Virus record (IMG/VR): IMGVR_UViG_3300036781_000714
Coordinates: 1-64,000 of that record
DNA length: 64,000 bases
DNA from: a virus
Direction: 5' to 3' (one strand)
Below the pieces are notes generated by a model. The model worked only from the letters and a program-made list of their open reading frames with translations. It did not search any database and had not been told where the DNA came from. Within the stretch, counting starts at the first letter, position 1. Each line of letters starts with the position of its first letter. Both the position numbers and the translations under genes were made by a program. Positions 1-64,000 of this stretch are shown here, one piece after another.

Positions 1-2
1 CG

Positions 3-137
3 AAAGAAGTCGAGGTGGATTCGCTGCAGGACCAAGTGGGCTCGGCGCTCACCTCGCTCGAGAAATATTTCGGCATCAAGTATCCGTTCCAGCAGTTTCA
101 GTACATGCTCGCGCCGGCGTTCCCGTCGCGTCTGTAA
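3..137 (+). pseudogene. Host M1-family aminopeptidase, 3' truncated by the prophage
   Basis: The open frame entering from the left edge reads a conserved piece of the M1 zinc aminopeptidase catalytic domain: LEKYFGIKYPF followed by YMLAPAFP. In intact family members this stretch runs straight into the GGMEN/GAMEN substrate-binding motif and then the HEXXH zinc site. Here it changes after AFP to SRL and stops at 135-137, so GAMEN and the zinc site are missing. The facing integrase gene starts its 3' end in the same bases. The simplest reading is that the phage inserted within this gene and the catalytic half lies beyond the right edge. The family call rests on about 35 residues. Confidence 0.72.
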
Positions 138-1755
138 GCATGTGCAATCTCGGAATGTGACGAATCTCTAAACGCAGCACGCGGGTCTCGGTGTTGAACA
201 CGGCCGCGCGGATCCAGGGACGAATGAGCTCGCGGAGGGCAGGGCCAGCCAAACTGCGGAGCACTGTCGGAAGGTCGAGGAACATCGCGGCGATACGGTC
301 GCGCTCAACACGAAGCTGACGCGCATCGGGGGCGTTGGTTCCAACGGCGTCGAGTTGCGCGAGCAGATCATTGTCGATTGCAGCCAAACGATCAAGACGA
401 GATTTCGCGTCCGCCGTTTTGAGCACGCCGCTTTCGATCGCTTCCACGATCCGTCCACGCCGGAGCGCCACGGCGGCGCGCTCGCGCTCGATCTTCACCA
501 CATCGACAGACGGTGCACGGCGCGCCACGTCGAAGGCTTGATCGAGCAATGCCAGCAGCCGGGCACGTGCCGCAGCGGTCGACGCTTCCTTCGCGATCGT
601 CCCGACGACCGCACTCTCAAGCGCGTCCTTCGTCACCGTCCCACCGAAGCTGCAGCGAATGCGTGGCCCTTTGTTGTGCGTCGAGCATCGATAGCTCGGC
701 TCGAAGTGCCCGTCACCGTGCTTCCGGCCTTTCCGTCCGCCGCCGCCCGAGATCATCGGCGCCGAGCATCGGCATCGCACAATGCCGGACAAGACCCAAT
801 CGGAGCGTACACCACGCCGCACCTTCTGATTGCGCGCGAGCAAGTCTTGCACGCGGTTAAACACGACGCGATCAACGATCTTGGGATGCGCGTTGCGGCG
901 CACGTACCACTCTGACGCGTCACGCGTCCGCTGGATGGCGCGTTCGCCGCGATCACTCGGCACGCGGCCGAACACGACGTCACCGACGTAGGCGGGGTTG
1001 GTGAGCGCACATCGCACGGCCGCGAATCGCCACGCCCGGTCGGGAGCGACGCGCTGCATCCAAGTCATGAGGCTCGAGATCGAATGCTCGCCCGTGGCGA
1101 ATCGGCGAAACAACTCGCGAATCAAGACGGCTTCGCTCTCGAATGGGGTGAGTGCGACGCGTTCGTCGACCGCCTTCCGCACCCCGTTATCGAGCACGCG
1201 CTCGCGGCCTGCAGGGTGCACCACATGGCGACGGAACCCGTAGGGCGCAGCCGAGCACCAATAGCCACGCTCGACGCTCCCACGCATGCCACGTTTGGCG
1301 TTCGCCTTCACATCGTCGCGCTTCTGCGTTGCCTGGCCGGCCACCATCGCACGCATGATCGCGCGAATCGACTTGTTGCCAGTGTCGTCGTTCTCGACGA
1401 ACTGCACGAGCCACCCGTGCCGCTCCAACTCGAAGCGCCAGTACGTCCCTTCCTCGGGATTCGGGAAGCGTCCCCACCGCGAGTCGTTGAGCACGAGCAC
1501 CCGACCAGGATGCTTTAATGAGCGTTTGGCCTTGCGGCAATCGTCAATCAGCGCGCGCAAGGCTGGCCGCTGCTCAATCGTCGCCCCGGAATACCCATCA
1601 TCGGTGTACGTCTGCGCGATCGTCACGTTGAGTCGACCCGCGAGTTCGTCACACGCGCGCTGTTGATCGTCGAGCGAAGTGTAGACTTCCCCCGCCTGCT
1701 TCTCGGTGGAGACGCGGCGGTAGGCGACGCAACGGACGGATGAGAGATCGTGCAT
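76..1755 (-). CDS. int: Large serine recombinase (phage integrase)
   Basis: A 559-residue site-specific recombinase that should insert and, with a directionality factor, excise the prophage. The N-terminal resolvase domain (about 1-150) has the YRRVSTEKQ motif with Ser16 as likely nucleophile, and the DDGYSGAT segment near residue 52. A recombinase domain (about 165-290), a zinc ribbon (CRC near 328 and further Cys near 353 and 363) and an Arg-rich coiled coil (about 405-475) follow, the order usual for phage serine integrases. The start is the ATG at 1753-1755; the ribosome site is weak. The last 15 or so codons lie on the host side of attL, so the C-terminus seen here is a product of integration. 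Confidence 0.95.
   Translation of the reverse strand: MHDLSSVRCVAYRRVSTEKQAGEVYTSLDDQQRACDELAGRLNVTIAQTYTDDGYSGATIEQRPALRALIDDCRKAKRSLKHPGRVLVLNDSRWGRFPNPEEGTYWRFELERHGWLVQFVENDDTGNKSIRAIMRAMVAGQATQKRDDVKANAKRGMRGSVERGYWCSAAPYGFRRHVVHPAGRERVLDNGVRKAVDERVALTPFESEAVLIRELFRRFATGEHSISSLMTWMQRVAPDRAWRFAAVRCALTNPAYVGDVVFGRVPSDRGERAIQRTRDASEWYVRRNAHPKIVDRVVFNRVQDLLARNQKVRRGVRSDWVLSGIVRCRCSAPMISGGGGRKGRKHGDGHFEPSYRCSTHNKGPRIRCSFGGTVTKDALESAVVGTIAKEASTAAARARLLALLDQAFDVARRAPSVDVVKIERERAAVALRRGRIVEAIESGVLKTADAKSRLDRLAAIDNDLLAQLDAVGTNAPDARQLRVERDRIAAMFLDLPTVLRSLAGPALRELIRPWIRAAVFNTETRVLRLEIRHIPRLHMLTDATGTPARACTETAGTDT
111..137. other. attL junction between host M1 peptidase gene and prophage
   Basis: Host coding similarity (APAFP) ends at about base 125 and the next codons do not fit the peptidase family. 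The phage integrase reads into the same point from the right. The crossover of a large serine integrase is a 2-bp core inside a short identity, so it should lie at about 117-128. The exact core cannot be fixed without attR or an unoccupied site. The position is inferred from the loss of protein similarity. Confidence 0.6.
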
Positions 1756-1784
1756 GGCGGGAATTGCGGCAGAGAGTCAGTACG

Positions 1785-1808
1785 AACTACGAGAACTACG
1801 AGGACTAC
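1785..1808. repeat. 9-bp direct repeats upstream of integrase
   Basis: The unit AACTACGAG occurs twice head to tail, followed by a partial third copy (GACTACG). It lies between the integrase start codon and the end of the next small gene, in the integrase leader. It could be a protein binding site or a chance microsatellite. Confidence 0.5.
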
Positions 1809-1966
1809 GCGGCGGATTGGCTCGATGGCGAGGGAACGCCTTCGCGCACGAGCACCAGGTCCACCAATCGGCGCGCCCACGCGTCAAAGTCAAGCGGCTC
1901 GGCTGAGCGAACGACTTCAGTCGTGACGCGCGACGCGCCGTTCGCCGAGAACTGGGGCGTCTTCAT
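1805..1966 (-). CDS. Small phage protein, 53 aa
   Basis: A small reading frame starting MKTPQFSANGA and ending SPSSQSAA. Its ATG overlaps the stop of the upstream gene in an ATGA junction at 1963-1966, the same coupling seen elsewhere in this operon. The middle (about residues 25-42, DFDAWARRLVDLVLVREG) would form an amphipathic helix. It is the last gene before the integrase, where phages often carry a directionality factor, but no known RDF family is recognisable, so that role is only a possibility. Confidence 0.55.
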   Translation of the reverse strand: MKTPQFSANGASRVTTEVVRSAEPLDFDAWARRLVDLVLVREGVPSPSSQSAA

Positions 1967-2709
1967 CCCAGCACACTCGGATCGAAGTACCAGCCGAGAA
2001 AGAACGTCACAGCCGGCCGATTCTTTCTCGGGTTCAGCAGCCGCCCAAGCAGGATCGGATCACCGTTTCGTCTCGCGGTCGAATCCTGCGCGAAGCCAAT
2101 CTCGTCGAACAGCTTGCGCGCCATCGCCTCGCCCGCGCGCGTGATGATTTCCGGCCGGGCGAGCGCGATCGGGAATTCGAGTTCCAGGAACTCATCATCG
2201 GGTCGTTGCGTCGGATGCACCTTCCCGTCCGCATCAGGACTCTCGTGTGTGACGATCCTCGGCATCGGGTTCACGTAGCTGCCGTCTCCTGGTTCCAACA
2301 GCTTCGCCGGCTCGACAAAACGGTTCCATCGGCCAGTCCGAATGGTTTGCCGCGGCGATTTCGCGGTCGTGCGGATCGCGAAGACATCCATGTCGAAGTT
2401 CGGCACGATCACGTAGCCTGCCTCAACGCCGGCCTGAATCTTCTCATAGAAAATCGACTGCTTTGCCAGCGCGTTGATACGCCGCTCGAACGGAGCGGTC
2501 GTGAAACCGCTCCGCGCCGCCGCATCGAGCGCAGCCGACTCGACGTCAATATCCACGTCGATCTTGTCGCGGCGTGCGCGAACAAAGGCGAGCATCTGCG
2601 TGTGTGCGCCCTGCAACTGGAGCGTGTCGAGCGCGACGAGATGCAGTGGCGTGTCCCGGGCCGCCGCTTCGATCGCCGTGCGCTCTTCTATTCTCGCAAC
2701 TTCCATCAT
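1963..2709 (-). CDS. Phage protein of unknown function, 248 aa
   Basis: No family recognised. The protein begins with helical, acidic-basic mixed sequence and has a more globular second half (AGYVIVPNFDMDVFAIRT near residue 100, then RPEIITRAGEAMARKLFDEIGF). No signal peptide, membrane segment or metal motif is visible. Two adjacent ATG codons (2709 and 2706) could serve as start. It precedes the 53-aa gene with an ATGA overlap and so belongs to the leftward early operon. Confidence 0.75.
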   Translation of the reverse strand: MMEVARIEERTAIEAAARDTPLHLVALDTLQLQGAHTQMLAFVRARRDKIDVDIDVESAALDAAARSGFTTAPFERRINALAKQSIFYEKIQAGVEAGYVIVPNFDMDVFAIRTTAKSPRQTIRTGRWNRFVEPAKLLEPGDGSYVNPMPRIVTHESPDADGKVHPTQRPDDEFLELEFPIALARPEIITRAGEAMARKLFDEIGFAQDSTARRNGDPILLGRLLNPRKNRPAVTFFLGWYFDPSVLG

Positions 2710-2757
2710 TAGAAGACTCCGTGTCAGGATTCTATCAGTTCTTGAACCGATCTTTAC

Positions 2758-3006
2758 TCATGCGAACCCGCACGCGAGCAACTCGCTCGCGTCCTGCTGC
2801 ACCCTGGCGTCGATTGCGTGATGTGCGTTCACGAACTGCGCGGTGTGCGGAAACGCGCACGAGCCGCATTTGATGACGTGCTCGTCGTCGTACACATGCC
2901 ACTCGACGGGCTCGGTCGGATCGGGCGGCTGCGGTGGCCGCGCGTCCACTGTCACGCGCACGGGCGCGCAGCAGCGAAGACACTCGAAGGCAATGACGAG
3001 ACGCAT
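2758..3006 (-). CDS. Small zinc-finger-like protein, 82 aa
   Basis: The N-terminus has CLRCC near residues 10-14 and the centre has CGSC near 48-51, a CxxC pair arrangement that would bind one zinc ion. His residues follow (FPHTAQFVNAHHAID). Its start codon shares one base with the stop of the upstream 339-aa gene (TGATG at 3004-3008), so the two are translationally coupled. Function is unknown; small zinc ribbons of this kind are common in phage early regions. Confidence 0.7.
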   Translation of the reverse strand: MRLVIAFECLRCCAPVRVTVDARPPQPPDPTEPVEWHVYDDEHVIKCGSCAFPHTAQFVNAHHAIDARVQQDASELLACGFA

Positions 3007-4025
3007 CAGACCTCCTCGTCGAGCGGATGCTCTTCGTCGATTAGACCTTCGAACGCGGCGTCGACATCATCGCCATCGAAACCTTCCTCGGTGTATACGT
3101 CCTGCGGCCCTACAGATTCTCCCGCTTCTTCCGCCGCTTGAAGTTCCTGCACGGCGTGGTCATCGACTTTCGGCGGCGGCGGCTCAGTCCAGCCTTCGCC
3201 ATTGCCGCGTTGCGCGATGCTGCGGTTGTAGCGCGCCGCGAGCGCGAAGGCTTCGCGCTGTTCATCGACGAACTCCCGCTCGCGACCGGCGACGATCCAG
3301 AACGCTTCGCCTTCCATGACGACGCTCCACGGACCTGCAGCCGCCCACCGATGTTCGTCCTGCTCGCTCATGTCGGACAACGCGATCGCATCCGCGTTGC
3401 GCTCAGAGGCCTCAAGTTGCGCGTCGATCACGTCGTCGAAGATGATCTTGACTGTATGCGTGCCGGTGTGCTCGACCTCGAATTCGCCATCGCGTTCGAT
3501 GACCGTGTACGGGCCAGCATCCAACCGTTCCTTGACGCGCTCGTTGGGAACGGTGTCTCTGCTGATTGCGTCCGGCTCGTCCGGGATCGTGCCACCGAGC
3601 GTATTCGCCGCGACGACTTGGCCGATCCAGGTCTCGACACCGGCGCGCACTTCGGGTTGCCAGTCGTGAATCACACGGAGTGCGACGGTCAGGTGGATCG
3701 CGCGCAGTTGATCGCGAATCTCAAGGTCCGTCGCCGCGTCGCCGGTGTTGAGATGCGTGCGCGTTGCCCCGCCCGTCTCGGTCGCGCCTTCAATCTCGTC
3801 TTCGATGTCGAGCTGGCGACCGTCTTTCTTCTCCCCGGCGTCTTCGTCGCCGTGCGGATTCACCATGCGGCGTAGCTGCCGGTTGATCTCGAGCTCTTCC
3901 TCGATGCGATCGGTCGGTAGCTCGAGCGACTCGGCACCCTTCTTCTGCTTGTTGTAGGCCTTCGCGCCTTCTTTCAAGCACTGGTACAAGTGCTTTTGCT
4001 GTGGTTCGTCGATCACGAGTTGCAT
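3006..4025 (-). CDS. Acidic phage protein of unknown function, 339 aa
   Basis: No family recognised. The N-terminal 30 residues are Lys/Gln-rich (CLKEGAKAYNKQKKG), the middle (about 165-260) looks globular with alternating strand patterns (AGPYTVIERDGEFEVEHTG), and the last 70 residues are very acidic and probably disordered. It sits between the SbcC-like ATPase gene and a small zinc-finger gene in the recombination operon, so a role in DNA metabolism is plausible but not shown. Confidence 0.75.
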   Translation of the reverse strand: MQLVIDEPQQKHLYQCLKEGAKAYNKQKKGAESLELPTDRIEEELEINRQLRRMVNPHGDEDAGEKKDGRQLDIEDEIEGATETGGATRTHLNTGDAATDLEIRDQLRAIHLTVALRVIHDWQPEVRAGVETWIGQVVAANTLGGTIPDEPDAISRDTVPNERVKERLDAGPYTVIERDGEFEVEHTGTHTVKIIFDDVIDAQLEASERNADAIALSDMSEQDEHRWAAAGPWSVVMEGEAFWIVAGREREFVDEQREAFALAARYNRSIAQRGNGEGWTEPPPPKVDDHAVQELQAAEEAGESVGPQDVYTEEGFDGDDVDAAFEGLIDEEHPLDEEV

Positions 4026-4050
4026 GGACGGGGACTCGATCGCCTATCGG

Positions 4051-5394
4051 TTACGCGCCAACTGCGACGCTGGTCTCTGCATGCTCTGCCTCGGTTTCTT
4101 CTGCCCGCACGGGCACGCCGTCGATCGCCACGACTTCACCGGCTTCGAGTTCCAGCCCAACCGTGCTGCCGGTGCGCACCGATTCCATGAAGACCTGATA
4201 GCCTTCTTCCTCGGCCGACTGCGCCACGAGCGCCATGTTCTTCCTGCCGACGAGCGATGCGTCGCGGATTAGCAGCAGACGCAACTCAGGATTGGCTTGC
4301 ATCGCGATCTTCGTCGAGATGGGCACGGCATCACCGGACGAGGCTTGGCTAAACGGGAGTCCGTTGAAGAGCACGTCTTCAGTCCCAAGCGAGAGTCCGT
4401 CGACAGGGAACTTCACCGCAGCGAGCGCATCGTTCTTCGCCTTTGTGCGTTCTTCGATCTGCGCCGTCAGCCGCGCGGACGCCGCTTGGCATTCTTCGAG
4501 TTCCTTCTTCGCGGACGCGAGCTGCTCGCGGTGATGGATCTGGTTGCGCTTCCGCGCATTCTCCGTCTCAGCAACGCCCATCTGCGCGCGCAGGTCGGTG
4601 ACATCGACGGGATCGGGCAGTGGGGCGGCGTTGAGATGCGCCTCGCGCAGATTCGCGAGTTCGGACGATCGCTCGTCACGCTTCGCCATCAGACGCGCGA
4701 TCTGCTGATCGAGTTCTTCGATCTCGGTCTCGCGCTTCTTCATCTCGCCGATACGATGCGCGCGCGTGCTGGATGCGACACCAATCGCGCTGTTGTGCTC
4801 CATCGCGTTCGCCAAGGCATCAACGAGCGCCGACATGTCCTGCTCGACGACATCCATCGTCCAGTTGACATTCGCCTCGACGTTCTTCACTCGCTCAGCG
4901 AAGGTGTTCGCCCGACTATTGAACGCCTTGCGTTCGTTGTAGTCACGCTCGTTCAATTGTTCGATGGCGTCGACATCGAGATCGATCTTCACCATGGCGC
5001 GCAGCATCTCCAGCCGCTTGGCAGGTGTCGCGCGCCAAAATTCGAGTGGGTCGATCGACCGTTCGCCAAAGAGACGCTCAAGCATCTTGATCGGCGACGG
5101 GTAGCGCGCACCGTCTGCCGACTCGACGATGACCGTCGTCTCGCGGTTCGGCTTGCACCGCCACTTCACGATGATCTCACCCAGGTCGAGCGTGATACGG
5201 GCCATTTCTTGGCCGTCGCGCACGGGAACCACCGGAAGCGACTTCCGGCCTGAGAGCGCGCATACGATCGCGTTCAGGAATGCTGTCTTCCCTGCCCCGT
5301 TGTCGCCGACGATGTGATTGAGGCCCGGCTTTGGAACGAATTGAATCGCCTTCAACCGCATGAAGTTTTCAATCTCTATTTTGTTAATTCTCAT
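4051..5394 (-). CDS. RecF/SbcC-like AAA ATPase
   Basis: A 447-residue ATPase of the SMC/Rad50/RecF type. The start MRINKIEIENFMRLK is the usual first strand, followed by a Walker A GDNGAGKT at residues 30-37. The centre (about 150-320) is coiled coil, with Glu/Lys/Arg heptads. Near the C-terminus are an ABC-signature-like SQASSGD at 349-355 and a Walker B strand LLLIRD ending at Asp378. At this length it resembles phage single-chain ATPases found beside YqaJ-type exonucleases rather than full Rad50. It likely helps DNA-end processing or recombination. It overlaps the upstream 108-aa gene by ATGA at 5391-5394. Confidence 0.88.
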   Translation of the reverse strand: MRINKIEIENFMRLKAIQFVPKPGLNHIVGDNGAGKTAFLNAIVCALSGRKSLPVVPVRDGQEMARITLDLGEIIVKWRCKPNRETTVIVESADGARYPSPIKMLERLFGERSIDPLEFWRATPAKRLEMLRAMVKIDLDVDAIEQLNERDYNERKAFNSRANTFAERVKNVEANVNWTMDVVEQDMSALVDALANAMEHNSAIGVASSTRAHRIGEMKKRETEIEELDQQIARLMAKRDERSSELANLREAHLNAAPLPDPVDVTDLRAQMGVAETENARKRNQIHHREQLASAKKELEECQAASARLTAQIEERTKAKNDALAAVKFPVDGLSLGTEDVLFNGLPFSQASSGDAVPISTKIAMQANPELRLLLIRDASLVGRKNMALVAQSAEEEGYQVFMESVRTGSTVGLELEAGEVVAIDGVPVRAEETEAEHAETSVAVGA

Positions 5395-5717
5395 GTCCGT
5401 GCACCTCGGCGTGCGTTAGTGGCTGCGTTTGTACGACGGTGAACCGGCCGCTTCGCACTCGGCCGCGTGGTGGGTGCGGACTTGAGCGCGCGAATCGCTT
5501 TCACAATGGCGCGTTCGTCGTCATCCAGATCAACGACGAGGATGACCATTGAGCCCGCGACGTCCGGCGTGATGAACGTGTCAGGAATGCGCGGCTTCAC
5601 CCGGTCGGTCGCGGGATCGGCCCGGCGATCTTTGTCGACGGCCACATCCCGCATCGCGAGCAGAATCGAGCTCTCGAAGTAGCTGCGATACGACGCCGAC
5701 GCTTCGAAGACGCGCAT
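5391..5717 (-). CDS. Small phage protein, 108 aa
   Basis: No family recognised. A folded N-terminal part (about 1-75, including GSMVILVVDLDDDERAIVKAI) is followed by a basic tail rich in Arg, Ala and Thr that could touch DNA or RNA. It sits between the possible annealing protein and the ATPase, overlapping both neighbours by 1 to 4 bases, so it is made with the recombination set. Confidence 0.75.
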   Translation of the reverse strand: MRVFEASASYRSYFESSILLAMRDVAVDKDRRADPATDRVKPRIPDTFITPDVAGSMVILVVDLDDDERAIVKAIRALKSAPTTRPSAKRPVHRRTNAATNARRGART

Positions 5718-6862
5718 CAGCGGCGCGCCTCGGCTTCGGCTTTCTCTAATTCGCGATCTTGCTCTAAAATCGCGACTTCCTCCGCAGCCAGTCGCGCGCG
5801 CTCAGCCTCTTCGTAGCAGGGCGCGTTCGGCTCGTGCGTTCCATCGCTTCTGAAACACACTCGACACTTCTCTGATGCAGGCGCGGCGGCGTCCTTCGCC
5901 GGAACCGCCGCTTGTGCCGCCGGCTCGGCCGACCGCTGTCCGTTCTTCCCGAGTTTCGCCTTGAGACCCTCGGTGCCTTTCGTCGCGCCGCTTTCTGGCG
6001 CCTGAGTGCTTCCGGTCTTCTTCCCTGCCGTGTGCGCCTCGACGATGTCAGGCCACGTTGACTCGCCTTCCTTCAACGCGGTGCCGTACGTGCGCAGCAG
6101 CGTCATCTCAGCGGGATTGATTTGCTCGACCGGGTGACCGAGCAGCTCGGCGACCTGCGCCGGTGTGACGCCGTATTTCCAGAAGGCGTCGAGCAACTTT
6201 TTGCGCGAGGCAGCGGGATCGTTTGCGTCGACGTTCGATAACGTGTCGATCGCCTGTTGCTCGCATTCTTCCTTCACGTCGCCGGGCAATAGCGACAGGA
6301 TGACGTTCCGGCGCTCCTTGGAGATCGCCGCGTTGGCCTTCACCATCAAATCGTCTTCGGTCGCGCGCACCTTATAGACGGTCTGTCCCGTGCTGTTGGT
6401 GCGTGAGCCGATGATCTCCATCCCTTCACGCGTTTTCCGACGCTCGACAAACTTCTCGATCATGACGTCCTTCGACTCGGTCGCGTTCGTCTCGAGATCG
6501 ATGCCCTGCACGCGGTAGATGCGACGTTCCTCGTCGTCGAACACCAGCAGCGTGGTCACATCCATGTTGCCCCACATCACGCGCGCTTCTTCAGCGAAAC
6601 GAATCGAGAGGCCGGTGATTCGCTCACCGCCGACGGGCTTCGAGTACCGGGCGACTTCGGCGAATGCTGGGCGGCGGCACGCATCCATCAGTCGACGGCG
6701 CGATGTCTCGAAGTCGCGCGGGCGATGCAGCGCCATGAGAAAGCGCGCCTCAACGGCCGCCTTCTCGCGCGCCGCGATCGCCGAGCTACTCGTCTCGCCT
6801 GCAGCGACAGGCAGGTTCGACGCACCGACCTGCGCGACGTGGGTTCCTGGTCCCGACATCAA
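5717..6862 (-). CDS. Possible phage single-strand annealing protein
   Basis: A 381-residue protein between YqaJ exonuclease and the SbcC-like ATPase, the slot usually taken by a single-strand annealing protein. The conserved-looking core (about 40-200) contains RFLMALHRPRDFETSRRRLM and GLSIRFAEEARVMWGNMDV, followed by TNSTGQTVYKVRATEDDLMVKANAAI. It does not visibly match RecT, Red-beta or Erf motifs. Residues 270-330 are a low-complexity Ala/Pro/Lys linker, and a CxxC group (CRVC near 337) lies near the end. The function is inferred from position; a profile search should settle it. It overlaps the exonuclease gene by 4 bases. Confidence 0.6.
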   Translation of the reverse strand: MMSGPGTHVAQVGASNLPVAAGETSSSAIAAREKAAVEARFLMALHRPRDFETSRRRLMDACRRPAFAEVARYSKPVGGERITGLSIRFAEEARVMWGNMDVTTLLVFDDEERRIYRVQGIDLETNATESKDVMIEKFVERRKTREGMEIIGSRTNSTGQTVYKVRATEDDLMVKANAAISKERRNVILSLLPGDVKEECEQQAIDTLSNVDANDPAASRKKLLDAFWKYGVTPAQVAELLGHPVEQINPAEMTLLRTYGTALKEGESTWPDIVEAHTAGKKTGSTQAPESGATKGTEGLKAKLGKNGQRSAEPAAQAAVPAKDAAAPASEKCRVCFRSDGTHEPNAPCYEEAERARLAAEEVAILEQDRELEKAEAEARR

Positions 6863-7857
6863 TCCTCCTCAACGAGTAGACGGAAGCGCCGCGACGGTGC
6901 GCTGGTGTAGCGCTGAATCAGCGAGGCGTTTTCTGGTTTGGTCGCCCCGAGTGTTTCGGCGACGTTCTTCCACGAGCACCGGCCGGTCTTATCGAGCTTC
7001 CACGTGGCGACGTTCCGGATACCTGCCGCGTCGCCAATCGCCTGTTGGATGCGATGCTCGAGCTCACTCTTTTCCATGTCGAGCGCCTTGAGCTCGGCCT
7101 TCACGGTCGCGAGATGGCGCCCGGCCTCGATCAACTCGACGGTCGGCTCGATCATCTCAGCCGAGTGCGTCGCGTACTTCTGCTGCAAATACTTCTGTGC
7201 CGACTCGGTGCCGGTAATCGGGGGTTCGATCTCTGCGAGCACATTCTTATGCCAGAAGTCGTAACCGATGCCAAGCAGCGTCGCCGCGGCGGCAGCATCC
7301 CAATCGATGTGGTAGATACGGAAGTCCGCTTGGCCGATGAGGACTGCGACATCCCAGGCACGCAGTTCGGTGATGGCCATGCTCCAGAGACACTGCGCGG
7401 TCACGTCGAGCGGAACTTCTCCGGTGCCCGGAACACCGAAGTCGTCCGCGCGATAGTCAGCGAACCGCTTGATCTCCAGCCCGCGTACCGGCCCGATGAA
7501 ATGCCCTTCTCGCCCGAGCACGATGCCGTCCGGCGTGCAGGCCATGAAGTCCTCGCGACAGCGTACGTCTGACTCGGGAGTCGTCGACATTACCGCGCCC
7601 GTCACTTCGACATACTTCTGACGGATTGCGCCTTCGAGGCGAAGGCCCCACTCGGTGAACTGATTCCCCATGAAGGGCGCGACGATACCGCGCTTTTCGA
7701 GGTAGACATCGAGTGCGGACTTTCTCGGATTCAATCCCGCGACGGCGGGAATCTCAGAGGCGCCGAGGTACTTACGACGCTCCTCAAGTTTCGCGGCGTC
7801 GAAGCTCATGCCGACGACGTGATGCTGCGGCTGCGTAGACACCAGTGATTCTTCCAT
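6859..7857 (-). CDS. YqaJ-family viral recombinase (lambda-exonuclease fold)
   Basis: A 332-residue exonuclease expected to resect double-stranded ends for phage recombination. The family opening GASEIPAVAGLNP is at residues 32-44, followed by the TPDG motif with Asp110 and the GLEIK motif with Glu128 and Lys130, the expected metal-binding and catalytic residues. The C-terminal third (from about 250) is helical, with KAELKALDMEKSELEHRIQ as a short coiled coil. It is co-directional with the ATPase and possible annealing genes, making a complete phage recombination cassette. Confidence 0.92.
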   Translation of the reverse strand: MEESLVSTQPQHHVVGMSFDAAKLEERRKYLGASEIPAVAGLNPRKSALDVYLEKRGIVAPFMGNQFTEWGLRLEGAIRQKYVEVTGAVMSTTPESDVRCREDFMACTPDGIVLGREGHFIGPVRGLEIKRFADYRADDFGVPGTGEVPLDVTAQCLWSMAITELRAWDVAVLIGQADFRIYHIDWDAAAAATLLGIGYDFWHKNVLAEIEPPITGTESAQKYLQQKYATHSAEMIEPTVELIEAGRHLATVKAELKALDMEKSELEHRIQQAIGDAAGIRNVATWKLDKTGRCSWKNVAETLGATKPENASLIQRYTSAPSRRFRLLVEED

Positions 7858-7924
7858 CTATCGTTCCTCGTGTTGGTCGAAGACGCGTCGGGAAACCCTC
7901 CCCAGGGCCGGCGCGTCTTCGTTT

Positions 7925-8236
7925 TTATGCGATGCGGTTCTCGCGTCGCGGTTCGTGGTACAGGTGCTCGTGAACGACATCGCGGATCTCGTCGAGGAGT
8001 CGATCGACGTCCGCGAGCGGTCGCTTCGCCTTCTTCATGTCGACCAGTCGCCGGCCGAGCGTGCCGACTGGCTTGATCTCGTCGTAGCACACGCGCCGCA
8101 TCGTGCGCGGCACATCGGCGGCATCGTCGGCGAACATGTCTTGCAGGACGCCTTTCACCCGTGCGTCGAGCTCCAACTCAAAGCGATGTGGCGCTTTGAA
8201 GCTTTCTTCCGTGTTTCGGCGACGGGGTTGGGGCAT
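7925..8236 (-). CDS. Small phage protein, 103 aa
   Basis: No family recognised. The start at 8236 (MPQPRRRN) is preferred because residues upstream of it look like antisense of the neighbouring gene. The N-terminus is Arg-rich; the rest is helical (ELDARVKGVLQDMF, DVDRLLDEIRDVVHEHL). It is the second gene of the leftward early operon, directly after the excisionase-like gene. Confidence 0.65.
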   Translation of the reverse strand: MPQPRRRNTEESFKAPHRFELELDARVKGVLQDMFADDAADVPRTMRRVCYDEIKPVGTLGRRLVDMKKAKRPLADVDRLLDEIRDVVHEHLYHEPRRENRIA

Positions 8237-8243
8237 CGTTCGC

Positions 8244-8477
8244 TTACGCTCCCGGTGTCGCTGGCGTCGCATCGGACGGGAGCGGGTTCTTCACCAGGTA
8301 CTCGTCGATCGACGTCTGCGAGACGAACGGCCGATCCGCGAACGACTTCCCGCGCAGTTGTCCGCGCACGATCAACGACAAGACCGTGGTAATCGACTTC
8401 CGGATCTGCTTCGAAGCGTTCAGCACCGACACGTACGCGCCATCGTCGTCGGGCTCAGGCTTTCGGACTGCGTTCAT
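8244..8477 (-). CDS. Excisionase/MerR-like small DNA-binding protein
   Basis: A 77-residue protein starting MNAVRKPEPDDD. Residues 15-65 (VLNASKQIRKSITTVLSLIV, then FVSQTSIDEYL) fit the small winged-helix fold of excisionase/MerR-like proteins, in which a helix-turn-helix is followed by a short wing and a final helix. It is the first gene of the leftward operon, about 65 bases downstream of a strong promoter, with an AGAAGG ribosome site. It could be the integrase directionality factor or a Cro-like regulator; sequence alone does not decide. Confidence 0.65.
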   Translation of the reverse strand: MNAVRKPEPDDDGAYVSVLNASKQIRKSITTVLSLIVRGQLRGKSFADRPFVSQTSIDEYLVKNPLPSDATPATPGA

Positions 8478-8547
8478 GGGCTCTACCTTCTGAGCGTTCA
8501 ATGAGTGAAGAAGAACAGTCACACAACAGTTATCGCTCTGCACCACA

Positions 8548-8576
8548 ATTATTGCTATGCACTCAACAAAAGTCAA
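8548..8576 (-). promoter_or_regulatory. Strong sigma70-type promoter of the leftward early operon
   Basis: On the minus strand TTGACT (8571-8576) is followed after exactly 17 bases by AATAAT (8548-8553). Each hexamer differs from consensus by one base. Transcription would start near 8541 and reach the ATG at 8477 through a leader of about 64 bases. The promoter lies next to the repressor gene, as expected for a repressed early promoter. Confidence 0.75.
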
Positions 8577-8580
8577 TAGT
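8552..8580 (+). promoter_or_regulatory. Candidate weak promoter of the repressor gene
   Basis: On the plus strand TTGCTA (8552-8557) and AATAGT (8575-8580) are 17 bases apart, each matching the consensus at four positions. It overlaps the leftward promoter face to face. Transcription would begin near 8587, about 22 bases before the proposed GTG start. Confidence 0.4.
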
Positions 8581-8600
8581 GGCGTTGGACCACGACATAT

Positions 8601-8616
8601 GGTGCCACGTGGCACC
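8601..8616. promoter_or_regulatory. Perfect 16-bp palindrome, candidate repressor operator
   Basis: GGTGCCACGTGGCACC is an exact palindrome of two 8-base arms. It lies just downstream of the overlapping promoters and covers the proposed GTG start of the repressor gene. A dimeric HTH repressor would be expected to bind such a site, probably controlling its own expression. The role is inferred from symmetry and position. Confidence 0.55.
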
Positions 8617-9277
8617 GGTTGATCTGGTTGAGTTCGCGCGACGGCTGCGCACGCTCATGGCCGATCGCCACGTCTCGCGCGGGAAACTCGCGGCGGCCGT
8701 AAGCGTCGATCCGGCAACGGTGAGCGCGTGGCGAAAGGGCAGCTACATGCCCACCGGCGATAAGCGCGAGCTGCTTGCACGGGCCTTAAAAACGACCGTC
8801 ACCGAGTTGTTCGATGATCGGCCGGCGCGCGGGTCGCTGATTCGCGAAGCCATGCTTGGCGATGCCGATGGCGCGGAGCGAGTACGGCAGGAACGGCGAT
8901 TCCTCGCGCACTTCCGGGCGGATATGGTCGAGCTCTACGCGCTCGATCCCGAGGTCGCCGCGGCGGAAGCGCTTGTGCAGGTGCCCGAGGCGCTCGCCTT
9001 CTTACAGATTCACAGACCCGACGCGACACCGCTCGAGGCGATGCGGTTGATGGCGGGATTCGTCGCGGCAGAGGTCGCGCGGCGCCACAATCGACCACAG
9101 GAAGAATCGGACGCCGTCCAGAAACGGCTCGCCGCGCTGATCCTAACCAACGCGCCTGACACCGAGGTCGCCGCAGCGCTCGTCGACGTCCCACTCGGTC
9201 AGTTCGTGAATCGCACCGGAGCGGCGGGAATGCCCAAAAAGAACGTCGTCCGCAAACGGCGGCGCGGACGGTCGTAA
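8609..9277 (+). CDS. XRE-family phage repressor
   Basis: The frame is open from 8501, but the first 36 codons overlap the divergent promoter region. The GTG at 8609 gives a 222-residue protein that starts just before the DNA-binding domain; TTG at 8585 is an alternative. An XRE helix-turn-helix lies near the start: KLAAAVSVDPATVSAWRKG, then TGDKRELLARALKTTVTELF. The helical remainder may dimerise or sense a signal, and the C-terminus is basic (RKRRRGRS). No LexA-type Ser/Lys autocleavage domain is visible. It is divergent from the recombination operon and is the best candidate for its repressor. Confidence 0.8.
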   Translation: MAPVDLVEFARRLRTLMADRHVSRGKLAAAVSVDPATVSAWRKGSYMPTGDKRELLARALKTTVTELFDDRPARGSLIREAMLGDADGAERVRQERRFLAHFRADMVELYALDPEVAAAEALVQVPEALAFLQIHRPDATPLEAMRLMAGFVAAEVARRHNRPQEESDAVQKRLAALILTNAPDTEVAAALVDVPLGQFVNRTGAAGMPKKNVVRKRRRGRS

Positions 9278-9290
9278 GTCTTCGAGCGCG

Positions 9291-9662
9291 TCAGTGCGTC
9301 GCGGCGTCGATCAATTTGGTGAGCGTCGCTTCGTCGACCAAGCCGAGTTCGCGAATGACGCGAAGGGTGTCGGCACCGAGGCGCGGGATCTCAGCGGTCA
9401 CGGGATCGTCAGCCACCAGCCGCGGCGTTGGATCGATGGTGAAGAGAATGGCGTCGAGCGCACGCAAGACCTCATCTTCGGACTGCGCAGAGAGATCAAG
9501 CGGGGCGCGCTGGAGCAACATCTTGCCGGTGCTCGTGACGAGCAAAAAGAGGCGCGTGTGTGCGGATGGAACGTCGAGTTGCCAGATCCCGCGCGGTAAG
9601 AGCAGATCGGCGCGTTCAATGATCTCAGGGCGCATCACAACGTTGGACGAGTGCCAGGGCAT
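9291..9662 (-). CDS. Small protein of unknown function, 123 aa
   Basis: Lies in reverse orientation between the repressor and the TPR gene. The part from MRPEIIERADLLL onward looks folded, with strands such as HTRLFLLVTSTGKMLL and a helical end (DTLRVIRELGLVDEATLTKLI) that resembles a small helix-hairpin segment. Starts at 9662 or 9635 are both possible and neither has a clear ribosome site. No family recognised. Confidence 0.5.
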   Translation of the reverse strand: MPWHSSNVVMRPEIIERADLLLPRGIWQLDVPSAHTRLFLLVTSTGKMLLQRAPLDLSAQSEDEVLRALDAILFTIDPTPRLVADDPVTAEIPRLGADTLRVIRELGLVDEATLTKLIDAATH

Positions 9663-9846
9663 CCGACGATGGTAGGAAGAGTTCGCACGAAATGCAACAG
9701 ACCGTTGCATCGCTCGCAGGGAGCACACAACGCGATGCAGTCGAGCAATAGGACGTTCCAATTCTGAAATTCATATGACTGACGGTGTGGATAACGTCAT
9801 AAGTTGCCGCTTGCGATGTGATGCGCAGCACGTAGTCTCAAGTCCT

Positions 9847-11079
9847 ATGCGCTCTCAGTCCACGCTCAGCGGTTTTATCGAAGCGCTCGGTCGAGCGAAA
9901 GAGAAGTCTCCTGAATGGCGTGCGGTGCTCGCTGGCATGGCGACACTCCGCGCGTGCGAAGCGGTGCTGGATGTCGACATTGCGCCAACGGAGATGTACG
10001 ACCGCGCCTGCATGGAACTGACAACAATCGCGGATCTCCCGGTTCGGCGCCTGCTTACGGGACTTCTGGTCGTCGCCAACCCGCGTTTAGCGATTTCTCA
10101 TGAAGAGCGGCGCTTTAAGATGGCGACGCGGCTGACCGCGTATGGAGAACTCCTGCACTCGTGCGCTCAATGGTCTCAAGCGATCGACGTATTTGAGGCC
10201 GTCGAGTATTTCGCCATGCACGACGTTGAGTCGTTGGTCTACGGGACCTACCGGCTCTCGTTCGCCTACCGCATGGCGCGTCGTCTCGATGAGGCGGAAC
10301 GTTCGTACAAGCGATTGATCGAAATCGCTGAACGCCATCAGAATACCAACATGATTCTCGAAGTCGAACTCGGTCTCGCCAAAGTCGTGATGACGCACGG
10401 TGACATGCCGCGTGCTGAGGGACTCGTCACGACGGTTCTGGATCGCGCGGTCGAACTGGGCGCTCGATCGGTGTGCGGGAAAGCACACACAGACCTCGCG
10501 TTCATCGCGGGCGTCCGCCTCAACCCGACCGGCGTGCTCACGCACTCGCACAAAGCGATCGCCTATCTCTCGGATCGGGACGAGATCCATCGTGCGCTTG
10601 TCAACATTGCCGTCGCGATGCGGGAACGCGAGCAGCCCGACGTGTCGCGAATGGTGAGCGATTGGTTGCTGGAGCACGCGGAAGAATCTGATATTCGCGC
10701 GCACGCACTGCTGAACCGGTACCATCTCGCCGTCGACGCACACGACTGGCTACGCACGCCGTTCCTTCGCCGAGACCTCGGCGACATCGCAAGCCGAAGC
10801 GCGCAATTCGCGGCCGAACTCTACGAAGTAATCGCCATCGAGTTCGCAACCTTGGGCGACTGGGATCGCGCGCTTCACGCCGCGGAGCGCATGTTGTCGA
10901 TTGCGGAGACGGAACGCCTTGAGGAGTCTATCATCGGCGCTGACGAGGCAATCAAAGAGATCCGGAGGAAGCACATCCCGGTGCGCTTCAATTTTCGGCC
11001 ATCGCCGCCGAGGCTACCAGAAGAAAAGAACGCGGTGGCCGCCGTTGCTTTGGCGATCACCGCGTTCTGTCACGCTTGA
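9847..11079 (+). CDS. TPR-repeat cytoplasmic protein in the immunity region
   Basis: A 410-residue all-helical protein (start MRSQSTLSGF; the frame is open to an ATG at 9775). Helix pairs typical of tetratricopeptide repeats run through about 90-370, for example QAIDVFEAVEYFAMHD, RLDEAERSYKRLIEIAERH and DWDRALHAAERMLSIAETE. No helix-turn-helix, signal peptide or membrane segment is clear. TPR proteins in phage immunity regions can act as peptide or protein sensors, but no partner peptide gene on the same strand is visible, so an arbitrium-like role is only a thought. Its last codons overlap a terminator of the facing gene. Confidence 0.7.
   Translation: MRSQSTLSGFIEALGRAKEKSPEWRAVLAGMATLRACEAVLDVDIAPTEMYDRACMELTTIADLPVRRLLTGLLVVANPRLAISHEERRFKMATRLTAYGELLHSCAQWSQAIDVFEAVEYFAMHDVESLVYGTYRLSFAYRMARRLDEAERSYKRLIEIAERHQNTNMILEVELGLAKVVMTHGDMPRAEGLVTTVLDRAVELGARSVCGKAHTDLAFIAGVRLNPTGVLTHSHKAIAYLSDRDEIHRALVNIAVAMREREQPDVSRMVSDWLLEHAEESDIRAHALLNRYHLAVDAHDWLRTPFLRRDLGDIASRSAQFAAELYEVIAIEFATLGDWDRALHAAERMLSIAETERLEESIIGADEAIKEIRRKHIPVRFNFRPSPPRLPEEKNAVAAVALAITAFCHA
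11019..11068 (-). terminator. Intrinsic terminator for the minus-strand lipoprotein gene
   Basis: An exact 11-bp inverted repeat (AGAACGCGGTG at 11027-11037 and its complement at 11058-11068) encloses a 20-base loop. On the minus strand it is followed by TTTCTTCTGG, a T-rich tract. It lies about 43 bases beyond the stop of the 53-aa lipoprotein gene and inside the last codons of the TPR gene. Confidence 0.65.
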
Positions 11080-11110
11080 GTTAACCCATATTACGAAACG
11101 CTTATGTGGT

Positions 11111-11272
11111 TCAACCGCCGCCAGGCTCCTCGACGCAGCGACCGCCAGACATGATGTATCCCGAGCGACAATCGCCATCGTCGCCGGCCGAGCGCGGACC
11201 GGTGGCGCTAGTCGCGCATGCCGACAGCACCATCGGAATGAGTGCTGCGAGAACGAGCAGTCCTTTACGCAT
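11111..11272 (-). CDS. Small lipoprotein, 53 aa
   Basis: The peptide MRKGLLVLAALIPMVLSAC is a lipoprotein signal with lipobox LSAC (Cys19), so the mature part would be about 34 residues anchored in a membrane. The mature part has two further Cys (CRSGYIMSGGRC) that could form a disulphide, and a Gly-rich end. A full AGGAGG ribosome site lies 6 bases before the ATG. It converges on the TPR gene. Function is unknown; it may be a lysogeny-expressed surface protein. Confidence 0.8.
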   Translation of the reverse strand: MRKGLLVLAALIPMVLSACATSATGPRSAGDDGDCRSGYIMSGGRCVEEPGGG

Positions 11273-11333
11273 GACAAGCCTCCTTGCAGTGTTGAAGTGG
11301 CCTAAAACGACACGCAGATTCAGGTTACTGGCC

Positions 11334-11783
11334 ATGAAGCCGCGTCGGACCTATCGATTTGTGACATCATTTCGGCGATTCATGACACCAGCGGCAATCG
11401 CTCTACTCGCGTTGCCCTGTGGCGGCTGCAGAGTTGATCTCGAGTACCGCTGGATTCAGCGCGAAGATGGGCTCGGGATGAAGGCACCAATCATTCACCG
11501 AGTGCGTGTTCGTTCGCACAGGGACTCGAACGACGTTGAGTGGCTCGAAGAAATCACATCAGCTGATAGCGTGAGTGATCGGACCATTGCGACATATGGA
11601 ACCAGAGACTCCGAGTTTTCTCGATGCAGTGTTTACGATGAGCAGAACTGGCATTGTGATCTCGGGTTTCAGGCACAAGTCGTCATCACGATGGATATGA
11701 AAAACGGAACGTTGCATCGATCATATTTCGGAGAGCGGCAAGACTTCATAACAATTCGCTCTATCCATGGATTCATGTTTTAA
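11334..11783 (+). CDS. Predicted secreted or lipoprotein, 149 aa
   Basis: Starts MKPRRTYRFVTSFRRF, with a hydrophobic segment TPAAIALLALPCGGC that ends in a lipobox-like cysteine. The mature part (about 120 residues) is strand-rich with two Cys near CSVYDEQNWHC that may pair. No family recognised. It is divergent from the 53-aa lipoprotein across 61 bases, so both may be expressed from the lysogen. Base composition is less GC-rich than the neighbours, which fits a recently acquired cargo gene. Confidence 0.65.
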   Translation: MKPRRTYRFVTSFRRFMTPAAIALLALPCGGCRVDLEYRWIQREDGLGMKAPIIHRVRVRSHRDSNDVEWLEEITSADSVSDRTIATYGTRDSEFSRCSVYDEQNWHCDLGFQAQVVITMDMKNGTLHRSYFGERQDFITIRSIHGFMF

Positions 11784-11816
11784 TTCTCACCCGTCTAGCG
11801 CCACGCTCGGGCCGCC

Positions 11817-12098
11817 GTGATTTGGACCGACGCACACGGTCTCGCGTGGGAGATCGTCGACTGGGAGTGGAAGGACTTTAACAAGTCAAAACGCCGCGTC
11901 ACGCTCGGCACCTTCAACGCCGATGGCCGAGCGTTTGTGCCACACCACCGAGAGGGCGACGTCCGGATCTACTACGTCCACACCTTCTGGTATCACGACA
12001 CCTCAGACCGCGTGCTGCAAGAACAACTGCGATTGTCACGGCCCGCGTCGATGACCGTCGCCCAAGCGTTCTGGCACCGTAACGACGTTCATTCGTAG
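11817..12098 (+). CDS. Small protein of unknown function, 93 aa
   Basis: A GTG start gives an aromatic-rich protein (AWEIVDWEWKDF, IYYVHTFWYHD) with alternating strand patterns and no signal peptide. It follows the 149-aa secreted protein by 33 bases and converges on the jelly-roll gene. No family recognised. Confidence 0.5.
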   Translation: MIWTDAHGLAWEIVDWEWKDFNKSKRRVTLGTFNADGRAFVPHHREGDVRIYYVHTFWYHDTSDRVLQEQLRLSRPASMTVAQAFWHRNDVHS

Positions 12099-12109
12099 CC
12101 TGACCGCTT

Positions 12110-13195
12110 CTACTGACAGGCCGTCGAGAAGACGAAGTTGTCCCAGTAGTGGTATTCAAGGATGCTCGCCTCGCCCGGCGCGCCTTCGCGCTGATAACCG
12201 AAGGCCAGCGTCTGCATCTTGGTCGAGGTCGATGCGCCGGCGTTGGTGTACGCGAGCCCGGTCATGTTTCCCACGAGCTTGCCGTTGATCCAGAGCTTGA
12301 ACACGCCGTCTTTCGCGCCAGGTGTCGAGTTCATCGTGAGCTGGATCTGCATGTGCGTCCACACGCCTGCTTGCATGACGAACTGCGACTTCACCCCAGC
12401 GCCGTTCTGCGTATCGGTGCCGTAGATGTTCGAGTTCGTTCCGCCGCTGCCGACGACGACGCTCGCCTGATGGCCGGTGAGCCAGAAATACGTGAGCTTT
12501 CGCAACACCAGGCCGTCTGTCCAGCGCGGCGTGTCAGGCGGCACGTACATGTCGGCGTTGACGCAGATCGTCTGGCCGTGCGCGACGCCGCCGTTTGCGG
12601 GGAGATACCAGAGATACTGATTCAGGTCGGCGACGGTGTTGGGCGGGACCACGCACGCGGGCTGGCCTCCGCCACAGGCGTATGTCACGCGCAGCACCTT
12701 GCCGTGGCCGGAATTCGTCGGATCAACGACGATCGAATCGTGCGCGGGTGCGTCCGTCGACATCGCCCCGTACGAACCATTATCAAAGTTTACTGATGCG
12801 AGCACCGTCCCTGCCGCTGACGGGGGCTTTGTCGTCGTGTCGGTCGGCGACGGCGTGGTGTCCTTCGGCGGCGGATTCACGATCACGACGGTCGAGTCTT
12901 TGCGCACCGTGTCGATGCGCAGGATCGTCAGCGTCGAATCCTTCCGCACGGTATCGATGAGCGTGATCAACACATGCGCGATCGATAGACTTATCGGCAC
13001 GCCCCTCACGAGCGACGCGGGCACCGAGTCCGCCAGCTTGATCGTGACCGTTCTATTGATCGGGCTCGTCGACGACACGGCGCCAGCGATCACCTGCGCG
13101 TACGCAGGCGTGGCGCACGCGGCAAACGTGCAAAGGGCCGCAATCGCAAGCGACGCGGCCCTCGTGAGGTAGCGAACAGCGCGGACCGGATTCAC
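12110..13195 (-). CDS. Secreted concanavalin A-like (jelly-roll) protein
   Basis: The GTG at 13195 overlaps the upstream stop (GTGA) and has AGGAGG 6 bases before it, giving 361 residues. A signal peptide ends in ATPAYAQ near residue 35. A duplicated IDTVRKDST segment and an Asp/Thr/Pro linker (PKDTTPSPTDTTTKP) follow. From about 130 the protein looks like a polysaccharide-lyase/lectin jelly roll: VNFDNGSYG, GHGKVLRVTY, WTHMQIQLTMNS, GVFKLWINGKLVGN. It could be a surface-glycan-binding or -degrading enzyme on the virion or secreted by the lysogen. A catalytic site cannot be assigned. Confidence 0.7.
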   Translation of the reverse strand: MNPVRAVRYLTRAASLAIAALCTFAACATPAYAQVIAGAVSSTSPINRTVTIKLADSVPASLVRGVPISLSIAHVLITLIDTVRKDSTLTILRIDTVRKDSTVVIVNPPPKDTTPSPTDTTTKPPSAAGTVLASVNFDNGSYGAMSTDAPAHDSIVVDPTNSGHGKVLRVTYACGGGQPACVVPPNTVADLNQYLWYLPANGGVAHGQTICVNADMYVPPDTPRWTDGLVLRKLTYFWLTGHQASVVVGSGGTNSNIYGTDTQNGAGVKSQFVMQAGVWTHMQIQLTMNSTPGAKDGVFKLWINGKLVGNMTGLAYTNAGASTSTKMQTLAFGYQREGAPGEASILEYHYWDNFVFSTACQ

Positions 13196-13827
13196 GACGC
13201 GCCTCCTGGAAGCGGAAAGTTGTTGTACGCGGCGTTGCGTGAATCGATGGTGATTCCGCCGCCACCACCGGACGTGAACTCGAATACACCATCGGGACGC
13301 AAAACGTACGACTGCCCGATGACTTGTTTGAGTTGGAAAGCGAACCACTGGATCGGTTGACCAGCCCATGCGGGATCGCTTGCACGCTCAGCGACAAGTC
13401 GGTCTACGTCCGCCTGCGTGAGCACACCCGATGTCGGCGCCGGTGGGGGTGAGGACGGCTCAGGTGGCGCGGCCGGAGTCTGGACGCTGATCGTTAAGGG
13501 GCTCGAGGCAGGCGCGGGTGTCGGAGCCACCGGGGCGACGGGAGTCGCTGGTGTCGACGGAGTCGTTGGGCTCGACACTGCGGGCGCAGTCGTTGCGGGC
13601 GCCGCGTCAGTGGTCGTCTCGCTGCCAAGCAATCGCTCTGCCCCGGCCGCGACGGTGACAACGGCGACCGCATACGCCTTCTCAGGCTCAGGAATCAACG
13701 CGATCACCTCGGCTTTCCCGAGCGTTGCGATCCCGGAGAGCAGTTTCTGAAAAACGCTATGCCAGAAGCTCGCGTGCTCTTCGTGCGGCGCGTCTGGCGC
13801 TGGCGGTACTATTACGAGTTCGCTCAT
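13192..13827 (-). CDS. Phage protein with Pro/Ala/Thr linker, 211 aa
   Basis: A helical N-terminus (about 1-70, with GKAEVIALIPEPEKAYAVAVV) is followed by a long Pro/Ala/Thr-rich linker (about 75-135) and a Gly-rich end (FEFTSGGGGGITI). No family recognised. It lies between the endolysin and the jelly-roll gene, in the same direction, 25 bases after the endolysin stop. It may be a structural or anchoring protein. Confidence 0.65.
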   Translation of the reverse strand: MSELVIVPPAPDAPHEEHASFWHSVFQKLLSGIATLGKAEVIALIPEPEKAYAVAVVTVAAGAERLLGSETTTDAAPATTAPAVSSPTTPSTPATPVAPVAPTPAPASSPLTISVQTPAAPPEPSSPPPAPTSGVLTQADVDRLVAERASDPAWAGQPIQWFAFQLKQVIGQSYVLRPDGVFEFTSGGGGGITIDSRNAAYNNFPLPGGAS

Positions 13828-13852
13828 ACCGATGTCCTCATTGTCTCAAAGG

Positions 13853-14392
13853 TTAGTCTATCGCGTGCAGCTCGCGCCAAACTGCTTCCACACCACCGGT
13901 CGCGAGCAGCTCGGCGGCATGGTCAGAGGGTGAGACGTGCATCCCATCGCAAAACCACTGCATGTGCGGCTGGTCGCAGAGGTGCTTGCCCGGCTCTTGG
14001 CTGTCCGGGATGCCATTCCGATTCCAGTCGGCGCCGACCGTGAGGCCCCGCGCTTCGGCGATGGCCATGACGTCGCGCCAGAACGAGGCCGGTTCGCGGC
14101 CGGGTGAGAATCGGCGATCGCCGAGATCGACGGCGAGGCCGTAGTGGTGCCACGTCTTGAGCGCGTTCACTGCGTTCGTGACGATGCCGCGGCCGTCATC
14201 GAACTCACGACCGCACCGGTACAGCCAGTCGGCGCGCTCGTTCGACCGCACGGATTCGCGCACACAGACGAGCCATTCTTTGTCGACGAGGTCCGCGAGT
14301 ACGAGTTCGACCTGCGTCCGGAACTTCGGCGCCAACCCGGCGAGATCCGTGATGGCGGAGGGTTCGGGAATCGAGGGGCGCGGGAGCGTCAT
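13853..14392 (-). CDS. Endolysin, M15-family peptidase
   Basis: A 179-residue peptidoglycan peptidase of the VanY/L-Ala-D-Glu type. The zinc-site pattern HxxGxAxD is present as HHYGLAVD (His82 and Asp89) and the later metal-binding His is in PHMQW (His143). The substrate would be peptide stems of peptidoglycan and the role cell lysis. It has no signal peptide, so export needs a holin. The upstream coiled-coil membrane protein overlaps it by ATGA (14389-14392), the expected holin or spanin position. Confidence 0.88.
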   Translation of the reverse strand: MTLPRPSIPEPSAITDLAGLAPKFRTQVELVLADLVDKEWLVCVRESVRSNERADWLYRCGREFDDGRGIVTNAVNALKTWHHYGLAVDLGDRRFSPGREPASFWRDVMAIAEARGLTVGADWNRNGIPDSQEPGKHLCDQPHMQWFCDGMHVSPSDHAAELLATGGVEAVWRELHAID

Positions 14393-14853
14393 AAGGATTC
14401 TCTGTTGATGGACTGGTTGCGTGGCGGGTGGAACGAACCGACTTGCTGGGGACTGAGGCGATCACGCTCTCGCTTGTCGACTTCCTCTTGCCATTTCTCG
14501 AGATCTTCGATGCGTGAGCGTTGACCATTCTTGCCGTCTTCACCGATGAGATGCCCATAGGCGCCGCGAATCTTCCGGTCTTGCTCAGCGTTCAACTGCG
14601 TCTGCTCTTGGATGAAGCGGCGTTGTCGCCGTGCCACGGCGCGCAGTCGACGCTCGAGATTATTCGTCTGCGACTCTGATTCCCGGCGCGCGTCGTCGAT
14701 CTTCTCGCCGACGAGTTCGATCGCCGTCTTCTCGCGACGCGTGCGTCTGCCGCGCAATGCTTCGCGCACCACCAGGGCAAGGGCGCTCGATAGCATGGCG
14801 CCTGCGGTGGCGAGCGTCCCGGCGTTCGCAGCAGCGGACGATTCCAATGCCAT
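14389..14853 (-). CDS. Holin/spanin-like membrane protein with coiled coil
   Basis: A 154-residue protein with one short hydrophobic N-terminal segment (GTLATAGAMLSSALALVV, about 12-29) followed by a long charged coiled coil (about 40-135). This is the shape of phage holin-like or inner-membrane spanin proteins. It is coupled by ATGA to the endolysin, which supports a lysis role. A GAGG ribosome site precedes the ATG. Holin and spanin cannot be told apart by sequence alone. Confidence 0.6.
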   Translation of the reverse strand: MALESSAAANAGTLATAGAMLSSALALVVREALRGRRTRREKTAIELVGEKIDDARRESESQTNNLERRLRAVARRQRRFIQEQTQLNAEQDRKIRGAYGHLIGEDGKNGQRSRIEDLEKWQEEVDKRERDRLSPQQVGSFHPPRNQSINRESL

Positions 14854-14870
14854 CGCGACCTCATCGTCGG

Positions 14871-14910
14871 GGAAAAAGAAAGGCCCGCGCTCTCACAGGA
14901 GAGCCGGGCC
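14871..14910 (-). terminator. Intrinsic terminator after dinD
   Basis: On the minus strand GGCCCGGCTCTC pairs with GAGAGCGCGGGCC around a four-base loop (14882-14910) and is followed by TTTCTTTTTCC (14871-14881). It lies about 70 bases beyond the dinD stop and about 20 bases before the lysis genes, so it would separate the two units. Confidence 0.85.
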
Positions 14911-14980
14911 GGTTGGCAGTTCTAGTTTGGGGGCGTTACTTCTGTTTCAAAGATCTCACAATACGGAAACTGGCATCGTC

Positions 14981-15928
14981 TTACTCGTCGTTCTTGTCCT
15001 CCGGCTTCGACTTCGGAAGTTTCTTTTGATCGAGCTTTTTCAATTCACGGTGCGTTTTCTTCAATCCGCTCTTCACGGCCTTGAGATCCTCAGCCGGGGG
15101 CAACCGCTCGGGCATCGTGCCGCCGATTTCGGCGATCGTATTCCGTACGTGGCGACCGACATCCTCGGCCGTGCGCTCTGCCTGATACTGCCCGCGCACT
15201 CTATCCTTTCGAATCTTCGACTCAGTCTGGGTGATGCGAAACAGATTGGCGGCAAGTTCTTCTTTGCCCATGAAGTCGAGCAACGTCCCACTACCGACGC
15301 CTTTGAGCGCCTTTAATTGCGAAAGATTCATGTTGTACAGGCCGCGGTATCCTGCGTTTTGAAACAACGCGAAATCGGTCACGCCTGCGCCCTTTGCGAC
15401 GGATGACAATGATTTCTCACGGTCAATCATCTCGTCGCGAATGACCACGCGTTCGACGCCGTCGAGATGCAACGCCATCTGGCGCGCCGCTTCCGCAAAG
15501 CTCGCAAAGTAGACTTGTGCGCGTGCGACCTCCGCCTTGCGCGGGTCGCCATTCATCGCGATCAGGTAACAGGCGAATCGCGACAACTTGCAATCGGCGA
15601 TCGGCTCGCCCTCAACCTCACGCTGACTGTGCGTAAAGTTCTCTGGCACCGAGATCGCCAATGCAGTACACGCGGCGATGGCACGACCGACCGCCTTCTC
15701 CCACCCGTTGCCCTTGTCGTAGCCGAGCAATCGTTTGAGATCCGACTCCCACCAGTAGCGCTGGCCGTTATCGTGGCCGAACTGCTCGAAGGGCTCTTCG
15801 CCTTCGTCGAGAACGGTATTGTCTGCTTCGGGCGGGAGAATATCGGACACGGCAAAGCCCCTGAATCGGTCGGGAGAGTTTCGGTCCGGGAATCTAGCGC
15901 TCGGACGCCCATTCTCGCGAACGCTCAC
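14981..15928 (-). CDS. dinD: DinD-like DNA-damage-inducible protein
   Basis: A 315-residue protein with the DinD/BRO-N core: FEQFGHDNGQRYWWESDLKR at about 48-67, CTALAISVPENF, KLSRFACYLIAMNGDPRKAEVA at about 116-137, and QVYFASFAEAARQM. E. coli DinD is SOS-induced and inhibits RecA filament activities; phage homologues often sit beside repressors and may act as antirepressors. The C-terminus is Lys-rich. The ATG at 15928 overlaps the upstream stop (ATGA). No clear LexA box is visible near the operon start; the operator there is of another type. Confidence 0.88.
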   Translation of the reverse strand: MSVRENGRPSARFPDRNSPDRFRGFAVSDILPPEADNTVLDEGEEPFEQFGHDNGQRYWWESDLKRLLGYDKGNGWEKAVGRAIAACTALAISVPENFTHSQREVEGEPIADCKLSRFACYLIAMNGDPRKAEVARAQVYFASFAEAARQMALHLDGVERVVIRDEMIDREKSLSSVAKGAGVTDFALFQNAGYRGLYNMNLSQLKALKGVGSGTLLDFMGKEELAANLFRITQTESKIRKDRVRGQYQAERTAEDVGRHVRNTIAEIGGTMPERLPPAEDLKAVKSGLKKTHRELKKLDQKKLPKSKPEDKNDE

Positions 15929-16236
15929 TGGTCGCGGCCTACGCTGCGAACGTGATCTTCCGTGAGACCGAGCCGCTTGAGGCGAATCCCCTGCGCCGTC
16001 TCGTTGAGGGAGTCGATCGTATCATCGACATCGCCGTCATGCGCGCCGACGTAGCCCCGGGCGATGCTTTGTAGTGTGTTCTCGCGGGGATTGCCGGTCA
16101 TCGCCCGCTTGAGCGGCGAACTCTCCCCTGCCGCATCACGTCGCGACTTCAATAACTCGGCGGCCGACTCCGCGTAGGCGCGCGCCGCCTTCTTCACGAC
16201 GGCCTTAGGGTCCATCCCGGTCGCGTTAGTGGCCAT
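15925..16236 (-). CDS. Small helical protein upstream of dinD, 103 aa
   Basis: No family recognised. Mostly helical (KAVVKKAARAYAESAAELLKS; DVDDTIDSLNETAQGIRLKRLG). It lies between the small XRE regulator and dinD with a 4-base overlap to dinD, so it is part of that three-gene unit and may work with it, for example in prophage induction. Confidence 0.7.
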   Translation of the reverse strand: MATNATGMDPKAVVKKAARAYAESAAELLKSRRDAAGESSPLKRAMTGNPRENTLQSIARGYVGAHDGDVDDTIDSLNETAQGIRLKRLGLTEDHVRSVGRDQ

Positions 16237-16251
16237 GCTCGCCTCCGATGG

Positions 16252-16491
16252 CTAGCGACGCTTCTTGTCGGACGAGAAGTCGAGAATCTCGCGTGGGTCC
16301 ACGCCGAGCGCCGCGCCGAGTGACTCCAGCGTGGCGAAAGAGACTTGCTTCGTCTTGTTCAGAACGATCGCGTTGACCGTCGTCATGGAAACGTTCGACT
16401 TCCGAGACAGGTCCGTCTGAGACATCGGCGGATTCTGTTTGTCGAGAATTTCCTTCAGTCGGAATCGGAGAGGCATGGTGGCCAGTTCCAT
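16252..16491 (-). CDS. Small XRE-type helix-turn-helix regulator
   Basis: A compact 79-residue DNA-binding protein (start MELATMPLRF at 16491; 16476 also possible). Nearly the whole chain is the HTH: LKEILDKQ, MSQTDLSRKSNVSMTTVNAI, then FATLESLGAALGVDPREIL. It is a single-domain Cro/CI-like regulator of the type that controls divergent phage or cassette promoters. It is divergent from the rightward operon at 16706 across a region with strong inverted and direct repeats. Confidence 0.85.
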   Translation of the reverse strand: MELATMPLRFRLKEILDKQNPPMSQTDLSRKSNVSMTTVNAIVLNKTKQVSFATLESLGAALGVDPREILDFSSDKKRR

Positions 16492-16526
16492 GAGACGCAA
16501 TCTTACATGCGCCCACGCCTAACAGC

Positions 16527-16575
16527 AAGGTGTTAAAAGGAAGGTGTTGACATTCTACAACCTTCCTTTTAGTGT
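16527..16575. promoter_or_regulatory. Divergent promoter/operator of the second regulatory switch
   Basis: An 11-bp inverted repeat AAAAGGAAGGT (16535-16545, complement at 16560-16570) and two direct AAGGTGTT units (16527-16534, 16541-16548) surround a plus-strand TTGACA (16547-16552) followed after 17 bases by TAGTGT (16570-16575). A weaker minus-strand pair, TTGTAG (16555-16560) and TTTAAC (16532-16537), also has 17-base spacing. Both promoters overlap the repeats, so the XRE protein next door probably controls both directions. Confidence 0.65.
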
Positions 16576-16589
16576 CTTCCTGCAAGAAA

Positions 16590-16631
16590 GAGCCAGCCGG
16601 AATGCCCTGGTAGACAGATCCGGACTGGCTC
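16590..16631 (+). other. Leader hairpin of the rightward operon
   Basis: GAGCCAGCCGGA and TCCGGACTGGCTC form a 12- to 13-base imperfect inverted repeat around a loop of about 17 bases, in the untranslated leader of the 16706 operon. No T tract follows, so it is not a simple terminator. It could regulate translation or protect the transcript. Confidence 0.45.
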
Positions 16632-16705
16632 CTCACGGACCACGAAGGGACCGCACCTGCAAAGTACAGGTACGTGCCCTCGCCGACAACCAACGAGGAT
16701 GGCGT

Positions 16706-17071
16706 ATGGCAACGAAACCGAGAATGGTGAGCACGTCGAAGCGAGAGACGCGACCCGAACCGGCGCAACCCGAGCGACCGGTGTCCTGGACGGCGAGTCA
16801 GCTGCACATCGTGACTGCGGAGAACGGCCTCGTGGACATGGAACTCGGCAATCACATATCCGGGGGGTTGGGCGTTGCGGTGCTGATCCGATCTCTGCGT
16901 CCTGAATCGAAGACCGGCGAAGAGCGGCGCATTCGCTTCGTGATTGATCAGCCCCATGTAATCAACGGCGCGGACGAACTGCGGCGGCTTGCGAAGGCGT
17001 TGACGAGTGCCGCCGATGAACTCGACAGTACCGCGTGGATTGAACAGACGCTGCGCCAGCGGAGCGCCTGA
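16706..17071 (+). CDS. Conserved-looking phage protein, 121 aa
   Basis: The start MATKPRMVS is supported by a GAGGAT ribosome site 5 bases upstream. Residues 1-35 are basic and probably disordered; the rest is globular with a strand-rich centre and a helical end (HVINGADELRRLAKALTSAADELD). First gene of a rightward unit of four. No family assigned. Confidence 0.7.
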   Translation: MATKPRMVSTSKRETRPEPAQPERPVSWTASQLHIVTAENGLVDMELGNHISGGLGVAVLIRSLRPESKTGEERRIRFVIDQPHVINGADELRRLAKALTSAADELDSTAWIEQTLRQRSA

Positions 17072-17074
17072 ACC

Positions 17075-17701
17075 GTGGCCAAGAAAAAAGAAGTGGCCGT
17101 GCAGCCCAGCGCGCCAAATGGCGCTATCACGATTCCGCCGTTGACTATTCAACGACTGCAGCTGGGCGTCGTCGGCGATTCCCCGCTCATCATGCATCGC
17201 TGGAGCGAAAAGGCGAAAGCGATCATGCTTGGGCGAATGATGAAGAAGGCGAAAGCCGCCAAAGCGGCTCGCGATCCCGAAGCAGACTTCTATGAGTCGA
17301 TGTACATCCTGCAGGACAACAAGCAACGTGATCTGACGAAGATGGTGTTCGGATTTCCGAGCGTCGGATTCAAAAGTGCACTGGTCGACGCCGCAAGTTT
17401 CGTCGACGGCATTACCAAGGTCGCAGTTCGAGGCGCTCTTCACCTCGTTGGTGAATACGTCATCATCAACGGTCTGCCCACTATGCGCGAAGACACCGTT
17501 CGCGTAGGCATGGGCGCGGCCGACCTGCGCTATCGCGGCGAATTCCGCGACTGGAGCGCAACGCTGGATGTCGCGCTCAATCCGAGCGTATTGAGCGCCG
17601 AGCAAATCGCGCACTTGGCGAATCTCGCCGGGTTTGCGGTCGGCGTCGGCGAATGGCGCCCACAACGCGACGGCCAGTTCGGTCGGTTCCACGTCGTTTA
17701 A
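17075..17701 (+). CDS. Conserved phage protein of the LIMHRWSEKAK type, 208 aa
   Basis: A GTG start three bases after the previous stop. The protein has a recognisable pattern from many phages and prophages: SPLIMHRWSEKAKAIM near 35-50, DPEADFYESMYI, FGFPSVGFKSALVDAA, MREDTVRVGMGAADLRYRGEF, and the ending GVGEWRPQRDGQFGRFHV. Its biochemical role is not established to my knowledge. It is usually part of early operons, and here it is tightly coupled to its neighbour. Confidence 0.8.
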   Translation: MAKKKEVAVQPSAPNGAITIPPLTIQRLQLGVVGDSPLIMHRWSEKAKAIMLGRMMKKAKAAKAARDPEADFYESMYILQDNKQRDLTKMVFGFPSVGFKSALVDAASFVDGITKVAVRGALHLVGEYVIINGLPTMREDTVRVGMGAADLRYRGEFRDWSATLDVALNPSVLSAEQIAHLANLAGFAVGVGEWRPQRDGQFGRFHVV

Positions 17702-17720
17702 CAATCTTCCGAGAATACTC

Positions 17721-18203
17721 ATGGTATACGAATGGGCGAGCGGCGCCCGGTTCCCTGCCGAAGCACAAGCGATCGGTGATCGGTGCGAACTGTTGCGCAA
17801 ACGACACGGCGGCACGGTCGCGCCGGAACACGTTTTGGAAGATGCGGAGAAGAAGTCGTCTCCTCTGCACTCGTGCTTCGAGTGGAACGACGAGCGCGCC
17901 GCCCACGAATACCGACTCACGCAAGCGCGGCTCGTACTCCGCTCGTTGGTGGTCGTCGTCGATGAGCGTGTCCCCGAACCGGTGCGCGCGTTCGTCTCCG
18001 TGCGCACCGTCGACGAGGACGACGCGCCGAGTCGTCGGTACACTGCGATCGCCGATGCGCTCGAAGACTCAGTCATGCGCGAACAACTCCTCGAGTCTGC
18101 GCGGCGCGAGATCAAGTCGTGGCGCTCGAAGTACCAACGGCTCGACGAACTCGCGGCCATCTTTTCGGTCGTTGACGAACAGCTTGAGATTCAGCATTCC
18201 TGA
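17721..18203 (+). CDS. Conserved phage protein, 160 aa
   Basis: Start at the ATG of MVYEWASGARF, 20 bases after the previous stop. The sequence pattern (EWASGARFPAEAQAIGDRCELLRKRHGG, shown in parts; SPLHSCFEWND; HEYRLTQARLVLRSLVV) is one often seen next to the LIMHRW-type gene in phages. The C-terminal half is helical (ALEDSVMREQLLESARREIK). Function unknown. Confidence 0.75.
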   Translation: MVYEWASGARFPAEAQAIGDRCELLRKRHGGTVAPEHVLEDAEKKSSPLHSCFEWNDERAAHEYRLTQARLVLRSLVVVVDERVPEPVRAFVSVRTVDEDDAPSRRYTAIADALEDSVMREQLLESARREIKSWRSKYQRLDELAAIFSVVDEQLEIQHS

Positions 18204-18298
18204 GTCTCGCCGAAGAGATACCGATACGTTGATGAGAAGTTGCCAATCTGTCGGCTGTCACGTAGGCTCTGCCCCTCATTTCGCACGAGGAAAGGCAC

Positions 18299-18517
18299 AT
18301 GGCGGCCGACGAAGGAGACATGTTCAAACCCGGGGACGACTGTCCCCAATCGGGGATTTATCGCGTGGTGCATGATCCGGAGCACACCAAGGAGCATGAT
18401 GTCACCGTGGTGTACGGGGAACCGTTTCCCCCGTGCAACGGTTGCGGGGCGCACCCGAGGTTTGTTCTCAAGCACAAAGCGCAGCACATCCGGAACAATG
18501 AGCATTTCAAAGAGTGA
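18299..18517 (+). CDS. Small YjzC-like phage protein, 72 aa
   Basis: Begins MAADEGDMFKPGDDCPQSGIY; the KPGDxCPxSGxY opening resembles the YjzC family and several phage proteins. The centre has CNGCG, so a zinc site with Cys15 is possible. GAGGAAAGG precedes the ATG. It ends the rightward operon and overlaps the converging 77-aa gene by 11 bases. Function unknown. Confidence 0.7.
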   Translation: MAADEGDMFKPGDDCPQSGIYRVVHDPEHTKEHDVTVVYGEPFPPCNGCGAHPRFVLKHKAQHIRNNEHFKE

Positions 18518-18740
18518 CGCGGTCATCGTCAAGAATGGAGACGTTTCCTTCAACGTCGTCTTCGCTCTGCTGCGTGATGCGACGTCCGCAGTCGCACTGC
18601 CACGTCAATCCGACGTACAGTACGGAGCCTCGGAGCTCGTTGGTGCGCTCGAAGTGTTTCGCGAGTCGTCCGCAGTGCGTGCACATCGGGGTATGAATAG
18701 TCTTCGTGGCCACGGCGGTCGCTTCTGATGACATTCCCAT
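18507..18740 (-). CDS. Small zinc-ribbon protein, 77 aa
   Basis: CTHCG near 20-24 and CDCG near 49-52 form a likely zinc ribbon with a strand (GSVLYVGLTWQCDCGRR) between. The start at 18740 has AGGAA about 8 bases upstream; an ATG two codons later is an alternative. It converges with the YjzC-like gene. Function unknown. Confidence 0.55.
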   Translation of the reverse strand: MGMSSEATAVATKTIHTPMCTHCGRLAKHFERTNELRGSVLYVGLTWQCDCGRRITQQSEDDVEGNVSILDDDRVTL

Positions 18741-19059
18741 TGCGTAGTTCCTCAGCGCAGTGATTGACGAAAAATTCGTGGGCAGATAGTGTTGCTCGCT
18801 CTTCGTTCGACGGGTGGTGTGACCGACCCTAAAGCAGCAACGCGGTCACCTTCATGGCAGGCGTGGCAAGGCGGGGCGTGCCCCGGCGTGGTTCGGTCTG
18901 GCTCGGCATGGCAAGGCACGGCAGGCAAGGCTAGGCGTGGTGTGGTGAGGCCAGGTGCGGCGGGTCAAGGCTAGGCGTGGTTGGCTGGAATCGAGAGCGC
19001 TCGGGCGAAATCCCGGGCGCTTCTCTTTGCACATCGATGCAGTTGAAGTAACATCCAGC
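18741..19059. other. 319-base stretch without a gene, containing pentamer repeats
   Basis: No convincing coding frame is seen on either strand; the frames that are open are byproducts of the repeat. The stretch holds the degenerate NGGCN tract annotated separately and, to its right, a leader for the 71-aa membrane protein. Confidence 0.6.
18854..18985. repeat. Degenerate pentamer repeat tract (NGGCN)
   Basis: For about 130 bases the plus strand reads almost without break as five-base units such as TGGCA, AGGCG, CGGCA, AGGCA, AGGCT, AGGCG and TGGTG. The third and fourth positions are nearly always GC or GT and the outer positions vary. The tract is not a multiple of a codon, carries stops in places and has no conserved protein reading. 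It lies between the early operon and the virion genes. Confidence 0.75.
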
Positions 19060-19275
19060 ATGCCGTTTTGGGTGCGTGTTCGACTCATTCGCATGGTCGG
19101 CGTCGGCCTTGCTGCGATCGTCTTCGCAACTACGATCGCGCTCGTTCGCCTTGGCGTTTCGCCAGAACGTTTCAACAAGCTCCGCCCGATAGAATCCAAA
19201 GCGCGGAGCCTCGTTCTCCTTATCGGCGCAATCATCACGATGATTCTGTTCGCGGCGAGCATGAAGATTTACTGA
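19060..19275 (+). CDS. Small membrane protein with two TM segments, 71 aa
   Basis: Starts MPFWVRVRLIRM. Two hydrophobic stretches are visible: GVGLAAIVFATTIALVRLGV (about 14-33) and LVLLIGAIITMILFAA (about 51-66), joined by a charged loop. A hairpin protein of this size could be a holin, a superinfection protein or unrelated. It converges on the ejection-protein operon and overlaps its last codons by 7 bases. Confidence 0.5.
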   Translation: MPFWVRVRLIRMVGVGLAAIVFATTIALVRLGVSPERFNKLRPIESKARSLVLLIGAIITMILFAASMKIY

Positions 19276-22256
19276 CCTGACCCGAGTCGTTTTTGCATCG
19301 GCTTGGCGAGCGCACCTGCGCCGCGAGCACCAGCGGCCGTGGAGAATCGGTCAAGCAACTTTCGCATCTCACCGTGCACGACCGATGCAGCCTGAGCTTT
19401 CTGAACGCTCGTGGCATCGGTCGATGTGAGAATCCTCGCGATCTCGGCGTCTGTCATCGCTCGAGCTTTATTCGCAGACTCTTTCGCCGCACCACCGAGC
19501 AACGTTTTCGCGGCGCCGCCTACATTTCCGCCGACGAGCTGCATCGCCGCCGATCCGGTCGCCTTGTCGCGAGACGCGTCCTCGGCAACGCGACGCGCGG
19601 TCTGTGATCCTCCAAGAATGCGATCAATCTTGCCTTGGAGATCGTCCCATCCCCTTACTGTGTTTTGAAATTCCTGATGGGACGTCGCATCCGGGAAGGC
19701 GTGGGCGACCTGCGCGAGTCGCTCAGGCGACTTCGCGACGACCTGACCAGGTGAGCGAAGGCGCATGTTCGCCGCATCGAGCTTCCCGCGCACAGCTTGG
19801 GCGGCGCCTTGCTGCAGCGCCTTTTGCTCGTCCGGCGACATGGCAGATTTGTCGACGGCGAGCTGCGCGAGACTCTTCTCAGGTGAATTCCCTGATGGTG
19901 CGGCGCGGTACTTCGTAATGTCGAGTCCCGTGCGCGCCGCGGCCGACGTTGCCGATTCCTCAGGAATTGGCGGCGCGGCTGGAATCTGATGCGGGACTGC
20001 AGCGAGTGCGTCGGCGAGTTTTGCGGGAGTCGCTGCATCCCCGGTCGCGAGCGCGATACGTCGCGCCATCGCCGATTTCGGATCGCCTAACGCGGCGACT
20101 TGCTTCGCGCTGAATCCGGGGCCGTTTCTGAGTTTATCCGTGACCGCAGAGAGCGCGCCCGTGCGATACGCCTGCTGTTCAATCGCTGGCGCTGCACCGA
20201 CATCGCGTTCGATCGCGTCAAGCGATTGGTAGATCGCTTTTTTCCCGGCTGGGTTGGTTTGCGCGCGCATCACATCACGGCCTTTGTTCAACGCGTCGAT
20301 CACACGCGAACGAGCCGAGTACGCATCGTCGGCGCTGCGCCATACATCTGGGAGTTCGCTGCGGACTTTGCCCCAGATATTGAGTGCGCCCTGTGCCTGC
20401 GTCGCAACCGTTCCGCCAGCGCCATCATGAATGCCGAGTCGCGCCGTCTGCGCGAGTTTCTGCTTCATGAGGTGCAACACTTCCGGATCGGGCAATTCTT
20501 TGTCACCAGCAATGTCCGGCATTGAGATCCCGCGCTCAGCCGCGGTCATTTGCACGTTCGCCCACTGCTCGGGCGAATAGCCCGCAGGCGCACCGCCCGT
20601 CGTCGGCAGTGGCGACATGCGATTGCCTTTCTGCGCCTTCGCCCAAGAGAAGGCCTGCTGTCCCGCAGGAGTTTTTAGAATATCATCAAGTGTCTCGGAG
20701 CGAACGGCCTGGCCTTGTGTCGCCGCGCGAGCCTTTCCATACAGGTCGGCCGCTTCTTTCGAGCGATCATCGACATACTGCCGCAGCGTTCCGATAGCGT
20801 TGTCGTTTCCCCCCGTCACAGACTGCCAAGCGTCGAGATGTTTCGGCACGTCCGGTTCAGCCGCGTTAGTCTCCGCAGTGACCGTCTTCGCGACGTTTGC
20901 CACGTTTGCGCGACTCGCTTGCTCGTCCGAGAGACGACGTAGCAGCGCTTCGCCGTCTTCGCGTGTCGTGCCGGTGCCCTGGTCGAACGCCTTGGTCACC
21001 GCATCGCGCATCTGGCCTTGCCGGTCATTGGCCGCCTTTGTGATGATCGCCCTGCCCGGCCCAGGTCTGTTCGCGATATTCTCGGCCAACCCAGTGACAC
21101 TCGGGCCGCCACGTTCGAGCACAGAAAGCTCGACGCCTTTCGGGCCATCGGACGGCGTGAATCCGGCCGCCTGGTCTTCTGCGGCTCGTTGCGCGATCTC
21201 TGTGTTGGCCGCTCCACGAGCGCCAAGTGCATTGGCTACATCGCGGAGTTTTCCGGCCGCCTTGCTGCCCTGCGGCAGCTTATCTGCGAGCGCATCGGCC
21301 GCTGCCTGTGTGAGCCGCGTCCCGCCAAGGCGAGCCACGCCTTTCGACACGAGTTCGCCGGCTGGTTGCGCAATCGCGCCGCCGACCGCGCCTTCCGCTG
21401 CACCGATCCCTGCACCTTTCGCGCGATCTTCGATGCCGCCTTCGGCGTTCCCTGCACCACTCGCAGCGCCGATCGCGGCACCGGTTCCTGCTGCGCGGAG
21501 AATTCGAGCACCGCGCGACGCGTTTGACGCGGCGTTGACCGCTTCAGCGGCCTTCGCCCCTATACCTACCGCTCGCGCACCTGCGCCGAGGAGTGCTCCA
21601 CCGGCCAACGCCCCACCGACTGCCCCAGTCACCTCGCCGACACCGGACGCGATTGGATGTGCGTCGGAATACTCCTTTAGCGCTGCCCGTTCGGCCGCGA
21701 CATTTTGGTCATACGACTTTCTTAATGTTGAACCAAAGTCGCCACCATGAAGAAACTTCGCCTTCGCCGCATCAACCAACGCGTCGGCTGCCGCATTCAT
21801 TTCATCAGAGAATTCGGATGTCGCGCCGTGCGCGAGGACGTCGCCCATGCCGACGCGGGCATTCGACCCATCGTACTTCTGTGTATTGCTGCCGACTACT
21901 GGCGGTGTGACGGCTGCTGAAGCACTCGGCTGCGCAGCACTGGTCAGCGGTTTGTATGTCCCATTCGCGAGCGCATGCGTGCGCTCTACGACGAGACCCG
22001 GATCGGCGCCGGCCGCGAGCGCCGTATTGGCGTCTTGCGCATGCTGCGGATTCGCCTTGAGGAATGTCAACACCTGGCCGAGTCGCGCATTGACGGCGTT
22101 TACTGGCGCGCCCTGCGTGATTGCCTCGTTCGCACCGAGACCGAGATAGTGCTCGATCGTGCTGGGCGTCTGCGGAGATCCCGGTATTTGAGGCGTTGCC
22201 TGAGGCGGCGCACCGAGATCGATATTGCCGCCTGGATCGATTCGAGGACCGGTCAT
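19269..22256 (-). CDS. Large internal virion (ejection) protein
   Basis: A 995-residue protein, last in the virion operon. It is Ala/Gly-rich with a membrane-active-looking block at about 200-310 (SGVGEVTGAVGGALAGGALL, then GAAIGAASGAGNAEGG), followed by a long helical body. This composition and position fit the large ejection proteins of T7-like and P22-like phages, which leave the capsid with DNA and help cross the cell envelope. No lytic transglycosylase motif is seen. ATGA overlap with the 450-aa gene. Confidence 0.7.
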   Translation of the reverse strand: MTGPRIDPGGNIDLGAPPQATPQIPGSPQTPSTIEHYLGLGANEAITQGAPVNAVNARLGQVLTFLKANPQHAQDANTALAAGADPGLVVERTHALANGTYKPLTSAAQPSASAAVTPPVVGSNTQKYDGSNARVGMGDVLAHGATSEFSDEMNAAADALVDAAKAKFLHGGDFGSTLRKSYDQNVAAERAALKEYSDAHPIASGVGEVTGAVGGALAGGALLGAGARAVGIGAKAAEAVNAASNASRGARILRAAGTGAAIGAASGAGNAEGGIEDRAKGAGIGAAEGAVGGAIAQPAGELVSKGVARLGGTRLTQAAADALADKLPQGSKAAGKLRDVANALGARGAANTEIAQRAAEDQAAGFTPSDGPKGVELSVLERGGPSVTGLAENIANRPGPGRAIITKAANDRQGQMRDAVTKAFDQGTGTTREDGEALLRRLSDEQASRANVANVAKTVTAETNAAEPDVPKHLDAWQSVTGGNDNAIGTLRQYVDDRSKEAADLYGKARAATQGQAVRSETLDDILKTPAGQQAFSWAKAQKGNRMSPLPTTGGAPAGYSPEQWANVQMTAAERGISMPDIAGDKELPDPEVLHLMKQKLAQTARLGIHDGAGGTVATQAQGALNIWGKVRSELPDVWRSADDAYSARSRVIDALNKGRDVMRAQTNPAGKKAIYQSLDAIERDVGAAPAIEQQAYRTGALSAVTDKLRNGPGFSAKQVAALGDPKSAMARRIALATGDAATPAKLADALAAVPHQIPAAPPIPEESATSAAARTGLDITKYRAAPSGNSPEKSLAQLAVDKSAMSPDEQKALQQGAAQAVRGKLDAANMRLRSPGQVVAKSPERLAQVAHAFPDATSHQEFQNTVRGWDDLQGKIDRILGGSQTARRVAEDASRDKATGSAAMQLVGGNVGGAAKTLLGGAAKESANKARAMTDAEIARILTSTDATSVQKAQAASVVHGEMRKLLDRFSTAAGARGAGALAKPMQKRLGSGQ

Positions 22257-23605
22257 GGTGCGGGCGGGAAAAGGTCTCTGTACGCGCTTGATAGCGGCAC
22301 GCTTTTCGGGGTCGGACTTGGCGCAGTTGACCCACCTGGCGACGCCGACGAAATCACGCCCGGTCGATCACCGTCGAAGCTCCCGAGATTTGGAACGGGA
22401 TAGCCGTTCTGATTGAGATAATTAACGTCCTCCGGATTGATGTACGCGGCGGCGCGACCTGACCCCAGGATCTGCCCCGACACGGCCTGTTGGCGCGCCT
22501 TGCGCTTCGCCGTGAGCACGGGACCGGTATCGCCCGGCTTTGGGATGTAAGCGTCGCGCATCCTTTGAATTTCTTGGTCGTTGATTCGTTTGCCGCTGCG
22601 GGAGAAGGCCAACGCCTGCAGGAATTGGTCAGCTGACTGATTGAACTGCTGGCCCTGCGGGCCAATCAGAAAATTCCCGAGCGTGCCTTTCGCGCCGAGT
22701 TTCGTTACGACATCCGGAGCGTCTTGCGCATCGAGTGTGCGCAGTGAAGTGACGAGTTCCGGGACCAGTCCCGCCGTCTTGAGATCGTCCGCTTTCGGCA
22801 GTGAGTATTGAAATTTCGCTTTCGCAGCCGCGACCTCACCGCGAATCTTCGCGTCCGTCTCGGGTCCGATCAACTTCAGCCTGTTGGCGAGATCGAGCTG
22901 AGCGTGCAGCGCGGTCACGTCCTTTTCGTTTTTGACGTTTTGCGCGGATACGGTGAGTTCATCGGCCAGATGCTGATGCGCGCCTTGTCCAGCCGCCGAC
23001 GCGTTGTAGTCGTAGGTCGCTGGAATCTGCGTCGTTTTGGTCGCGCTCGGACCCAAGTGGTATGTCTGCGCCGTCATCGGGCTCGCAGGCACCTGGGGTG
23101 CCGGGACCGCTGGCGGAGGCGCTGCCGATTGCCCTTCTGATGGCGTCACCTGCATCGGTGGCAATCCGCTCGTCATCGCGCTCGCGAGCGGGCGAAGGGG
23201 GGTGATGGGCGTCGGCATCGCATCGGGAACGGCATCGGCCGACGCCTCATCGTGCGCAGGCGTGAATCCCGAGAGCGTATTCTCTCTCGCCTGAGACGCT
23301 CGCTGTATGTCCATGTTCTGGTCCGCGATCGTCTGCGCGTGCTGCTGCGCACTCTGGCGGAGACCAAAGTCCGCTTTCTGTGCCGAGGCCTCACGCGCTT
23401 CTCGCTGCTGCTGCAACGCGAGGTCCTGTCGGCGCAACATCAGCTCGTTCTGCGCGTTGCGCCGCAGCATCGCGTTGTGCAGTAGTGACGTCGCTCCGCT
23501 CGTAAGCGCGTCGATAGCCCCGCCGACATCGATCTGTCGCGTCGGCGGGTTCGGAGCGCCCGGTGAGCCGAAGAGGCTCTGCGATTGCGCCATGTATCGC
23601 GGCAT
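22253..23605 (-). CDS. Internal virion/ejection protein, 450 aa
   Basis: A Gln/Ala-rich helical protein: residues 30-110 are coiled coil (ELMLRRQDLALQQQREAREA), 120-190 a Pro/Ala-rich linker, and 200-400 helical. It lies between the small gp14-like protein and the large ejection protein, matching the three-protein ejection sets of podoviruses. No enzyme motif is visible. A second ATG at 23593 could also be the start. Confidence 0.65.
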   Translation of the reverse strand: MPRYMAQSQSLFGSPGAPNPPTRQIDVGGAIDALTSGATSLLHNAMLRRNAQNELMLRRQDLALQQQREAREASAQKADFGLRQSAQQHAQTIADQNMDIQRASQARENTLSGFTPAHDEASADAVPDAMPTPITPLRPLASAMTSGLPPMQVTPSEGQSAAPPPAVPAPQVPASPMTAQTYHLGPSATKTTQIPATYDYNASAAGQGAHQHLADELTVSAQNVKNEKDVTALHAQLDLANRLKLIGPETDAKIRGEVAAAKAKFQYSLPKADDLKTAGLVPELVTSLRTLDAQDAPDVVTKLGAKGTLGNFLIGPQGQQFNQSADQFLQALAFSRSGKRINDQEIQRMRDAYIPKPGDTGPVLTAKRKARQQAVSGQILGSGRAAAYINPEDVNYLNQNGYPVPNLGSFDGDRPGVISSASPGGSTAPSPTPKSVPLSSAYRDLFPPAP

Positions 23606-23608
23606 CCC

Positions 23609-24223
23609 TTACCCCACGTTGAAGTCAGCGTTCGATGTGCCAGCTCCGGCATTGAGCGTTTTCTGATTGCCGGAGAACCACGGCGACGACGGATGCCCGA
23701 CCGGATCAATGACCGCGTCCATGTTGCGGTCGAAGGTCGGGCCCCCGGAGAGCATCGCGGAGCCGACTGGCGAGTTGCCAGTCGTTGGGGGATTCATCGC
23801 GTTCATGTCTTGGTGCGCCCCATAGGCCTGCATCGTGCCCGTGACGGCCCCGACGCCGGCTCCGAGCAGTGTGTTGTCGTACTGGGCCTGGTTCGTCTTG
23901 AGCGCTTGATCATGCTGATTGTTTAAATCCTGGCGCTCAAGGCCAAGCTCATGCTCAGTGTCCGCGGTCTGCTGCGCGCCGAGCGTGTGTGGCGTGGATC
24001 CACTCATCATCGCCCCGGCGACGGGCGAGAGGCCACGGGCCGCGAGCGACTCCGCAGTATCCTGACGGACACCGCGCTGCTGCGTGTTGAGCCGATCACT
24101 CGCAAGCCGATAGTTCGCGTCGATGAATCCTTTGTTGCGCTGTTTGTCCTGATTGCCCTGGACGCCTTTGGCGACACCGCCGATGATGGCGCTTCCCGCG
24201 ATTGCCGTCGCTACCCAAGACAT
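23609..24223 (-). CDS. Internal virion protein, T7 gp14-like
   Basis: A 204-residue protein starting MSWVATAIAGSAIIGGVAKG, a short hydrophobic helix followed by a polar coiled region rich in Gln, Asn and Ala (LNTQQRGVRQDTAESLAARG). This is the typical layout of the small ejection protein. A strong AGGAGGAGG site precedes the ATG. The first of three adjacent ejection genes in transcription order. Confidence 0.7.
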   Translation of the reverse strand: MSWVATAIAGSAIIGGVAKGVQGNQDKQRNKGFIDANYRLASDRLNTQQRGVRQDTAESLAARGLSPVAGAMMSGSTPHTLGAQQTADTEHELGLERQDLNNQHDQALKTNQAQYDNTLLGAGVGAVTGTMQAYGAHQDMNAMNPPTTGNSPVGSAMLSGGPTFDRNMDAVIDPVGHPSSPWFSGNQKTLNAGAGTSNADFNVG

Positions 24224-24690
24224 ACGTCCTCCTCCTGCATCGGCAGATACGGGATGTCGTGCGGCTCATGCGGCTCGATCAATTGCGCTTCCAACTTCTC
24301 TAAATCCGTCTCGGATGTCGCGTGAATCGTCGTCCACACCGTGTCTTCGTGCGCGAAGCCGACACGACGCGTGCCCGGCTCGGCGACGAAGGCGAACGGC
24401 GCCTGAATGCGCCGGGCCGGCTCGCCAGGCGACCACACGGTGATGTCGCCTTGCGAGACGATGTTCAGATGCCGCGTCCGATGGATCTTTCCCGTCAGGA
24501 GCGTCCCGGCCGGAATGGTGATCTCGCGCGCGTAGATCCCATCGGCGAAATGATGCGTCGGCGCGATCTCGACTTGCTCGCGCTGCCGCATCGCGGTTTC
24601 GAGCGCATCAATTGAGAACGCGTCGTCCGCGAGGATGGCGGCGATGGGCGAAGCGAGGGCCACATGCGCGGGTACGTCGTGCTCACTCAT
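24211..24690 (-). CDS. Cupin-like conserved podovirus protein
   Basis: A 159-residue protein with the cupin signature of a phage family found in tail regions: FADGIYAREITIPAGTLLTG, KIHRTRHLNIVSQGDITVW, APFAFVAEPGTRRVGFAHED. The fold would be a double-stranded beta barrel; the His residues (IHRTRH) are in the usual metal-site region. Ends with a helix beginning TDLEKLEAQLI. Its role in the virion is not known. Overlaps both neighbours by 4 to 13 bases. Confidence 0.75.
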   Translation of the reverse strand: MSEHDVPAHVALASPIAAILADDAFSIDALETAMRQREQVEIAPTHHFADGIYAREITIPAGTLLTGKIHRTRHLNIVSQGDITVWSPGEPARRIQAPFAFVAEPGTRRVGFAHEDTVWTTIHATSETDLEKLEAQLIEPHEPHDIPYLPMQEEDVCLG

Positions 24691-25505
24691 GTATCGATGA
24701 ACCCGTGGGTGCGCGCTTCCGCGAGCAAGGTGTTGAACTTCGTGACGAGGTCGTCGAATGCGCCCGCGAGCACATTGAACGCGCTGGCCACGGCATCGAA
24801 GTCGGCCTTCGACACTGGATCGGTGAGCGAGAATCCAGCGGTCACGCCCGCCGCCGCGGCGTCGGCGATCGCCGGTTGTTGATCGGTGAGCAGTTGCTTG
24901 TCGTTCTGGTCGAAGTACTTCATCGTACGGATCTTCAGCAGGACCTTGAGGAATCCCGTATCGTCGAGCGAGGCCAAGACGGTTGAGCCATCGGCGCTGA
25001 TGATCGCAAAGTTGTCATCGGCGTTCAGTCCGATGTGGGCGAGCGGCGACCCGTTCCGCAGCAACGCCAGCATCGGCAGAATGTCGGCCGTGGTGTTGCG
25101 ATTGAGGCGCTCGGGAAGATCCTTATCGAACGACGCGACGGCTGTGATGTTCGTGTCGTCGTCGTCCTCGGGATGATCCTTTGTGAAAATCGTAATGTGA
25201 TCGTTCTCATCGAGGCCGACATAGCCGAACGTCTGCCCATGCCGACGAATGCCGATCAGTGGCAGCTTGTCGGGATCAACTTCGTCGCGCTCGACGAGCA
25301 ACGGCTCCTCTTTCGCCTTATGCAGCCAGAGGCGCCCTTCGATACGACGGTCGCCAGTCTTCTCGATGCCGACTTCCTCGAACGATTCCGGCTTGTCGAT
25401 GAGCGACTCGTACGTCACGAGCGCCTTGTCTGGCGATCGGCTCGGCGGCGTCGCCGGAGGAATCACGCGGTGAATCGCGGGCGGCGGCCCGATGCGATCA
25501 CTCAC
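24687..25505 (-). CDS. Phage virion-associated protein, 272 aa
   Basis: The GTG at 25505 overlaps the stop of the tail-hub gene (GTGA), giving a 272-residue product; the longer open frame upstream is antisense noise. It is strand-rich in the middle (IGIRRHGQTFGYVGLDENDHIT, read in parts; NADDNFAIISADGSTVLASL) and helical at the end. No family recognised. Its place between hub and cupin-like genes suggests a tail or tail-fibre accessory role. Confidence 0.65.
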   Translation of the reverse strand: MSDRIGPPPAIHRVIPPATPPSRSPDKALVTYESLIDKPESFEEVGIEKTGDRRIEGRLWLHKAKEEPLLVERDEVDPDKLPLIGIRRHGQTFGYVGLDENDHITIFTKDHPEDDDDTNITAVASFDKDLPERLNRNTTADILPMLALLRNGSPLAHIGLNADDNFAIISADGSTVLASLDDTGFLKVLLKIRTMKYFDQNDKQLLTDQQPAIADAAAAGVTAGFSLTDPVSKADFDAVASAFNVLAGAFDDLVTKFNTLLAEARTHGFIDT

Positions 25506-27442
25506 GCGTCCGCCCGGATCGCGGTCGGATCTTCCGAGAAGTTCTCGATCTGGAACCGGTGATCGGCAGCCGTGCACTGCACGCGGACCTTGAGCCGTGA
25601 TCCGCGCGCATAGTCCAATGTGATCGGGACAGTCACGCGAGTCCCCTGCGCGCCGCCGCCAACCGGCATCCATTTGCCGAACGAGGCCTTCCAGACTTTG
25701 ACGAGATAGTCTCTGGAGTTCGCGCGCACGATGTCGCCGGCTGTGCCGTTCCCGATATTCGTGTCCGTGCCCGACGTGTCGACCCATCGATCACCATCCT
25801 GCGGCGACGCTGGCGAGTTCGGACTGATCGTCAGGACCGCTGACGCCATCGCTTGTCCGTCGATCGTCGGCATGATGCTGAACACGAAGGTCGGAATGGC
25901 GAACGAGACTTCCCACGCGATCGTGAGGTAGCGCTTTCGCATGACGCCAACGCCGTTCGGACCGAAGGGGGCGTATTCGCCGAACGTCACGTCGGGCAAT
26001 GGGCTCGCGAGCACCGGGCTGTCGGCCGGCGATGCCTTCTCCCGGTATTTCGCGATGAGCGTGCCGAGCGTCGCGGTGCCGCCGAAAAAGCGTTGCTTGT
26101 CGGCGGTATGCTCGCGGCGGAACTGCGCCGCACTGAGAATGATCTTCCCCGTGAAGACCTGGCGCGTGTAGCCGCCTGTCTTCACATGGTACTTGAGCAC
26201 CACCGTGTCGCTGCCCGCGCCCCATCCCACGGTCGCATTGCAATACGGAATGCCGATGAGCACCTGTCCAAGCTCATTGTCGGCCATCATCCAGACGAGA
26301 TCTTGGTTGGTCTGGCCTGGGTAGCTCGCGAGCGTCCGAAACGGATCGGTCCAGATGAGATCCCAATATCCAAAGGACTTGGATGAGAAATCTCGTAATT
26401 TCGCGCCGACGTCGGTCGTCTCCGCGCCATCGAACGTCCAGTGGCCGTTGTCGCCGACCCCATGGAGCAAGCGATCGGGCCCTTCGATGAGCGCGTGCGG
26501 CCCGACGACATTCTGCGTGCCCGCGACCGGCGACGCGCCATTGTTCTTGAACGAGTCGCGGCCATACCCTTCAATGAAGTAGAGGCCTTCGTTCGTGCCG
26601 ACCCACGCGCGCTGCGCCCAGACCGTCATGGCGCGGACGATGACACCGGCCCCACCAATGAGAATCGCGTCAGAATCGACGAACGCGCGATCACTCGGAT
26701 CGGCATCGCCCGAGAGAATGTCATCCTCGGCCGCGTCGAATCCGTATTTGAGCGGCTGGTTGATGTTCGAGAACATCACGCGATTCGGACCATCGCCAGT
26801 CGCCGCGTCGCTGGAGTCGAAGCCCGCGAGCAAGATGTGGCCGTTGTACGCGAGGACGAGCCGCGGGAAGAGCTGCTGCGAGTTCGAGCCGCCAGAGAAT
26901 TCGCCATCTGGCCCCGTGCCGAGCGCATCGAAGGCGCTGATTGGCAACACGCTAATGGCGGGCCCGGCACTCGGATCAGTGACCACGACATACAGCCCGA
27001 TCCCTTGGCGCGTCGGGAAGGCTTGGCGCGCCGAGAGCGCGGCCAAGGTGAGCCACGTCTGTTCGCCGCCGAAGACATACGGCAGCGTCGCGAACGTCAC
27101 CACGTACCGGGCGACATGGCCTCCGCCGACGTTCACACCGCCAAACACCGTTCCATTGAGTTCCGCGACGCCGATGAAGGTCGCACCGGCTTCATCACCC
27201 ACGTAGAGCATCTGCGGGAGTTGGGGTGCGGGTAGCGGATGGAGCGCATAGACGAGATCGAGATCGCCCGATCCGGTCGCATCGACATACGGCGTGATGT
27301 CCGAGGCCGCGACGAGTTGTCCGCGCGGTCCGATGTCGTAGCCATCGCACGCCGTGAGCTCGTCGACGCGTTGTGCGTCGGACGATCCTTCGAGGACAAT
27401 CCCGCCGCCGAAGCCAGGAACCGAGAGGACTTGGCCAGCCAC
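25502..27442 (-). CDS. Tail hub, P22 gp10-like beta-propeller protein
   Basis: A 646-residue, strand-rich protein. The opening GQVLSVPGFGGGIVLEGSSD and repeats of the form NGHILLAGFDSS, NRVMFSNINQPLKYGF, AWVGTNEGLYFIEGYGRD and GHWTFDGAETTDVG are typical of the beta-propeller tail hub (packaged-DNA stabilisation protein gp10 type) in short-tailed phages. It likely closes the portal and carries the fibres. Follows the adaptor gene by one base. Confidence 0.75.
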   Translation of the reverse strand: MAGQVLSVPGFGGGIVLEGSSDAQRVDELTACDGYDIGPRGQLVAASDITPYVDATGSGDLDLVYALHPLPAPQLPQMLYVGDEAGATFIGVAELNGTVFGGVNVGGGHVARYVVTFATLPYVFGGEQTWLTLAALSARQAFPTRQGIGLYVVVTDPSAGPAISVLPISAFDALGTGPDGEFSGGSNSQQLFPRLVLAYNGHILLAGFDSSDAATGDGPNRVMFSNINQPLKYGFDAAEDDILSGDADPSDRAFVDSDAILIGGAGVIVRAMTVWAQRAWVGTNEGLYFIEGYGRDSFKNNGASPVAGTQNVVGPHALIEGPDRLLHGVGDNGHWTFDGAETTDVGAKLRDFSSKSFGYWDLIWTDPFRTLASYPGQTNQDLVWMMADNELGQVLIGIPYCNATVGWGAGSDTVVLKYHVKTGGYTRQVFTGKIILSAAQFRREHTADKQRFFGGTATLGTLIAKYREKASPADSPVLASPLPDVTFGEYAPFGPNGVGVMRKRYLTIAWEVSFAIPTFVFSIMPTIDGQAMASAVLTISPNSPASPQDGDRWVDTSGTDTNIGNGTAGDIVRANSRDYLVKVWKASFGKWMPVGGGAQGTRVTVPITLDYARGSRLKVRVQCTAADHRFQIENFSEDPTAIRADA

Positions 27443-28120
27443 TTACTCGGTACCCGGTCCTTGCTGCATGAGCGACTGCAGGCGCTGCATGATGATGCCA
27501 CCGTGCGGTGACGTGAGCGCAGTCATCGAGAGACCGGAGAGGTGAATGAAGAGCGCGTACTGCTGATCGCGGTACGTCTTGAGCGCCGCGAATTCTGACG
27601 CATTGCGTCCCTCATCTTTCGTCGCGAGATACGTCGCCATCTCCACGATGATCAATTCGAGATGGCGCACGGGAAAGCGCGCGTCGAGCACATCGGTGAG
27701 CGCCGTGAGGGACGCGGGCGCATCGAGTTGGAAGACCGTGACCGGTTCGCCAACAGGGTCGCCGGGTTTGCCGCGCGAAATGAGGAGCTCCGCTTGCCGG
27801 TACATCGCTGGTGCGAGATGCCAACTCCGCTCGATCTCTTCGACCGGGATCACGTTGATTTTCGTGCCGTCGGCCCGCTGCACGCGACGGACATCGATAA
27901 TGTCGGCCGACAACGCCCCACTCGCCGGATTGCCGGTGAGCGAGATCGTCGCGCGCGAGAGATAGCGTTCTGGCGCGGCGACGGCCGACGCTGCGAAGAT
28001 CACCTGGTAGATGCGATTGGCGAGGGCGACGAGCTCACCATCGGTCGCGAGTTTTCCCGGATCATTCGCGGTCGACCGGCTGTACGCGGCCTCGACGAGA
28101 ATCTGAACGGTCGTTGACAT
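27443..28120 (-). CDS. Tail adaptor/head-tail connector protein
   Basis: A 225-residue helical protein. The central segment DIIDVRRVQRADGTKINVIPVEEI and the later FPVRHLELIIVEMATYLATKDEG followed by LKTYRDQQYALFI match the pattern of phage gp4/gp11-type adaptor proteins that bind under the portal. Placed directly before the hub gene, as in podoviruses. Confidence is moderate because the family is diverse. Confidence 0.65.
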   Translation of the reverse strand: MSTTVQILVEAAYSRSTANDPGKLATDGELVALANRIYQVIFAASAVAAPERYLSRATISLTGNPASGALSADIIDVRRVQRADGTKINVIPVEEIERSWHLAPAMYRQAELLISRGKPGDPVGEPVTVFQLDAPASLTALTDVLDARFPVRHLELIIVEMATYLATKDEGRNASEFAALKTYRDQQYALFIHLSGLSMTALTSPHGGIIMQRLQSLMQQGPGTE

Positions 28121-28171
28121 CAGCGATTCCTATTCGAGAAGGAGGGACGCGCGCGTGCGAGCGTTCGAGTG

Positions 28172-29899
28172 TTACAGGAGCGAGTAGCTCGTCAGGTGGA
28201 ACGTGTTGATGAACGGCGCATCATCGAGTTCAAATTCCACGACGGCGGCGGTATTCGCCGGAATCGTCTTGAGCCCCGCGACGTTGAGCGCGCCAGCACC
28301 GAGCCCCGTGCGCACGACGCGATGCCGATGGCCCTTGAGCAGATTGTCCGTCGGTGCCGCAACGACCCGATTCGTGGAGAGATCGCTCGAGAACACGATG
28401 GTGATCGGGTCGCTCGACAAGATCTGATAATCCTGATCGCCGATGTTGCTCGAGAACGTCTCGCGCACGTAGCGGTCTTCCGCCTTGTTCTGATCGAACG
28501 AGTGCAGCGTCCCGTTGATCGCGTAGCCGGAGTTGCTCCCGATGTCGGTGACGTCGTTGGCGGTGATCGACCATTGCGACGTGCTGGGGCGTGAGAGAAT
28601 GCCGATCGACGTGCCGATGCCTAAGAGCGTGCGCAGCACGTTGTGCGCGATCTTGATGCGCGTGGCCGGCGCGTCGCTCCAACTCCCGATGCCCGAGAGA
28701 CCGATATTGGTGATGACGTTGCCCGTGATGTTCACGTCCGTGCAGACGCCGCGGATGGCGATCGAGTTCTTCAGCGCGTTGGTGATGTGGTTGCCGCTCA
28801 CGGTCGTCCCGGCGACGTTCACCGAAATACAGATCCCGTCCTTCGTGCTGCCGTCGATGCTATTCCCCGTTGCCACGTACGGTCCGTCGCCATCGAGCGC
28901 GATGCCGCCCGTCGGCAACGAGCCATCGTCTTGGCCTGAGGCGACGTTCAGCACGGTGTTGTTGCTCACCAGGCTGTGACGGATGTTCTGGATGTAGATG
29001 CCTGAGCCCGCGACGTCGTGGACATCGTTCGTCAGGATGCGGCAGCGACCCACGAGCGAAACGTCGACCGTCGACGTGTGATAAAGGAGGATGCCGTAGC
29101 CCTGGCGTCCCGGATTGATCGGCGAGACACGCGCCCCGGAACACTCGTTGCCCTGCACGAGCACGTTCCACGGGTCGAAAATCGCAATGTTCTGATTGAC
29201 GAGCGTCGACGTGCAGCGGTTGTTCGTGATGCGCGAATTCGTGAGTTGGTACGTGCCGATGTTGCAACAGATGTCGGCGTGTCCTTCGCCGCCGAGATTC
29301 CCGTTGCCGCTCAGCCGATTCGCATCGATCGTCGCATCGTCGATCTGCTGCAGGAAAATCCCGGCGCAGAATCCGTGCGAGTTCGGGAGGGTGGCGCCAG
29401 TGATGCTCATGCGCAGCACGCGGAAGTGCGCCGCGTTGAAATTGCTCACGCCACCGGCGTTGCGCCCACCGATCTTGAAGTCGCGGACGGTGATGTTGTC
29501 AAAGTTCTGACAAATGATCATCTGGTCCTGCGACGACGTGCCGCTGTAGTCGCAGATGATCTCAGAGGCGTCGCCGTGCCCGAAGATCTCGATGTTGCCG
29601 CCAGGGACGGCGATGCCTTTGGTCAGGCGATAGCGTCCTGGGGTGATCTCGAAATGACTGTTCGTCACCGCCGCCGCCGCGTTCATGCACTTCTGGAACG
29701 CCAACGCGTCATCGGTCACGGAATCGCCCACCGCGCCGAAGTCGCGTGGATTGAACGCCGTGTTGTTGGTGAGGAAACTCTTGAGGTCCGGACCGAGGCG
29801 ACCAGTCGGAAGCGCCTTCACGCCCGTGAGGAACGGCCAGAGATTGTCGAGCAGCGCGTTCTCTTCCGTGGCAGTGGTGCCGAAGAACTTGTCGGGCAT
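28172..29899 (-). CDS. Tailspike with right-handed beta-helix (pectate-lyase-like)
   Basis: Start MPDKFFGTTATEEN at 29899, with GGAGGG a few bases upstream; 575 residues. After a short head-binding part comes the classic opening FNPRDFGAVGDSVTDDALAF (about 49-68), then many turns rich in Asn, Gly, Ile and Val (NSRITNNRC, SLVSNNTVLNV, VSGNHITNALKN, ITGNVITNIG) that define a parallel beta-helix. Such spikes bind and often cleave host surface glycans. The C-terminal part from about 460 is likely a trimerisation or cap domain. Confidence 0.88.
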   Translation of the reverse strand: MPDKFFGTTATEENALLDNLWPFLTGVKALPTGRLGPDLKSFLTNNTAFNPRDFGAVGDSVTDDALAFQKCMNAAAAVTNSHFEITPGRYRLTKGIAVPGGNIEIFGHGDASEIICDYSGTSSQDQMIICQNFDNITVRDFKIGGRNAGGVSNFNAAHFRVLRMSITGATLPNSHGFCAGIFLQQIDDATIDANRLSGNGNLGGEGHADICCNIGTYQLTNSRITNNRCTSTLVNQNIAIFDPWNVLVQGNECSGARVSPINPGRQGYGILLYHTSTVDVSLVGRCRILTNDVHDVAGSGIYIQNIRHSLVSNNTVLNVASGQDDGSLPTGGIALDGDGPYVATGNSIDGSTKDGICISVNVAGTTVSGNHITNALKNSIAIRGVCTDVNITGNVITNIGLSGIGSWSDAPATRIKIAHNVLRTLLGIGTSIGILSRPSTSQWSITANDVTDIGSNSGYAINGTLHSFDQNKAEDRYVRETFSSNIGDQDYQILSSDPITIVFSSDLSTNRVVAAPTDNLLKGHRHRVVRTGLGAGALNVAGLKTIPANTAAVVEFELDDAPFINTFHLTSYSLL

Positions 29900-29908
29900 C
29901 CGACCCTC

Positions 29909-29949
29909 CAAAAACGAAAAGCCCCGCAACTCCAAGCGGAGCGCAGGGC
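29909..29949 (-). terminator. Hairpin and T tract before the tailspike gene
   Basis: On the minus strand GCCCTGCGCTCC (29938-29949) pairs with GGAGTTGCGGGGC (29921-29933) and is followed by TTTTCGTTTTTG. It is about 70 bases after the upstream stop and about 10 bases before the tailspike ATG, so it either terminates or forms the 5' end structure of the tailspike message. Confidence 0.7.
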
Positions 29950-30019
29950 GGTGGCGAGTGACGAGTTGTGGCGAGCGACGACGGAACGACTGGGAACTAC
30001 GAGCGCGACGGGACTAGTA

Positions 30020-32317
30020 TTAGCGTTTGTAAATGACTCGGTTCTGACGGACCTCGGCGACCATGTCGAAGCCGTCGTTGGCCATTTCTTCTTCCGCACG
30101 CCGCGCGTTCTCGGCGAACATCACGCGTTCGGCTTGCGTGCACGGCCGCGATTGATTGGCAAAGAGCTCGGCCATCCCCGCGATGAGCGGTTCGTGCATG
30201 ACGGCCGGCACGGTGATCTTGTCATCGAGCGAGGTCAGGGTCGTGAGTGCGAGATGCCGCACGGACACGTTCCGCACCGCGTCCCACTGGTCGGTGCCCG
30301 CCAGCGGCGCGCGACGCACGGGATACACGCGATTGTTCGCGATCGTGGCTTCGAGCGCCGAATGTTGCTTGGGCCAGTTCACCTGCGCGCTCTCGGCAGA
30401 GACCACGACCGATACCGGAGGGCCATCTTCATAGTTCGCGGTCAGCAGGAACAGCGTGATGATGTCGGGCGGTAGCGGGAGCCCTGCGGCGCCACCAAGC
30501 GTGCCGAACGGATCACCGAGCGTTTCGGGAAGGTCGGTGTTGACGAACGGCTGCTGGTGTTGGCTCGTCAGTGCTTCCCATCCGTCGCCCGCATCGTCGC
30601 GCAAAAAGAGCGCGCCGAGTGGGCTCACGCCGTACAACTGACCATGGGGGGAGAGATCGAACGTCGTGGTCTGTCCGACGAACGGCCGCACTTGCTCGCG
30701 GTACTTCAGGAGCTTCGCCCGCTGCCAGTTGTTCAGCCAGAGCAACGCCGAACCATCGTTCAACTGCACGTCGATGAACGACCAATGCCGAATGCGCGCC
30801 TGCTCGATGATGTCGCGCGCGGACAGCGAGGACGTCGGCGACGGCGTGGTAATGATCCGCTGATTCGTGCACGTGACGGCGCCCGGCGACCACCGATAGG
30901 GCGTGAGATCAGCGCAACAGAGACAGTCGTCATCGCCACCATCGCCCCCATCTCCTCCATCTCCGCCGTCGCCACCGTCCCCGCCATCACCCCCGTCGCC
31001 CCCATCATCGACGAACGGCGCGAAGAAGTCGTCGACGAGTTGCAACGCGCGCGTGGTGATCGCGTTGAAGAACGGCATCGCCCGCAGTCGCGACGCGATG
31101 CTGATCGAATCACTTCCGGTCGGCCCGTCAGTCTCCTCGACCGACAGCGGCACGGTCGGGAGGATGCCAAAGTCCTCATCAGCACCGATGAACAATTGCG
31201 GCGCGGCGGGGGGCGCGACGCGTGGGACGCGGACGACGGCGAGGTCGTCTTCCGCAGCAAGCGCGAGACCGACGACAGGCGGAACGAACTCCTCACTGCC
31301 CGGGACCGCGAACGTCGCACCGGCCATCGGCAGCGCGTTCGAGACGAGCGGTCGCGCAATGAACCCGGCGTCATCATCGATCGGCAGTGGTACGACGTCT
31401 GTGAGAGAACCCACATCGTCGTTCGCGCCGGGCATCCGACCGCCGAAGATTGCCGCGAGCACGGCGATCGGATTGATGACGCGTGGCGACTGCGGCGCTG
31501 GAAGTTGTACCCACTCGTTGTCGTCGACAGTGAGGGGGAGGAACGGCGGCGCTTCGTCGACCTCGTCCCACGACCCCGGATGTGGAATCGTGAACACGAA
31601 TGGAATTGGGGCCGGCAGCTTACTGCCTGTCTCGTCGTCCGCAAACGTCGGCGCTACAAATACCGGTACGTCTTCGATGCCGTCCGATGGAATGCGACGC
31701 GGTGGCACGCTCGGCGCCATGCGTTGCGGTGTTCGCAGTGGTTGTCCGGCCTCTTCGTCGACAATACTTCCGCCGCCACCACCATTCACGTACGTGAAAG
31801 CGAGGATTGCAGTACTCGCTGGTACAGTCGCGACATCGGCAAAGTTCACGGTACGATCCGGCGAGCCAGTCATCCCGTTGTTCGCGACGATCAGGTTAAT
31901 CAGGTTCCCTGCTGCCCATGTGCCCTGATTTACCAGTTCTTGGATAATCGCTGTCACGTCGAACACCACGGGTGCCGTTACGGTCAGCGGGCCATAGGTC
32001 ACCACTGCGGTAGTGGCAGGCGTCATGGCGCTTGGTTTGTTGCCGCTAGAGCCAACCGTCGCATTCGCAACCTTTTGACCATAGCACTTGAGTGCATGGT
32101 TCGTCCCAACAACGTTTGTCGGAGTGAGCGTCAGCGTCCCGCTGCTAATAGTCGCGCCTTGATTTACACTGGTGAGCGCAAATGACGTCACTCCGGTTGA
32201 CGATCTATCCCCGCCGTCTTGAAATACACCAGCCGATACCAACGACGCATTGTACACGCCTTCAGTGTCAAAACCATCGTTGGCGGTATCAGTGATTTGT
32301 TGTGAGAATGCTGTCAT
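30020..32317 (-). CDS. Large modular virion protein with GGD linker, 765 aa
   Basis: The first 190 residues are strand-rich, like a head- or fibre-binding lectin domain (TDTANDGFDTEGVYNASLV). Residues 190-430 contain a loose repeat of acidic-Pro segments with a period near 50 (for example TFADDETGSKLPAPIPF and TVDDNEWVQLPAPQSP). A run of Gly-Gly-Asp units follows, then a folded C-terminus with ARIRHWSFIDVQLNDGSAL and VPAVMHEPLIAGMAELFANQ, patterns seen in head-tail adaptor-like proteins. Likely a structural component; the exact role is not known. Confidence 0.6.
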   Translation of the reverse strand: MTAFSQQITDTANDGFDTEGVYNASLVSAGVFQDGGDRSSTGVTSFALTSVNQGATISSGTLTLTPTNVVGTNHALKCYGQKVANATVGSSGNKPSAMTPATTAVVTYGPLTVTAPVVFDVTAIIQELVNQGTWAAGNLINLIVANNGMTGSPDRTVNFADVATVPASTAILAFTYVNGGGGGSIVDEEAGQPLRTPQRMAPSVPPRRIPSDGIEDVPVFVAPTFADDETGSKLPAPIPFVFTIPHPGSWDEVDEAPPFLPLTVDDNEWVQLPAPQSPRVINPIAVLAAIFGGRMPGANDDVGSLTDVVPLPIDDDAGFIARPLVSNALPMAGATFAVPGSEEFVPPVVGLALAAEDDLAVVRVPRVAPPAAPQLFIGADEDFGILPTVPLSVEETDGPTGSDSISIASRLRAMPFFNAITTRALQLVDDFFAPFVDDGGDGGDGGDGGDGGDGGDGGDGGDDDCLCCADLTPYRWSPGAVTCTNQRIITTPSPTSSLSARDIIEQARIRHWSFIDVQLNDGSALLWLNNWQRAKLLKYREQVRPFVGQTTTFDLSPHGQLYGVSPLGALFLRDDAGDGWEALTSQHQQPFVNTDLPETLGDPFGTLGGAAGLPLPPDIITLFLLTANYEDGPPVSVVVSAESAQVNWPKQHSALEATIANNRVYPVRRAPLAGTDQWDAVRNVSVRHLALTTLTSLDDKITVPAVMHEPLIAGMAELFANQSRPCTQAERVMFAENARRAEEEMANDGFDMVAEVRQNRVIYKR
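30931..31010 (-). repeat. 9-bp repeat encoding a Gly-Gly-Asp linker
   Basis: About eight units encoding GGD in tandem within the 765-aa virion protein, followed by DDD and then CLCC. Codon usage varies between units, so the tract is conserved at the protein level rather than being a recent DNA slippage. It probably forms a flexible acidic linker. Confidence 0.8.
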
Positions 32318-32390
32318 TATCTATTTCTCATCGTGTTCCGATCCGCTGCGTCGCGGTGGCCGAGGTATGCCGCACAAGGGCGAGTGACAT

Positions 32391-33539
32391 TTAGCTACTC
32401 CTCGGCTTGCCGATGCGGGTGGTCGACATCGCCGCAGGGCCGATGTAGCGATGCTCACCGGTGGCGCCCAGCTCAAGTTGCGCCCCGATGCGCACCCAAT
32501 CGAGAAACCACAGCGCCCCACTGGCTGAACTCGGTGTCGTCATGGCGATGGTGACATCCTGCAGGATCGGCGTCGTCTCGTCGTCGAACCACATCGTGAC
32601 CTTGCCATCGCCCGCGTTCTTGGCACTATCGCAGACCGTCTTGACCTCGATGTAGTGCCACGTCGCGATGGTGACGAGCGAGTTCGCCGTGTTGCTATTC
32701 CACAGTTGCGATGTCGCGGAGTCGGTCTCACCGCCGATCTGCGCGCCGAACCCTCGGCATACGTGATCCGGATCGCCGGAACTGCCGTGGCCGGAGTCCC
32801 ACCGTTCGTAGAGCCACTTCCGCAGCGTGCTTGATCCGATCGTGCCCGCGGCGGTGACGTAGATCCAGAAGGCGGTGTAGTGCGTCGACCCGTAACCGAG
32901 CTTGAACGGCGTGTGGGCGAGATCGGGGAGCACGAGGATGCCAGCGTTTGAATCCGCGCTCGGGTCGTACGTGACATCGATGACCTTGTTGTTCGTTCCG
33001 CTCCACGGCTGCACGCCGGTCGGGTTCGCGATCGGCGTCTGGTTGACGTGCCCCTGCGTGTCCGTATCCCACTGGTTCCCGTTCGCCAGCAACCCGGAGT
33101 TCTGGAGCGTCGTGCCGCCCCATCCAGACCACATGAGATCTGGGTTGGAGAAGCCTGACGAGGAAACGGTGATCGAACTCGACGTCACGCCCGTCAGCCC
33201 GGTCGCCACCGCGGCGAGCGTATTCGTCGACGCCCCCGTGATGACGAGGTCCGTGAATGTCGCTTTGCCGATCGCGTCGGTGTTCACCGTCGCGGTGCCG
33301 CTCAACGTCCCCGTGCCACTGCCGATCGACAGCGTGATCGCGATACCGGCTTGTGCGACAGATGCACCGGACGCGTCTCGCAACTGCACCACCGGTTGCT
33401 GTGCGATCACGCTGCCACTCGTCGCCGTACTTGAGGGTTGCGTCGTGAACGCGAGCTGCGTCGCGGGCGCAACGCCAGAGCCGCTACTAGAGCGGCTCCG
33501 ACGACCAAGGCCTCGTGGATCGAGCGTGATGGTGCGCAC
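32391..33539 (-). CDS. Ig-like plus concanavalin A-like adhesin/fibre protein
   Basis: A 382-residue protein from a GTG start. Residues 25-105 read as a bacterial Ig-like domain (ATQLAFTTQPSSTATSGSV, then PVVQLRDASGASVAQAGIAI). Residues 135-370 look like a lectin/glucanase jelly roll, with NKVIDVTYDP, GSTHYTAFWIYVTAAGTIGS, ATWHYIEVKTVCDSA and DGKVTMWFDDE. The domain resembles the secreted protein at 12110-13195. Located between fibre-like genes, it is probably a receptor-binding or decoration component. Confidence 0.7.
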   Translation of the reverse strand: MRTITLDPRGLGRRSRSSSGSGVAPATQLAFTTQPSSTATSGSVIAQQPVVQLRDASGASVAQAGIAITLSIGSGTGTLSGTATVNTDAIGKATFTDLVITGASTNTLAAVATGLTGVTSSSITVSSSGFSNPDLMWSGWGGTTLQNSGLLANGNQWDTDTQGHVNQTPIANPTGVQPWSGTNNKVIDVTYDPSADSNAGILVLPDLAHTPFKLGYGSTHYTAFWIYVTAAGTIGSSTLRKWLYERWDSGHGSSGDPDHVCRGFGAQIGGETDSATSQLWNSNTANSLVTIATWHYIEVKTVCDSAKNAGDGKVTMWFDDETTPILQDVTIAMTTPSSASGALWFLDWVRIGAQLELGATGEHRYIGPAAMSTTRIGKPRSS

Positions 33540-33551
33540 GACGCCGCGCGC

Positions 33552-33908
33552 TTACAGCTGCGCGGCGGCGGCCGCAGCCGCGTCGACGGCCTGCGCTGCG
33601 AGTTGCGCGGCTTCTTCGGCCTTGGCTTTCCGTCGTCCCACGATGGCGTTCCATCGAGGAATCCAGTCGACTGCGGTCAGCACTTCGATGCTGTCGCCCT
33701 CGTGACTGACCTCGAGTGCCGCCTTCGCCGCGGCGCGGACATGTTCGTCGCCCCAATTCGGCGACACGGCGAGCGCCGTGAGCTCGCTCTGCACGGTGTG
33801 AATCTCGATCGACCGCGCATCGCTCGGCTCAGCCTGATTCACCGTGATTGAAACGGAGTCGTCGCCAGGGACATAACGCGTGCTGGCGAGGACGAAGACG
33901 CGATTCAT
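33552..33908 (-). CDS. Small phage protein with Ala-rich helix, 118 aa
   Basis: Start MNRVFVLASTRYVPGDD at 33908 with AGGTC upstream. The N-terminal 75 residues look folded (SVSITVNQAEPSD, EIHTVQSELTALAV); the C-terminus is a long Ala helix (KAEEAAQLAAQAVDAAAAAAAQ). It ends 12 bases before the adhesin gene. No family recognised. Confidence 0.65.
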   Translation of the reverse strand: MNRVFVLASTRYVPGDDSVSITVNQAEPSDARSIEIHTVQSELTALAVSPNWGDEHVRAAAKAALEVSHEGDSIEVLTAVDWIPRWNAIVGRRKAKAEEAAQLAAQAVDAAAAAAAQL

Positions 33909-34000
33909 GGAGACCTCGAACGAGAGATGAGCGGGTGACGAGCGGGTGACGAGCGGTGGCAACTCGGATGACGAGCGTTTCTCAATGAGCGAAGTACAAA

Positions 34001-34034
34001 CGGGCGCACCAGCGTTGGGTTGCTGGTACGCCCG
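34001..34034 (-). terminator. Intrinsic terminator after the 160-aa virion gene
   Basis: A 13-base stem with one mismatch (CGGGCGTACCAGC and GCTGGTGCGCCCG on the minus strand) around an 8-base loop, followed by TTTGTACTT. It begins 15 bases after the stop of the upstream gene, the usual place for a terminator. Confidence 0.75.
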
Positions 34035-34048
34035 CGTTGGTACGGTGC

Positions 34049-34531
34049 TTACTCGATCGTCTCTGCCGACAATTCGTACTTCATCGTCGCCGTGCCAGAA
34101 CTCACGAACGCGTCGATCGACTGCGTGGCCGCGCCTTCGAGGACCATCGGGCTGTCGGCGTTTGCGGCGACCCATCCGCCCGGGCCAGAGGCGCCCATAC
34201 CGAAGGCCCCCATCACCGAAGGGCCACCGGTGCCCGTCGTCACCGCGCTCGTCGCGTAGCCGGCGGTGCCCTTCGCGGCCTGCATGCCCGGATCGCGCGG
34301 CGTCGGCGTGATGCCCGTGCCACCCGAGGCGGCCGTCGACGTCCACTTCTTGATGCGCACCATGAGGCCAGAGATGGCCGTGAGTGCGTTGGCCTTTCCC
34401 TGTCCAATCAGCGACTGCAACGCGACGTTGCGCGTCGAGCCAGCCTTGATGAAGAACGAATCGTTCTCCGTACCGCCCGTTCCGTTCGACGTCTGTTCCG
34501 CACCGGGCGTGACCGAGTAGATGAACGGCAT
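34049..34531 (-). CDS. Virion structural protein candidate, 160 aa
   Basis: A Gly/Ala/Thr-rich protein (MPFIYSVTPGAEQTSNGTGG) with strand-like ends and a low-complexity centre. It has its own leader hairpin, a GGGGGAG ribosome site and its own terminator, which suggests high and separate expression, as for a decoration or major fibre protein. No family recognised. Confidence 0.55.
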   Translation of the reverse strand: MPFIYSVTPGAEQTSNGTGGTENDSFFIKAGSTRNVALQSLIGQGKANALTAISGLMVRIKKWTSTAASGGTGITPTPRDPGMQAAKGTAGYATSAVTTGTGGPSVMGAFGMGASGPGGWVAANADSPMVLEGAATQSIDAFVSSGTATMKYELSAETIE

Positions 34532-34555
34532 GGAACTCTCCCCCTAGAATGACGA

Positions 34556-34590
34556 AACCGCCCCGGCACCCAATTGGGCGCGAGGCGGTT
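34556..34590 (-). terminator. Leader hairpin before the 160-aa virion gene
   Basis: AACCGCC and GGCGGTT close a 35-base structure whose inner arms (GCGCCC and GGGTGC around AATT) also pair. On the minus strand it is followed by TCGTCATTCTAGGGGGAG and the start codon. The T tract is weak, so a role in message stability or processing is as likely as termination. Confidence 0.55.
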
Positions 34591-34604
34591 GCGTGTTGAC
34601 TGAA

Positions 34605-34639
34605 TTGTGAACTGCCCTGTGAACTGCGTTGTGAACTAC
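34605..34639. repeat. Three 12-bp direct repeats
   Basis: TGTGAACT recurs at 34606, 34618 and 34630, exactly 12 bases apart, in a gap of 132 bases between two virion genes. The regular spacing is near one helical turn, so it could be a protein-binding array or a microsatellite. Confidence 0.55.
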
Positions 34640-34663
34640 AAAACTGTCATGCCACTCTGCTGA

Positions 34664-35095
34664 TTACATCCGGACGGTGAGACTGGCACGATCACGCGCG
34701 AGCTTCGAATGCGCGCTGTCCGGATTGCGGAGTTGCTCGATCTGTTCTTCCAGCGTGAGGCTGCGGCCGAACGTCTGGGCTTCGAGTTCCCGCACGCGCG
34801 CGAAGAAGATCTCGTCGGGCATCGCGTACGTGCCGGCGATGTCGCCGTACAACCCATAGCATCGAGTGCAGAGAAAAAACATGAAGGTCATGTTCTCTTC
34901 AGGACACAGACCGCCATCCGCCCCGCAACTCGCACAGAAGACCGGCACCCAGAACCCAAGCACGCCGCGATCGATGGCGCCTTTGGGCGTGACGACGTGC
35001 GACGTCCGAGAATCCGGAAGCACTTCGACCGTGGTGGCCGCATTCGCGATCGCCAGCAGTCGATCCGTCGCCGCATCGTTCGGCAGTGCGCCCAT
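34664..35095 (-). CDS. Phage protein with zinc-binding cysteines, 143 aa
   Basis: CASCGADGGLC near residues 53-63 and CTRCYG near 76-81 form a likely zinc site, with an aromatic stretch MTFMFFLCTRCYGLYGDIAG. The C-terminal third is helical and charged. It lies in the head-gene block; similar Cys-containing proteins occur beside capsid genes in other phages. Function unknown. Confidence 0.65.
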   Translation of the reverse strand: MGALPNDAATDRLLAIANAATTVEVLPDSRTSHVVTPKGAIDRGVLGFWVPVFCASCGADGGLCPEENMTFMFFLCTRCYGLYGDIAGTYAMPDEIFFARVRELEAQTFGRSLTLEEQIEQLRNPDSAHSKLARDRASLTVRM

Positions 35096-35096
35096 C

Positions 35097-35447
35097 CTAG
35101 TTGCTGCCGCCCTGGTTGCCCTGCTTCTTCGCGGCGCGCTCGCGATTGAATTGCTCGCGCTCGATGTTGAACAACTCGCGCTCCTTCCGCATCTCCTCTT
35201 CGCGCTGGTTGAGTTCCACCTCGCGCTTGTCCGCAGCAGCCAACGCGGCTTGTGCCTGCTCTTTCAGCGCCCGTGCACGATCTTCGCCTTTGCGGAGTCG
35301 CTGCTGCGCACCCTCGTTCGGTTCATCCTTCCCGAGGCCGGGCGCGATCGTCAACATGGTTTGGCCTTCGTCGCCAGGCTTGGGCACCGTCGCCACGTGA
35401 TGATCATTTGGCCCCGGTTGCCACTTCGCGTCTGAACTCCACGGCAT
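35097..35447 (-). CDS. Small coiled-coil phage protein, 116 aa
   Basis: After a folded-looking start (PWSSDAKWQPGPNDHHVATV), residues 50-105 form a charged coiled coil (RALKEQAQAALAAADKREVE and on to EREQFNRERAAKK). No family recognised. It ends two bases before the 143-aa gene, in the head block. Confidence 0.7.
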   Translation of the reverse strand: MPWSSDAKWQPGPNDHHVATVPKPGDEGQTMLTIAPGLGKDEPNEGAQQRLRKGEDRARALKEQAQAALAAADKREVELNQREEEMRKERELFNIEREQFNRERAAKKQGNQGGSN

Positions 35448-35508
35448 AGCACGAGCTCCTGTTCGCTGCGGGTAGAAAGGTTGTCAGTGCTGATCTGGTG
35501 GTGCTGAT

Positions 35509-36084
35509 CTATCTGGAAACGACTTCGATGGATGATGTTCGCTTCGCCGTCCCGAGCCACGGCGCATTCTCCGTCTTGCCTTGGGCACCGCCGACCAGGG
35601 TGACGCCGCCCTCTTCGCGATAGAACCGCTCGAAGACTTCCTGGTGCCCCGCCTTCTCGTCGTCCCGCATCCAACTTTCCGCGCGATCGTGGTCGTCGCG
35701 CGCAGCGGCCATGGCGTCTATCCACGCCGAATTCGCGCGGTCCCACAACGCCATGTAGTCGACGAGCCAGGGCCCTAACGGCGCGTACGGTCCCTGGTGC
35801 AGCATGATCGGATAGCGCCCACCCTTGCTCGAGGTGGTGTACTCGACGGCGCAAACCATGGTGATGCGCACCCACCCGCGATCACTCAAGCCCGGTGTGT
35901 TGTAGCGAATGACTTCCCACCGGCCATCGTACTCGGCGTCTTTGCGCGCGCAGCCGAACGCATCGAACGACGCCGCTTTCGTCTTGATCGCTTGTGGATT
36001 CCATCGCACGTCGAGCAGCGGGTCGATACGCCGAAGCGCATCGACCACGCGTGCGACTTCTTCGCCGGACTGCGGAGCGTCCAT
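35509..36084 (-). CDS. Conserved-looking head-region protein, 191 aa
   Basis: The N-terminal half has an alpha/beta pattern (VDALRRIDPLLDVRWNPQAI; GRWEVIRYNTP) and the middle is helical (LVDYMALWDRANSAWIDAMA). No enzyme motif is visible. It lies between a structural protein and a coiled-coil gene in the head block; its size would suit a head-completion or neck protein, but this is inference. Confidence 0.65.
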   Translation of the reverse strand: MDAPQSGEEVARVVDALRRIDPLLDVRWNPQAIKTKAASFDAFGCARKDAEYDGRWEVIRYNTPGLSDRGWVRITMVCAVEYTTSSKGGRYPIMLHQGPYAPLGPWLVDYMALWDRANSAWIDAMAAARDDHDRAESWMRDDEKAGHQEVFERFYREEGGVTLVGGAQGKTENAPWLGTAKRTSSIEVVSR

Positions 36085-36097
36085 TATCGAATGCTCA

Positions 36098-36571
36098 TCA
36101 GGAGTCGACGGCCCGGATGATCGCGAAGTTAAGAATGATCGCGCCCGTTTCCGCGGTTCCGGCTGCGGGATTGTTGTTCGCGACCTTCACCTTGAACGAT
36201 CCATCGGCGACTGTGGAGACGTACGCGTCAGTGTTGCCACCGTTCGAACCGGACTGCTGGCACAACGCGACGACGTCGCCCTGCTTCACCTGCGTATTCG
36301 TAACGGTGAATTCTGCGGCGGCTTCGGCGGCGAGCGATGCACTGCTCGTCGTGATCTGTCCGCAGAGTGTGCTGAGGGTGACGGCCGTGCTGCGGCTCGT
36401 CGCCTGCGTGACGACACCACCAATGCCAGCCCCTGCGGTCTTGTAACCGAAAACCACGGTGCCCGCATCCGCGGCGGTATTCGCGTCGACGGCGTCGCAT
36501 AGCTCTTTCGCTGCGTCGTTGCTCGTCAACGCGTAACTCGCGCGATTTCTCGTGTCGGCTGAGAGAGGCAT
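36098..36571 (-). CDS. Head decoration/fibre-like structural protein, 157 aa
   Basis: Start MPLSADTRNRASYAL at 36571. From about 60 it has a pattern common in phage surface proteins: LSTLCGQITTSSASLAAEAA, FTVTNTQVKQGDVVALC, and an ending of the type GSFKVKVANNNPA with INF-like ILNFAIIRAV. Such proteins are abundant virion components in many prophages. It ends 13 bases before the 191-aa gene. Confidence 0.7.
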   Translation of the reverse strand: MPLSADTRNRASYALTSNDAAKELCDAVDANTAADAGTVVFGYKTAGAGIGGVVTQATSRSTAVTLSTLCGQITTSSASLAAEAAAEFTVTNTQVKQGDVVALCQQSGSNGGNTDAYVSTVADGSFKVKVANNNPAAGTAETGAIILNFAIIRAVDS

Positions 36572-36581
36572 GATCGCCGCC

Positions 36582-37322
36582 TTACTTCGGCACGATGGCG
36601 CCGAACGGGAGCGACGCATCGTCGACCCATCCGTCGGAGAACGTCACCGTGATACCGGTGGCCGTGGCGAGGTTCGTCGTGGCCGGGGTGAACGTGTGCG
36701 TCGCGTCGCAGGTGATCGTGACGCTGCCCACCGGCGCCAAGCCATCGGCCGGAAGTCCCGGGAACGAGCAGTTCGCGGCGACAGCTTGATCGTCCGAGGC
36801 CAGCACCGATGCGGCATCCGAGCCGTCCGAGAGCAGCAAATACTTGCGGCTTAGGCCCGCCGCGATCACGCCCCCGGTCAGCGTCCAGAAGTTGTCCGTG
36901 GCCGCGAGCGCATTCACCGCGCCGCCATTCAACAGCACAGTCGCCTGCGTGGTCTTTGCCTTCGTCGCCGTCGTGGCCTGTGCCACTTGGGGCAGCGATG
37001 CGACCGTTGCGGCGATGACGCGGTTGCGGTTGGTGTACGACACCCAATTCGCGAGCGCGTTGTACTGTTGCAACACGGAAATTCGCGACGGGAACGAGTC
37101 ATTGTCGGCCGAGACCGACTTGAGCGCGCCCATGATGCCAACGCCCGCGATCGCGGACATGTAGCTGGCGGTGTCGTGCTGCGCGACGAACGACGCGACA
37201 TGCTGCGCCGCATGCACTGCATGGGTCGGGAGTGCGAAGATCGCGAGCGCGGCGACGAGCAGCGCCACGCCGATCACGCCCAGGCGCCCGACGCCTCGAG
37301 ACAGTCTGCTGAAAACCTGCAT
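36582..37322 (-). CDS. Virion-block protein with N-terminal hydrophobic signal, 246 aa
   Basis: Start MQVFSRLSRGVGRLG at 37322. Residues 16-43 form a signal peptide or membrane anchor (VIGVALLVAALAIFALPTHA, cleavage plausible after HAVHA). The rest is Ala/Thr/Val-rich and strand-like (ISVLQQYNALANWVSYTNRN; TQATVLLNGGAVNALAATD), with two Cys near 180-205. A signal-like sequence is odd for a capsid-adjacent gene. No family recognised. Confidence 0.65.
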   Translation of the reverse strand: MQVFSRLSRGVGRLGVIGVALLVAALAIFALPTHAVHAAQHVASFVAQHDTASYMSAIAGVGIMGALKSVSADNDSFPSRISVLQQYNALANWVSYTNRNRVIAATVASLPQVAQATTATKAKTTQATVLLNGGAVNALAATDNFWTLTGGVIAAGLSRKYLLLSDGSDAASVLASDDQAVAANCSFPGLPADGLAPVGSVTITCDATHTFTPATTNLATATGITVTFSDGWVDDASLPFGAIVPK

Positions 37323-37398
37323 GAGAATTCTCCGATGATGACTGAAAGGGAGCGGGCCGCGACCGTCGATGAGATCGCAGCCCGCGTGGGCGTCAGCG

Positions 37399-38634
37399 TT
37401 AGCCGACGTTGACGTTGTAGAGGATGCCCTGACGGCGCGGCTCTTCGACGTCGAGCTCGGAGTACCACTTGAGCAGCGCGTCGCGGGCGTCCTGCCCTTG
37501 CACGCGGTGCAGAATGCCTGAACCATCATCGTCCCACTTCGGATCGCTCGTCTGTGCCCAAGCGATGAAGTTCGTGTTCATGACCTGGAACGATCCGGTC
37601 GGCGCCTTCGAGTCCTTGGTGAGCAGCAACCCGTCGTGTTCGAGTGCGGTGTAGCCGCCCTTGAGCTTCATCGGCGGGACGTTGCGCTGCGTCGGCGTGA
37701 GCAACGCTTCGTACGCCGCGTTGATCTCGGTCGAGTTGATGCAGAGGTTGGACTCTTCATCCTCGGCGCGCTTGAAGACGGTGTCCTTGAGCAGTCGCAC
37801 CAACGCAAGTGACAGCGCGGCACCGGACGCATTGACGACGTTGCCTTCCCACGCGTCGAACGCGGCGCGGTCGATGCCGTTGTAGATCGCATCGGACAGG
37901 CCGAGCACCGACGTCATGAACGACGCGGTCGCGACGAAGCGGAGGAATCCGGAGATCTCCTTGTTCTTCGCCTTCTTCTTGTAGATCGCGGTGTTGTCGG
38001 CGACGCTCGTCTGCAACGGCGGCGAGAAGTTGAACGTCGTGCCGCTGACGCTCGTGATCGTGTAGCCGATCCCGTTGTTGTCCTCGGTGTCGAACGCGAA
38101 CTTCATGTTCTTGCGGAGCTGCGTCGTGGTGCGCGATGCGGTCGAACCCCACGCCACACCGAACGCCGAGTCCACCGTCGCCGTGCTGACACCAGCGGAG
38201 AGCGCGCCGGCAACGAGGCACAGCTTGCCCGAGCCATCAGACCAGCACTGGCGGCCGATGTCCTGCGTGAGCCCTTCCTTCGTGCCGGTGAGCTGACGAT
38301 CGCTGAACTCGACCCACGCCTTGTTGTTCGAGAACTCCATCGCCGGGCCGGTCACCTTGAAGGTGCCGTAGTTCAGTTTGCACTGGACGATCGCGTCCAC
38401 GTACTCTTCGGCGCCGTAGTCGGGCATCTCCTCGCCCTCGCCGCGGGCACCGTTGCCCTGCGACATGCCGACTTGCACCGGATAAATGCGGCGACGACCG
38501 GCCGTCATCCCGACGCGCTTGAGTTTCGTCTTGAACGGCGTCGCCTTGTTGACGGCGACCTTGATGCCGTCGAGGACGTAGTCGTCCTGCAGGAGCGCAT
38601 CCCACTGCGCCCGCGTGACGGTAATTCCTGACAT
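37399..38634 (-). CDS. Major capsid protein (HK97-like)
   Basis: A 411-residue protein with a strong AGGAGG site 5 bases upstream. The layout fits a phage capsid: N-terminal helix, then GMTAGRRRIYPVQVGMSQGN, a loop with GEEMPDYGAEEYVDAIVQCK (E-loop region), and a strand-rich C-terminal half with LCINSTEINAAYEALLTPTQ and GFLRFVATASFMTSVLG. It lies between the scaffold-like gene and head decoration genes. No protease gene is evident, so maturation cleavage is uncertain. Confidence 0.82.
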   Translation of the reverse strand: MSGITVTRAQWDALLQDDYVLDGIKVAVNKATPFKTKLKRVGMTAGRRRIYPVQVGMSQGNGARGEGEEMPDYGAEEYVDAIVQCKLNYGTFKVTGPAMEFSNNKAWVEFSDRQLTGTKEGLTQDIGRQCWSDGSGKLCLVAGALSAGVSTATVDSAFGVAWGSTASRTTTQLRKNMKFAFDTEDNNGIGYTITSVSGTTFNFSPPLQTSVADNTAIYKKKAKNKEISGFLRFVATASFMTSVLGLSDAIYNGIDRAAFDAWEGNVVNASGAALSLALVRLLKDTVFKRAEDEESNLCINSTEINAAYEALLTPTQRNVPPMKLKGGYTALEHDGLLLTKDSKAPTGSFQVMNTNFIAWAQTSDPKWDDDGSGILHRVQGQDARDALLKWYSELDVEEPRRQGILYNVNVG

Positions 38635-38654
38635 CAGAACCTCCTAGAATGCGA

Positions 38655-38686
38655 AACGCCCCGCAGCTCGAGTGAGCGCAGGGCGG
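38655..38686 (-). terminator. Leader hairpin before the major capsid gene
   Basis: CGCCCTGCGCTC (38675-38686) and GAGCTGCGGGGCG (38658-38670) pair on the minus strand around a short loop, followed by TTTCGCATTCTAGGAGG. Stem and flank resemble those at 29909 and 34556. It is 21 bases before the capsid start codon. Confidence 0.6.
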
Positions 38687-38758
38687 TTGCTGGTGAGGTG
38701 AGTTGTTGAACTGTTGTGAGCGTGCTCCTTCGACTTCTCGGATCGACTACCGTCGGTG

Positions 38759-39952
38759 TTACCGATCGCGCCCGCTGCGATGCACGCGGTTCGCGACGGC
38801 GAGCAATCCCTTTTGCCGGGACTCGGCGTTGTTGTAGTCGATCTTCATCTTCTCGGGCTTGCGCGCGTTGTGTGTCGAGACGCCGCCTTTGACCCGCACG
38901 GTGGGTTTGGGTCGGCGGTGTTTCTCGGCGCGCTCTTGCACGCGCGTCTTGCTCGCTTCGCGACGGACCGCGCCGGTCGTGCGGTGATAGTCCGAGGCGT
39001 GCTTCTTCACGATGTCGTTGATCTCGGCCGTCGTGAGCCCGTCCTTGCGTTCCTTCTCGGGCTTCCGTAGTACGGCCGCTTCCAACAACTGCTCGAGCGT
39101 GTCGGTGTACGGCACTTTGAACGTGCGTGCCGCGTTCCGCGCATCGGTCTCCACCTCGTCGATTCGTGCGAAGATCTTCTGCGTCTCTTTGTCCTGCTCG
39201 TCGACGACATCGGTGGCGCTCTTCCGCGCGTTCTTCACACGCTCTTTGAAGAGCTCCTCGTTGTCTTTCGCGCTCTCGGCATTCGCACCGTCTTCGCCCG
39301 GGTCCATGCGATTGAGGTGCTTGTTCACCTTTGCCATGAGGTCGGGATTCGCGCGGAGCATCTCCACGATCACGAGATCTTGGTTCTGCGTGCGGAACGC
39401 CTCGTCGGCGCGGAACTTCTTTTCTTCGCTCCGATAGGCACGGGCTTCCATCAACGCGCGGGTGAACGGTGCGTCGAGCGCTTTGAGCTTCGCCTCGATC
39501 AGTGGCCGATACTTCGCCGGCACGTCGTCGAGCGTGAGATCTGCCCCATGCCGAGCGAGCGCCGCTTTCGTCTCGTCGGTGGATGTGTCCTCGTCATCCG
39601 CAGCGTCATCCGCTTCGTCTGACGCGTCATCTTCCTCTTCGTCGTCAGCGTCATCGGCGTCGTCATCGGATTCGACGTCTTCGGAGTCATCCTCCTCGTC
39701 GTCGGTGTCCGTATCGTCATCCGCCTCGTCGTCCTCGTCGGATTCAGCGTCACCGCTGGTGTCCTCGTCGGTCTCGTCGGGGCTGTCGCTGTCGTCGTCC
39801 CCTGCGTCACTGTCATCCGCGTCGTCGGCCGCATCACCCTCGTCCGTACTCTCGACTTTGACCTTGGACATGCGCTCCATGAACGCATCGCGGCCCCCAC
39901 CCGGTTCGTCGGTCGCGTCGTCGGTCGTCGTGTCTTCGAGATGATCGGCCAT
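38759..39952 (-). CDS. Acidic scaffolding protein
   Basis: Start MADHLEDTTTDDATD at 39952, preceded by GAGGG; 397 residues. Residues 30-140 are one of the most acidic stretches in the window, almost all Asp, Glu, Ser and Ala. Residues 150-320 are helical coiled coil (KYRPLIEAKLKALDAPFTRA; LKALDAPFTRALMEARAYRS), and the C-terminus is basic (TRVQERAEKHRRPKPTVRVK). Acidic, helical proteins with a basic capsid-binding tail between portal and capsid genes are typical scaffolds. Confidence 0.78.
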   Translation of the reverse strand: MADHLEDTTTDDATDEPGGGRDAFMERMSKVKVESTDEGDAADDADDSDAGDDDSDSPDETDEDTSGDAESDEDDEADDDTDTDDEEDDSEDVESDDDADDADDEEEDDASDEADDAADDEDTSTDETKAALARHGADLTLDDVPAKYRPLIEAKLKALDAPFTRALMEARAYRSEEKKFRADEAFRTQNQDLVIVEMLRANPDLMAKVNKHLNRMDPGEDGANAESAKDNEELFKERVKNARKSATDVVDEQDKETQKIFARIDEVETDARNAARTFKVPYTDTLEQLLEAAVLRKPEKERKDGLTTAEINDIVKKHASDYHRTTGAVRREASKTRVQERAEKHRRPKPTVRVKGGVSTHNARKPEKMKIDYNNAESRQKGLLAVANRVHRSGRDR

Positions 39953-40008
39953 ACGAGTACCCTCAGTACGTTGATATGAGTTTGTGAACGAGCGTACTTC
40001 TATAGATG

Positions 40009-42717
40009 CTATTGACCAGCGGCCGAACGATCCGCCGCCGTGATTTGCATTTGATCCGTGCCACGGTTCGCGATCGGCGTGTTCTGTTTGCCAGCGTCGC
40101 CACCCGGTCCCACGAGTTGGAGCGGTGGACCGCCAGGCTGAGGCGCGCCACCAGGCGCACCACCAGGGACCGGAGGAGCGCCACCACCTTGGTCGGGCGG
40201 CACATTCCCCGGGGGAGCGGCCGGCGCGGCGGGATTTACGGCGTCCACGAGTTTCTGCACGCCCGCCGCGAGCTGCTGCATCCAGTCGAGGAATGCGAGC
40301 TGTCCGGGCTGTGACCAGCGATCGAAGCGCGACCGGTCCCGCTTCATGAAGTCGTAACACAACTTCTGCTTCACCGGGATGTTCATCCACGGGCCGAGCT
40401 GCGGGAGTTGGTTCGAGCCCTGCATCGGATCATACGATTCGAAGAGCGCGATCTCACGCTCGAACTCAACGATGTCCGGATCTTCGTCCGCTTCGAATGC
40501 GGTGAGGCCCGCGTTCCCCGTCTCGAGGTACTTCGCCAGCGCTTCGCGGTCGACCTGGCCCGTGGCCAGATTCATCACGAGACCCGGCAACGCCTGGATC
40601 AAACTCATCTTCGTGTCGAACTGCGCGGACTTGGACCACGGGAACATCGAGCCGGTTTGCACGCGCACATCGAGTCCGTCGACGAGATCAGCACCTTTGA
40701 ATGAGCGGAACTCGGCCTGCCCACGTTCGCCGCGGATCCGGATGGTGCGGTCTTCGTCGTACTCGCGCTGCACGATCACGAGCTCGCGGCGACCAATCTC
40801 TTCGATCGCTTCCTCGAGCGCGGTGAGATCGGGCATGAACGACGAGTCGGACGCCTCTTGCAGCACGAGGAACGCGCGACCGGCTGAAACGCCTTCCGGC
40901 CGTTGCGAGAGATCGACGCCGGTAAGCCCCGCGATCGACTGCATCTTCGCCTGCAACACTTCGCGCTCTTCGTAGACCGGCGCGGGCAACGGTTGCAGCG
41001 TGGCTTGGAACGGCGCGCCTTCACGACCGCGCTTCGTCATGCCGCGTGAGACTTTGACTTGACCCGGCTCGCTCGTGATGGTGATGTCCTTGTCTTCCTG
41101 CATCACCCACCACACACCACCCATGGTGTCGACGGCGTGCTTCTCGAGGATTTTGCCGTCCTGCGTGTTGTACTGCTCGTTGAGCGGCACGACTTCCTGC
41201 AGGATGCCCCGGCCCTGTGGCTGGCCTGGGATCGGGGTCGAGATCGCGGACACGCGCGGCGGCCAGAATCCGTAGGGCAACGGCGCTTCGCCATCCTCGT
41301 AGACGTCGGCGGCCACTGGCGACGAGCCTTTGCTGGTCTCGGCATCGGCGTCTGGCGCGTCTTGAGGATTCTGTGAACTCTGTGAACTCTGTGAACTCTG
41401 TGAATCGTCGGGGCTGTCGTTGCCGTCAGTCGCCTCGGCACTGTCGTCATCGTTCTCAGGTGACTCGTCGTCGTCACCATCGTCGCTCGTGTCACGCGCA
41501 TTGCTCGGCAGCGGCGCTTCTTCGCCTGGCGCTTTCGGCCACACCTTGAGGCGGCCGGCGACAATCCAGTGACGTCCCTTCGGCGTGCCCTCGGCGATGC
41601 TGCCTTTGCGGTAGTACTTGGTGACGAGCACCCGGTGACCGATGCCGGTTGCTTGGTCGATGCCGCGCATCATCGACGACCACGCGCCCTCGATCGGATC
41701 TGGTTCAGCTGCGGCGGCCCGCGAGAGCCGATCGGTAAACTCTTCACGCATCTCGGTGCTATCGCTTTCGCCGAGTCCGAGCCGGAAGTCTTCGTCGTCG
41801 TCGAGGCCGAACGTGTCGATGACCTTCTGTTTCGGCCACAACTCCGACTCGAACCATTCCGTCGCTTCGTTGGGATCGTCGCAGTCGGGATCGAAGCGCG
41901 TCGCGAACGGATCGATCACGCGGAGCGCGACTTCGCCTTCCGGATAGCCATCGGCTTCGCGGTCGAGATCGTAGGGCTTCCCGCCGTCGATTGCGGTCTC
42001 GCGATCGTCCGCGTCGTCGCGACGGTACGGCTCACCGTCATCGTCGCACGCGCACGGCACGTTCATCGTCGCCCGCGACTGCGGATCGTTCCCGTTGTGG
42101 TCCGGGTTTGAGACTTCGACGAGCGCATGGTTCGGAATAACGCGCCCGTCCATCTCGTCGAAGTCGACGTCGAAGAACACGTTGCCCGTCGCGATGAACC
42201 AGCCCACGGCGCGCATGAACTTCTGCGGGCTCTTCGTCACACGCCACAGGAATTCCAACACCGCTTCGCCGAGCTTCGCGCTCTCGCGATCGTCGGAGTC
42301 GCCGGACGGCGGCACGACTTCGAGCGACGGACGGTTCTTGGTGAGCTTCGCGCGGATGGCGCGGAAGAATGCGAACGTCCAGTTCGTGACCGGCTGTTGG
42401 CGCCAGGGCGGGACGTCGGAATCCGAGCGATACGATGCGAGATCTTCGTCGTAGCGGATCCACTGTTTGTGAACGAGGAAGAGCAACACCTTCGTCCACT
42501 GCTTATACAGGCCGCGGTAGTGATCGTCTTGGATCGCCACGCGAGCGACGACGTAGTCGGCTTTCGCTTCATCGGTATCGTCGACCGAGGGCGGTGCGCC
42601 GTACGCGAGTTCTTCTAACGGATTCGAGTCTTCTCTGTCTTCCCGCGCGCGAGCGCTCTTACGTCCCCCACGGGGCTTCGACGAAGAGCGGCGTTTCGCG
42701 CGCTGAGGAGAGGCCAA
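40009..42717 (-). CDS. Portal protein (P22-type)
   Basis: A 902-residue protein; the annotated start is TTG at 42717 and other starts are possible. After a basic tail come HYRGLYKQWTKVLLFLVHKQ and PVTNWTFAFFRAIRAKLTKN, the usual opening of P22-like portals, then SAKLGEAVLEFLWRVTKSPQ. Late segments include GVSAGRAFLVLQEASDSSFM and a Gln/Pro/Gly-rich C-terminus. An acidic insertion with SQS repeats lies near 440. It would form the dodecameric DNA channel. Upstream lies a hairpin at 42740-42782. Confidence 0.85.
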   Translation of the reverse strand: MASPQRAKRRSSSKPRGGRKSARAREDREDSNPLEELAYGAPPSVDDTDEAKADYVVARVAIQDDHYRGLYKQWTKVLLFLVHKQWIRYDEDLASYRSDSDVPPWRQQPVTNWTFAFFRAIRAKLTKNRPSLEVVPPSGDSDDRESAKLGEAVLEFLWRVTKSPQKFMRAVGWFIATGNVFFDVDFDEMDGRVIPNHALVEVSNPDHNGNDPQSRATMNVPCACDDDGEPYRRDDADDRETAIDGGKPYDLDREADGYPEGEVALRVIDPFATRFDPDCDDPNEATEWFESELWPKQKVIDTFGLDDDEDFRLGLGESDSTEMREEFTDRLSRAAAAEPDPIEGAWSSMMRGIDQATGIGHRVLVTKYYRKGSIAEGTPKGRHWIVAGRLKVWPKAPGEEAPLPSNARDTSDDGDDDESPENDDDSAEATDGNDSPDDSQSSQSSQSSQNPQDAPDADAETSKGSSPVAADVYEDGEAPLPYGFWPPRVSAISTPIPGQPQGRGILQEVVPLNEQYNTQDGKILEKHAVDTMGGVWWVMQEDKDITITSEPGQVKVSRGMTKRGREGAPFQATLQPLPAPVYEEREVLQAKMQSIAGLTGVDLSQRPEGVSAGRAFLVLQEASDSSFMPDLTALEEAIEEIGRRELVIVQREYDEDRTIRIRGERGQAEFRSFKGADLVDGLDVRVQTGSMFPWSKSAQFDTKMSLIQALPGLVMNLATGQVDREALAKYLETGNAGLTAFEADEDPDIVEFEREIALFESYDPMQGSNQLPQLGPWMNIPVKQKLCYDFMKRDRSRFDRWSQPGQLAFLDWMQQLAAGVQKLVDAVNPAAPAAPPGNVPPDQGGGAPPVPGGAPGGAPQPGGPPLQLVGPGGDAGKQNTPIANRGTDQMQITAADRSAAGQ
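41371..41406 (-). repeat. 9-bp tandem repeat in the portal gene
   Basis: CTGTGAACT repeats three times exactly and once with two changes, encoding Ser-Gln-Ser units in the acidic insertion of the portal protein. The near-identity of the copies suggests recent slippage. Confidence 0.85.
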
Positions 42718-43120
42718 CGAGGCTTGGGCGGGAACGTGAAAAGGCGCCCGAACCCCTGCGGGTGATCGCAGAGGCGGGCGCCAGTTGGCTTGGAACTCGG
42801 ATTGACCGCCGCGGTGGGCGGGTGCATGCAGGCACTAAGAGTACGAGCGAATGCGGGTCGGCGCAACGCCGAGCATCTTGAGCGATGTCGAAGATCTACA
42901 GCACACGATCACTGTAACCTCAATCGTGTCACCACAATCGCTTTCGGTCGCGGCTTGGTGGTGTGCTGCAACTCCGAGTGCATGCAGCCCTTCTTGTGTG
43001 TGAAGGGATTGCCATGGTCCGCTGCGCGCGCGCCCGGCTTCCCGTGTTCGCGCGGCGCATCACTGCCCGGCTGACAACTACACCGGGCAGGTTCCTCGCG
43101 ATGCGTGCGCTTCCGGCCTC
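42718..43120. other. About 400 bases with no firm gene between portal and upstream gene
   Basis: It holds a strong hairpin near the portal start and one doubtful 71-codon frame. On the plus strand no convincing frame is seen. A promoter for the portal-to-tail unit may lie here, but no clear -35/-10 pair was recognised. Confidence 0.5.
42740..42782 (-). terminator. Strong hairpin with T tract upstream of the portal gene
   Basis: On the minus strand GGCGCCCG (42775-42782) pairs exactly with CGGGCGCC (42743-42750), and an inner stem CCTCTGCG/CGCAGGGG extends it; TTTTCACG follows. The form is that of an intrinsic terminator for the packaging genes, but it ends only about 25 bases before the portal start. 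Confidence 0.75.
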
Positions 43121-43124
43121 TCAC
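42909..43124 (-). CDS. Doubtful small basic frame, 71 aa
   Basis: A GTG at 43124 overlaps the upstream stop (GTGA), the coupling pattern of this phage. The product is basic and has CSC near 15 and CMH near 47, but no fold or family is recognisable and the composition (Arg, His, Pro) could come from noncoding DNA. Listed because of the junction only. Confidence 0.25.
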   Translation of the reverse strand: MRGRKRTHREEPARCSCQPGSDAPREHGKPGARAADHGNPFTHKKGCMHSELQHTTKPRPKAIVVTRLRLQ

Positions 43125-43684
43125 TGCTCGGCGCGAGCGATAGCGCGATCAGCCAGTTGCGACAGCGCGGTTGCATGTTGTTCGGCGCTCTCGTTTTCAA
43201 TCGCCTGTATCCGTTCTTCTGTCAAGCGCTCTTGCACATTCGGGTCAAGCGCTTCGCTCGCATCGACGAGTCGCACATTCTCAGCGCTGGGAATAGGGCT
43301 GAGAATGCCCAACTCGATCAAGTAGTCGCGCCACCGCGCGAAGAACGCCCGCACTCGTCCGCGGAACGTCCGCGACTCAATTTCCTTGTGCACCATCTGC
43401 ATCAGCACGTGCGCGTGCGCCTGAAGTCGCGCGTCAGTCTCGTCGGCGATCTGGTCGTAGATCTTCTGCCCGACGTCGAGTGCCGCGTCGGCGATGCCGG
43501 TGTTCATCTTCTTCACCAGGCGCACCATGTCCTCCTTCGGCACGTACGTCTCAGCCGCTTCGACCCGCGACAAGAGATCGTACTTGCTGTCGACGCCGCG
43601 TGGCTTCTTCCGGTTCTCGCGTTCTTCGCGGGCCTCGTCGATCGAGACGATGCGTTTGTCGGGGACTACGAGTTTGTCGCTCAC
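43121..43684 (-). CDS. Helical phage protein, 187 aa
   Basis: Highly charged and helical, with RIVSIDEAREERENRKKPRG at the start, a central domain (KMNTGIADAALDVGQKIYDQ) and a coiled end (RIQAIENESAEQHATALSQL). No family recognised. It is the last gene before the portal hairpin and overlaps the 77-aa gene by ATGA. Confidence 0.7.
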   Translation of the reverse strand: MSDKLVVPDKRIVSIDEAREERENRKKPRGVDSKYDLLSRVEAAETYVPKEDMVRLVKKMNTGIADAALDVGQKIYDQIADETDARLQAHAHVLMQMVHKEIESRTFRGRVRAFFARWRDYLIELGILSPIPSAENVRLVDASEALDPNVQERLTEERIQAIENESAEQHATALSQLADRAIARAEQ

Positions 43685-43914
43685 TTCAGCACTTCTCCGG
43701 TGAAACGTTCGACAGCGTCGGTCACACGATCGAGTTGAAGCAACTTCCCGGGCAACTGCCCATCGAGGTATGCAGCGATCGCCATCTCAGCGACGAGGCG
43801 AAGGGACGCAGCCAACTCGATGTATGATGAATCTCGCCCGTCCGTGTGTACCGGACCGGCGCTAAACGCGTTGATCAGATCCGCGTCGCGGATAAACGAT
43901 TCTGTATTAAACAT
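43681..43914 (-). CDS. Small phage protein, 77 aa
   Basis: Helical second half (YIELAASLRLVAEMAIAAYL, then GKLLQLDRVTDAVERF). No motif recognised. Joined to both neighbours by short overlaps (ATGA downstream, 8 bases upstream), so it is part of the packaging operon. Confidence 0.65.
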   Translation of the reverse strand: MFNTESFIRDADLINAFSAGPVHTDGRDSSYIELAASLRLVAEMAIAAYLDGQLPGKLLQLDRVTDAVERFTGEVLK

Positions 43915-44272
43915 TCCGCAGCGGTCTCCACGTGGGGTTGAGCGAATTGCCGTCAGGGTCTTGCAACCGGTGCAACATCTCTGGCGTGCTTGCGGTTGTC
44001 GCGGTCGGATCGTTCACCCACTGCTTATAACACTCGCGCGAGATCGGGTAGCACGTCGCGTGCGGATCGGGCGAGGTGCTGAAGACCACGAACATGTACG
44101 TCTCGGGCTGACACGAATCGCACGAGAAGAACGCATGCCCAGACAGGCCGCGTACGTCGGCGCGGAATCCAGCCTTGTGGTAGCGCAGGAGATGCTCACC
44201 GTTGACCGGCGCGCAGGTGAGGAAGTTTGAATAACACATCCATGGCTTCCACGTGGCAACGACCCTAGTCAT
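43907..44272 (-). CDS. Phage protein with CxxC motif, 121 aa
   Basis: Start MTRVVATWKPWMCYSN at 44272. Strand-rich, with CDSCQPETYMFVVFS near 48-62 and several other Cys, so a zinc site is likely. Overlaps the 129-aa gene by 8 bases. No family recognised. Confidence 0.65.
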   Translation of the reverse strand: MTRVVATWKPWMCYSNFLTCAPVNGEHLLRYHKAGFRADVRGLSGHAFFSCDSCQPETYMFVVFSTSPDPHATCYPISRECYKQWVNDPTATTASTPEMLHRLQDPDGNSLNPTWRPLRNV

Positions 44273-44654
44273 CACGCTCCATGTCGCACTTGATAGCGCC
44301 CGCGAGTTCGTTACGTCGAACTCGATCAATCGCCGACCTAGCCGTGAATCCCGCACGCCATCCTTGGCTGCGCCCTATCTCACGTTGCTTATCCATCTCG
44401 CTGATGCGACTACCGAACGTTGGGTTCTTCACACGCCAGTAAAGTTCTCGAATCGCACGCGCAATTACGTTGATGGGCATCGGCATGAAGATCGATGCGT
44501 CTTTTCCCGACACACGCCACGCGCGACCGTACCCAACCGGCACAGCATCGGAATCGCAAAGCGAGTGCATCGTGTCGATCTCGATGCGCCACCGAATGCG
44601 CGGCACGATGTCGGCGCCCCACCACTCGCGCACCTCAGTCCTCGGCGATGTCAT
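44265..44654 (-). CDS. Phage protein, 129 aa
   Basis: Start MTSPRTEVREWWGADI at 44654; it overlaps the end of the membrane-anchored 182-aa protein. The first half is strand-like (IRWRIEIDTMHSLCD, RAWRVSGKDASIFMPMPIN) and the second half helical and basic (GFTARSAIDRVRRNELAGAI). No family recognised. Confidence 0.6.
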   Translation of the reverse strand: MTSPRTEVREWWGADIVPRIRWRIEIDTMHSLCDSDAVPVGYGRAWRVSGKDASIFMPMPINVIARAIRELYWRVKNPTFGSRISEMDKQREIGRSQGWRAGFTARSAIDRVRRNELAGAIKCDMERDD

Positions 44655-45183
44655 CGCGCAGATCCTCGTCGTCATCATCATCATCGTCGCGCACCGCACG
44701 CGGGCGCGGCGGCATCTCGTCGTCCGCGACACCGATTGCACGGCGCGCATCAGCGTGTGCACGGCGTTCCTCAGCAACGCGACGATCGGATTCCGCAACG
44801 GTCGGCGGATCGCCGAAATCGTCGTCCTCTCTCTCGCGCGGTGCCGCCTGCACGGCCGTCGCCGTCATCAGTTTGGCGAAGCGTTCGTTCTGGTCGGTCG
44901 CGAAGGCGAGCTGCTTCAAGGCTTCGCCGCGCCACGACTCGGTGGACGTCTTCCAGAAATCGCACGATGTCCGCGCGAAGTCGCGTTCGGCGCGTGATGC
45001 TGCGGCGTTTGACTCCGCAGCCGTCGCGCGTGCACCGATAGCGACGATCTCTTTGTCGCGAATGTCCATCCCGCGCAACGCTTGGCACGCAATCTTGTGT
45101 GAACGATACAGTTCGATAGCCAATGCGCACGCGACAATCGCGAGCACTAGAGCGATTGCACTACTGGCGAAGAACGGTTCCAT
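44635..45183 (-). CDS. Membrane-anchored charged protein, 182 aa
   Basis: Start MEPFFASSAIALVLAI at 45183. Residues 5-25 are a single transmembrane helix, followed by a helical domain with several Cys and a very acidic C-terminus (DDDDDDDEDLRDDIAED). It overlaps the terminase end by 23 bases. The layout resembles small phage membrane proteins such as Rz-like spanins, but no lysis partner is adjacent. Confidence 0.6.
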   Translation of the reverse strand: MEPFFASSAIALVLAIVACALAIELYRSHKIACQALRGMDIRDKEIVAIGARATAAESNAAASRAERDFARTSCDFWKTSTESWRGEALKQLAFATDQNERFAKLMTATAVQAAPREREDDDFGDPPTVAESDRRVAEERRAHADARRAIGVADDEMPPRPRAVRDDDDDDDEDLRDDIAED

Positions 45184-46831
45184 ACTTTTCTCGCTTTGAA
45201 GGTTCCTCATACGTGTCGTGGTCGATGCGGTCGAGCTCTTCGAGCTCTTTGCGGATCCGCTCGAGCTGCGTTAGCGCGGGCTTCGCCTTCTTCTCTTCGT
45301 CGCCCGGGAAGTACGTCATCGCGAGATAGCGTGTCCCGTCCATCATGTCGGCGCCGTCTGCGCTCGCATCGTCCGGATCGTCCTTCTGAATCTTCCCGTC
45401 CGGCATTTCAGGGTACTGCCAGTGGGACGCTTCCCACATCCATCGTGAGCCCATCACTGGCTTGCCCGGTTTGTTCGAGCTCATGCCGAGACGCCACACG
45501 CGGTCACTGCCAAGTCCACGCCGGACTTTGAATGCGCCGCGGTTCATCATCGACTCGAGTCGAGAGATGCCGGCTGCGCGTTTCTTGAGTTCACCAGGGA
45601 TGGCGTACACTGAGTGCTTGGAACCGACGCGCTCCAACGCATCGTTCAATTCGTTGATGCCTTCTGGATCGGCGCAGTCTGCCGGGATAACCATTCCAGA
45701 TGGGACGCGCCAACGTTTGAGCATCGCGTCAATGCCCTTCGCGCGCGTGTCTGCGTCTTCGTTCTGCGAGAAGTACTCATCTAACAACGTGAATGTCCCG
45801 TGTTCGTCGGCGACGCCGAACGGCATTGCGAATCGCCACTTGCCGAGATCCAACGCGGCAGCCCACGCACCGCGCGCGCGCATGCGTTCGAGCCATTGCT
45901 CGGTCGGTTGCTCGGCCGTCTGATGCTTTTCCGGATCCCACGGGAGCACTGCACCCATCGGGCGAACGAACTTGCCCTCGTCGCGCGCGGCGAGCTGCGA
46001 GGGATTGTGTTTGAGTTCTTCAAGGAGTTCTTGTCTCGCTTCCGGCGTGATGCCCGGATTGTCGCGCAGCCCCGCGTGCGAGTACCAATGGCGATCGGCG
46101 TTGATCTGTCCTGATCGAATTGGCTCGTAGATGCGGCCGAAGATGAACGTCCCCATCCCTTTGAGCGGCGTCATCGTGCCGAGGGTGTCGCCCCCGAAGC
46201 GCAGGAGTCGCGGCTGAATCTCGTCCCACACGGCTTCCGGATGCTCTTCGTCGAGCCAGACGTCATCGACACGCGCAGACTGATACTTGTCCGACCCCTG
46301 CTCTGCCGCTTTGCCGGTGATGCGCGACAGCTTGCCATTGTCGGCGAGTATGGCGATGTCGCGTTTGGTGGAATGCACCATCGCTGTCGGTGCATCCACA
46401 ATGCGCCATGGCGGAATCCACGTGAGCAGCTCGGGCAGGAGAATCTTCTCCCACAGTTCCCATGTCAGCGCCGACGCCCAACCGGTCCACGGTGGCATGC
46501 GCTTACGGCCGGTCATCTGCCACGGATGGCGACCGAGTGCCTTCAACGCCATGTCGATCGCGGCGAAGCTTGTCTTGCCGACCTGGTTGCCCCAGAACAA
46601 CCAGCGGTGTTTCGAGGTGTTGTGCAGCGCTTCGATCTGCTTCGCGTGCAAGCGACCGGGAATGAGACCTACTTTTGAGTTCTCATACTCCCACACCGTG
46701 TCGGTGAATGACTCGTCGAACAACCGCTTCAACGGGTCGATGCGCACGACCGCTTGCCCTTGCATCGAGGCGAGACGCTCGTGCGCGACGTAGAACGCTT
46801 TTGCGAGTGGTGATCCGCCCGCGGCAATCAC
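45161..46831 (-). CDS. terL: Terminase large subunit
   Basis: The packaging motor: ATPase plus nuclease. Counting from the GTG at 46831 (GTGA overlap with the small subunit), Walker A GNQVGKT is at 81-87, Walker B VWLDEE at 191-196, and a coupling motif LGTMTP near 217-222. The nuclease domain has ALDLGKW with Asp328 and a later CADPEG segment. At 556 residues it is of normal length. It cuts and translocates DNA through the portal. Confidence 0.93.
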   Translation of the reverse strand: MIAAGGSPLAKAFYVAHERLASMQGQAVVRIDPLKRLFDESFTDTVWEYENSKVGLIPGRLHAKQIEALHNTSKHRWLFWGNQVGKTSFAAIDMALKALGRHPWQMTGRKRMPPWTGWASALTWELWEKILLPELLTWIPPWRIVDAPTAMVHSTKRDIAILADNGKLSRITGKAAEQGSDKYQSARVDDVWLDEEHPEAVWDEIQPRLLRFGGDTLGTMTPLKGMGTFIFGRIYEPIRSGQINADRHWYSHAGLRDNPGITPEARQELLEELKHNPSQLAARDEGKFVRPMGAVLPWDPEKHQTAEQPTEQWLERMRARGAWAAALDLGKWRFAMPFGVADEHGTFTLLDEYFSQNEDADTRAKGIDAMLKRWRVPSGMVIPADCADPEGINELNDALERVGSKHSVYAIPGELKKRAAGISRLESMMNRGAFKVRRGLGSDRVWRLGMSSNKPGKPVMGSRWMWEASHWQYPEMPDGKIQKDDPDDASADGADMMDGTRYLAMTYFPGDEEKKAKPALTQLERIRKELEELDRIDHDTYEEPSKREKYGTVLRQ

Positions 46832-47379
46832 TCCCAAATCTCCGACAACCGCGTGACGATCGCCGAGCCAAAGAACGTCGCGGTATCCGGATCGAGGTGT
46901 TGCTTGCAGAGATCGAAGATCGCCTCGGCCTGTAGCTTGAGGCGATTCTGCACTTCAGGTGAGACGACGACGATCGTCTGCTTCGACTTGTACCGCTCGT
47001 CCCACGCTTCGAGAAAGAACTTGATGAGGACGTCGGAGCCGTCCTTCGCGCGCGCGATGCCCTCGTCCTCGAGCTCACCGACGAGCATACGCCGTGCAGC
47101 ATTGGCGGCGCGACGGAACTCAGGCTCCTCGTTGATCCAGCGATACCACGTCGCGTACTTCACGCCGGCCGCCTCGCACGCAGCCTTGACCTTGCCGCTG
47201 CGCACGAATGCCTTCAACGCCCGGATCTGTCGCCCTTCCTTCAGCGAGTAGGGGCCGAACTCCTCGTCGTCTTCGTCGGCGGTGTAGCCAACGGGTGCGC
47301 TCGGCGCTGGCGCCAACTGCGCGAGATCGTCGCTCATGCGTGGAAGTTCGTCCGGGGAATCGATCGACTCGTCAACCAC
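46828..47379 (-). CDS. terS: Terminase small subunit
   Basis: A 183-residue DNA-recognition subunit. Residues 50-85 hold the helix-turn-helix (RQIRALKAFVRSGKVKAACE, GVKYATWYRWINEEPEFRRA), and FFLEAWDERYKSK near 125-137 is a pattern usual for this family. The C-terminal helix region mediates oligomerisation in relatives. Adjacent and coupled to the large subunit, as is standard. Confidence 0.82.
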   Translation of the reverse strand: MVDESIDSPDELPRMSDDLAQLAPAPSAPVGYTADEDDEEFGPYSLKEGRQIRALKAFVRSGKVKAACEAAGVKYATWYRWINEEPEFRRAANAARRMLVGELEDEGIARAKDGSDVLIKFFLEAWDERYKSKQTIVVVSPEVQNRLKLQAEAIFDLCKQHLDPDTATFFGSAIVTRLSEIWE

Positions 47380-47686
47380 GCTTCACGAACCCAAAGCGAC
47401 CCGCGGCTACGCGGTCGATACGGGGGAAGTACTCGGTGTTGAGCGGAGCTTTCCGGAGTAGAACTGGCGCGGAATAGTCATCGCGCAGCAGTTCATTCCA
47501 CTGCCGTTGCGTCATCCAGGCACCGTTGCGATGACCGTCTGTGAGATGTTTCCACTCCGGCTCGATCGCAACGGACGTGAAGAACCGCCGCACCCATCCG
47601 AGCCGATCGAGCAACTCGAGTTGGTCAGCAGCGACAGCGCCACTCGCGACGATCGTAGCGCGTTGCAGGAAGTCGCGACGGTTCAC
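47372..47686 (-). CDS. Tat-signal-like small protein, 104 aa
   Basis: A GTG start overlapping the upstream stop (GTGA) gives MNRRDFLQRATIVASGAVAA, a twin-arginine signal-like N-terminus (RRxFL plus a weakly hydrophobic stretch). The rest (YSAPVLLRKAPLNTEYFPRI; MTQRQWNELLRD) has no known fold. Its neighbour upstream has the same kind of N-terminus. Unusual in a packaging operon. Confidence 0.65.
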   Translation of the reverse strand: MNRRDFLQRATIVASGAVAADQLELLDRLGWVRRFFTSVAIEPEWKHLTDGHRNGAWMTQRQWNELLRDDYSAPVLLRKAPLNTEYFPRIDRVAAGRFGFVKRG

Positions 47687-48051
47687 AGTGCCGAGGTCAG
47701 TTGATGCCCGATCCGCGCCGAGTCCAGCTTCCAGGCCGATTCCACGCGGGTCGGTGCTGGCCAGATTTCAAATACAGGCGATGCGTCGGTGATTTCTACG
47801 CCGTCGAGCCAACGGCGAACGGAGCCGTCCGGGTAGCATGCAAATTCGTAGTAGTGCCAGGGGCCGAACGAGAGCTGTTGCGGCGCATCGACCACCGGGA
47901 GGTAGTGATTGAGGTCGGCTCCCGTTTCTACATAGTCGAGGCTGACGACCTTGCCGTGCGGCGCAGGCAGCAGGCGCTTGATGATCGGAGCGGCCGCGAT
48001 CGCAGCAAGGACGATCCCCGACGCGCGGTGGAAGAAATCTCGACGATTCAT
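47683..48051 (-). CDS. Second Tat-signal-like small protein, 122 aa
   Basis: Begins MNRRDFFHRASGIVLAAIAA, again a twin-arginine-like signal. The mature part is strand-rich (VVSLDYVETGADLNHYLPVV; FGPWHYYEFACYPDGSVRRW), like a small beta domain. No family recognised. Coupled to the next gene by GTGA. Whether the signals are functional or mark virion proteins of unusual topology is open. Confidence 0.65.
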   Translation of the reverse strand: MNRRDFFHRASGIVLAAIAAAPIIKRLLPAPHGKVVSLDYVETGADLNHYLPVVDAPQQLSFGPWHYYEFACYPDGSVRRWLDGVEITDASPVFEIWPAPTRVESAWKLDSARIGHQLTSAL

Positions 48052-48333
48052 TTACGATTGGCTCCGCACGTAGAGGAGTCTGCGAAGATCGGTGGACGGC
48101 TCGTTCTCTTCGAGGGAGGTCCTTGACCACCGTCGACCACATCGGCATTCAGTGACTGCGTTGCTCGCCTTCAAAGGGCGCTGACAGATGCAGGTGAACT
48201 CGGCGAAGTTGTGTGCGTACGGGAGCGGCGGTCGGCACCAGCGATCGGCGACCTCGAGTTGCTCGCGCTCGACTTGCTCGGCCCGTCGCTGTGCGAGCTG
48301 CGGAGCGCTGGCTCGTGGCGCCTTGCGTGTCAT
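48052..48333 (-). CDS. Possible small zinc-finger protein, 93 aa
   Basis: FTCICQRPLKASNAVTECRC near 46-65 resembles a zinc ribbon (CxC ... CxC). The N-terminus is a charged helix. It overlaps another frame (48149-48526) over 185 bases, so at least one of the two calls is wrong or shortened. The ribosome site is weak. Confidence 0.45.
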   Translation of the reverse strand: MTRKAPRASAPQLAQRRAEQVEREQLEVADRWCRPPLPYAHNFAEFTCICQRPLKASNAVTECRCGRRWSRTSLEENEPSTDLRRLLYVRSQS

Positions 48334-48526
48334 AGCGGTCGCTCGAGGTAGGAGATCGGGCGCAAAAGAATATCTCGATGTAATTCGCTTCTTGTTGCCA
48401 ACTCACAAGGCTCTGTCGTGGAGTCATGCGCGTAACGTGATCGGCCACGAGTCCGTGCGAGAACATATGGACGTCTGTGTGCCATCGCTCTTCGCGTCGT
48501 TCGAATTGCGTGAGGCGATCACTCAT
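48149..48526 (-). CDS. Possible small protein, 125 aa, overlapping frame
   Basis: The start at 48526 has a good GGAAGG site 7 bases upstream and follows the previous stop by overlap, which favours translation. The first 60 residues (MSDRLTQFERREERWHTDV, then VSWQQEANYIEIFFC) look like real protein; the rest is Arg/Ser/Thr-rich and could be out-of-frame noise over the zinc-finger gene. A frameshift or a sequencing error near 48330 would explain the conflict. Confidence 0.4.
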   Translation of the reverse strand: MSDRLTQFERREERWHTDVHMFSHGLVADHVTRMTPRQSLVSWQQEANYIEIFFCARSPTSSDRYDTQGATSQRSAARTATGRASRARATRGRRSLVPTAAPVRTQLRRVHLHLSAPFEGEQRSH

Positions 48527-48776
48527 ACGGGTTCCTTCCTTCGAGGATCTCATCCGCATCGTCGAACGGAAATCCACACGGCGGAGCGAACGTGTCACGA
48601 TGCGCGCGCAAGCCAAACCAGTACCAAGGCTGCACTGTCCATACGTGATTGGCGTGCGCCCCGTACACCTCGACGCGCACCGATCGGTTGTTGTCGAGAT
48701 TGACCGCGACTGCGATCCGTCCGAGGTCAGTTTGACGTACACGGCGCGGTGGGTTGGTCGAGACGGTAGCACTCAT
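48519..48776 (-). CDS. Small phage protein, 85 aa
   Basis: Starts MSATVSTNPPRRVRQT. Strand-rich, with VRVEVYGAHANHVWTVQPWY and a C-terminal FPFDDADEILEGRNPYE. No motif recognised. Overlaps the 59-aa gene upstream and the next gene downstream by a few bases. Confidence 0.55.
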   Translation of the reverse strand: MSATVSTNPPRRVRQTDLGRIAVAVNLDNNRSVRVEVYGAHANHVWTVQPWYWFGLRAHRDTFAPPCGFPFDDADEILEGRNPYE

Positions 48777-48906
48777 CAAAGTCCTCTAATTCCATGATCT
48801 CGACGATGCGCAGCCCAATGACCCGCGCCGCACTGCGATCACATCTGGCCTCAGCAGCGGCGAGTTCGCGTTCCATCCACTCGCGCGCTGCCGAGTAGAC
48901 CGACAC
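48727..48906 (-). CDS. Small helical phage protein, 59 aa
   Basis: The GTG at 48906 is preferred over TTG at 48912 because AGGAGT lies 5 bases before it. The peptide is helical (SAAREWMERELAAAEARCDR). Follows the basic 99-aa gene by a few bases. Function unknown. Confidence 0.55.
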   Translation of the reverse strand: MSVYSAAREWMERELAAAEARCDRSAARVIGLRIVEIMELEDFDECYRLDQPTAPCTSN

Positions 48907-48915
48907 CTGCAACTC

Positions 48916-49215
48916 CTAGCACTGGGCGCCGTTGCTGTAACTGCCCGCACCGCCGCCCATCCCGCCCATCGCCTGCGCGAGTCGACTCGGTCCTGCAGGT
49001 GCTGGCTTCTTCGCACTACGCTTCGCTGCCTTCGCTCCCTTCTTCGCGCCCTTCGCTTTGCCCTTCGCTTTGCCCTTCACCTTCAACAGCTTCGGATTCT
49101 TCTTCTTCGCCGCGGGGCTCGCGTTGCGGCTCGCACTCGCGAGGATGGCGCCCGCGTTCTTCATCGGGACCCCGTCTTTCGCGGCGATCTTCTTTTGCAC
49201 GGCTTGGAACGACAT
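48916..49215 (-). CDS. Small basic phage protein with Lys/Ala tail, 99 aa
   Basis: The N-terminal half follows a pattern known from many phages (FQAVQKKIAAKDGVPMKNAG, AILASASRNASPAAKKKNPK); the second half is a Lys/Ala/Gly-rich, histone-H1-like tail. It likely binds nucleic acid or a virion component. Close to the 63-aa basic gene. Confidence 0.7.
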   Translation of the reverse strand: MSFQAVQKKIAAKDGVPMKNAGAILASASRNASPAAKKKNPKLLKVKGKAKGKAKGAKKGAKAAKRSAKKPAPAGPSRLAQAMGGMGGGAGSYSNGAQC

Positions 49216-49217
49216 GC

Positions 49218-49409
49218 TCAGCTCCAGTCGGAGGTCATCGCGCGGTACATGCGGGAGGTCTTCTTCGATGTGCCAGAGCGCTTCTTCTCGCCGAGTGTCC
49301 GGCGTTTCTTCGACTTCGCTTTCCCTTTTCTCTTCCGCGCGCGGCCGGCGCCGTAGTCATCCTCGAGCACGGGATCCGCGTTCGCGAGATTCGCTACGAC
49401 GCCGGCCAT
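49218..49409 (-). CDS. Very small basic protein, 63 aa
   Basis: Over half of residues 22-50 are Lys or Arg (RKRKGKAKSKKRRTLGEKKR). Disordered and probably nucleic-acid binding. It lies two bases from the 99-aa gene, in the same unit. No family recognised. Confidence 0.6.
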   Translation of the reverse strand: MAGVVANLANADPVLEDDYGAGRARKRKGKAKSKKRRTLGEKKRSGTSKKTSRMYRAMTSDWS

Positions 49410-49412
49410 GGC

Positions 49413-49790
49413 TCAGGCCCTCGCGTTGATTGCGAAGAGCAGGTTCTTGACGGTCGTGAAGAACAGGTAGTCCTTCACCCGTTGATCGGCGGGAAGCTGA
49501 TCGAACGGCACCATGCACGGATGCGTCTTCGCGTCGGCGTCCTTCACCTCGCCGAATACCCAACCATCTGCTTCCTTCTGCGCCATCCAACTCGCGTGCG
49601 ACTGGTGGTGCTCGGTGATCTCACCGTTCACGATCTTGTTCACGCCGGTGATCGCACTGTCCTTCTGCCACTGCGGCGCTTGCTCCCACGCGACCTGCGC
49701 GGTGTCGTCGATCATCTGGCACCAGGCGCGATTGACTTCATGCGCGGCGCGGGCGATGGGCTCGATGTCGACCGTTGTGAGTTCTGGCAT
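49413..49790 (-). CDS. RyR-domain protein
   Basis: A 125-residue protein that is essentially one RyR domain: IARAAHEVNRAWCQMI near 12-27, WEQAPQWQKDSAITGV, HQSHASWMAQKEADGWVFGE and HPCMVPFDQLPADQRVKDYL with the ending FFTTVKNLLF. The domain takes its name from ryanodine receptors and is frequent in bacteria and phages, where its ligand is mostly unknown. Complete, with no added domain. Confidence 0.9.
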   Translation of the reverse strand: MPELTTVDIEPIARAAHEVNRAWCQMIDDTAQVAWEQAPQWQKDSAITGVNKIVNGEITEHHQSHASWMAQKEADGWVFGEVKDADAKTHPCMVPFDQLPADQRVKDYLFFTTVKNLLFAINARA

Positions 49791-49792
49791 GG

Positions 49793-50149
49793 TCAGAGCG
49801 CCTCGGCGCGACTGGCTTGGAATTCCACATCGCCTGTGACCCTCTCAAGCAAGTCCGCAGCGCGATGGAGCTGCCTCACCAAACCACTCGGAGTCCCTTC
49901 GTTCCCGTCCGTCGCGCGATCACTCGGACTAGCGCCACCGCTGAGCGGACCGATAACGCGATCCATCTGGCCCTCAAGGTTTTGCTGCACGCCGAGCAAA
50001 CGCGTCGTCACAACCGTGATGCGTTCGATGGCGTTTTTAAGCGGACTGCCGTCGGACGGAGCAACACGAATAGACGTGTGCCCTGGCATATCGGTGTTGA
50101 AGACCCGACTGCCGATAGCTCTCGCGCCAACGTTTCCATTCCTTGCCAT
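49793..50149 (-). CDS. Small phage protein, 118 aa
   Basis: Start MARNGNVGARAIGSRV at 50149. The second half is helical (SPLKNAIERITVVTTRLLGV; GLVRQLHRAADLLERV) with a Gly/Ser-rich joint between. No family recognised. Two bases before the RyR gene. Confidence 0.6.
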   Translation of the reverse strand: MARNGNVGARAIGSRVFNTDMPGHTSIRVAPSDGSPLKNAIERITVVTTRLLGVQQNLEGQMDRVIGPLSGGASPSDRATDGNEGTPSGLVRQLHRAADLLERVTGDVEFQASRAEAL

Positions 50150-50284
50150 TGCAGTTCTCTCATGCTGGAAGTGGGATGACCTGGGATATGTCGAGCTGTC
50201 CGATAGCCATTCTGACGCGATCCTCGCGCGACGATTCTGCTCGAATTGCTCCAAAATCGGGCGATCGGGCGCAAACACCGTGAA

Positions 50285-50509
50285 TCAGTCGAGCGGCCGC
50301 ACGTTGTTCGCCTGCGGGCCTTTCGTGCCCTCGCCGATCTCGAACTCGACGCGCTGGCCGTCGCGCAACGTCTTTCGCGAGTCGCGCGATTCGATCGCGG
50401 TGAAATGGACGAAGCAGTCCTTATCGCGGGCGCCGTTGCCGTCCGGCGTGATGAAGCCGAATCCCTTCGAGTCATTGAACCACTTCACCGTGCCTTGTTG
50501 ACGTGCCAT
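50285..50509 (-). CDS. CspA-family cold-shock protein
   Basis: A 74-residue single OB-fold RNA chaperone. RNP1 (KGFGFI, residues 15-20) and RNP2 (CFVHF, near 32-36) are both intact, and [19 protein letters not shown] is the family opening. It binds single-stranded RNA or DNA and could act as antiterminator or chaperone for phage transcripts. A GAGG site precedes the ATG. Confidence 0.95.
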
Positions 50510-50554
50510 CGCTGCGTGTCCTCGTATGAGTTAAGAGAAATGTGAATTGCGTGT

Positions 50555-50746
50555 TTACGCGCCAATTGCGATCGTGACCACGACGGTTTCCGGCCCGCGC
50601 TCCTTTTTGATCGTCATGGTCGTCGGTGTGATGTGTCCTGCTGCGATCATCGCCGTAGCGAGTTGGGTCGCCGTGTTCTGTGCTTCACTCGTCAGGCGCT
50701 CGCACTCGCCTATGCTCTGCGACTTCACGTGGAGGTCGATCTTCAT
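50555..50746 (-). CDS. Small phage protein, 63 aa
   Basis: Start MKIDLHVKSQSIGECE. An alternating strand-helix-strand arrangement: KIDLHVKSQ, a helix with ATQLATAMIAAG, then TMTIKKERGPETVVVTIAI. This is a compact fold but no family is recognised; the ribosome site is weak. Confidence 0.45.
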   Translation of the reverse strand: MKIDLHVKSQSIGECERLTSEAQNTATQLATAMIAAGHITPTTMTIKKERGPETVVVTIAIGA

Positions 50747-50765
50747 GTGGGGACCGTTAAGAGTG

Positions 50766-51227
50766 TTATGAACGTTTCGCGTACTCTTTCCAGTACAACA
50801 TTGCGGGCAAGTTCTTGTCTCTGAGCCACGCTTCGCCGCAGCGTGCGCAGTTGCAGCCGACATCGTGCCCTACCACCATCGGCGCCGGAGGCCACGCCGC
50901 TTGGCGGGCGTCGTAGTCGGACATCCCACTGCCGACGCAGACGTAGTACAGGTCCCTCCGAATGACCTCGAGGCGCTCCGCGCGATGACTACCCATTTGT
51001 CGATAGCGATCAGCGTCGACCTCGACGGCCCGCGACGGATGCAGCGAGTCGAACGTGACGACTTCACTGGGCTGACCAGTGATGGCCTTCGCGATCTCTC
51101 GGTACTGGACATAGCTCAGTCCAACTTTTGGCTTCGGCTCGCGCCACCGGACGAGAATGAACACGATCACGGAGACGATCGCGCCGCCGACCACGGGGAA
51201 CAGAAGGTCACCGCCCATGCGGCTCAT
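50766..51227 (-). CDS. Membrane-anchored phage protein with zinc motif, 153 aa
   Basis: Start MSRMGGDLLFPVVGGA at 51227 (ATGA overlap with the nuclease gene). Residues 8-27 are a transmembrane segment (LLFPVVGGAIVSVIVFILV), followed by a cytoplasmic part ending in CNCARCGEAWLRDKN, a likely zinc site. No family recognised. Confidence 0.65.
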   Translation of the reverse strand: MSRMGGDLLFPVVGGAIVSVIVFILVRWREPKPKVGLSYVQYREIAKAITGQPSEVVTFDSLHPSRAVEVDADRYRQMGSHRAERLEVIRRDLYYVCVGSGMSDYDARQAAWPPAPMVVGHDVGCNCARCGEAWLRDKNLPAMLYWKEYAKRS

Positions 51228-51871
51228 GCTTGTTCCTTGATCGGTAATGGGATCGGCGTGTTGTCCGCGCCGAAGACGCACACGCGACGGCCGGCGAGCC
51301 ACGTGCGAAGAATGCCGAGGCCACCGACGACGTAGTGCTCGCCGCACGCCTCGGCCATGGTTTGGAATTCGCGCTGCGCAGGCGATTGAACGCCGCGCTC
51401 CATCTTGGCTTCCCACCAAAACGACAGACGCCGCACGCGATGATAGAACTTTGAGTCCGCGACGCCCGGCGTCTGCTTAGAGGCACGCTTCTGTGAGAGG
51501 TGCACGACCTCGAATCCGAGCGCGCGCAGAAGTTTGTAGCCCGCTTGCTGGATCTCGTCCTCGAGCTTCCCGATCTCGTCGTCCGACATCTGGTCGCGCT
51601 TCAAGCGGAACGGGTGTTCGATCGACACGGACGTGATCGTTGCGCCGCGCATTAAGGCGGTGAGCGCCGAACCATCTTCGGCGATCGCGACCTGCGCTTC
51701 TGCCCGGTCGATCATCCTGCCGAGAGCCTCACGCGGCGCGTTGTCGCCATTCTCACGCGCGATGATGCGATCCGCTGCACGTTCGGCCGACTCGCGCGAC
51801 GTGCCGTACGAGCTCACCAGCCCGTTCACAATTTGCTCACGACGTGAGAGTTCTAACACGCGCTCACCCAC
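51224..51871 (-). CDS. VRR-NUC domain nuclease
   Basis: A 215-residue protein; the C-terminal half has the VRR-NUC/resolvase-like core: LLRALGFEVVHLSQKRASKQ near 114-133, PGVADSKFY, and FWWEAKMERGVQSPAQREFQ with Glu and Lys of the active site near 154-156. The N-terminal half is a helical region. Phage relatives are thought to cut branched DNA or act in repair. GTG start, overlapping its neighbour. Confidence 0.8.
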   Translation of the reverse strand: MGERVLELSRREQIVNGLVSSYGTSRESAERAADRIIARENGDNAPREALGRMIDRAEAQVAIAEDGSALTALMRGATITSVSIEHPFRLKRDQMSDDEIGKLEDEIQQAGYKLLRALGFEVVHLSQKRASKQTPGVADSKFYHRVRRLSFWWEAKMERGVQSPAQREFQTMAEACGEHYVVGGLGILRTWLAGRRVCVFGADNTPIPLPIKEQA

Positions 51872-52154
51872 GTCTCAGCACCCCTGACTTATTCGTTGGG
51901 TTCGGGCCGCGTTTCGAATGCGCCCCTTTGCGCGGTGCCGGATCCGGCTCGGGGTGATGCGCGATCGCGTTCAAGCAGCGCCGATTATCACACTGCTCTA
52001 ATACCTGCCCGTACTCGCCCGTTGGGAATCGCAGTGTACCCGTGCCACACTTGGGACACGGATGCACGCGCGGCCCGCTATCGCTCGCGTTCGAGAACGA
52101 GCCTTCGAGTGCCCGCGCCACAGCGGGCGATGCGCCGCGCCGGGCACCACTCAC
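51864..52154 (-). CDS. Small zinc-ribbon protein, 96 aa
   Basis: CPKCG near 33-37 and CDNRRC near 55-60 make a classic zinc ribbon with TGTLRFPTGEYGQVLEQ between. The flanks are basic and disordered. Coupled by GTGA to the STAS gene and overlapping the nuclease gene, so it may assist the nuclease or bind DNA. Confidence 0.7.
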   Translation of the reverse strand: MSGARRGASPAVARALEGSFSNASDSGPRVHPCPKCGTGTLRFPTGEYGQVLEQCDNRRCLNAIAHHPEPDPAPRKGAHSKRGPNPTNKSGVLRRG

Positions 52155-52585
52155 GCCGGTGTAGCAGCTATCGCAGCGTCAACGTTCAGGGCGATCGCGA
52201 GCAGGCTGTCGAGATGCGTGATCTCGAGATAGGTGCGCAGATCCTCGTTCAGTCCGCACAGCACAAGCTTCGCGCCGGCCTCGCGGCACTTTTTGTTGAG
52301 CGACACCAGCACGCCGAGCGCAGACGAGTCGACGTAGCCGCACTGCACGAAGTCGAGCACGATGATCTTCACGCCTTCGGCGAGTGCGTCGATCACCCGA
52401 TGCTTGAGCAATTGGCGATTCGTCATGCTCAGATCGTGCGGCATCGCGTACACCGCCGCGCCCCGGTCACACGTGCACGGAAATACCTGCGCCTCGAGCG
52501 ATTGCTGCGCGCGTTGATGCAACTCGTACGCATCAACCGGCGTCGACTGTGAGGCGAGCGTGGCCGTCGTGGTCGTCGGAATCAT
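52151..52585 (-). CDS. STAS-domain protein (anti-sigma-factor-antagonist-like)
   Basis: A 144-residue protein with a STAS domain at about 42-140: VKIIVLDFVQCGYVDSSALG, VLVSLNKKCREAGAKLVLCG, EDLRTYLEITHLDSLL. The DSS site (Asp86, Ser87, Ser88) is where SpoIIAA-type proteins are phosphorylated by anti-sigma kinases. Host STAS proteins release sigma factors from such kinases, so this phage gene could redirect host transcription. That role is inferred; no kinase gene is in the window. Confidence 0.8.
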   Translation of the reverse strand: MIPTTTTATLASQSTPVDAYELHQRAQQSLEAQVFPCTCDRGAAVYAMPHDLSMTNRQLLKHRVIDALAEGVKIIVLDFVQCGYVDSSALGVLVSLNKKCREAGAKLVLCGLNEDLRTYLEITHLDSLLAIALNVDAAIAATPA

Positions 52586-52687
52586 CGTGCCGACCTGATC
52601 ATGAGCGAATTGTGATGGATCGTGCAGGCGGGAAGTGCCGTGCCGTGCTTTTACGTTCTTGACGTCGCTTAACCGAGAGACAGTGTA

Positions 52688-52716
52688 ACACCCGGTTTCG
52701 GTACAGTTTCGGGTGT
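52688..52716. other. Inverted repeat between STAS and initiator genes
   Basis: ACACCCG and CGGGTGT form a 7-bp stem around 15 bases in the 163-base gap downstream of the initiator gene. No T tract follows on either strand. Could be an operator or a weak terminator. Confidence 0.35.
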
Positions 52717-52748
52717 GACTGCTGTGTAATCGATGTGTTAGAGAACGA

Positions 52749-54251
52749 TCACACCGCTGCGGCCGCGCGCGCCGCTTTCTCCGATTGCCAGTTCTCGAAA
52801 CTCGGGAAGCCGCACCGATCGGCGCTCAGCTTCTGCACCTCGGCGCTGATCGCCCGGCCGATGAACGACGAGCTCCGGTCGTACCCGTCGTAGCGCGCTT
52901 CGACCTCGCGGACGATTCCGCGCAGTTCGAGTTCGTTGGCTTCGCCCCACGCGATCGCCGCGGCGCGGCGCTCGTGGTCGTACTCGGATTCCGCCGCGCG
53001 CTCTGCGCGCTCGAGCTCCTGCTGCACCACGCTTGAGATGGCGCGTGGTGCACCGCCGCGGTTCTCGCTCGACGCCAACCCGATGCTGCCGGCGATCTGG
53101 CGTGCGCCTGCATCGAACGCTTTCTGCTCAGCGTCGCGAAACGCGTCGAAGATCGGCTCGCGGAAATACCCGATGGCTTTCATCGGCGCCGACAACTTCG
53201 AGGCTTTGCAGACACTCACGATCGTGCGTCGCGCGAGATCGATCGGGACACCCGCGGTGATCAATTCGCTCGCCAGTGCGGACGAGGCGCCGTAGTTGAT
53301 CGGGTGGATCTGCTCGCCCCATTTGTCTTCGATGCCCATGTTCGCGGCGCTGGTGATGGCGAGCGCGAATTGGCGGATTTCCTCAGCGCGTTTTTCGTCC
53401 GGCTTTTCGTCAGCAACAGCAGCGGCTTTTTCGATCAGCGGACCTACAGAGATGCTTGCTGTTGCTGTATGAACTTTATCTTGAGAAATACTAGTACTAC
53501 TGTCTTTCATGTCTTTAGGACGCTGCAATGTCTCATCGAATAAAGACTTACGCTCGATATAGTGGCCCGGTGTCGGGGCACTAAGTGGCCCGGTGTCGGG
53601 GCACTCACTTTTTTCGGCCTTCTCAGGAGTGCCCTGGTATTGGGGCACTGGCAGTGCCCTGGTATTGGGGCACTGATCTTCGGCGTCGTCGTCAAACTCT
53701 TCTATAGAAGTAGTGCCCTGATGTTGGGGCACTTCGTCGATCTCGTATTCGTCCTCCTCGTCCGCCATTTCTTCGGCGTATTGCCGCGCTTGCGCTGCGC
53801 GTTTGCGACGCTGCTCTTCCATATGCTCGGCCTTCGCCACCTTGAACGCCGTGTCGTCGTGCTCTGGTCGATCGCTGAAATACGCGGACAATCGACCAGT
53901 GGGCATGCTGTATTTGCCCCACTGCGTGTAGTCCTTTTGCATGCCCCACAGTGGGCGCTTCACGCCGCGAGAACGACCAAACGCGAAGATCACTCCCTCC
54001 TTCAGCAGGAGGTCGAGATCGTCGCGTGCAGCGCCCCCTGAACGCCGCGCATCGGGACCAGGACCGAGTCCAGAGATCTCGAGAAGCTGGGGCGCCGACA
54101 TGCGCACGCTGCGGCGATTCCACCCATAGGTTAGCCGCATGAGCGTCCACAGAATTCGATCCTGACGGGCACTGAATCCCGCACCGATCATCGCTTCGGC
54201 GAGTCGGTTTGCGACCTTCATATGACCCTTCGCAAGCTGAACGTCTTCCAC
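52749..54251 (-). CDS. Lambda-O-like replication initiator
   Basis: A 500-residue protein (GTG start; MKVANRL at 54221 is an alternative). Residues 9-85 form the winged-helix origin-binding domain of phage O proteins: GHMKVANRLAEAMIGAGFSA, RQDRILWTLMRLTYGWNRRS, then the wing DDLDLLLKEGVIFAFG. A charged middle part (about 140-260) is encoded by the iteron DNA. The C-terminal half is helical and would recruit a helicase or loader. It presumably binds the five iterons within its own gene. Confidence 0.82.
   Translation of the reverse strand: MEDVQLAKGHMKVANRLAEAMIGAGFSARQDRILWTLMRLTYGWNRRSVRMSAPQLLEISGLGPGPDARRSGGAARDDLDLLLKEGVIFAFGRSRGVKRPLWGMQKDYTQWGKYSMPTGRLSAYFSDRPEHDDTAFKVAKAEHMEEQRRKRAAQARQYAEEMADEEDEYEIDEVPQHQGTTSIEEFDDDAEDQCPNTRALPVPQYQGTPEKAEKSECPDTGPLSAPTPGHYIERKSLFDETLQRPKDMKDSSTSISQDKVHTATASISVGPLIEKAAAVADEKPDEKRAEEIRQFALAITSAANMGIEDKWGEQIHPINYGASSALASELITAGVPIDLARRTIVSVCKASKLSAPMKAIGYFREPIFDAFRDAEQKAFDAGARQIAGSIGLASSENRGGAPRAISSVVQQELERAERAAESEYDHERRAAAIAWGEANELELRGIVREVEARYDGYDRSSSFIGRAISAEVQKLSADRCGFPSFENWQSEKAARAAAAV
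53460..53733. other. Putative phage replication origin: five palindromic iterons plus AT-rich side
   Basis: Five 22-bp units, each with arms AGTG(C/G)CC and GGGGCACT-type ends, lie at 53561-53582, 53584-53605, 53628-53649, 53653-53674 and 53712-53733. Copies 1 and 2 are identical, as are copies 3 and 4. On the 3' side of the gene (53460-53560) the DNA is clearly AT-richer than its surroundings and fits an unwinding region. The order initiator N-domain codons, iterons, AT-rich region is that of the lambda origin in gene O. Confidence 0.82.
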
Positions 54252-54500
54252 CTACAGCCCCCTCGCGAGCGCGAGCTTCCCTGGGTCGGTTGCACTAAAT
54301 ACTTGGCCGAGCGACGAAGGATCGGCATCGCGTCGTCCGACGTATCCCATCGCCTCGAGTTCACGGAGAATGCGAAGCACGTTCACCACGTCGATATGAG
54401 CGTCAGCAGCAATCCACTGCGGACCGACGGGCACACCAGCGTTGATAACGGAGGTCAGCACCGTTCGCTGGCTGAACCGCATCACCGTTGATTCACTCAC
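54252..54500 (-). CDS. Small winged-helix-like protein, 82 aa
   Basis: A GTG start within a GTGAGTGA junction. The sequence VLTSVINAGVPVGPQWIAAD followed by VVNVLRILRELEAMGYVGRR fits a winged helix (helix-turn-helix then wing). It lies directly before the initiator gene and may regulate it or assist origin binding. Confidence 0.6.
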   Translation of the reverse strand: MSESTVMRFSQRTVLTSVINAGVPVGPQWIAADAHIDVVNVLRILRELEAMGYVGRRDADPSSLGQVFSATDPGKLALARGL

Positions 54501-55050
54501 GACGCGTCTCCTCTGGAAAACGTGCTATCAGCGCCGCGCGCCAGTCTGCCCAGCGCACGATCATCGCGTTCGCGAGCCGCAACCATTCCTCGCGGGTATG
54601 ACCGCTCCGCTCAACGAGCCCAGAGAAATCGCCTTCATGCTCGTTGTCTAACGCCCCGAGTCTGCCGTCGTACCCATCGGTTGGGTAACTGAACGACGCA
54701 TAGAGGTCGTTGAAATCCCACGGACCCGGCGCGAGTCCGAAAATGCCTTGATTGGCTTTGAAGCCGCTGAGGTCCGATTCAGGGGCCACCGCGACGAGTT
54801 TCACGTGTGCAGATATGTCGTCGTGCGACTCGACCTTGGTCTTCTCGTCGAAGGATATGCCGATGTCAGCGCCTGTTCGCGCCGTGCTGAACACTCGATC
54901 CACACGCACCGCGAAGTTCTCGTGGCAACGGTCGCAGGTGAATTCACAGTCGAACGCCATGTCCTCGAGATCGCGGCCGTGCGTATGCACGAAATGACAG
55001 AAGGGACATTCCGCTTCATCGAAGCGCGCGAAGACCTTTGGCTCACTCAC
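54493..55050 (-). CDS. Zinc-finger phage protein, 185 aa
   Basis: The GTG at 55050 has GAGGA upstream and overlaps the previous stop (GTGAGTGA). CPFCHFVHTHG near 15-25 and CEFTCDRCHENF near 35-46 make a zinc ribbon; the C-terminal part is helical (HTREEWLRLANAMIVRWADW). No family recognised. Starts at 55080 or 55101 would overlap the upstream gene more. Confidence 0.65.
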   Translation of the reverse strand: MSEPKVFARFDEAECPFCHFVHTHGRDLEDMAFDCEFTCDRCHENFAVRVDRVFSTARTGADIGISFDEKTKVESHDDISAHVKLVAVAPESDLSGFKANQGIFGLAPGPWDFNDLYASFSYPTDGYDGRLGALDNEHEGDFSGLVERSGHTREEWLRLANAMIVRWADWRAALIARFPEETRRE

Positions 55051-55318
55051 GTCGGGAGTCCTCGGGAGATAGCGCGTCATGAAGCTCTTCGCTGATGGCA
55101 TTCGTGCGCGCTTCGAGCCGTAGCGTCCAGTTGTAGACTAGGCGTTTCGCGGCGATGAATTCCTCGTCCTCGATCCCGTATTCCGGCGAGCCGAGTTGAT
55201 TCGGCGTGATGTCGGATAGTAGCGAACGAATCACGCGTACCTTCGCGAGATTCGTGTGGACGATGTAGACCTCCTCGTCGCGCGGAAACTGGCGCCGATC
55301 GATCGGTTCACTGGCCAT
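55043..55318 (-). CDS. Small phage protein, 91 aa
   Basis: Start MASEPIDRRQFPRDEE at 55318 with GAGGATCGAC before it. A strand (VYIVHTNLAKVRVIRSLLSD) is followed by a helix (EEFIAAKRLVYNWTLRLEAR). No family recognised. Overlaps both neighbours. Confidence 0.65.
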   Translation of the reverse strand: MASEPIDRRQFPRDEEVYIVHTNLAKVRVIRSLLSDITPNQLGSPEYGIEDEEFIAAKRLVYNWTLRLEARTNAISEELHDALSPEDSRRE

Positions 55319-55496
55319 GTCGATCCTCGGCGGGGAACATCGGGCCCGGAATAGCAAGCGATTCAACGAATGCAGCGATCCGCTTCGCTTCGAGCATGGT
55401 CAAATCCAGAGGCAGAACTACCTGCGCGAGGAAGCCAGGGCGTAGTGGAAAATCATAGGCCATTCCCTTAACAGCAGGCAACAGTTCACTGGCCAT
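55308..55496 (-). CDS. Small conserved-looking phage protein, 62 aa
   Basis: Starts MASELLPAVKGMAYDF. The segment YDFPLRPGFLAQVVLPLDLT followed by AKRIAAFVESLAI is a pattern seen in short proteins of bacteria and phages, strand then helix. Function unknown. GGAG lies 6 bases before the ATG, inside the end of the 36-aa frame. Confidence 0.65.
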   Translation of the reverse strand: MASELLPAVKGMAYDFPLRPGFLAQVVLPLDLTMLEAKRIAAFVESLAIPGPMFPAEDRHGQ

Positions 55497-55596
55497 CGGG
55501 TGCTCCTCCGAGAGAACGGGCGGCCAACATGTATAGAATTGTCGAATTTCTCGACACGTCGCGCGGATATGTATAGACCGCGGGTTCACTTCCCAT
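55486..55596 (-). CDS. Very small phage peptide, 36 aa
   Basis: MGSEPAVYTYPRD to GGAPDGQ. GGAGACG precedes the ATG, it overlaps the upstream stop by 11 bases, and its own end carries the ribosome site of the next gene. These junctions on both sides support real translation. It could also serve only to couple its neighbours. Confidence 0.5.
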   Translation of the reverse strand: MGSEPAVYTYPRDVSRNSTILYMLAARSLGGAPDGQ

Positions 55597-55807
55597 CGGC
55601 GTCTCCGAGAGAGCGGGTGGCGGCACAATTTTCTTCGTGATATACCAACCCATCGGAGGAATACACGTCGTCGCCACCACATTCAGAGCATCGGTGAAAC
55701 GTGGCGGTGGCATACTCGCACGACCCCTCGTGAAATCCGTTCGGCCAGCCGAGACATCCCGGATCACCAGACAACGCGCAGACCTCTATCTCGAATGGTT
55801 CGATCAT
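55586..55807 (-). CDS. Small Cys-rich protein, 73 aa
   Basis: Start MIEPFEIEVCALSGDPG, overlapping the upstream stop by ATGA. Cys at about 10, 19, 31, 41, 44 and 61 include CSECGG, so one zinc site or a disulphide set is likely. No family recognised. Confidence 0.65.
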   Translation of the reverse strand: MIEPFEIEVCALSGDPGCLGWPNGFHEGSCEYATATFHRCSECGGDDVYSSDGLVYHEENCAATRSLGDADGK

Positions 55808-56526
55808 TTTGGATCCTGCGTAGGCCAACCCTGAGTCAACCCACGCTTGTAGTTATCCATTGCGGCTTCATAGCCCCGCGTGAACGCGTTGTGCGCATGG
55901 TCCTTTCGCTGTTCAAGCTCTAACAATGCCCGCAACTCCCTGTTCTCCTGTCGCATCGCTTCGAGCGAGGCCCGGAGCCGTGCTTGGTCTTGCTTCAGGG
56001 CCTCGTGCTCTTCGCGGAGACGCGAGAGTTCAACCTGTTGACGGAGGAGCGTCGCGCACAGCTTGACATACTTTCCGCCGCGCTCGTTCCATGGCCCCCG
56101 CGAAAATCGGACGACTTCGCGCGCCATGTCGAGCACGTCCTCAATGTCGATCGCGATGTCCTTGGTGAGTTCTTCGTCCTGCGTTGGGAGAACGGGAGCG
56201 GGGGACGCTGCTTGCGAGTCGACATCTTCGCCGATCAGCTTGCAACAGAGCGCAACGCATTCGCTGCAAATCCGCGTGTTCGGGCCTTGCACGAGATGCG
56301 CGACTTGATCCTTGGCCTTGCCGCAGAAGTGACATCGGACAGTCGGCGTTTCGGGTGTCGGCGCGGACGACACGAACGTTCCACCGTGCGCGCACATGGC
56401 GCCGTGTGATTTCCCGTTCGGACAGCAGGTCATCGAGTACTGATAGCTTCTCTGCGCGACGCAGGATTCGCAGCCGCACGGTGCTGGCACGGCGGCTTCC
56501 CCGTGGGGATGAAGGGAATCAGTCAT
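55804..56526 (-). CDS. Protein with ClpX-type zinc-binding domain, 240 aa
   Basis: Residues 62-98 match the ClpX N-terminal C4 zinc domain: CHFCGKAKDQVAHLVQGPN then ICSECVALCCKLI, with Cys65, Cys68, Cys87 and Cys90. No AAA ATPase follows; instead there is a helical coiled coil (about 145-215) and a short end. In ClpX this domain dimerises and binds adaptors, so a stand-alone copy could redirect or inhibit ClpXP. A separate Cys cluster near 17-45 adds a second possible metal site. Confidence 0.8.
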   Translation of the reverse strand: MTDSLHPHGEAAVPAPCGCESCVAQRSYQYSMTCCPNGKSHGAMCAHGGTFVSSAPTPETPTVRCHFCGKAKDQVAHLVQGPNTRICSECVALCCKLIGEDVDSQAASPAPVLPTQDEELTKDIAIDIEDVLDMAREVVRFSRGPWNERGGKYVKLCATLLRQQVELSRLREEHEALKQDQARLRASLEAMRQENRELRALLELEQRKDHAHNAFTRGYEAAMDNYKRGLTQGWPTQDPK

Positions 56527-56729
56527 CGCCTGCTCCAGCGTTTCGCGTGCTTCCGTTTCTTGCGTCGAGCTTCAACCGCGCTATTGCGACCTTTGTTATT
56601 CCCGCCGTGGCGAAAATGGCCGCCATCAGCCCGAGGCGCACCCGGTAGACTCTCACCGCGAGGTGATTCGCCTGGCGCAGACGCCATGATCGCGCCGAGT
56701 GCTCCAATCATCGCGAGTTGGTTTCTCAC
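56523..56729 (-). CDS. Small basic phage protein, 68 aa
   Basis: Hydrophobic start (MRNQLAMIGALGAIMASAPG) and a strongly basic C-terminus (NSAVEARRKKRKHAKRWSRR). ATGA overlaps on both sides tie it to the operon. No family recognised; it may bind nucleic acid or a membrane. Confidence 0.6.
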   Translation of the reverse strand: MRNQLAMIGALGAIMASAPGESPRGESLPGAPRADGGHFRHGGNNKGRNSAVEARRKKRKHAKRWSRR

Positions 56730-57037
56730 GGCGTCGTCCCTCCCGAAGGGGAATGCGACGATCTCCCCGCGCGAATTTCCCGCGCGTCCTCCATAACCTT
56801 CAGCATGAGCTTCTGGGGCATCGGCGCTTCGCCATCGAGATATTCGATCATCGCGTCCTCAAACTCAGTGCTGAGTGGTGCTTCGTTCGGGTGCGCGCGG
56901 TTCCAGCGTTGGTAGGTCTCGCGGTCGATGATGAGTTGCTTCCGCATCGTCGTCAGCTTCCGGACGATGCGATCACGCGCCTTCAGCTCGCCGACGTTCA
57001 TCGCTTCGCGCAGTGGCATCAGCCATAGATCGCTCAT
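56726..57037 (-). CDS. Small helical phage protein, 103 aa
   Basis: Helical and charged (DRIVRKLTTMRKQLIIDRET; PQKLMLKVMEDAREIRAG). No family recognised. Coupled to the DUF3850 gene by ATGA and to the next by ATGA. Confidence 0.65.
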   Translation of the reverse strand: MSDLWLMPLREAMNVGELKARDRIVRKLTTMRKQLIIDRETYQRWNRAHPNEAPLSTEFEDAMIEYLDGEAPMPQKLMLKVMEDAREIRAGRSSHSPSGGTTP

Positions 57038-57399
57038 GGTTCGTCAGCTCCCGGAGTAGCGGGGCGAGATGATGGATAGGACGACGCGTGCAATTTGCTC
57101 GCGCTATCGCCTGGGTCGATGCCGTAGAGCACGGGCACGGATTCGCTGAGATGCTCGACACCCATTACGCACAGCCCAGACGGAAGCCCGAAGATCGAAT
57201 CGAGCAGATACATCACACGCATCCGCTGCACATAGCCCGTCGCTCTGCCACGATCAGTCGGATCCCACTCGACGAGACGCAGGATGTCACCAACCGCGAA
57301 GTCGCGATCATTCACGCGGACTTCAAATCGCTTCACACGGGATGCGAGTGCGGCGAATTGGCTCGGCCATGTCTTGAGCATGTGTTCGCGTTCACTCAC
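57034..57399 (-). CDS. DUF3850 (ASCH/PUA-like) protein
   Basis: GTG at 57399 with GGAG 6 bases upstream and a GTGAGTGA junction; 121 residues. The DUF3850 pattern is clear: MLKTWPSQFAALASRVKRFE, VNDRDFAVGDILRLVEWDP, TGYVQRMRVMYLL and GLCVMGVEHLSE. This PUA-like fold is expected to bind RNA or a modified nucleotide. Residues 90-121 are a Ser/Pro tail. Confidence 0.85.
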   Translation of the reverse strand: MSEREHMLKTWPSQFAALASRVKRFEVRVNDRDFAVGDILRLVEWDPTDRGRATGYVQRMRVMYLLDSIFGLPSGLCVMGVEHLSESVPVLYGIDPGDSASKLHASSYPSSRPATPGADEP

Positions 57400-57985
57400 G
57401 GGGATCTCCGGAGAGGGGAACGGCGGCGTTTTCGCATGGACGCTGAGAGATGTTGAACGCAGCGGGAATGTCGTGGCCGTGCTGAGGCAATCCCGCTTCG
57501 CCGCACGCGACACACCAAGTCTTGCGGTCTGCTAGCGCGCGCTCGATACATTCACGCGCCGTCGTCTCGCAATAACTCTCGCCCGTGAGTCCATCTTCAA
57601 GCGAGATGAAACCGCGCGTGTAAGCGGGCCTGAGTTGCGTACCCGGCGCCTCAAACAACGCCATGACCTGTTTCAGTCGTTCCTGCTCGGCGTGCAGGGC
57701 GCGGGACCGGGACACCAGCGACCGTATCACCGTCGGCTCCTCTAAGAGATCGTTAATATACCGATCCTTAAGTGCCTGGGCGAGCGGAAAGGCCGCGTCC
57801 CCACGGTCTGACGTGGCTTCGATCTTCAGCGCTTCGTTGCGCGAGTAGATGCCCGCGCGCAGCAGCTCAGGCGTGTAACCGCCGCGACTGTGCTTCCACC
57901 AGCCGTAAGGCCGGTACAGCACAACCCATTGTTCCTGGTTTTCGCCTGGGACGGCGGAGGAGGGAACGGCGGTGGGGTTAGACAT
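57392..57985 (-). CDS. Phage protein of unknown function, 197 aa
   Basis: The first 60 residues look strand-like (WVVLYRPYGWWKHSRGGYTP), the middle is helical (ALHAEQERLKQVMALFEAPG), and CVACGEAG near 157 may be part of a zinc site. No family recognised. Overlaps both neighbours by 8 bases. Confidence 0.65.
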   Translation of the reverse strand: MSNPTAVPSSAVPGENQEQWVVLYRPYGWWKHSRGGYTPELLRAGIYSRNEALKIEATSDRGDAAFPLAQALKDRYINDLLEEPTVIRSLVSRSRALHAEQERLKQVMALFEAPGTQLRPAYTRGFISLEDGLTGESYCETTARECIERALADRKTWCVACGEAGLPQHGHDIPAAFNISQRPCENAAVPLSGDPRE

Positions 57986-58577
57986 TTCCTGTACTCACGT
58001 TGAGCGATTCATACAGCGCATCGATCCACGCGTTCGCGCGGGAGCATCGCTCTAACTCGTCTGCGTAGTGTTCGCGCGCGCTTTCCAGCGATCGTTCCGC
58101 GCGCGCGCGTTCCTCCGCCAGCCACTTCGCGCCATCGATATGCTGTGGCGTCGTGGCCCACTGATGGCTATCGCGACACAGTTCGATCTGCTCACGCATG
58201 AATCGCTTGAGCGCATAGTGGTCGGATGTCGGCGGCGTCCATGCATCCACATGAACGAGCATCGCGTCGTACTTCGCGTTCTTCTCGGCCTGGTCGGCCT
58301 GATAGCGCTCGTGGGCGGCGATACGCCGCTCATCAGCAAGCATCGCTTCCACCGTCGCTTCGTCGACGGTCATCGCATTGAGCCGGGCCAGCGCCGCGGT
58401 CTCCGTCTTCACACGATCCGCATAGTACGGCGCGACTTCCCGATGCTTCGGCGGCTCGCTTAGCGGATTATCGCGCTGCATGATCGTCGCGCCGAACGCC
58501 CGGGCGCAGGTCAGCGCGAACGTCGCGAAATCGGTAATCGTGCCGTCTTCGATTCCTGCGGTGTAGCCGGTTGGCAT
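57978..58577 (-). CDS. Conserved-looking phage protein, 199 aa
   Basis: Start MPTGYTAGIEDGTITDFATF at 58577. The opening MPTGYTAxIxDG...FALTCARAFGA is one I recognise from many phage early proteins. The rest is helical and charged (DERRIAAHERYQADQAEKNA). Function unknown. Confidence 0.75.
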   Translation of the reverse strand: MPTGYTAGIEDGTITDFATFALTCARAFGATIMQRDNPLSEPPKHREVAPYYADRVKTETAALARLNAMTVDEATVEAMLADERRIAAHERYQADQAEKNAKYDAMLVHVDAWTPPTSDHYALKRFMREQIELCRDSHQWATTPQHIDGAKWLAEERARAERSLESAREHYADELERCSRANAWIDALYESLNVSTGNV

Positions 58578-58578
58578 C

Positions 58579-58812
58579 TTAGGGCATCTCCTGGGGGACG
58601 GCGGGGTGAGAAGCGGACCGTGGCTCAACACCGAGACGCTTGCCCGCGCGTCGCATTCTCCGCTCATGCGCAGCTAAGATGCGGGCGTGATCCGCGTCGC
58701 TGATTGGCTGCTTCTTGACGTATTTCTTGGCGATGGGAATCCACTTGGCCGAGGCACGCTCGACCTCGGTGAGTTCGTCGGCGTTCTTGATCTCACGCGT
58801 CTCGATGTTCAC
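58579..58812 (-). CDS. Small phage protein, 77 aa
   Basis: GTG start coupled to the hairpin-protein gene (GTGA). Helical and basic (KWIPIAKKYVKKQPISDADH, then ILAAHERRMRRAGKRLG). No family recognised. Confidence 0.6.
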   Translation of the reverse strand: MNIETREIKNADELTEVERASAKWIPIAKKYVKKQPISDADHARILAAHERRMRRAGKRLGVEPRSASHPAVPQEMP

Positions 58813-59012
58813 GCGGCATCCTCCTTCGCGAGCAACGCACGCACGGCGGCATCCTTCGCCTCCAACAGCTTCCGCAGCGCGACGGTGCGCTCAGGATTGC
58901 GCGGAAGAGTATCCACGATGGTTTGCGCCATCTCACCGAAGGGCTTCGACACCGCCTGGAGATGCGCCGGGAGGTGGCTGTACGCAAAGAACTGGATGAT
59001 GTGTTCGTTCAT
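58809..59012 (-). CDS. Acb2/Tad1-like hairpin protein (possible cyclic-nucleotide sponge)
   Basis: A 67-residue two-helix protein: MNEHIIQFFAYSHLPAHLQA, SKPFGEMAQTIVDTLPRNPE, RTVALRKLLEAKDAAVRALL. The Y..HLP.HLQ.VS..F..MA ... LP.NPERTVALRKLLEAKDAAVRA pattern is that of the Acb2/Tad1 hairpin family. Characterised members (T4 Vs.4, Acb2) form hexamers that bind cyclic oligonucleotides and block CBASS or Thoeris. Closest family members in bacteria and phages are mostly uncharacterised, so activity here is inferred. Confidence 0.72.
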   Translation of the reverse strand: MNEHIIQFFAYSHLPAHLQAVSKPFGEMAQTIVDTLPRNPERTVALRKLLEAKDAAVRALLAKEDAA

Positions 59013-59266
59013 GGCTGGTCGTCCGGGTTGGGAGAGTCGAGCACGGTGAGCGCCCATTGCGCAGCGGCGGGGGCGATGACAGCACGGTCAGAGCACATCG
59101 CGATGATGCGCGAATCGCTTCGGTCCTGCTTATTCGCGACTGGGATGATCACGCCGAAGTGCTGGCCCGGGGGGAGCGTGGACCGCACGTAATGCATGAT
59201 GTCTTCGGCGAGCGGGGCGAGCGCGAGCAGATAGCCCGCGTCCTCGTCGGATTCAGGGTTAGCCAT
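59009..59266 (-). CDS. Small phage protein, 85 aa
   Basis: MANPESDEDAGYLLALA start; a strand-rich centre (HFGVIIPVANKQDRSDSRII) and a helical end. Overlaps the sponge-like gene by ATGA. No family recognised. Confidence 0.6.
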   Translation of the reverse strand: MANPESDEDAGYLLALAPLAEDIMHYVRSTLPPGQHFGVIIPVANKQDRSDSRIIAMCSDRAVIAPAAAQWALTVLDSPNPDDQP

Positions 59267-59555
59267 GCGTCCGCTCCTCGCGCTCGGAGGCGACAGCAAC
59301 GCGCGACCGAAATAGAATCGGCTTAGACGGAAGACTCTCGCCGTCATAAATCCAGAAACTTCCATCCCCGTTGCGCACGCCTTCATGGATGCCGGTGCTT
59401 CCCGCTTCGATCAGTTCCAACGGCGTGTCGCTCGGCGCATACAGCGTCTCGCGCCATCCGAGCTTCTGCAGCTCATGGTACGCGATGAACATGCGATCGA
59501 TGAGACGACGCTCAGCCGAACTCGCCTCAACTTTCTTAGTTGCCACGGGCGCCAT
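59259..59555 (-). CDS. Small phage protein, 98 aa
   Basis: Start MAPVATKKVEASSAERR. A helix (LIDRMFIAYHELQKLGWRET) is followed by strands (LELIEAGSTGIHEGVRNGDG; SFWIYDGESLPSKPILF). No family recognised. Overlaps both neighbours. Confidence 0.6.
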   Translation of the reverse strand: MAPVATKKVEASSAERRLIDRMFIAYHELQKLGWRETLYAPSDTPLELIEAGSTGIHEGVRNGDGSFWIYDGESLPSKPILFRSRVAVASEREERTHG

Positions 59556-59718
59556 CCCTCTGATTGGAAGACGCCGCGCCGCGCCGGACAGACTCAACGG
59601 TGAAGAGCGCATCATCGCACCACGGACACCCGCAGTGACATTCCGTTTGTTCGTCGTCGAGCGGGCGATAGCTGCCGCACGCGCAGGATTCCGCCGTGCA
59701 TTTATTACTTTCGCTCAT
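59536..59718 (-). CDS. Small Cys-rich zinc protein, 60 aa
   Basis: MSESNKCTAESCACGSYRP: eight Cys within 35 residues (C7, C12, C14 and a CHCGCPWC group near 28-35), enough for two zinc sites. ATGA overlap with the upstream gene. Function unknown. Confidence 0.6.
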   Translation of the reverse strand: MSESNKCTAESCACGSYRPLDDEQTECHCGCPWCDDALFTVESVRRGAASSNQRDGARGN

Positions 59719-59999
59719 GTGTTGGCGTCCTCGCGCTCGCCGGGAAATCCCGTGTCTGGTCCCGCCATGAGTGACGTGAGGTGCGCATCGGGCTCGATCG
59801 GCGCGCGTAGCTCGAACTCGTCGACACTGACTCGCGGTTCGCCCGGATGTAGCCCGCGATCTAACCCCAGAAAGCGAAAACGCACGCGACACACCGAACA
59901 GCGCACTTGGACGTCTGCGGCGAAGCTTCCCTTGTCTTCGATGCGGTTCACCCTCACATGCGCTTCAAACGTCGGGTGCTCGCAGAGCGGCTTAGCCAT
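59715..59999 (-). CDS. Small phage protein with zinc motif, 94 aa
   Basis: Start MAKPLCEHPTFEAHVR. VRCSVCRVRFRFLGLDRG near 32-49, then PRVSVDEFELRAPIEPD, is a pattern found in several phage early proteins. CxxC with Cys6 and His8 could bind zinc. Function unknown. Confidence 0.65.
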   Translation of the reverse strand: MAKPLCEHPTFEAHVRVNRIEDKGSFAADVQVRCSVCRVRFRFLGLDRGLHPGEPRVSVDEFELRAPIEPDAHLTSLMAGPDTGFPGEREDANT

Positions 60000-60363
60000 T
60001 TGTCCCCTCGCGCTCGGCGGAAGAGACGGAAGCAGATGCCTCTTTGAGGTTGTCGCGGAAACGACGCATAGTCTCCAGAGCGCGAACCAGTTTGTCCGAC
60101 TGCCATCCTTCATCGGACGGACCCTCGTCCCAGATCGTCTCGTTGAACTCGATGAGGAATTCGAGCGCCGAGAGCAACTCGGCATCGTCCCTCGCTGACG
60201 GGTGAGCAGAACGCGGCGCGAGTTCTACCACGCGATAAGGCTTCGAGGCATGCAGCGCTGGAGACTCATTGCGCATCCGCGTCGCGGCTTCTGCCAACTC
60301 GCGCGACTCTTCCAGCATTACACACTGATCGAGACCGTTGAATACTGCGTAATAGGTTGCCAC
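59992..60363 (-). CDS. Small phage protein, 123 aa
   Basis: Starts MATYYAVFNGLDQCVM. A small alpha/beta N-terminus (YYAVFNGLDQCVMLEESREL) and a helical C-terminus (ELLSALEFLIEFNETIWDEG). No family recognised. Overlaps the 94-aa gene by 8 bases. Confidence 0.65.
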   Translation of the reverse strand: MATYYAVFNGLDQCVMLEESRELAEAATRMRNESPALHASKPYRVVELAPRSAHPSARDDAELLSALEFLIEFNETIWDEGPSDEGWQSDKLVRALETMRRFRDNLKEASASVSSAEREGTNG

Positions 60364-60410
60364 GGCTTAGTCCTCCTTCGCGGAAGAGACGGAAGCCGTT
60401 CTAGATTTGC

Positions 60411-61319
60411 TCATTTCACCTTCAGCCGCTTGGCGATTGAGGTGTAGTTCTCGCTGATCGCGGTGAGTTCAGCGCGCGCCTTTCGCTCGCGTTCTACATC
60501 GGACGCCCACTGCTCATCGTCGAGGAGCGACGTGATTTCGGAACGCACGAGTTCAGCGAGCACCGAGGGTTCGAGTGCGTCGAGTTCCCACGATTTGTTG
60601 CCGAAGAGCGTGCGATAACCTTGGAATCGCGAGTCGGTTTCCTTCGCGGGGTTCGGCGGCGGCCGATACTGACGCACTTGCGGCATATTCAACGCGAGGC
60701 GGCGCACGTCGACACCAACTGCGCCGAATAGCGAGAGGCGATCTTCGATGTCGCGTGTCATGTCGATGCCACTGGGGTCATGGTCGCCGAAGTGCAGCAC
60801 CACGAGCTCCTTGTCCGCGTCGCTCTTCGCGGCGAGGCGCTGAGCGGCAGACCATACCTCAGAGTCCGACGTGTAACCGCGACACGAGAAGAACGGCACG
60901 CGAAGCGATTGCGCGACACGCTCGAAGACACCCATCAACGCGTCCTTCTCGAACCACACCTCGACGTAGTACGGCTGTTGCTCCCACAGATCGAGGCGGA
61001 AGACCTCGGAGTCTTCTTTGATGATCGCGGCAGGCTCTTCCCACGAACCGAGCGATTTGAGATTGCGCGTGCGATCGACGATCGCGTCCCAGTCGATCAG
61101 GCCTGCGCGGCGCGCTTCCGAGATGAGATTCCCGAGGCGCTTATACTCGCTCTGTTTGTTTGGGATGAGATCGCGGCTCACGAACTGGTAATACAACTGA
61201 CGCAACGTCAGGTCGTAGCCTTCGGCCCGATACGCCTCGATGATCTCGTTCGCCTGCTCGATCATCTTGAGCCGCGCCGGACCGAACTTCCGGTCTTCGT
61301 AGCAAATGAAGGGGCTCAT
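60411..61319 (-). CDS. Stand-alone topoisomerase VI A/Spo11-like protein (mini-A)
   Basis: A 302-residue protein with both functional parts of the A subunit. The winged-helix (5Y-CAP) region has LRQLYYQFVSRDLI with the expected catalytic Tyr at 43 or 44, followed by YKRLGNLISEARRAGLIDWD. The TOPRIM domain has VWFEKDALMG (Glu124) and HFGDHDPSGID (Asp179 and Asp181). No B-subunit ATPase gene is nearby. Stand-alone A-like proteins of this kind (mini-A) occur on plasmids and phages; their in vivo role is open. Confidence 0.82.
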   Translation of the reverse strand: MSPFICYEDRKFGPARLKMIEQANEIIEAYRAEGYDLTLRQLYYQFVSRDLIPNKQSEYKRLGNLISEARRAGLIDWDAIVDRTRNLKSLGSWEEPAAIIKEDSEVFRLDLWEQQPYYVEVWFEKDALMGVFERVAQSLRVPFFSCRGYTSDSEVWSAAQRLAAKSDADKELVVLHFGDHDPSGIDMTRDIEDRLSLFGAVGVDVRRLALNMPQVRQYRPPPNPAKETDSRFQGYRTLFGNKSWELDALEPSVLAELVRSEITSLLDDEQWASDVERERKARAELTAISENYTSIAKRLKVK

Positions 61320-61371
61320 GACCGGGTGTTCTCCTGCGGGGAAGCGGGGAACGGAGACACGGCAAGAGGGC

Positions 61372-62151
61372 TCATGACGCGGCCTCGGCGAACTCAGGGT
61401 ACATCGCGCGCTTCACCGCGTTGGCGATCGCGCGGCCCATCGGGAGCGGGACCCCGTTGCCGATCATTTTGCGAATAGCCGTGTCGGTAAACGGAGATTC
61501 CGCGAAAAGGTTTGGTGGTGCTCCTTGCCGACGGAGCATCTCAGCGATTGAAAGTCGCGGGCCGTTGCCGCTTGTGACGCGATTCGCCGGAACACCCGGC
61601 TTGGCCTTTCGCTTACCACTGCCGCCGATAGCAACCGGTTGAATGCGCGCGTCAGAGCAGACCGCGGGATACGATTGCTCGCCGTGGAGTGCACGCTGCT
61701 CAATGGTGAACGATGCAGGCGCGATGCCCGTGTGGAAATTATGAACGCCAAACGAGAAGCGGCGGAGACGCGACGTTTCCCCACCAACCCAATCATCGCG
61801 CACTAACTGCGAGCGGACGCGAAAATGAGGCGTATTGGGCTCCGGCGCCGCCTCAACGTTCTCCATCACGAACCAATGCGGCCGGGCATCGTTCACGACC
61901 CGCTCGAACTCGGGGATCATGTTGCCGTGCTTTTCGCCGCAGCGTGGGTTCAGGCGCTTGAACGCCGAGAAGAGCTGGCAGGGTGGCCCGCCGATGATTC
62001 CATCGAAGCGATCAGCAGTCGGATGAAACGCGCGCACGTCGCCGCCCCACAGCAGATCGGGTCCGCGCACGACGCAGAACCCCGCTTCCTCGAACGCCAT
62101 GTCGAGGAGCCCGATCCCAGGAAACAACGAAAGCACTAACGGCTGTGTCAT
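61372..62151 (-). CDS. C5-cytosine DNA methyltransferase
   Basis: A 259-residue enzyme: motif I LFPGIGLLD at 9-17, motif IV GGPPCQ at 54-59 with catalytic Cys58, motif VI ENV at 97-99, motif VIII-like SRLRRFSFG near 141 and motif X GNGVPLPMGRAIANAV near 228-243. It methylates cytosine at C5 using SAM; the target is not predictable here. No restriction enzyme partner is adjacent. It may protect phage DNA. Short target-recognition region. ATGA-coupled to the Cys-Ser-X repeat gene. Confidence 0.92.
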   Translation of the reverse strand: MTQPLVLSLFPGIGLLDMAFEEAGFCVVRGPDLLWGGDVRAFHPTADRFDGIIGGPPCQLFSAFKRLNPRCGEKHGNMIPEFERVVNDARPHWFVMENVEAAPEPNTPHFRVRSQLVRDDWVGGETSRLRRFSFGVHNFHTGIAPASFTIEQRALHGEQSYPAVCSDARIQPVAIGGSGKRKAKPGVPANRVTSGNGPRLSIAEMLRRQGAPPNLFAESPFTDTAIRKMIGNGVPLPMGRAIANAVKRAMYPEFAEAAS

Positions 62152-63113
62152 CGGCTTCCTTCGCTCTCCTGCGGGGAAAGGGTGGCAACATTGGCAGTAG
62201 CAGCCAACGCCGCTTCCTCCGCAGCACACCGACGCATGTCCGCCATCGCGACGTCGTTCGACTCGTAGAAGCGCGGCGGGGACACGCGGATCGGGCTCGA
62301 GGCTTTGTAGATCAACTGCGCCGCGAGCTGCGTGTCGTGATACGCCTCTAGTGCGCGCCCGGCATCGCCCGCGAGCGTCACGACCCATCCACCGCGACAG
62401 TGCGTCGTGTCGCACGTATGCCAGGTGCTCATGTCGAGCGCGTTCGGTGCGGAGACAGCCGCGAGCACTTGCTGATGGATGTTCGGGATCTTCGGCACGT
62501 CCGACGACGGCACAACGTCACCGCGCTTGCCACTGGCGCCGATGTCGCCCGAGCAATCCGAGCAATCCGAGCAATCCGAGCAACCCGAGCAATCCGAGCA
62601 ACCCGAGCAATCCGAGCAATCCGAGCAACCCGAGCAACCCGAGCAATCCGAGCAACCCGAGCAATCCGAGCAACCCGAGCAACGCGAGCAACGCGAGCAA
62701 CCCGAGCAATCCGAGCAATCCGAGCAACCCGAGCAACGCGAGCAACGCGAGCAACCCGAGCAATCCGAGCAATCCGAGCAACCCGAGCAACCCGAGCAAT
62801 CCGAGCAACCCGAGCAATCCGAGCAACCCGAGCAACGCGAGCAACGCGAGCAACGCGAGCAATCCGAGCAATCCGAGCAACGCGAGCAACCCGAGCAATC
62901 CGAGCAACCCGAGCAACGCGAGCAACGCGAGCAACCCGAGCAATCCGAGCAACCCGAGCAACCCGAGCAATCCGAGCAACCCCAACATCCTTGATTGCCG
63001 CGTTCTTCATCCCACGTCGGATTGGTGTCGGCGAACGCTTGCGACACGCCGTTGATGGACGGATCTGGGCGACGGGCAAAGGCGGCATAGGACGCGAAGA
63101 TTTCAGTTCTCAT
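62148..63113 (-). CDS. Cys-Ser-X triplet repeat protein with C-terminal domain
   Basis: A 321-residue protein in three parts. Residues 1-45: charged start (AFARRPDPSINGVSQAFADT, PTWDEERGNQGCWG). Residues 46-189: 48 perfect Cys-Ser-X triplets, where X is only Asp (19), Gly (19) or Arg (10). Residues 190-321: a folded domain with DMSTWHTCDTTHCRGGWVVT and ASSPIRVSPPRFYESNDVAM. All six frames of the repeat are open, but only this frame leads into a domain and an ATGA junction with the methyltransferase. Cys every third residue suggests a metal-rich or disulphide-linked rod. Function unknown. Confidence 0.8.
   Translation of the reverse strand: MRTEIFASYAAFARRPDPSINGVSQAFADTNPTWDEERGNQGCWGCSDCSGCSGCSDCSGCSRCSRCSGCSDCSGCSRCSDCSDCSRCSRCSRCSGCSDCSGCSDCSGCSGCSDCSDCSGCSRCSRCSGCSDCSDCSGCSRCSRCSGCSDCSGCSDCSGCSGCSDCSDCSGCSDCSGCSDCSDCSDCSGDIGASGKRGDVVPSSDVPKIPNIHQQVLAAVSAPNALDMSTWHTCDTTHCRGGWVVTLAGDAGRALEAYHDTQLAAQLIYKASSPIRVSPPRFYESNDVAMADMRRCAAEEAALAATANVATLSPQESEGSR
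62547..62978 (-). repeat. 48 tandem 9-bp units encoding Cys-Ser-X
   Basis: Plus-strand units are GAGCAATCC, GAGCAACCC and GAGCAACGC variants. Cys and Ser codons are constant (TGC TCG) and only the third codon changes (GAT, GGT, CGT). The constant codons point to DNA-level expansion by slippage, and the strict choice among three residues to selection. The tract looks prone to length changes. Confidence 0.95.
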
Positions 63114-63152
63114 ACGGTGGTCTCGGGTGAGGTGGGATAATGGTCCGTCGTG

Positions 63153-63734
63153 TCAGGCGTCATCGCGGCGCGTCCTCCGTCCGAGGAAACGAGACGTTGG
63201 TTTGAGAGATTCCACGTACTCATGGCACCGGGTGCAGCCTTTGAGCATTTGCTCAGGGACTTCGCCGCCGCCAAAATTGCGGTACGAACAGTGATGGTCA
63301 CTTCTGCAGCGTCGCTGGCAGCGCGAGTAGCCTGCAGGCCGCGCGCGATCGACGCGGACGTCACGCACCAATGGCAACCGCGTCGGATCATCCGCGACCG
63401 AGAATTCACAGATGCCACCAGCGCGCGCCTCGACGATCTTCGCGGTTTCGCTCGCGTGATACTTTGCTAATCCCGCGCGATAGGCCTTGTCGCGCTTCGC
63501 CGCGTGTTCATGGTTCCGTTTCGGAATCGGCTTCCGAGGCTTGACCGCCTTCGGCATCGGTGAGGACCGCTCGAGTGAACTCGCCGCCAGCCGATTCGCG
63601 CTCGACACCACGCCATACACAAACGGCTTGGGTTCGCGCTGCTTGGGCGCCGTGCGAGCGATGGTGGAGTTGTGATGCAACGCCACCGCGGCGAGGCGCC
63701 GAGCGCTCACCGTACGAGGTCTCGAGCGTTTCAC
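63153..63734 (-). CDS. HNH endonuclease-like protein
   Basis: A GTG at 63734 overlaps the upstream stop (GTGA); 193 residues. A basic N-terminus (RKPIPKRNHEHAAKRDKAYR) is followed by an HNH-like core: ARAGGICEFSVADDPTR, then SDHHCSYRNFGGGEVPEQML and CTRCHEYVESL. The paired His, the FGGxE linker and the final CxxCH fit a zinc-containing HNH fold. Such phage nucleases can act in packaging or as mobile endonucleases; the role here is open. Confidence 0.68.
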   Translation of the reverse strand: MKRSRPRTVSARRLAAVALHHNSTIARTAPKQREPKPFVYGVVSSANRLAASSLERSSPMPKAVKPRKPIPKRNHEHAAKRDKAYRAGLAKYHASETAKIVEARAGGICEFSVADDPTRLPLVRDVRVDRARPAGYSRCQRRCRSDHHCSYRNFGGGEVPEQMLKGCTRCHEYVESLKPTSRFLGRRTRRDDA

Positions 63735-63991
63735 GGCAAGTCTCCCAGTCGGCGGAGGCAGTCCCCGCACAACTGTTCGTTTGGTCCGATGATCCCGCCC
63801 ATGCAGACCGGGCACCGCGTGGCGCTGTCGGGCCAGAGCGTATTCTGGTTGCGCTGCATCTCTTCGTCGTGGCGGCCGGCGCCTTTATGCCAGCTCCACA
63901 CGACGAACCAGATGATGATGATCAGGCATCCGATTGAAATGGCCAGCACGTTGCTCGTGCCGCCCCCACCTACGATTGCTGACGGTACCAT
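63731..63991 (-). CDS. Membrane protein with zinc ribbon, 86 aa
   Basis: MVPSAIVGGGGTSNVLAIS, a transmembrane segment at about 15-34 (LAISIGCLIIIIWFVVWSW), then a soluble end with CPVCMGGIIGPNEQLCGDC (CxxC pairs). Start ATG at 63991, close to the window edge but complete. No family recognised. Confidence 0.65.
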   Translation of the reverse strand: MVPSAIVGGGGTSNVLAISIGCLIIIIWFVVWSWHKGAGRHDEEMQRNQNTLWPDSATRCPVCMGGIIGPNEQLCGDCLRRLGDLP

Positions 63992-64000
63992 GCGAAACGC

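What the first reader, a model, noticed from the sequence alone, without database searches (positions are those of the whole stretch)
62547..62978. 48 uninterrupted Cys-Ser-X triplets: an undescribed repeat protein
Cys at every third position for 144 residues, with X limited to Asp, Gly or Arg, is extraordinary. A three-residue period could put all Cys on one face of an extended helix, giving a metal or redox rod, or a multiply disulphide-bonded spacer. The DNA is highly repetitive and probably changes length, so the protein may vary between lysogens. I recall similar Cys-Ser repeats in other phages, but no function.
Basis: partly seen in the sequence, partly recalled or inferred. Interest (0 to 1): 0.85.

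Follow-up and report, generated by a model that had tools for sequence, protein, structure and literature searches.

The report
Cysteine-core tripeptide-repeat rod of phages
Many phages carry a protein built around a long, perfectly regular Cys-Ser-X repeat, which is probably a very thin rod with a cysteine core, in which one exposed residue per repeat is kept varied while the silent DNA positions stay frozen; no described repeat family covers it.

Summary
In detail: 48 uninterrupted Cys-Ser-X triplets (62547-62978, minus strand; X = 19 Gly, 19 Asp, 10 Arg) lie in a 321-residue gene of a temperate phage. It is not a curiosity of this window: I collected 91 different arrays from phages and prophages of several bacterial phyla. 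Cys fills 2,626 of 2,632 triplets; Ser is sometimes replaced (Tyr, Arg, Thr, Phe, Trp), and X is Asp, Gly, Arg, Tyr, Asn, Ser or His. The array is a movable middle module between an N-terminal cap and one of at least four C-terminal domains. Two of those domains also follow pentapeptide (beta-helix) or hexapeptide-type (left-handed beta-helix) repeats, one also leucine-rich-like or HEAT repeats. The best reading is a new solenoid type: three residues per side, Cys inward, Ser on the side, X at the corner, as in the 12-residue coil of Tenebrio antifreeze protein. AlphaFold gives only weak, low-confidence support. Within each array silent sites are almost invariant while X is 13-fold more diverse, so X diversity is maintained. 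Metal or disulphide chemistry is plausible but untested, and the task of the protein is unknown. PHROGs list it as unknown; Pfam and NCBIfam have no model.

The parts
62148..63113 (-). Whole gene: N-cap, Cys-Ser-X array, linker, C-terminal domain (321 aa + stop)
   Evidence: ORF list and sequence; homologues with the same three-part layout
62988..63113 (-). N-terminal cap, type A (residues 1-42, MRTEIFASYAAFARRPDPSINGVSQAFADTNPTWDEERGNQG)
   Evidence: invariant T3 I5 F12 R15 N21 G22 N40 in 31 homologues; AlphaFold pLDDT about 84 over residues 1-30
62979..62987 (-). First, capping Cys-Trp-Gly triplet (most type A homologues read Cys-Trp-Asn here)
62547..62978 (-). 48 Cys-Ser-X triplets (residues 46-189), X = Asp, Gly, Arg
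   Evidence: PHROG 15341 match
62499..62546 (-). Short linker (residues 190-205)
   Evidence: low AlphaFold confidence; not conserved in length or sequence
62208..62498 (-). C-terminal domain CTD1 (residues 206-302), predicted all-helical
   Evidence: PHROG 31265; AlphaFold pLDDT mostly above 90; 207 distinct relatives
62385..62423 (-). CTD1 signature WHTCDTTHCRGGW (residues 231-243) with His, Cys, His-Cys; possible metal site
   Evidence: invariant or nearly invariant columns; the first His is kept in all 207 CTD1 sequences (the other letters were part of the search pattern, so their conservation there is not a test)
61372..62151 (-). Neighbour gene: C5 cytosine DNA methylase, whose ATG overlaps the stop of the array gene (ATGA)
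   Evidence: PF00145, E 8e-21; sequence

Best explanation
The array is a tripeptide-repeat solenoid: a very thin parallel beta-helix in which each triplet forms one side of a coil. Cys (position 1) points into the core, Ser (position 2) lies on the side, and X (position 3, mostly Asp, Gly, Arg) turns the corner. Four triplets (12 residues) per coil, as in Tenebrio antifreeze protein, is the likeliest geometry, which would make the window's array a rod of about 12 coils with four inward Cys per coil, held by disulphides or metal. The N-cap starts the rod; the helical C-terminal domain, or one of at least three alternatives in other phages, is the effector or docking part. The rod is one of several interchangeable solenoid modules in a class of early phage proteins. 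Its length and its X residues turn over fast, and X diversity is kept by selection (or by biased mutation) on an exposed surface. Shown: the sequence pattern, the modular exchange, the silent-versus-replacement contrast. Inferred: the fold, the coil size, the Cys chemistry and the role as a variable rod. Not known: the target and biological task of the protein.
For: (1) Modular exchange: of 207 distinct CTD1 domains, 107 follow Cys-Ser-X arrays, 78 follow pentapeptide repeats, and others follow hexapeptide (PF00132), HEAT (PF02985) or leucine-rich-like repeats. A second C-terminal domain (CTD3) follows Cys-Ser-X in L358 but pentapeptide or hexapeptide-type repeats in L362, L364, L359, L360, L366, L368. 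(2) Residue grammar over 87 arrays: position 1 Cys 2626/2632; position 2 Ser, then Tyr, Arg, Thr, Trp, Phe, Ile; position 3 Asp, Gly, Arg, Tyr, Asn, Ser, His with almost no Ala, Val, Ile, Leu, Pro, Thr. (3) Sequence search of the PDB with the window protein returns one family, Tenebrio antifreeze protein 1EZG (E 0.0017, composition-biased), whose inward residues are positions 2, 5, 8, 11 of a 12-residue coil (PMC8038014). Its triplets fit the position-2/position-3 preferences of the phage arrays better than shuffles (P 0.004). (4) AlphaFold on 36 in-register arrays gives, in its best model, a bridge at nearly every Ser; its weak Foldseek matches are largely beta-helices and solenoids, including 1L1I, MfpA and QnrB1. 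(5) Pentapeptide arrays carrying the same CTD1 vary in the same way: core and silent positions frozen, exposed and corner positions varied, with the same Gly/Asp/Arg/Asn/Ser corner alphabet.
Against: AlphaFold confidence for the array is low: pLDDT 30-48 with no secondary structure in the full protein; the array-only models reach pLDDT 50 at best and 30-39 in the other four, and no Foldseek hit is significant. No four-triplet periodicity is seen in X or position 2, and triplet number is not significantly biased to multiples of four. Cys-Ser-X and pentapeptide forms are mostly separate clades of the CTD1 tree (as few as 2 changes between them), so the number of independent swaps is small. Some of the exchanged repeats (HEAT, L351) are alpha-solenoids, so exchange argues for an elongated repeat rod more than for a beta-helix in particular. 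The proteins look cytoplasmic, where disulphides rarely form.
Confidence: 0.55

Rival explanations
1. The array is a flexible metallothionein-like or phytochelatin-like polymer. Its CxxC units bind soft metals (zinc, copper, iron or iron-sulphur clusters) in the cell, and the X residues only keep the chain soluble.
For: One residue in three is Cys and almost never replaced, while solenoid cores usually tolerate other small residues. AlphaFold predicts no structure for the array in the full protein. Ser, Gly and Asp favour disorder. No signal peptide is apparent, so the thiols would be reduced and free to bind metal.
Against: The same C-terminal domains use pentapeptide, hexapeptide and HEAT repeats, which are not known to bind metal (own knowledge), so metal binding is not the shared task. 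Positions 2 and 3 are not free: they have distinct alphabets. No metal-handling gene was seen among the recurrent neighbours.
Confidence: 0.22
2. A negatively charged solenoid that mimics DNA, like MfpA or Qnr on gyrase, used against gyrase, restriction or other DNA-binding host proteins.
For: Pentapeptide-repeat proteins, the fold class of MfpA and Qnr (PMC8145042), share the C-terminal domain. The genes lie among early DNA genes such as YqaJ exonuclease, methylases, helicases and recombination proteins, and 76% of arrays are net negative.
Against: Net charge per triplet ranges from -0.82 to +0.37 and about a quarter of arrays are neutral or positive. There is no match to known families of gyrase inhibitors or anti-phage systems.
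Confidence: 0.12
3. The repeat matters as DNA, for instance as an iteron array or a recombination substrate, and the protein is incidental.
For: A 9-bp tandem array in an early gene; all six frames are open; arrays differ in length between near-identical phages.
Against: Different phages encode the same protein pattern with different Ser codons (TCG, TCC, TCT, TCA, AGC, AGT), Cys codons and third bases, 19 combinations in 91 arrays, and the frame leads into a conserved domain. This phage has a separate set of origin-like iterons in its replication gene.
Confidence: 0.03
4. Assembly or frame artefact: the array is a repeat of another frame or a misassembled low-complexity stretch.
For: Tandem repeats are hard for short reads; one homologue (L030) has broken frames, and pairs with identical flanks may be re-assemblies of one sample.
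Against: 82 complete arrays on separate contigs, including isolate genomes (Kaistia, Dyadobacter, Rhizorhapis, Phyllobacterium) and, in the phage records, Flavobacterium phage FL-1, keep the Cys frame with an N-cap.
Confidence: 0.02

Closest known systems
Tenebrio molitor antifreeze protein (TmAFP, PDB 1EZG and 1L1I)
   Same: Period-3 inward residues (C2, S5, C8, A11 of a 12-residue coil, PMC8038014), Cys-rich core, similar preferences at the two outward positions
   Different: Insect, secreted and disulphide-bonded; only half of the inward residues are Cys; ice-binding TCT face absent here; no homology claimed, since the sequence match is composition-driven
Pentapeptide repeat proteins (PF00805; MfpA, Qnr)
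   Same: Phage members share the C-terminal domain CTD1 and the same within-array variation pattern and corner alphabet
   Different: Three instead of five residues per repeat, Cys instead of Leu and Ala in the presumed core; no Pfam pentapeptide match
PHROG 31265 and PHROG 15341 (unknown function)
   Same: The window protein matches both: C-terminal domain and array respectively
   Different: No function, fold or repeat description is attached to them
Metallothioneins and phytochelatins
   Same: About one third Cys, CxxC spacing
   Different: Strict period of three over up to 51 triplets, larger size, fixed caps and C-terminal domain; no metal data
Snow flea or springtail Gly-X-X antifreeze proteins
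   Same: Tripeptide repeat
   Different: The repeat residue there is Gly, needed for close packing of polyproline-II helices (own knowledge); here it is Cys

Membership tests
PHROG 31265 (CTD1 proteins) | HMM match over the C-terminal domain | tested here: met
   E 5.1e-33
PHROG 31265 (CTD1 proteins) | W-H-x-C-x-x-x-H-C-R-x-G-W signature | tested here: met
   window residues 231-243; invariant or nearly so
Tenebrio-type antifreeze beta-helix | inward-type residue at every third position, Cys-rich | tested here: met
   (sequence pattern only)
Tenebrio-type antifreeze beta-helix | 12-residue TCTxSxNCxxAx consensus (TCT ice-binding face) | tested here: not met
   Cys-Ser-X throughout, no TCT ranks; no four-triplet periodicity
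Tenebrio-type antifreeze beta-helix | beta-helix fold | tested here: inconclusive
   low-confidence AlphaFold models
Tenebrio-type antifreeze beta-helix | intra-coil disulphides | not testable with these tools
   needs protein
Pentapeptide repeat proteins | match to PF00805 or A(N/D)LXX repeats | tested here: not met
   no Pfam match, period 3 not 5
Metallothionein | bound d10 metal through Cys clusters | not testable with these tools
   needs protein and ICP-MS
Metallothionein | match to a metallothionein family model | tested here: not met
   no match in Pfam or NCBIfam
Diversity-generating retroelement target protein | reverse transcriptase in the same genome | tested here: not met
   no PF00078 match in the 65-kb record (the record may be incomplete)

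The most novel reading that the evidence does not exclude
The array is a genetically encoded metal or iron-sulphur ladder: a solenoid with four inward Cys per coil binding one metal centre per coil, so that a 48-triplet array carries about 12 stacked centres, and its surface is diversified by a mechanism that changes only the two variable bases of the X codon. The evidence does not exclude either part.
Probability: 0.1. Interest if true: 0.92.

Novelty: new variant of a known kind. Interest (0 to 1): 0.68.

Why it matters
It adds a probable new solenoid building block (three residues per side, all-Cys core) that is common in phages yet unnamed. It shows a class of phage proteins in which unrelated repeat rods are swapped in front of the same small domains. 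It also gives an unusually clean natural case in which replacement sites are diverse and silent sites are frozen within one array, which makes selection for surface diversity directly testable. If the Cys core binds metal in rows, it would also be a natural scaffold of interest to bioinorganic chemistry.

Tried and rejected
Pfam, NCBIfam and PADLOC matches for the protein: none. PDB profile search with CTD1: nothing credible. Foldseek of the full model: no PDB hit and only two meaningless BFVD hits. Test for whole coils (triplet number modulo 4 = 0, 1, 2, 3: 25, 26, 17, 14) and for a four-triplet period in X, position 2 or charge: no clear signal. Conserved partner gene, such as a modifying enzyme for a peptide product: none found; neighbours are scattered early DNA genes. 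Reverse transcriptase for targeted diversification: absent from the record. Literature searches for Cys-Ser or CXX repeats, tripeptide solenoids and phage solenoid proteins: nothing describing this class in the open library; subscription papers were not searchable. Many hits of the DNA-pattern scan are 'CSGCSGCSG' frames with no N-cap and no C-terminal domain, probably antisense to other repeat genes such as collagen-like ones; they were set aside.

Full report
1. What is in the window. The minus-strand ORF 62148-63113 encodes 321 residues: an N-terminal segment of 42 residues, one Cys-Trp-Gly triplet, 48 uninterrupted Cys-Ser-X triplets (62547-62978), a 16-residue linker, a conserved domain of about 97 residues and a short tail. 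X is Gly 19, Asp 19, Arg 10. The 9-bp unit is TGC TCG (GGT/GAT/CGT). Because the unit has no stop in any frame, long ORFs exist in all six frames, so openness proves nothing. The Cys frame is supported by the domain that follows it (PHROG 31265, E 5e-33) and by PHROG 15341 over the array. The gene overlaps by ATGA the next gene, a C5 cytosine methylase (PF00145). The 65-kb virus record carries a serine integrase, a YqaJ exonuclease, a P22-like portal and a lambda-O-type replication protein, so it is probably a temperate tailed phage.

2. It is a widespread class. Searches with the C-terminal domain (CTD1) in viral contigs, bacterial genomes, phage records and plasmids gave over 100 distinct CTD1 proteins with a Cys-Ser-X-type array. 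The genome records that hold copies include Bacteroidota, several Pseudomonadota, Acidobacteriota and candidate phyla (record titles). The only phage record with one in the phage collection is Flavobacterium phage FL-1. Complete arrays have a median of 29 triplets, range 6-51. Three N-caps occur: type A (as here), type B (TWLxDxxGNxCSVEYFGSxEAAQKALDSL) and type C (GNIGVSYVSQ).

3. The protein pattern. Over 87 arrays Cys fills position 1 in 2,626 of 2,632 triplets; the pattern used to find arrays favours Cys, but single interruptions were allowed. Position 2 is Ser in 82%, otherwise Tyr, Arg, Thr, Trp, Phe, Ile and others. Position 3 is Asp 38%, Gly 27%, Arg 19%, then Tyr, Asn, Ser, His, with Ala, Pro and Thr absent or nearly so. 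This is the profile expected of core, side and corner positions; Gly, Asn and Asp are the classical turn formers (own knowledge).

4. Modular exchange. I classified what precedes CTD1. Of 207 distinct CTD1 domains 107 follow Cys-Ser-X arrays and 78 follow pentapeptide repeats; a few follow hexapeptide repeats (L334, L336; PF00132), HEAT repeats (L351; PF02985), another alpha-type repeat (L331, L353) and leucine-rich-like repeats (L059, L333). The reverse also holds: Cys-Ser-X arrays precede other C-terminal domains, CTD2 in L190, L234 and L357, CTD3 in L209/L358, CTD4 in L169. CTD3 in turn follows pentapeptide and hexapeptide-type repeats in other phages. So the array occupies the slot that solenoids occupy. 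A tree of CTD1 shows that the Cys-Ser-X and pentapeptide forms are largely separate clades, with as few as 2 changes between them and 8 over all repeat types; the tree has few columns and many open forks. Exchange is real but not frequent.

5. Fold. AlphaFold on the whole protein with 31 rows gives a confident helical CTD1 (pLDDT mostly above 90), a fair N-cap and an unstructured array (pLDDT 30-48). With 36 arrays aligned in register the best of five models (pLDDT 50) shows a bridge at nearly every Ser, and its weak Foldseek matches are largely beta-helices and solenoids, among them TmAFP, MfpA and QnrB1; none is significant. Sequence search of the PDB with the window protein returns only TmAFP (E 0.0017, high composition bias). 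In that family the inward residues of a 12-residue coil are positions 2, 5, 8 and 11 (PMC8038014), exactly every third. Split in its own register, TmAFP follows the position-2 and position-3 preferences of the phage arrays better than shuffled letters (P 0.004). I therefore favour a 12-residue coil of four triplets, but no periodicity test supports the number four, and a different number of sides is possible.

6. Evolution of the array. In 91 arrays the median within-array entropy is zero at every silent site and about 0.97 bit at the first two bases of the X codon. Pairwise diversity at X exceeds silent diversity in 91 of 91 arrays, 13.5-fold on pooled means; 48 arrays have no silent diversity at all. 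Yet the frozen silent state differs between arrays, in 19 combinations of Ser codon, Cys codon and third base. Units are thus homogenised fast, but X diversity persists. Selection for DNA heterogeneity alone would also have used silent sites, so the force most likely acts on the protein surface; biased mutation of these two bases is the alternative. Pentapeptide arrays with the same CTD1 show the same contrast. Phages with identical CTD1 DNA have different arrays (28 and 25, 42 and 37, 30 and 50 triplets), with the caution that these are metagenome assemblies and some pairs may come from one sample.

7. Function. The genes lie near early DNA genes (YqaJ exonucleases, methylases, helicases, recombination proteins) without a constant partner. 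This argues for a non-structural role early in infection or in lysogeny. The Cys core could be reduced, disulphide-bonded or metal-loaded. The class name I propose is tripeptide-repeat (CSX) solenoid.

8. Verdict. Observation confirmed. Interpretation partly supported. New repeat variant within a known kind of modular solenoid proteins, unnamed in the family libraries searched and not found in the open literature searched.

Noticed in passing
window 53561-53740 (minus strand), inside the gene 52749-54251: Five or so copies of a palindromic iteron-like repeat (about AGTGCCCCRAYACCRGGSCACT) inside a gene for a lambda-O-type replication protein (PF04492), probably the replication origin within the initiator gene, as in phage lambda.
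   Followed up: partly
L038 (Flavobacterium phage FL-1, KY421186.2) 7497-8340: GenBank annotates the array of FL-1 in another frame (Ala-Pro-Val/Ile repeat, CDS 7609-7953); the Cys frame with N-cap begins at 7497. The C-terminal domain of the record is interrupted by a frameshift.
   Followed up: partly
L331 892-2076 and L353 1225-2076: CTD1 behind near-perfect STVARVLSIADD or STLDRIAAVASD repeats with two-state variation at a few positions (Ala/Asp, Asp-Asp/Ser-Ser), the same style of restricted variation as in the Cys-Ser-X arrays.
   Followed up: no
L361 and L363: A further repeat, GGTIxGGTIx, precedes CTD3.
   Followed up: no
L030 3458-4006: A homologue whose array switches frame several times (Cys-Ser-X to Ala-Pro-Thr), either decayed or misassembled.
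   Followed up: no
window 30931-31006: Gly-Gly-Asp repeat (9-bp period) in the 765-residue protein 30020-32317, which has no Pfam match.
   Followed up: no
window 60411-61319: 302-residue neighbour without Pfam match that holds a GDHDPSGIDM stretch resembling a Toprim-type acidic motif.
   Followed up: no
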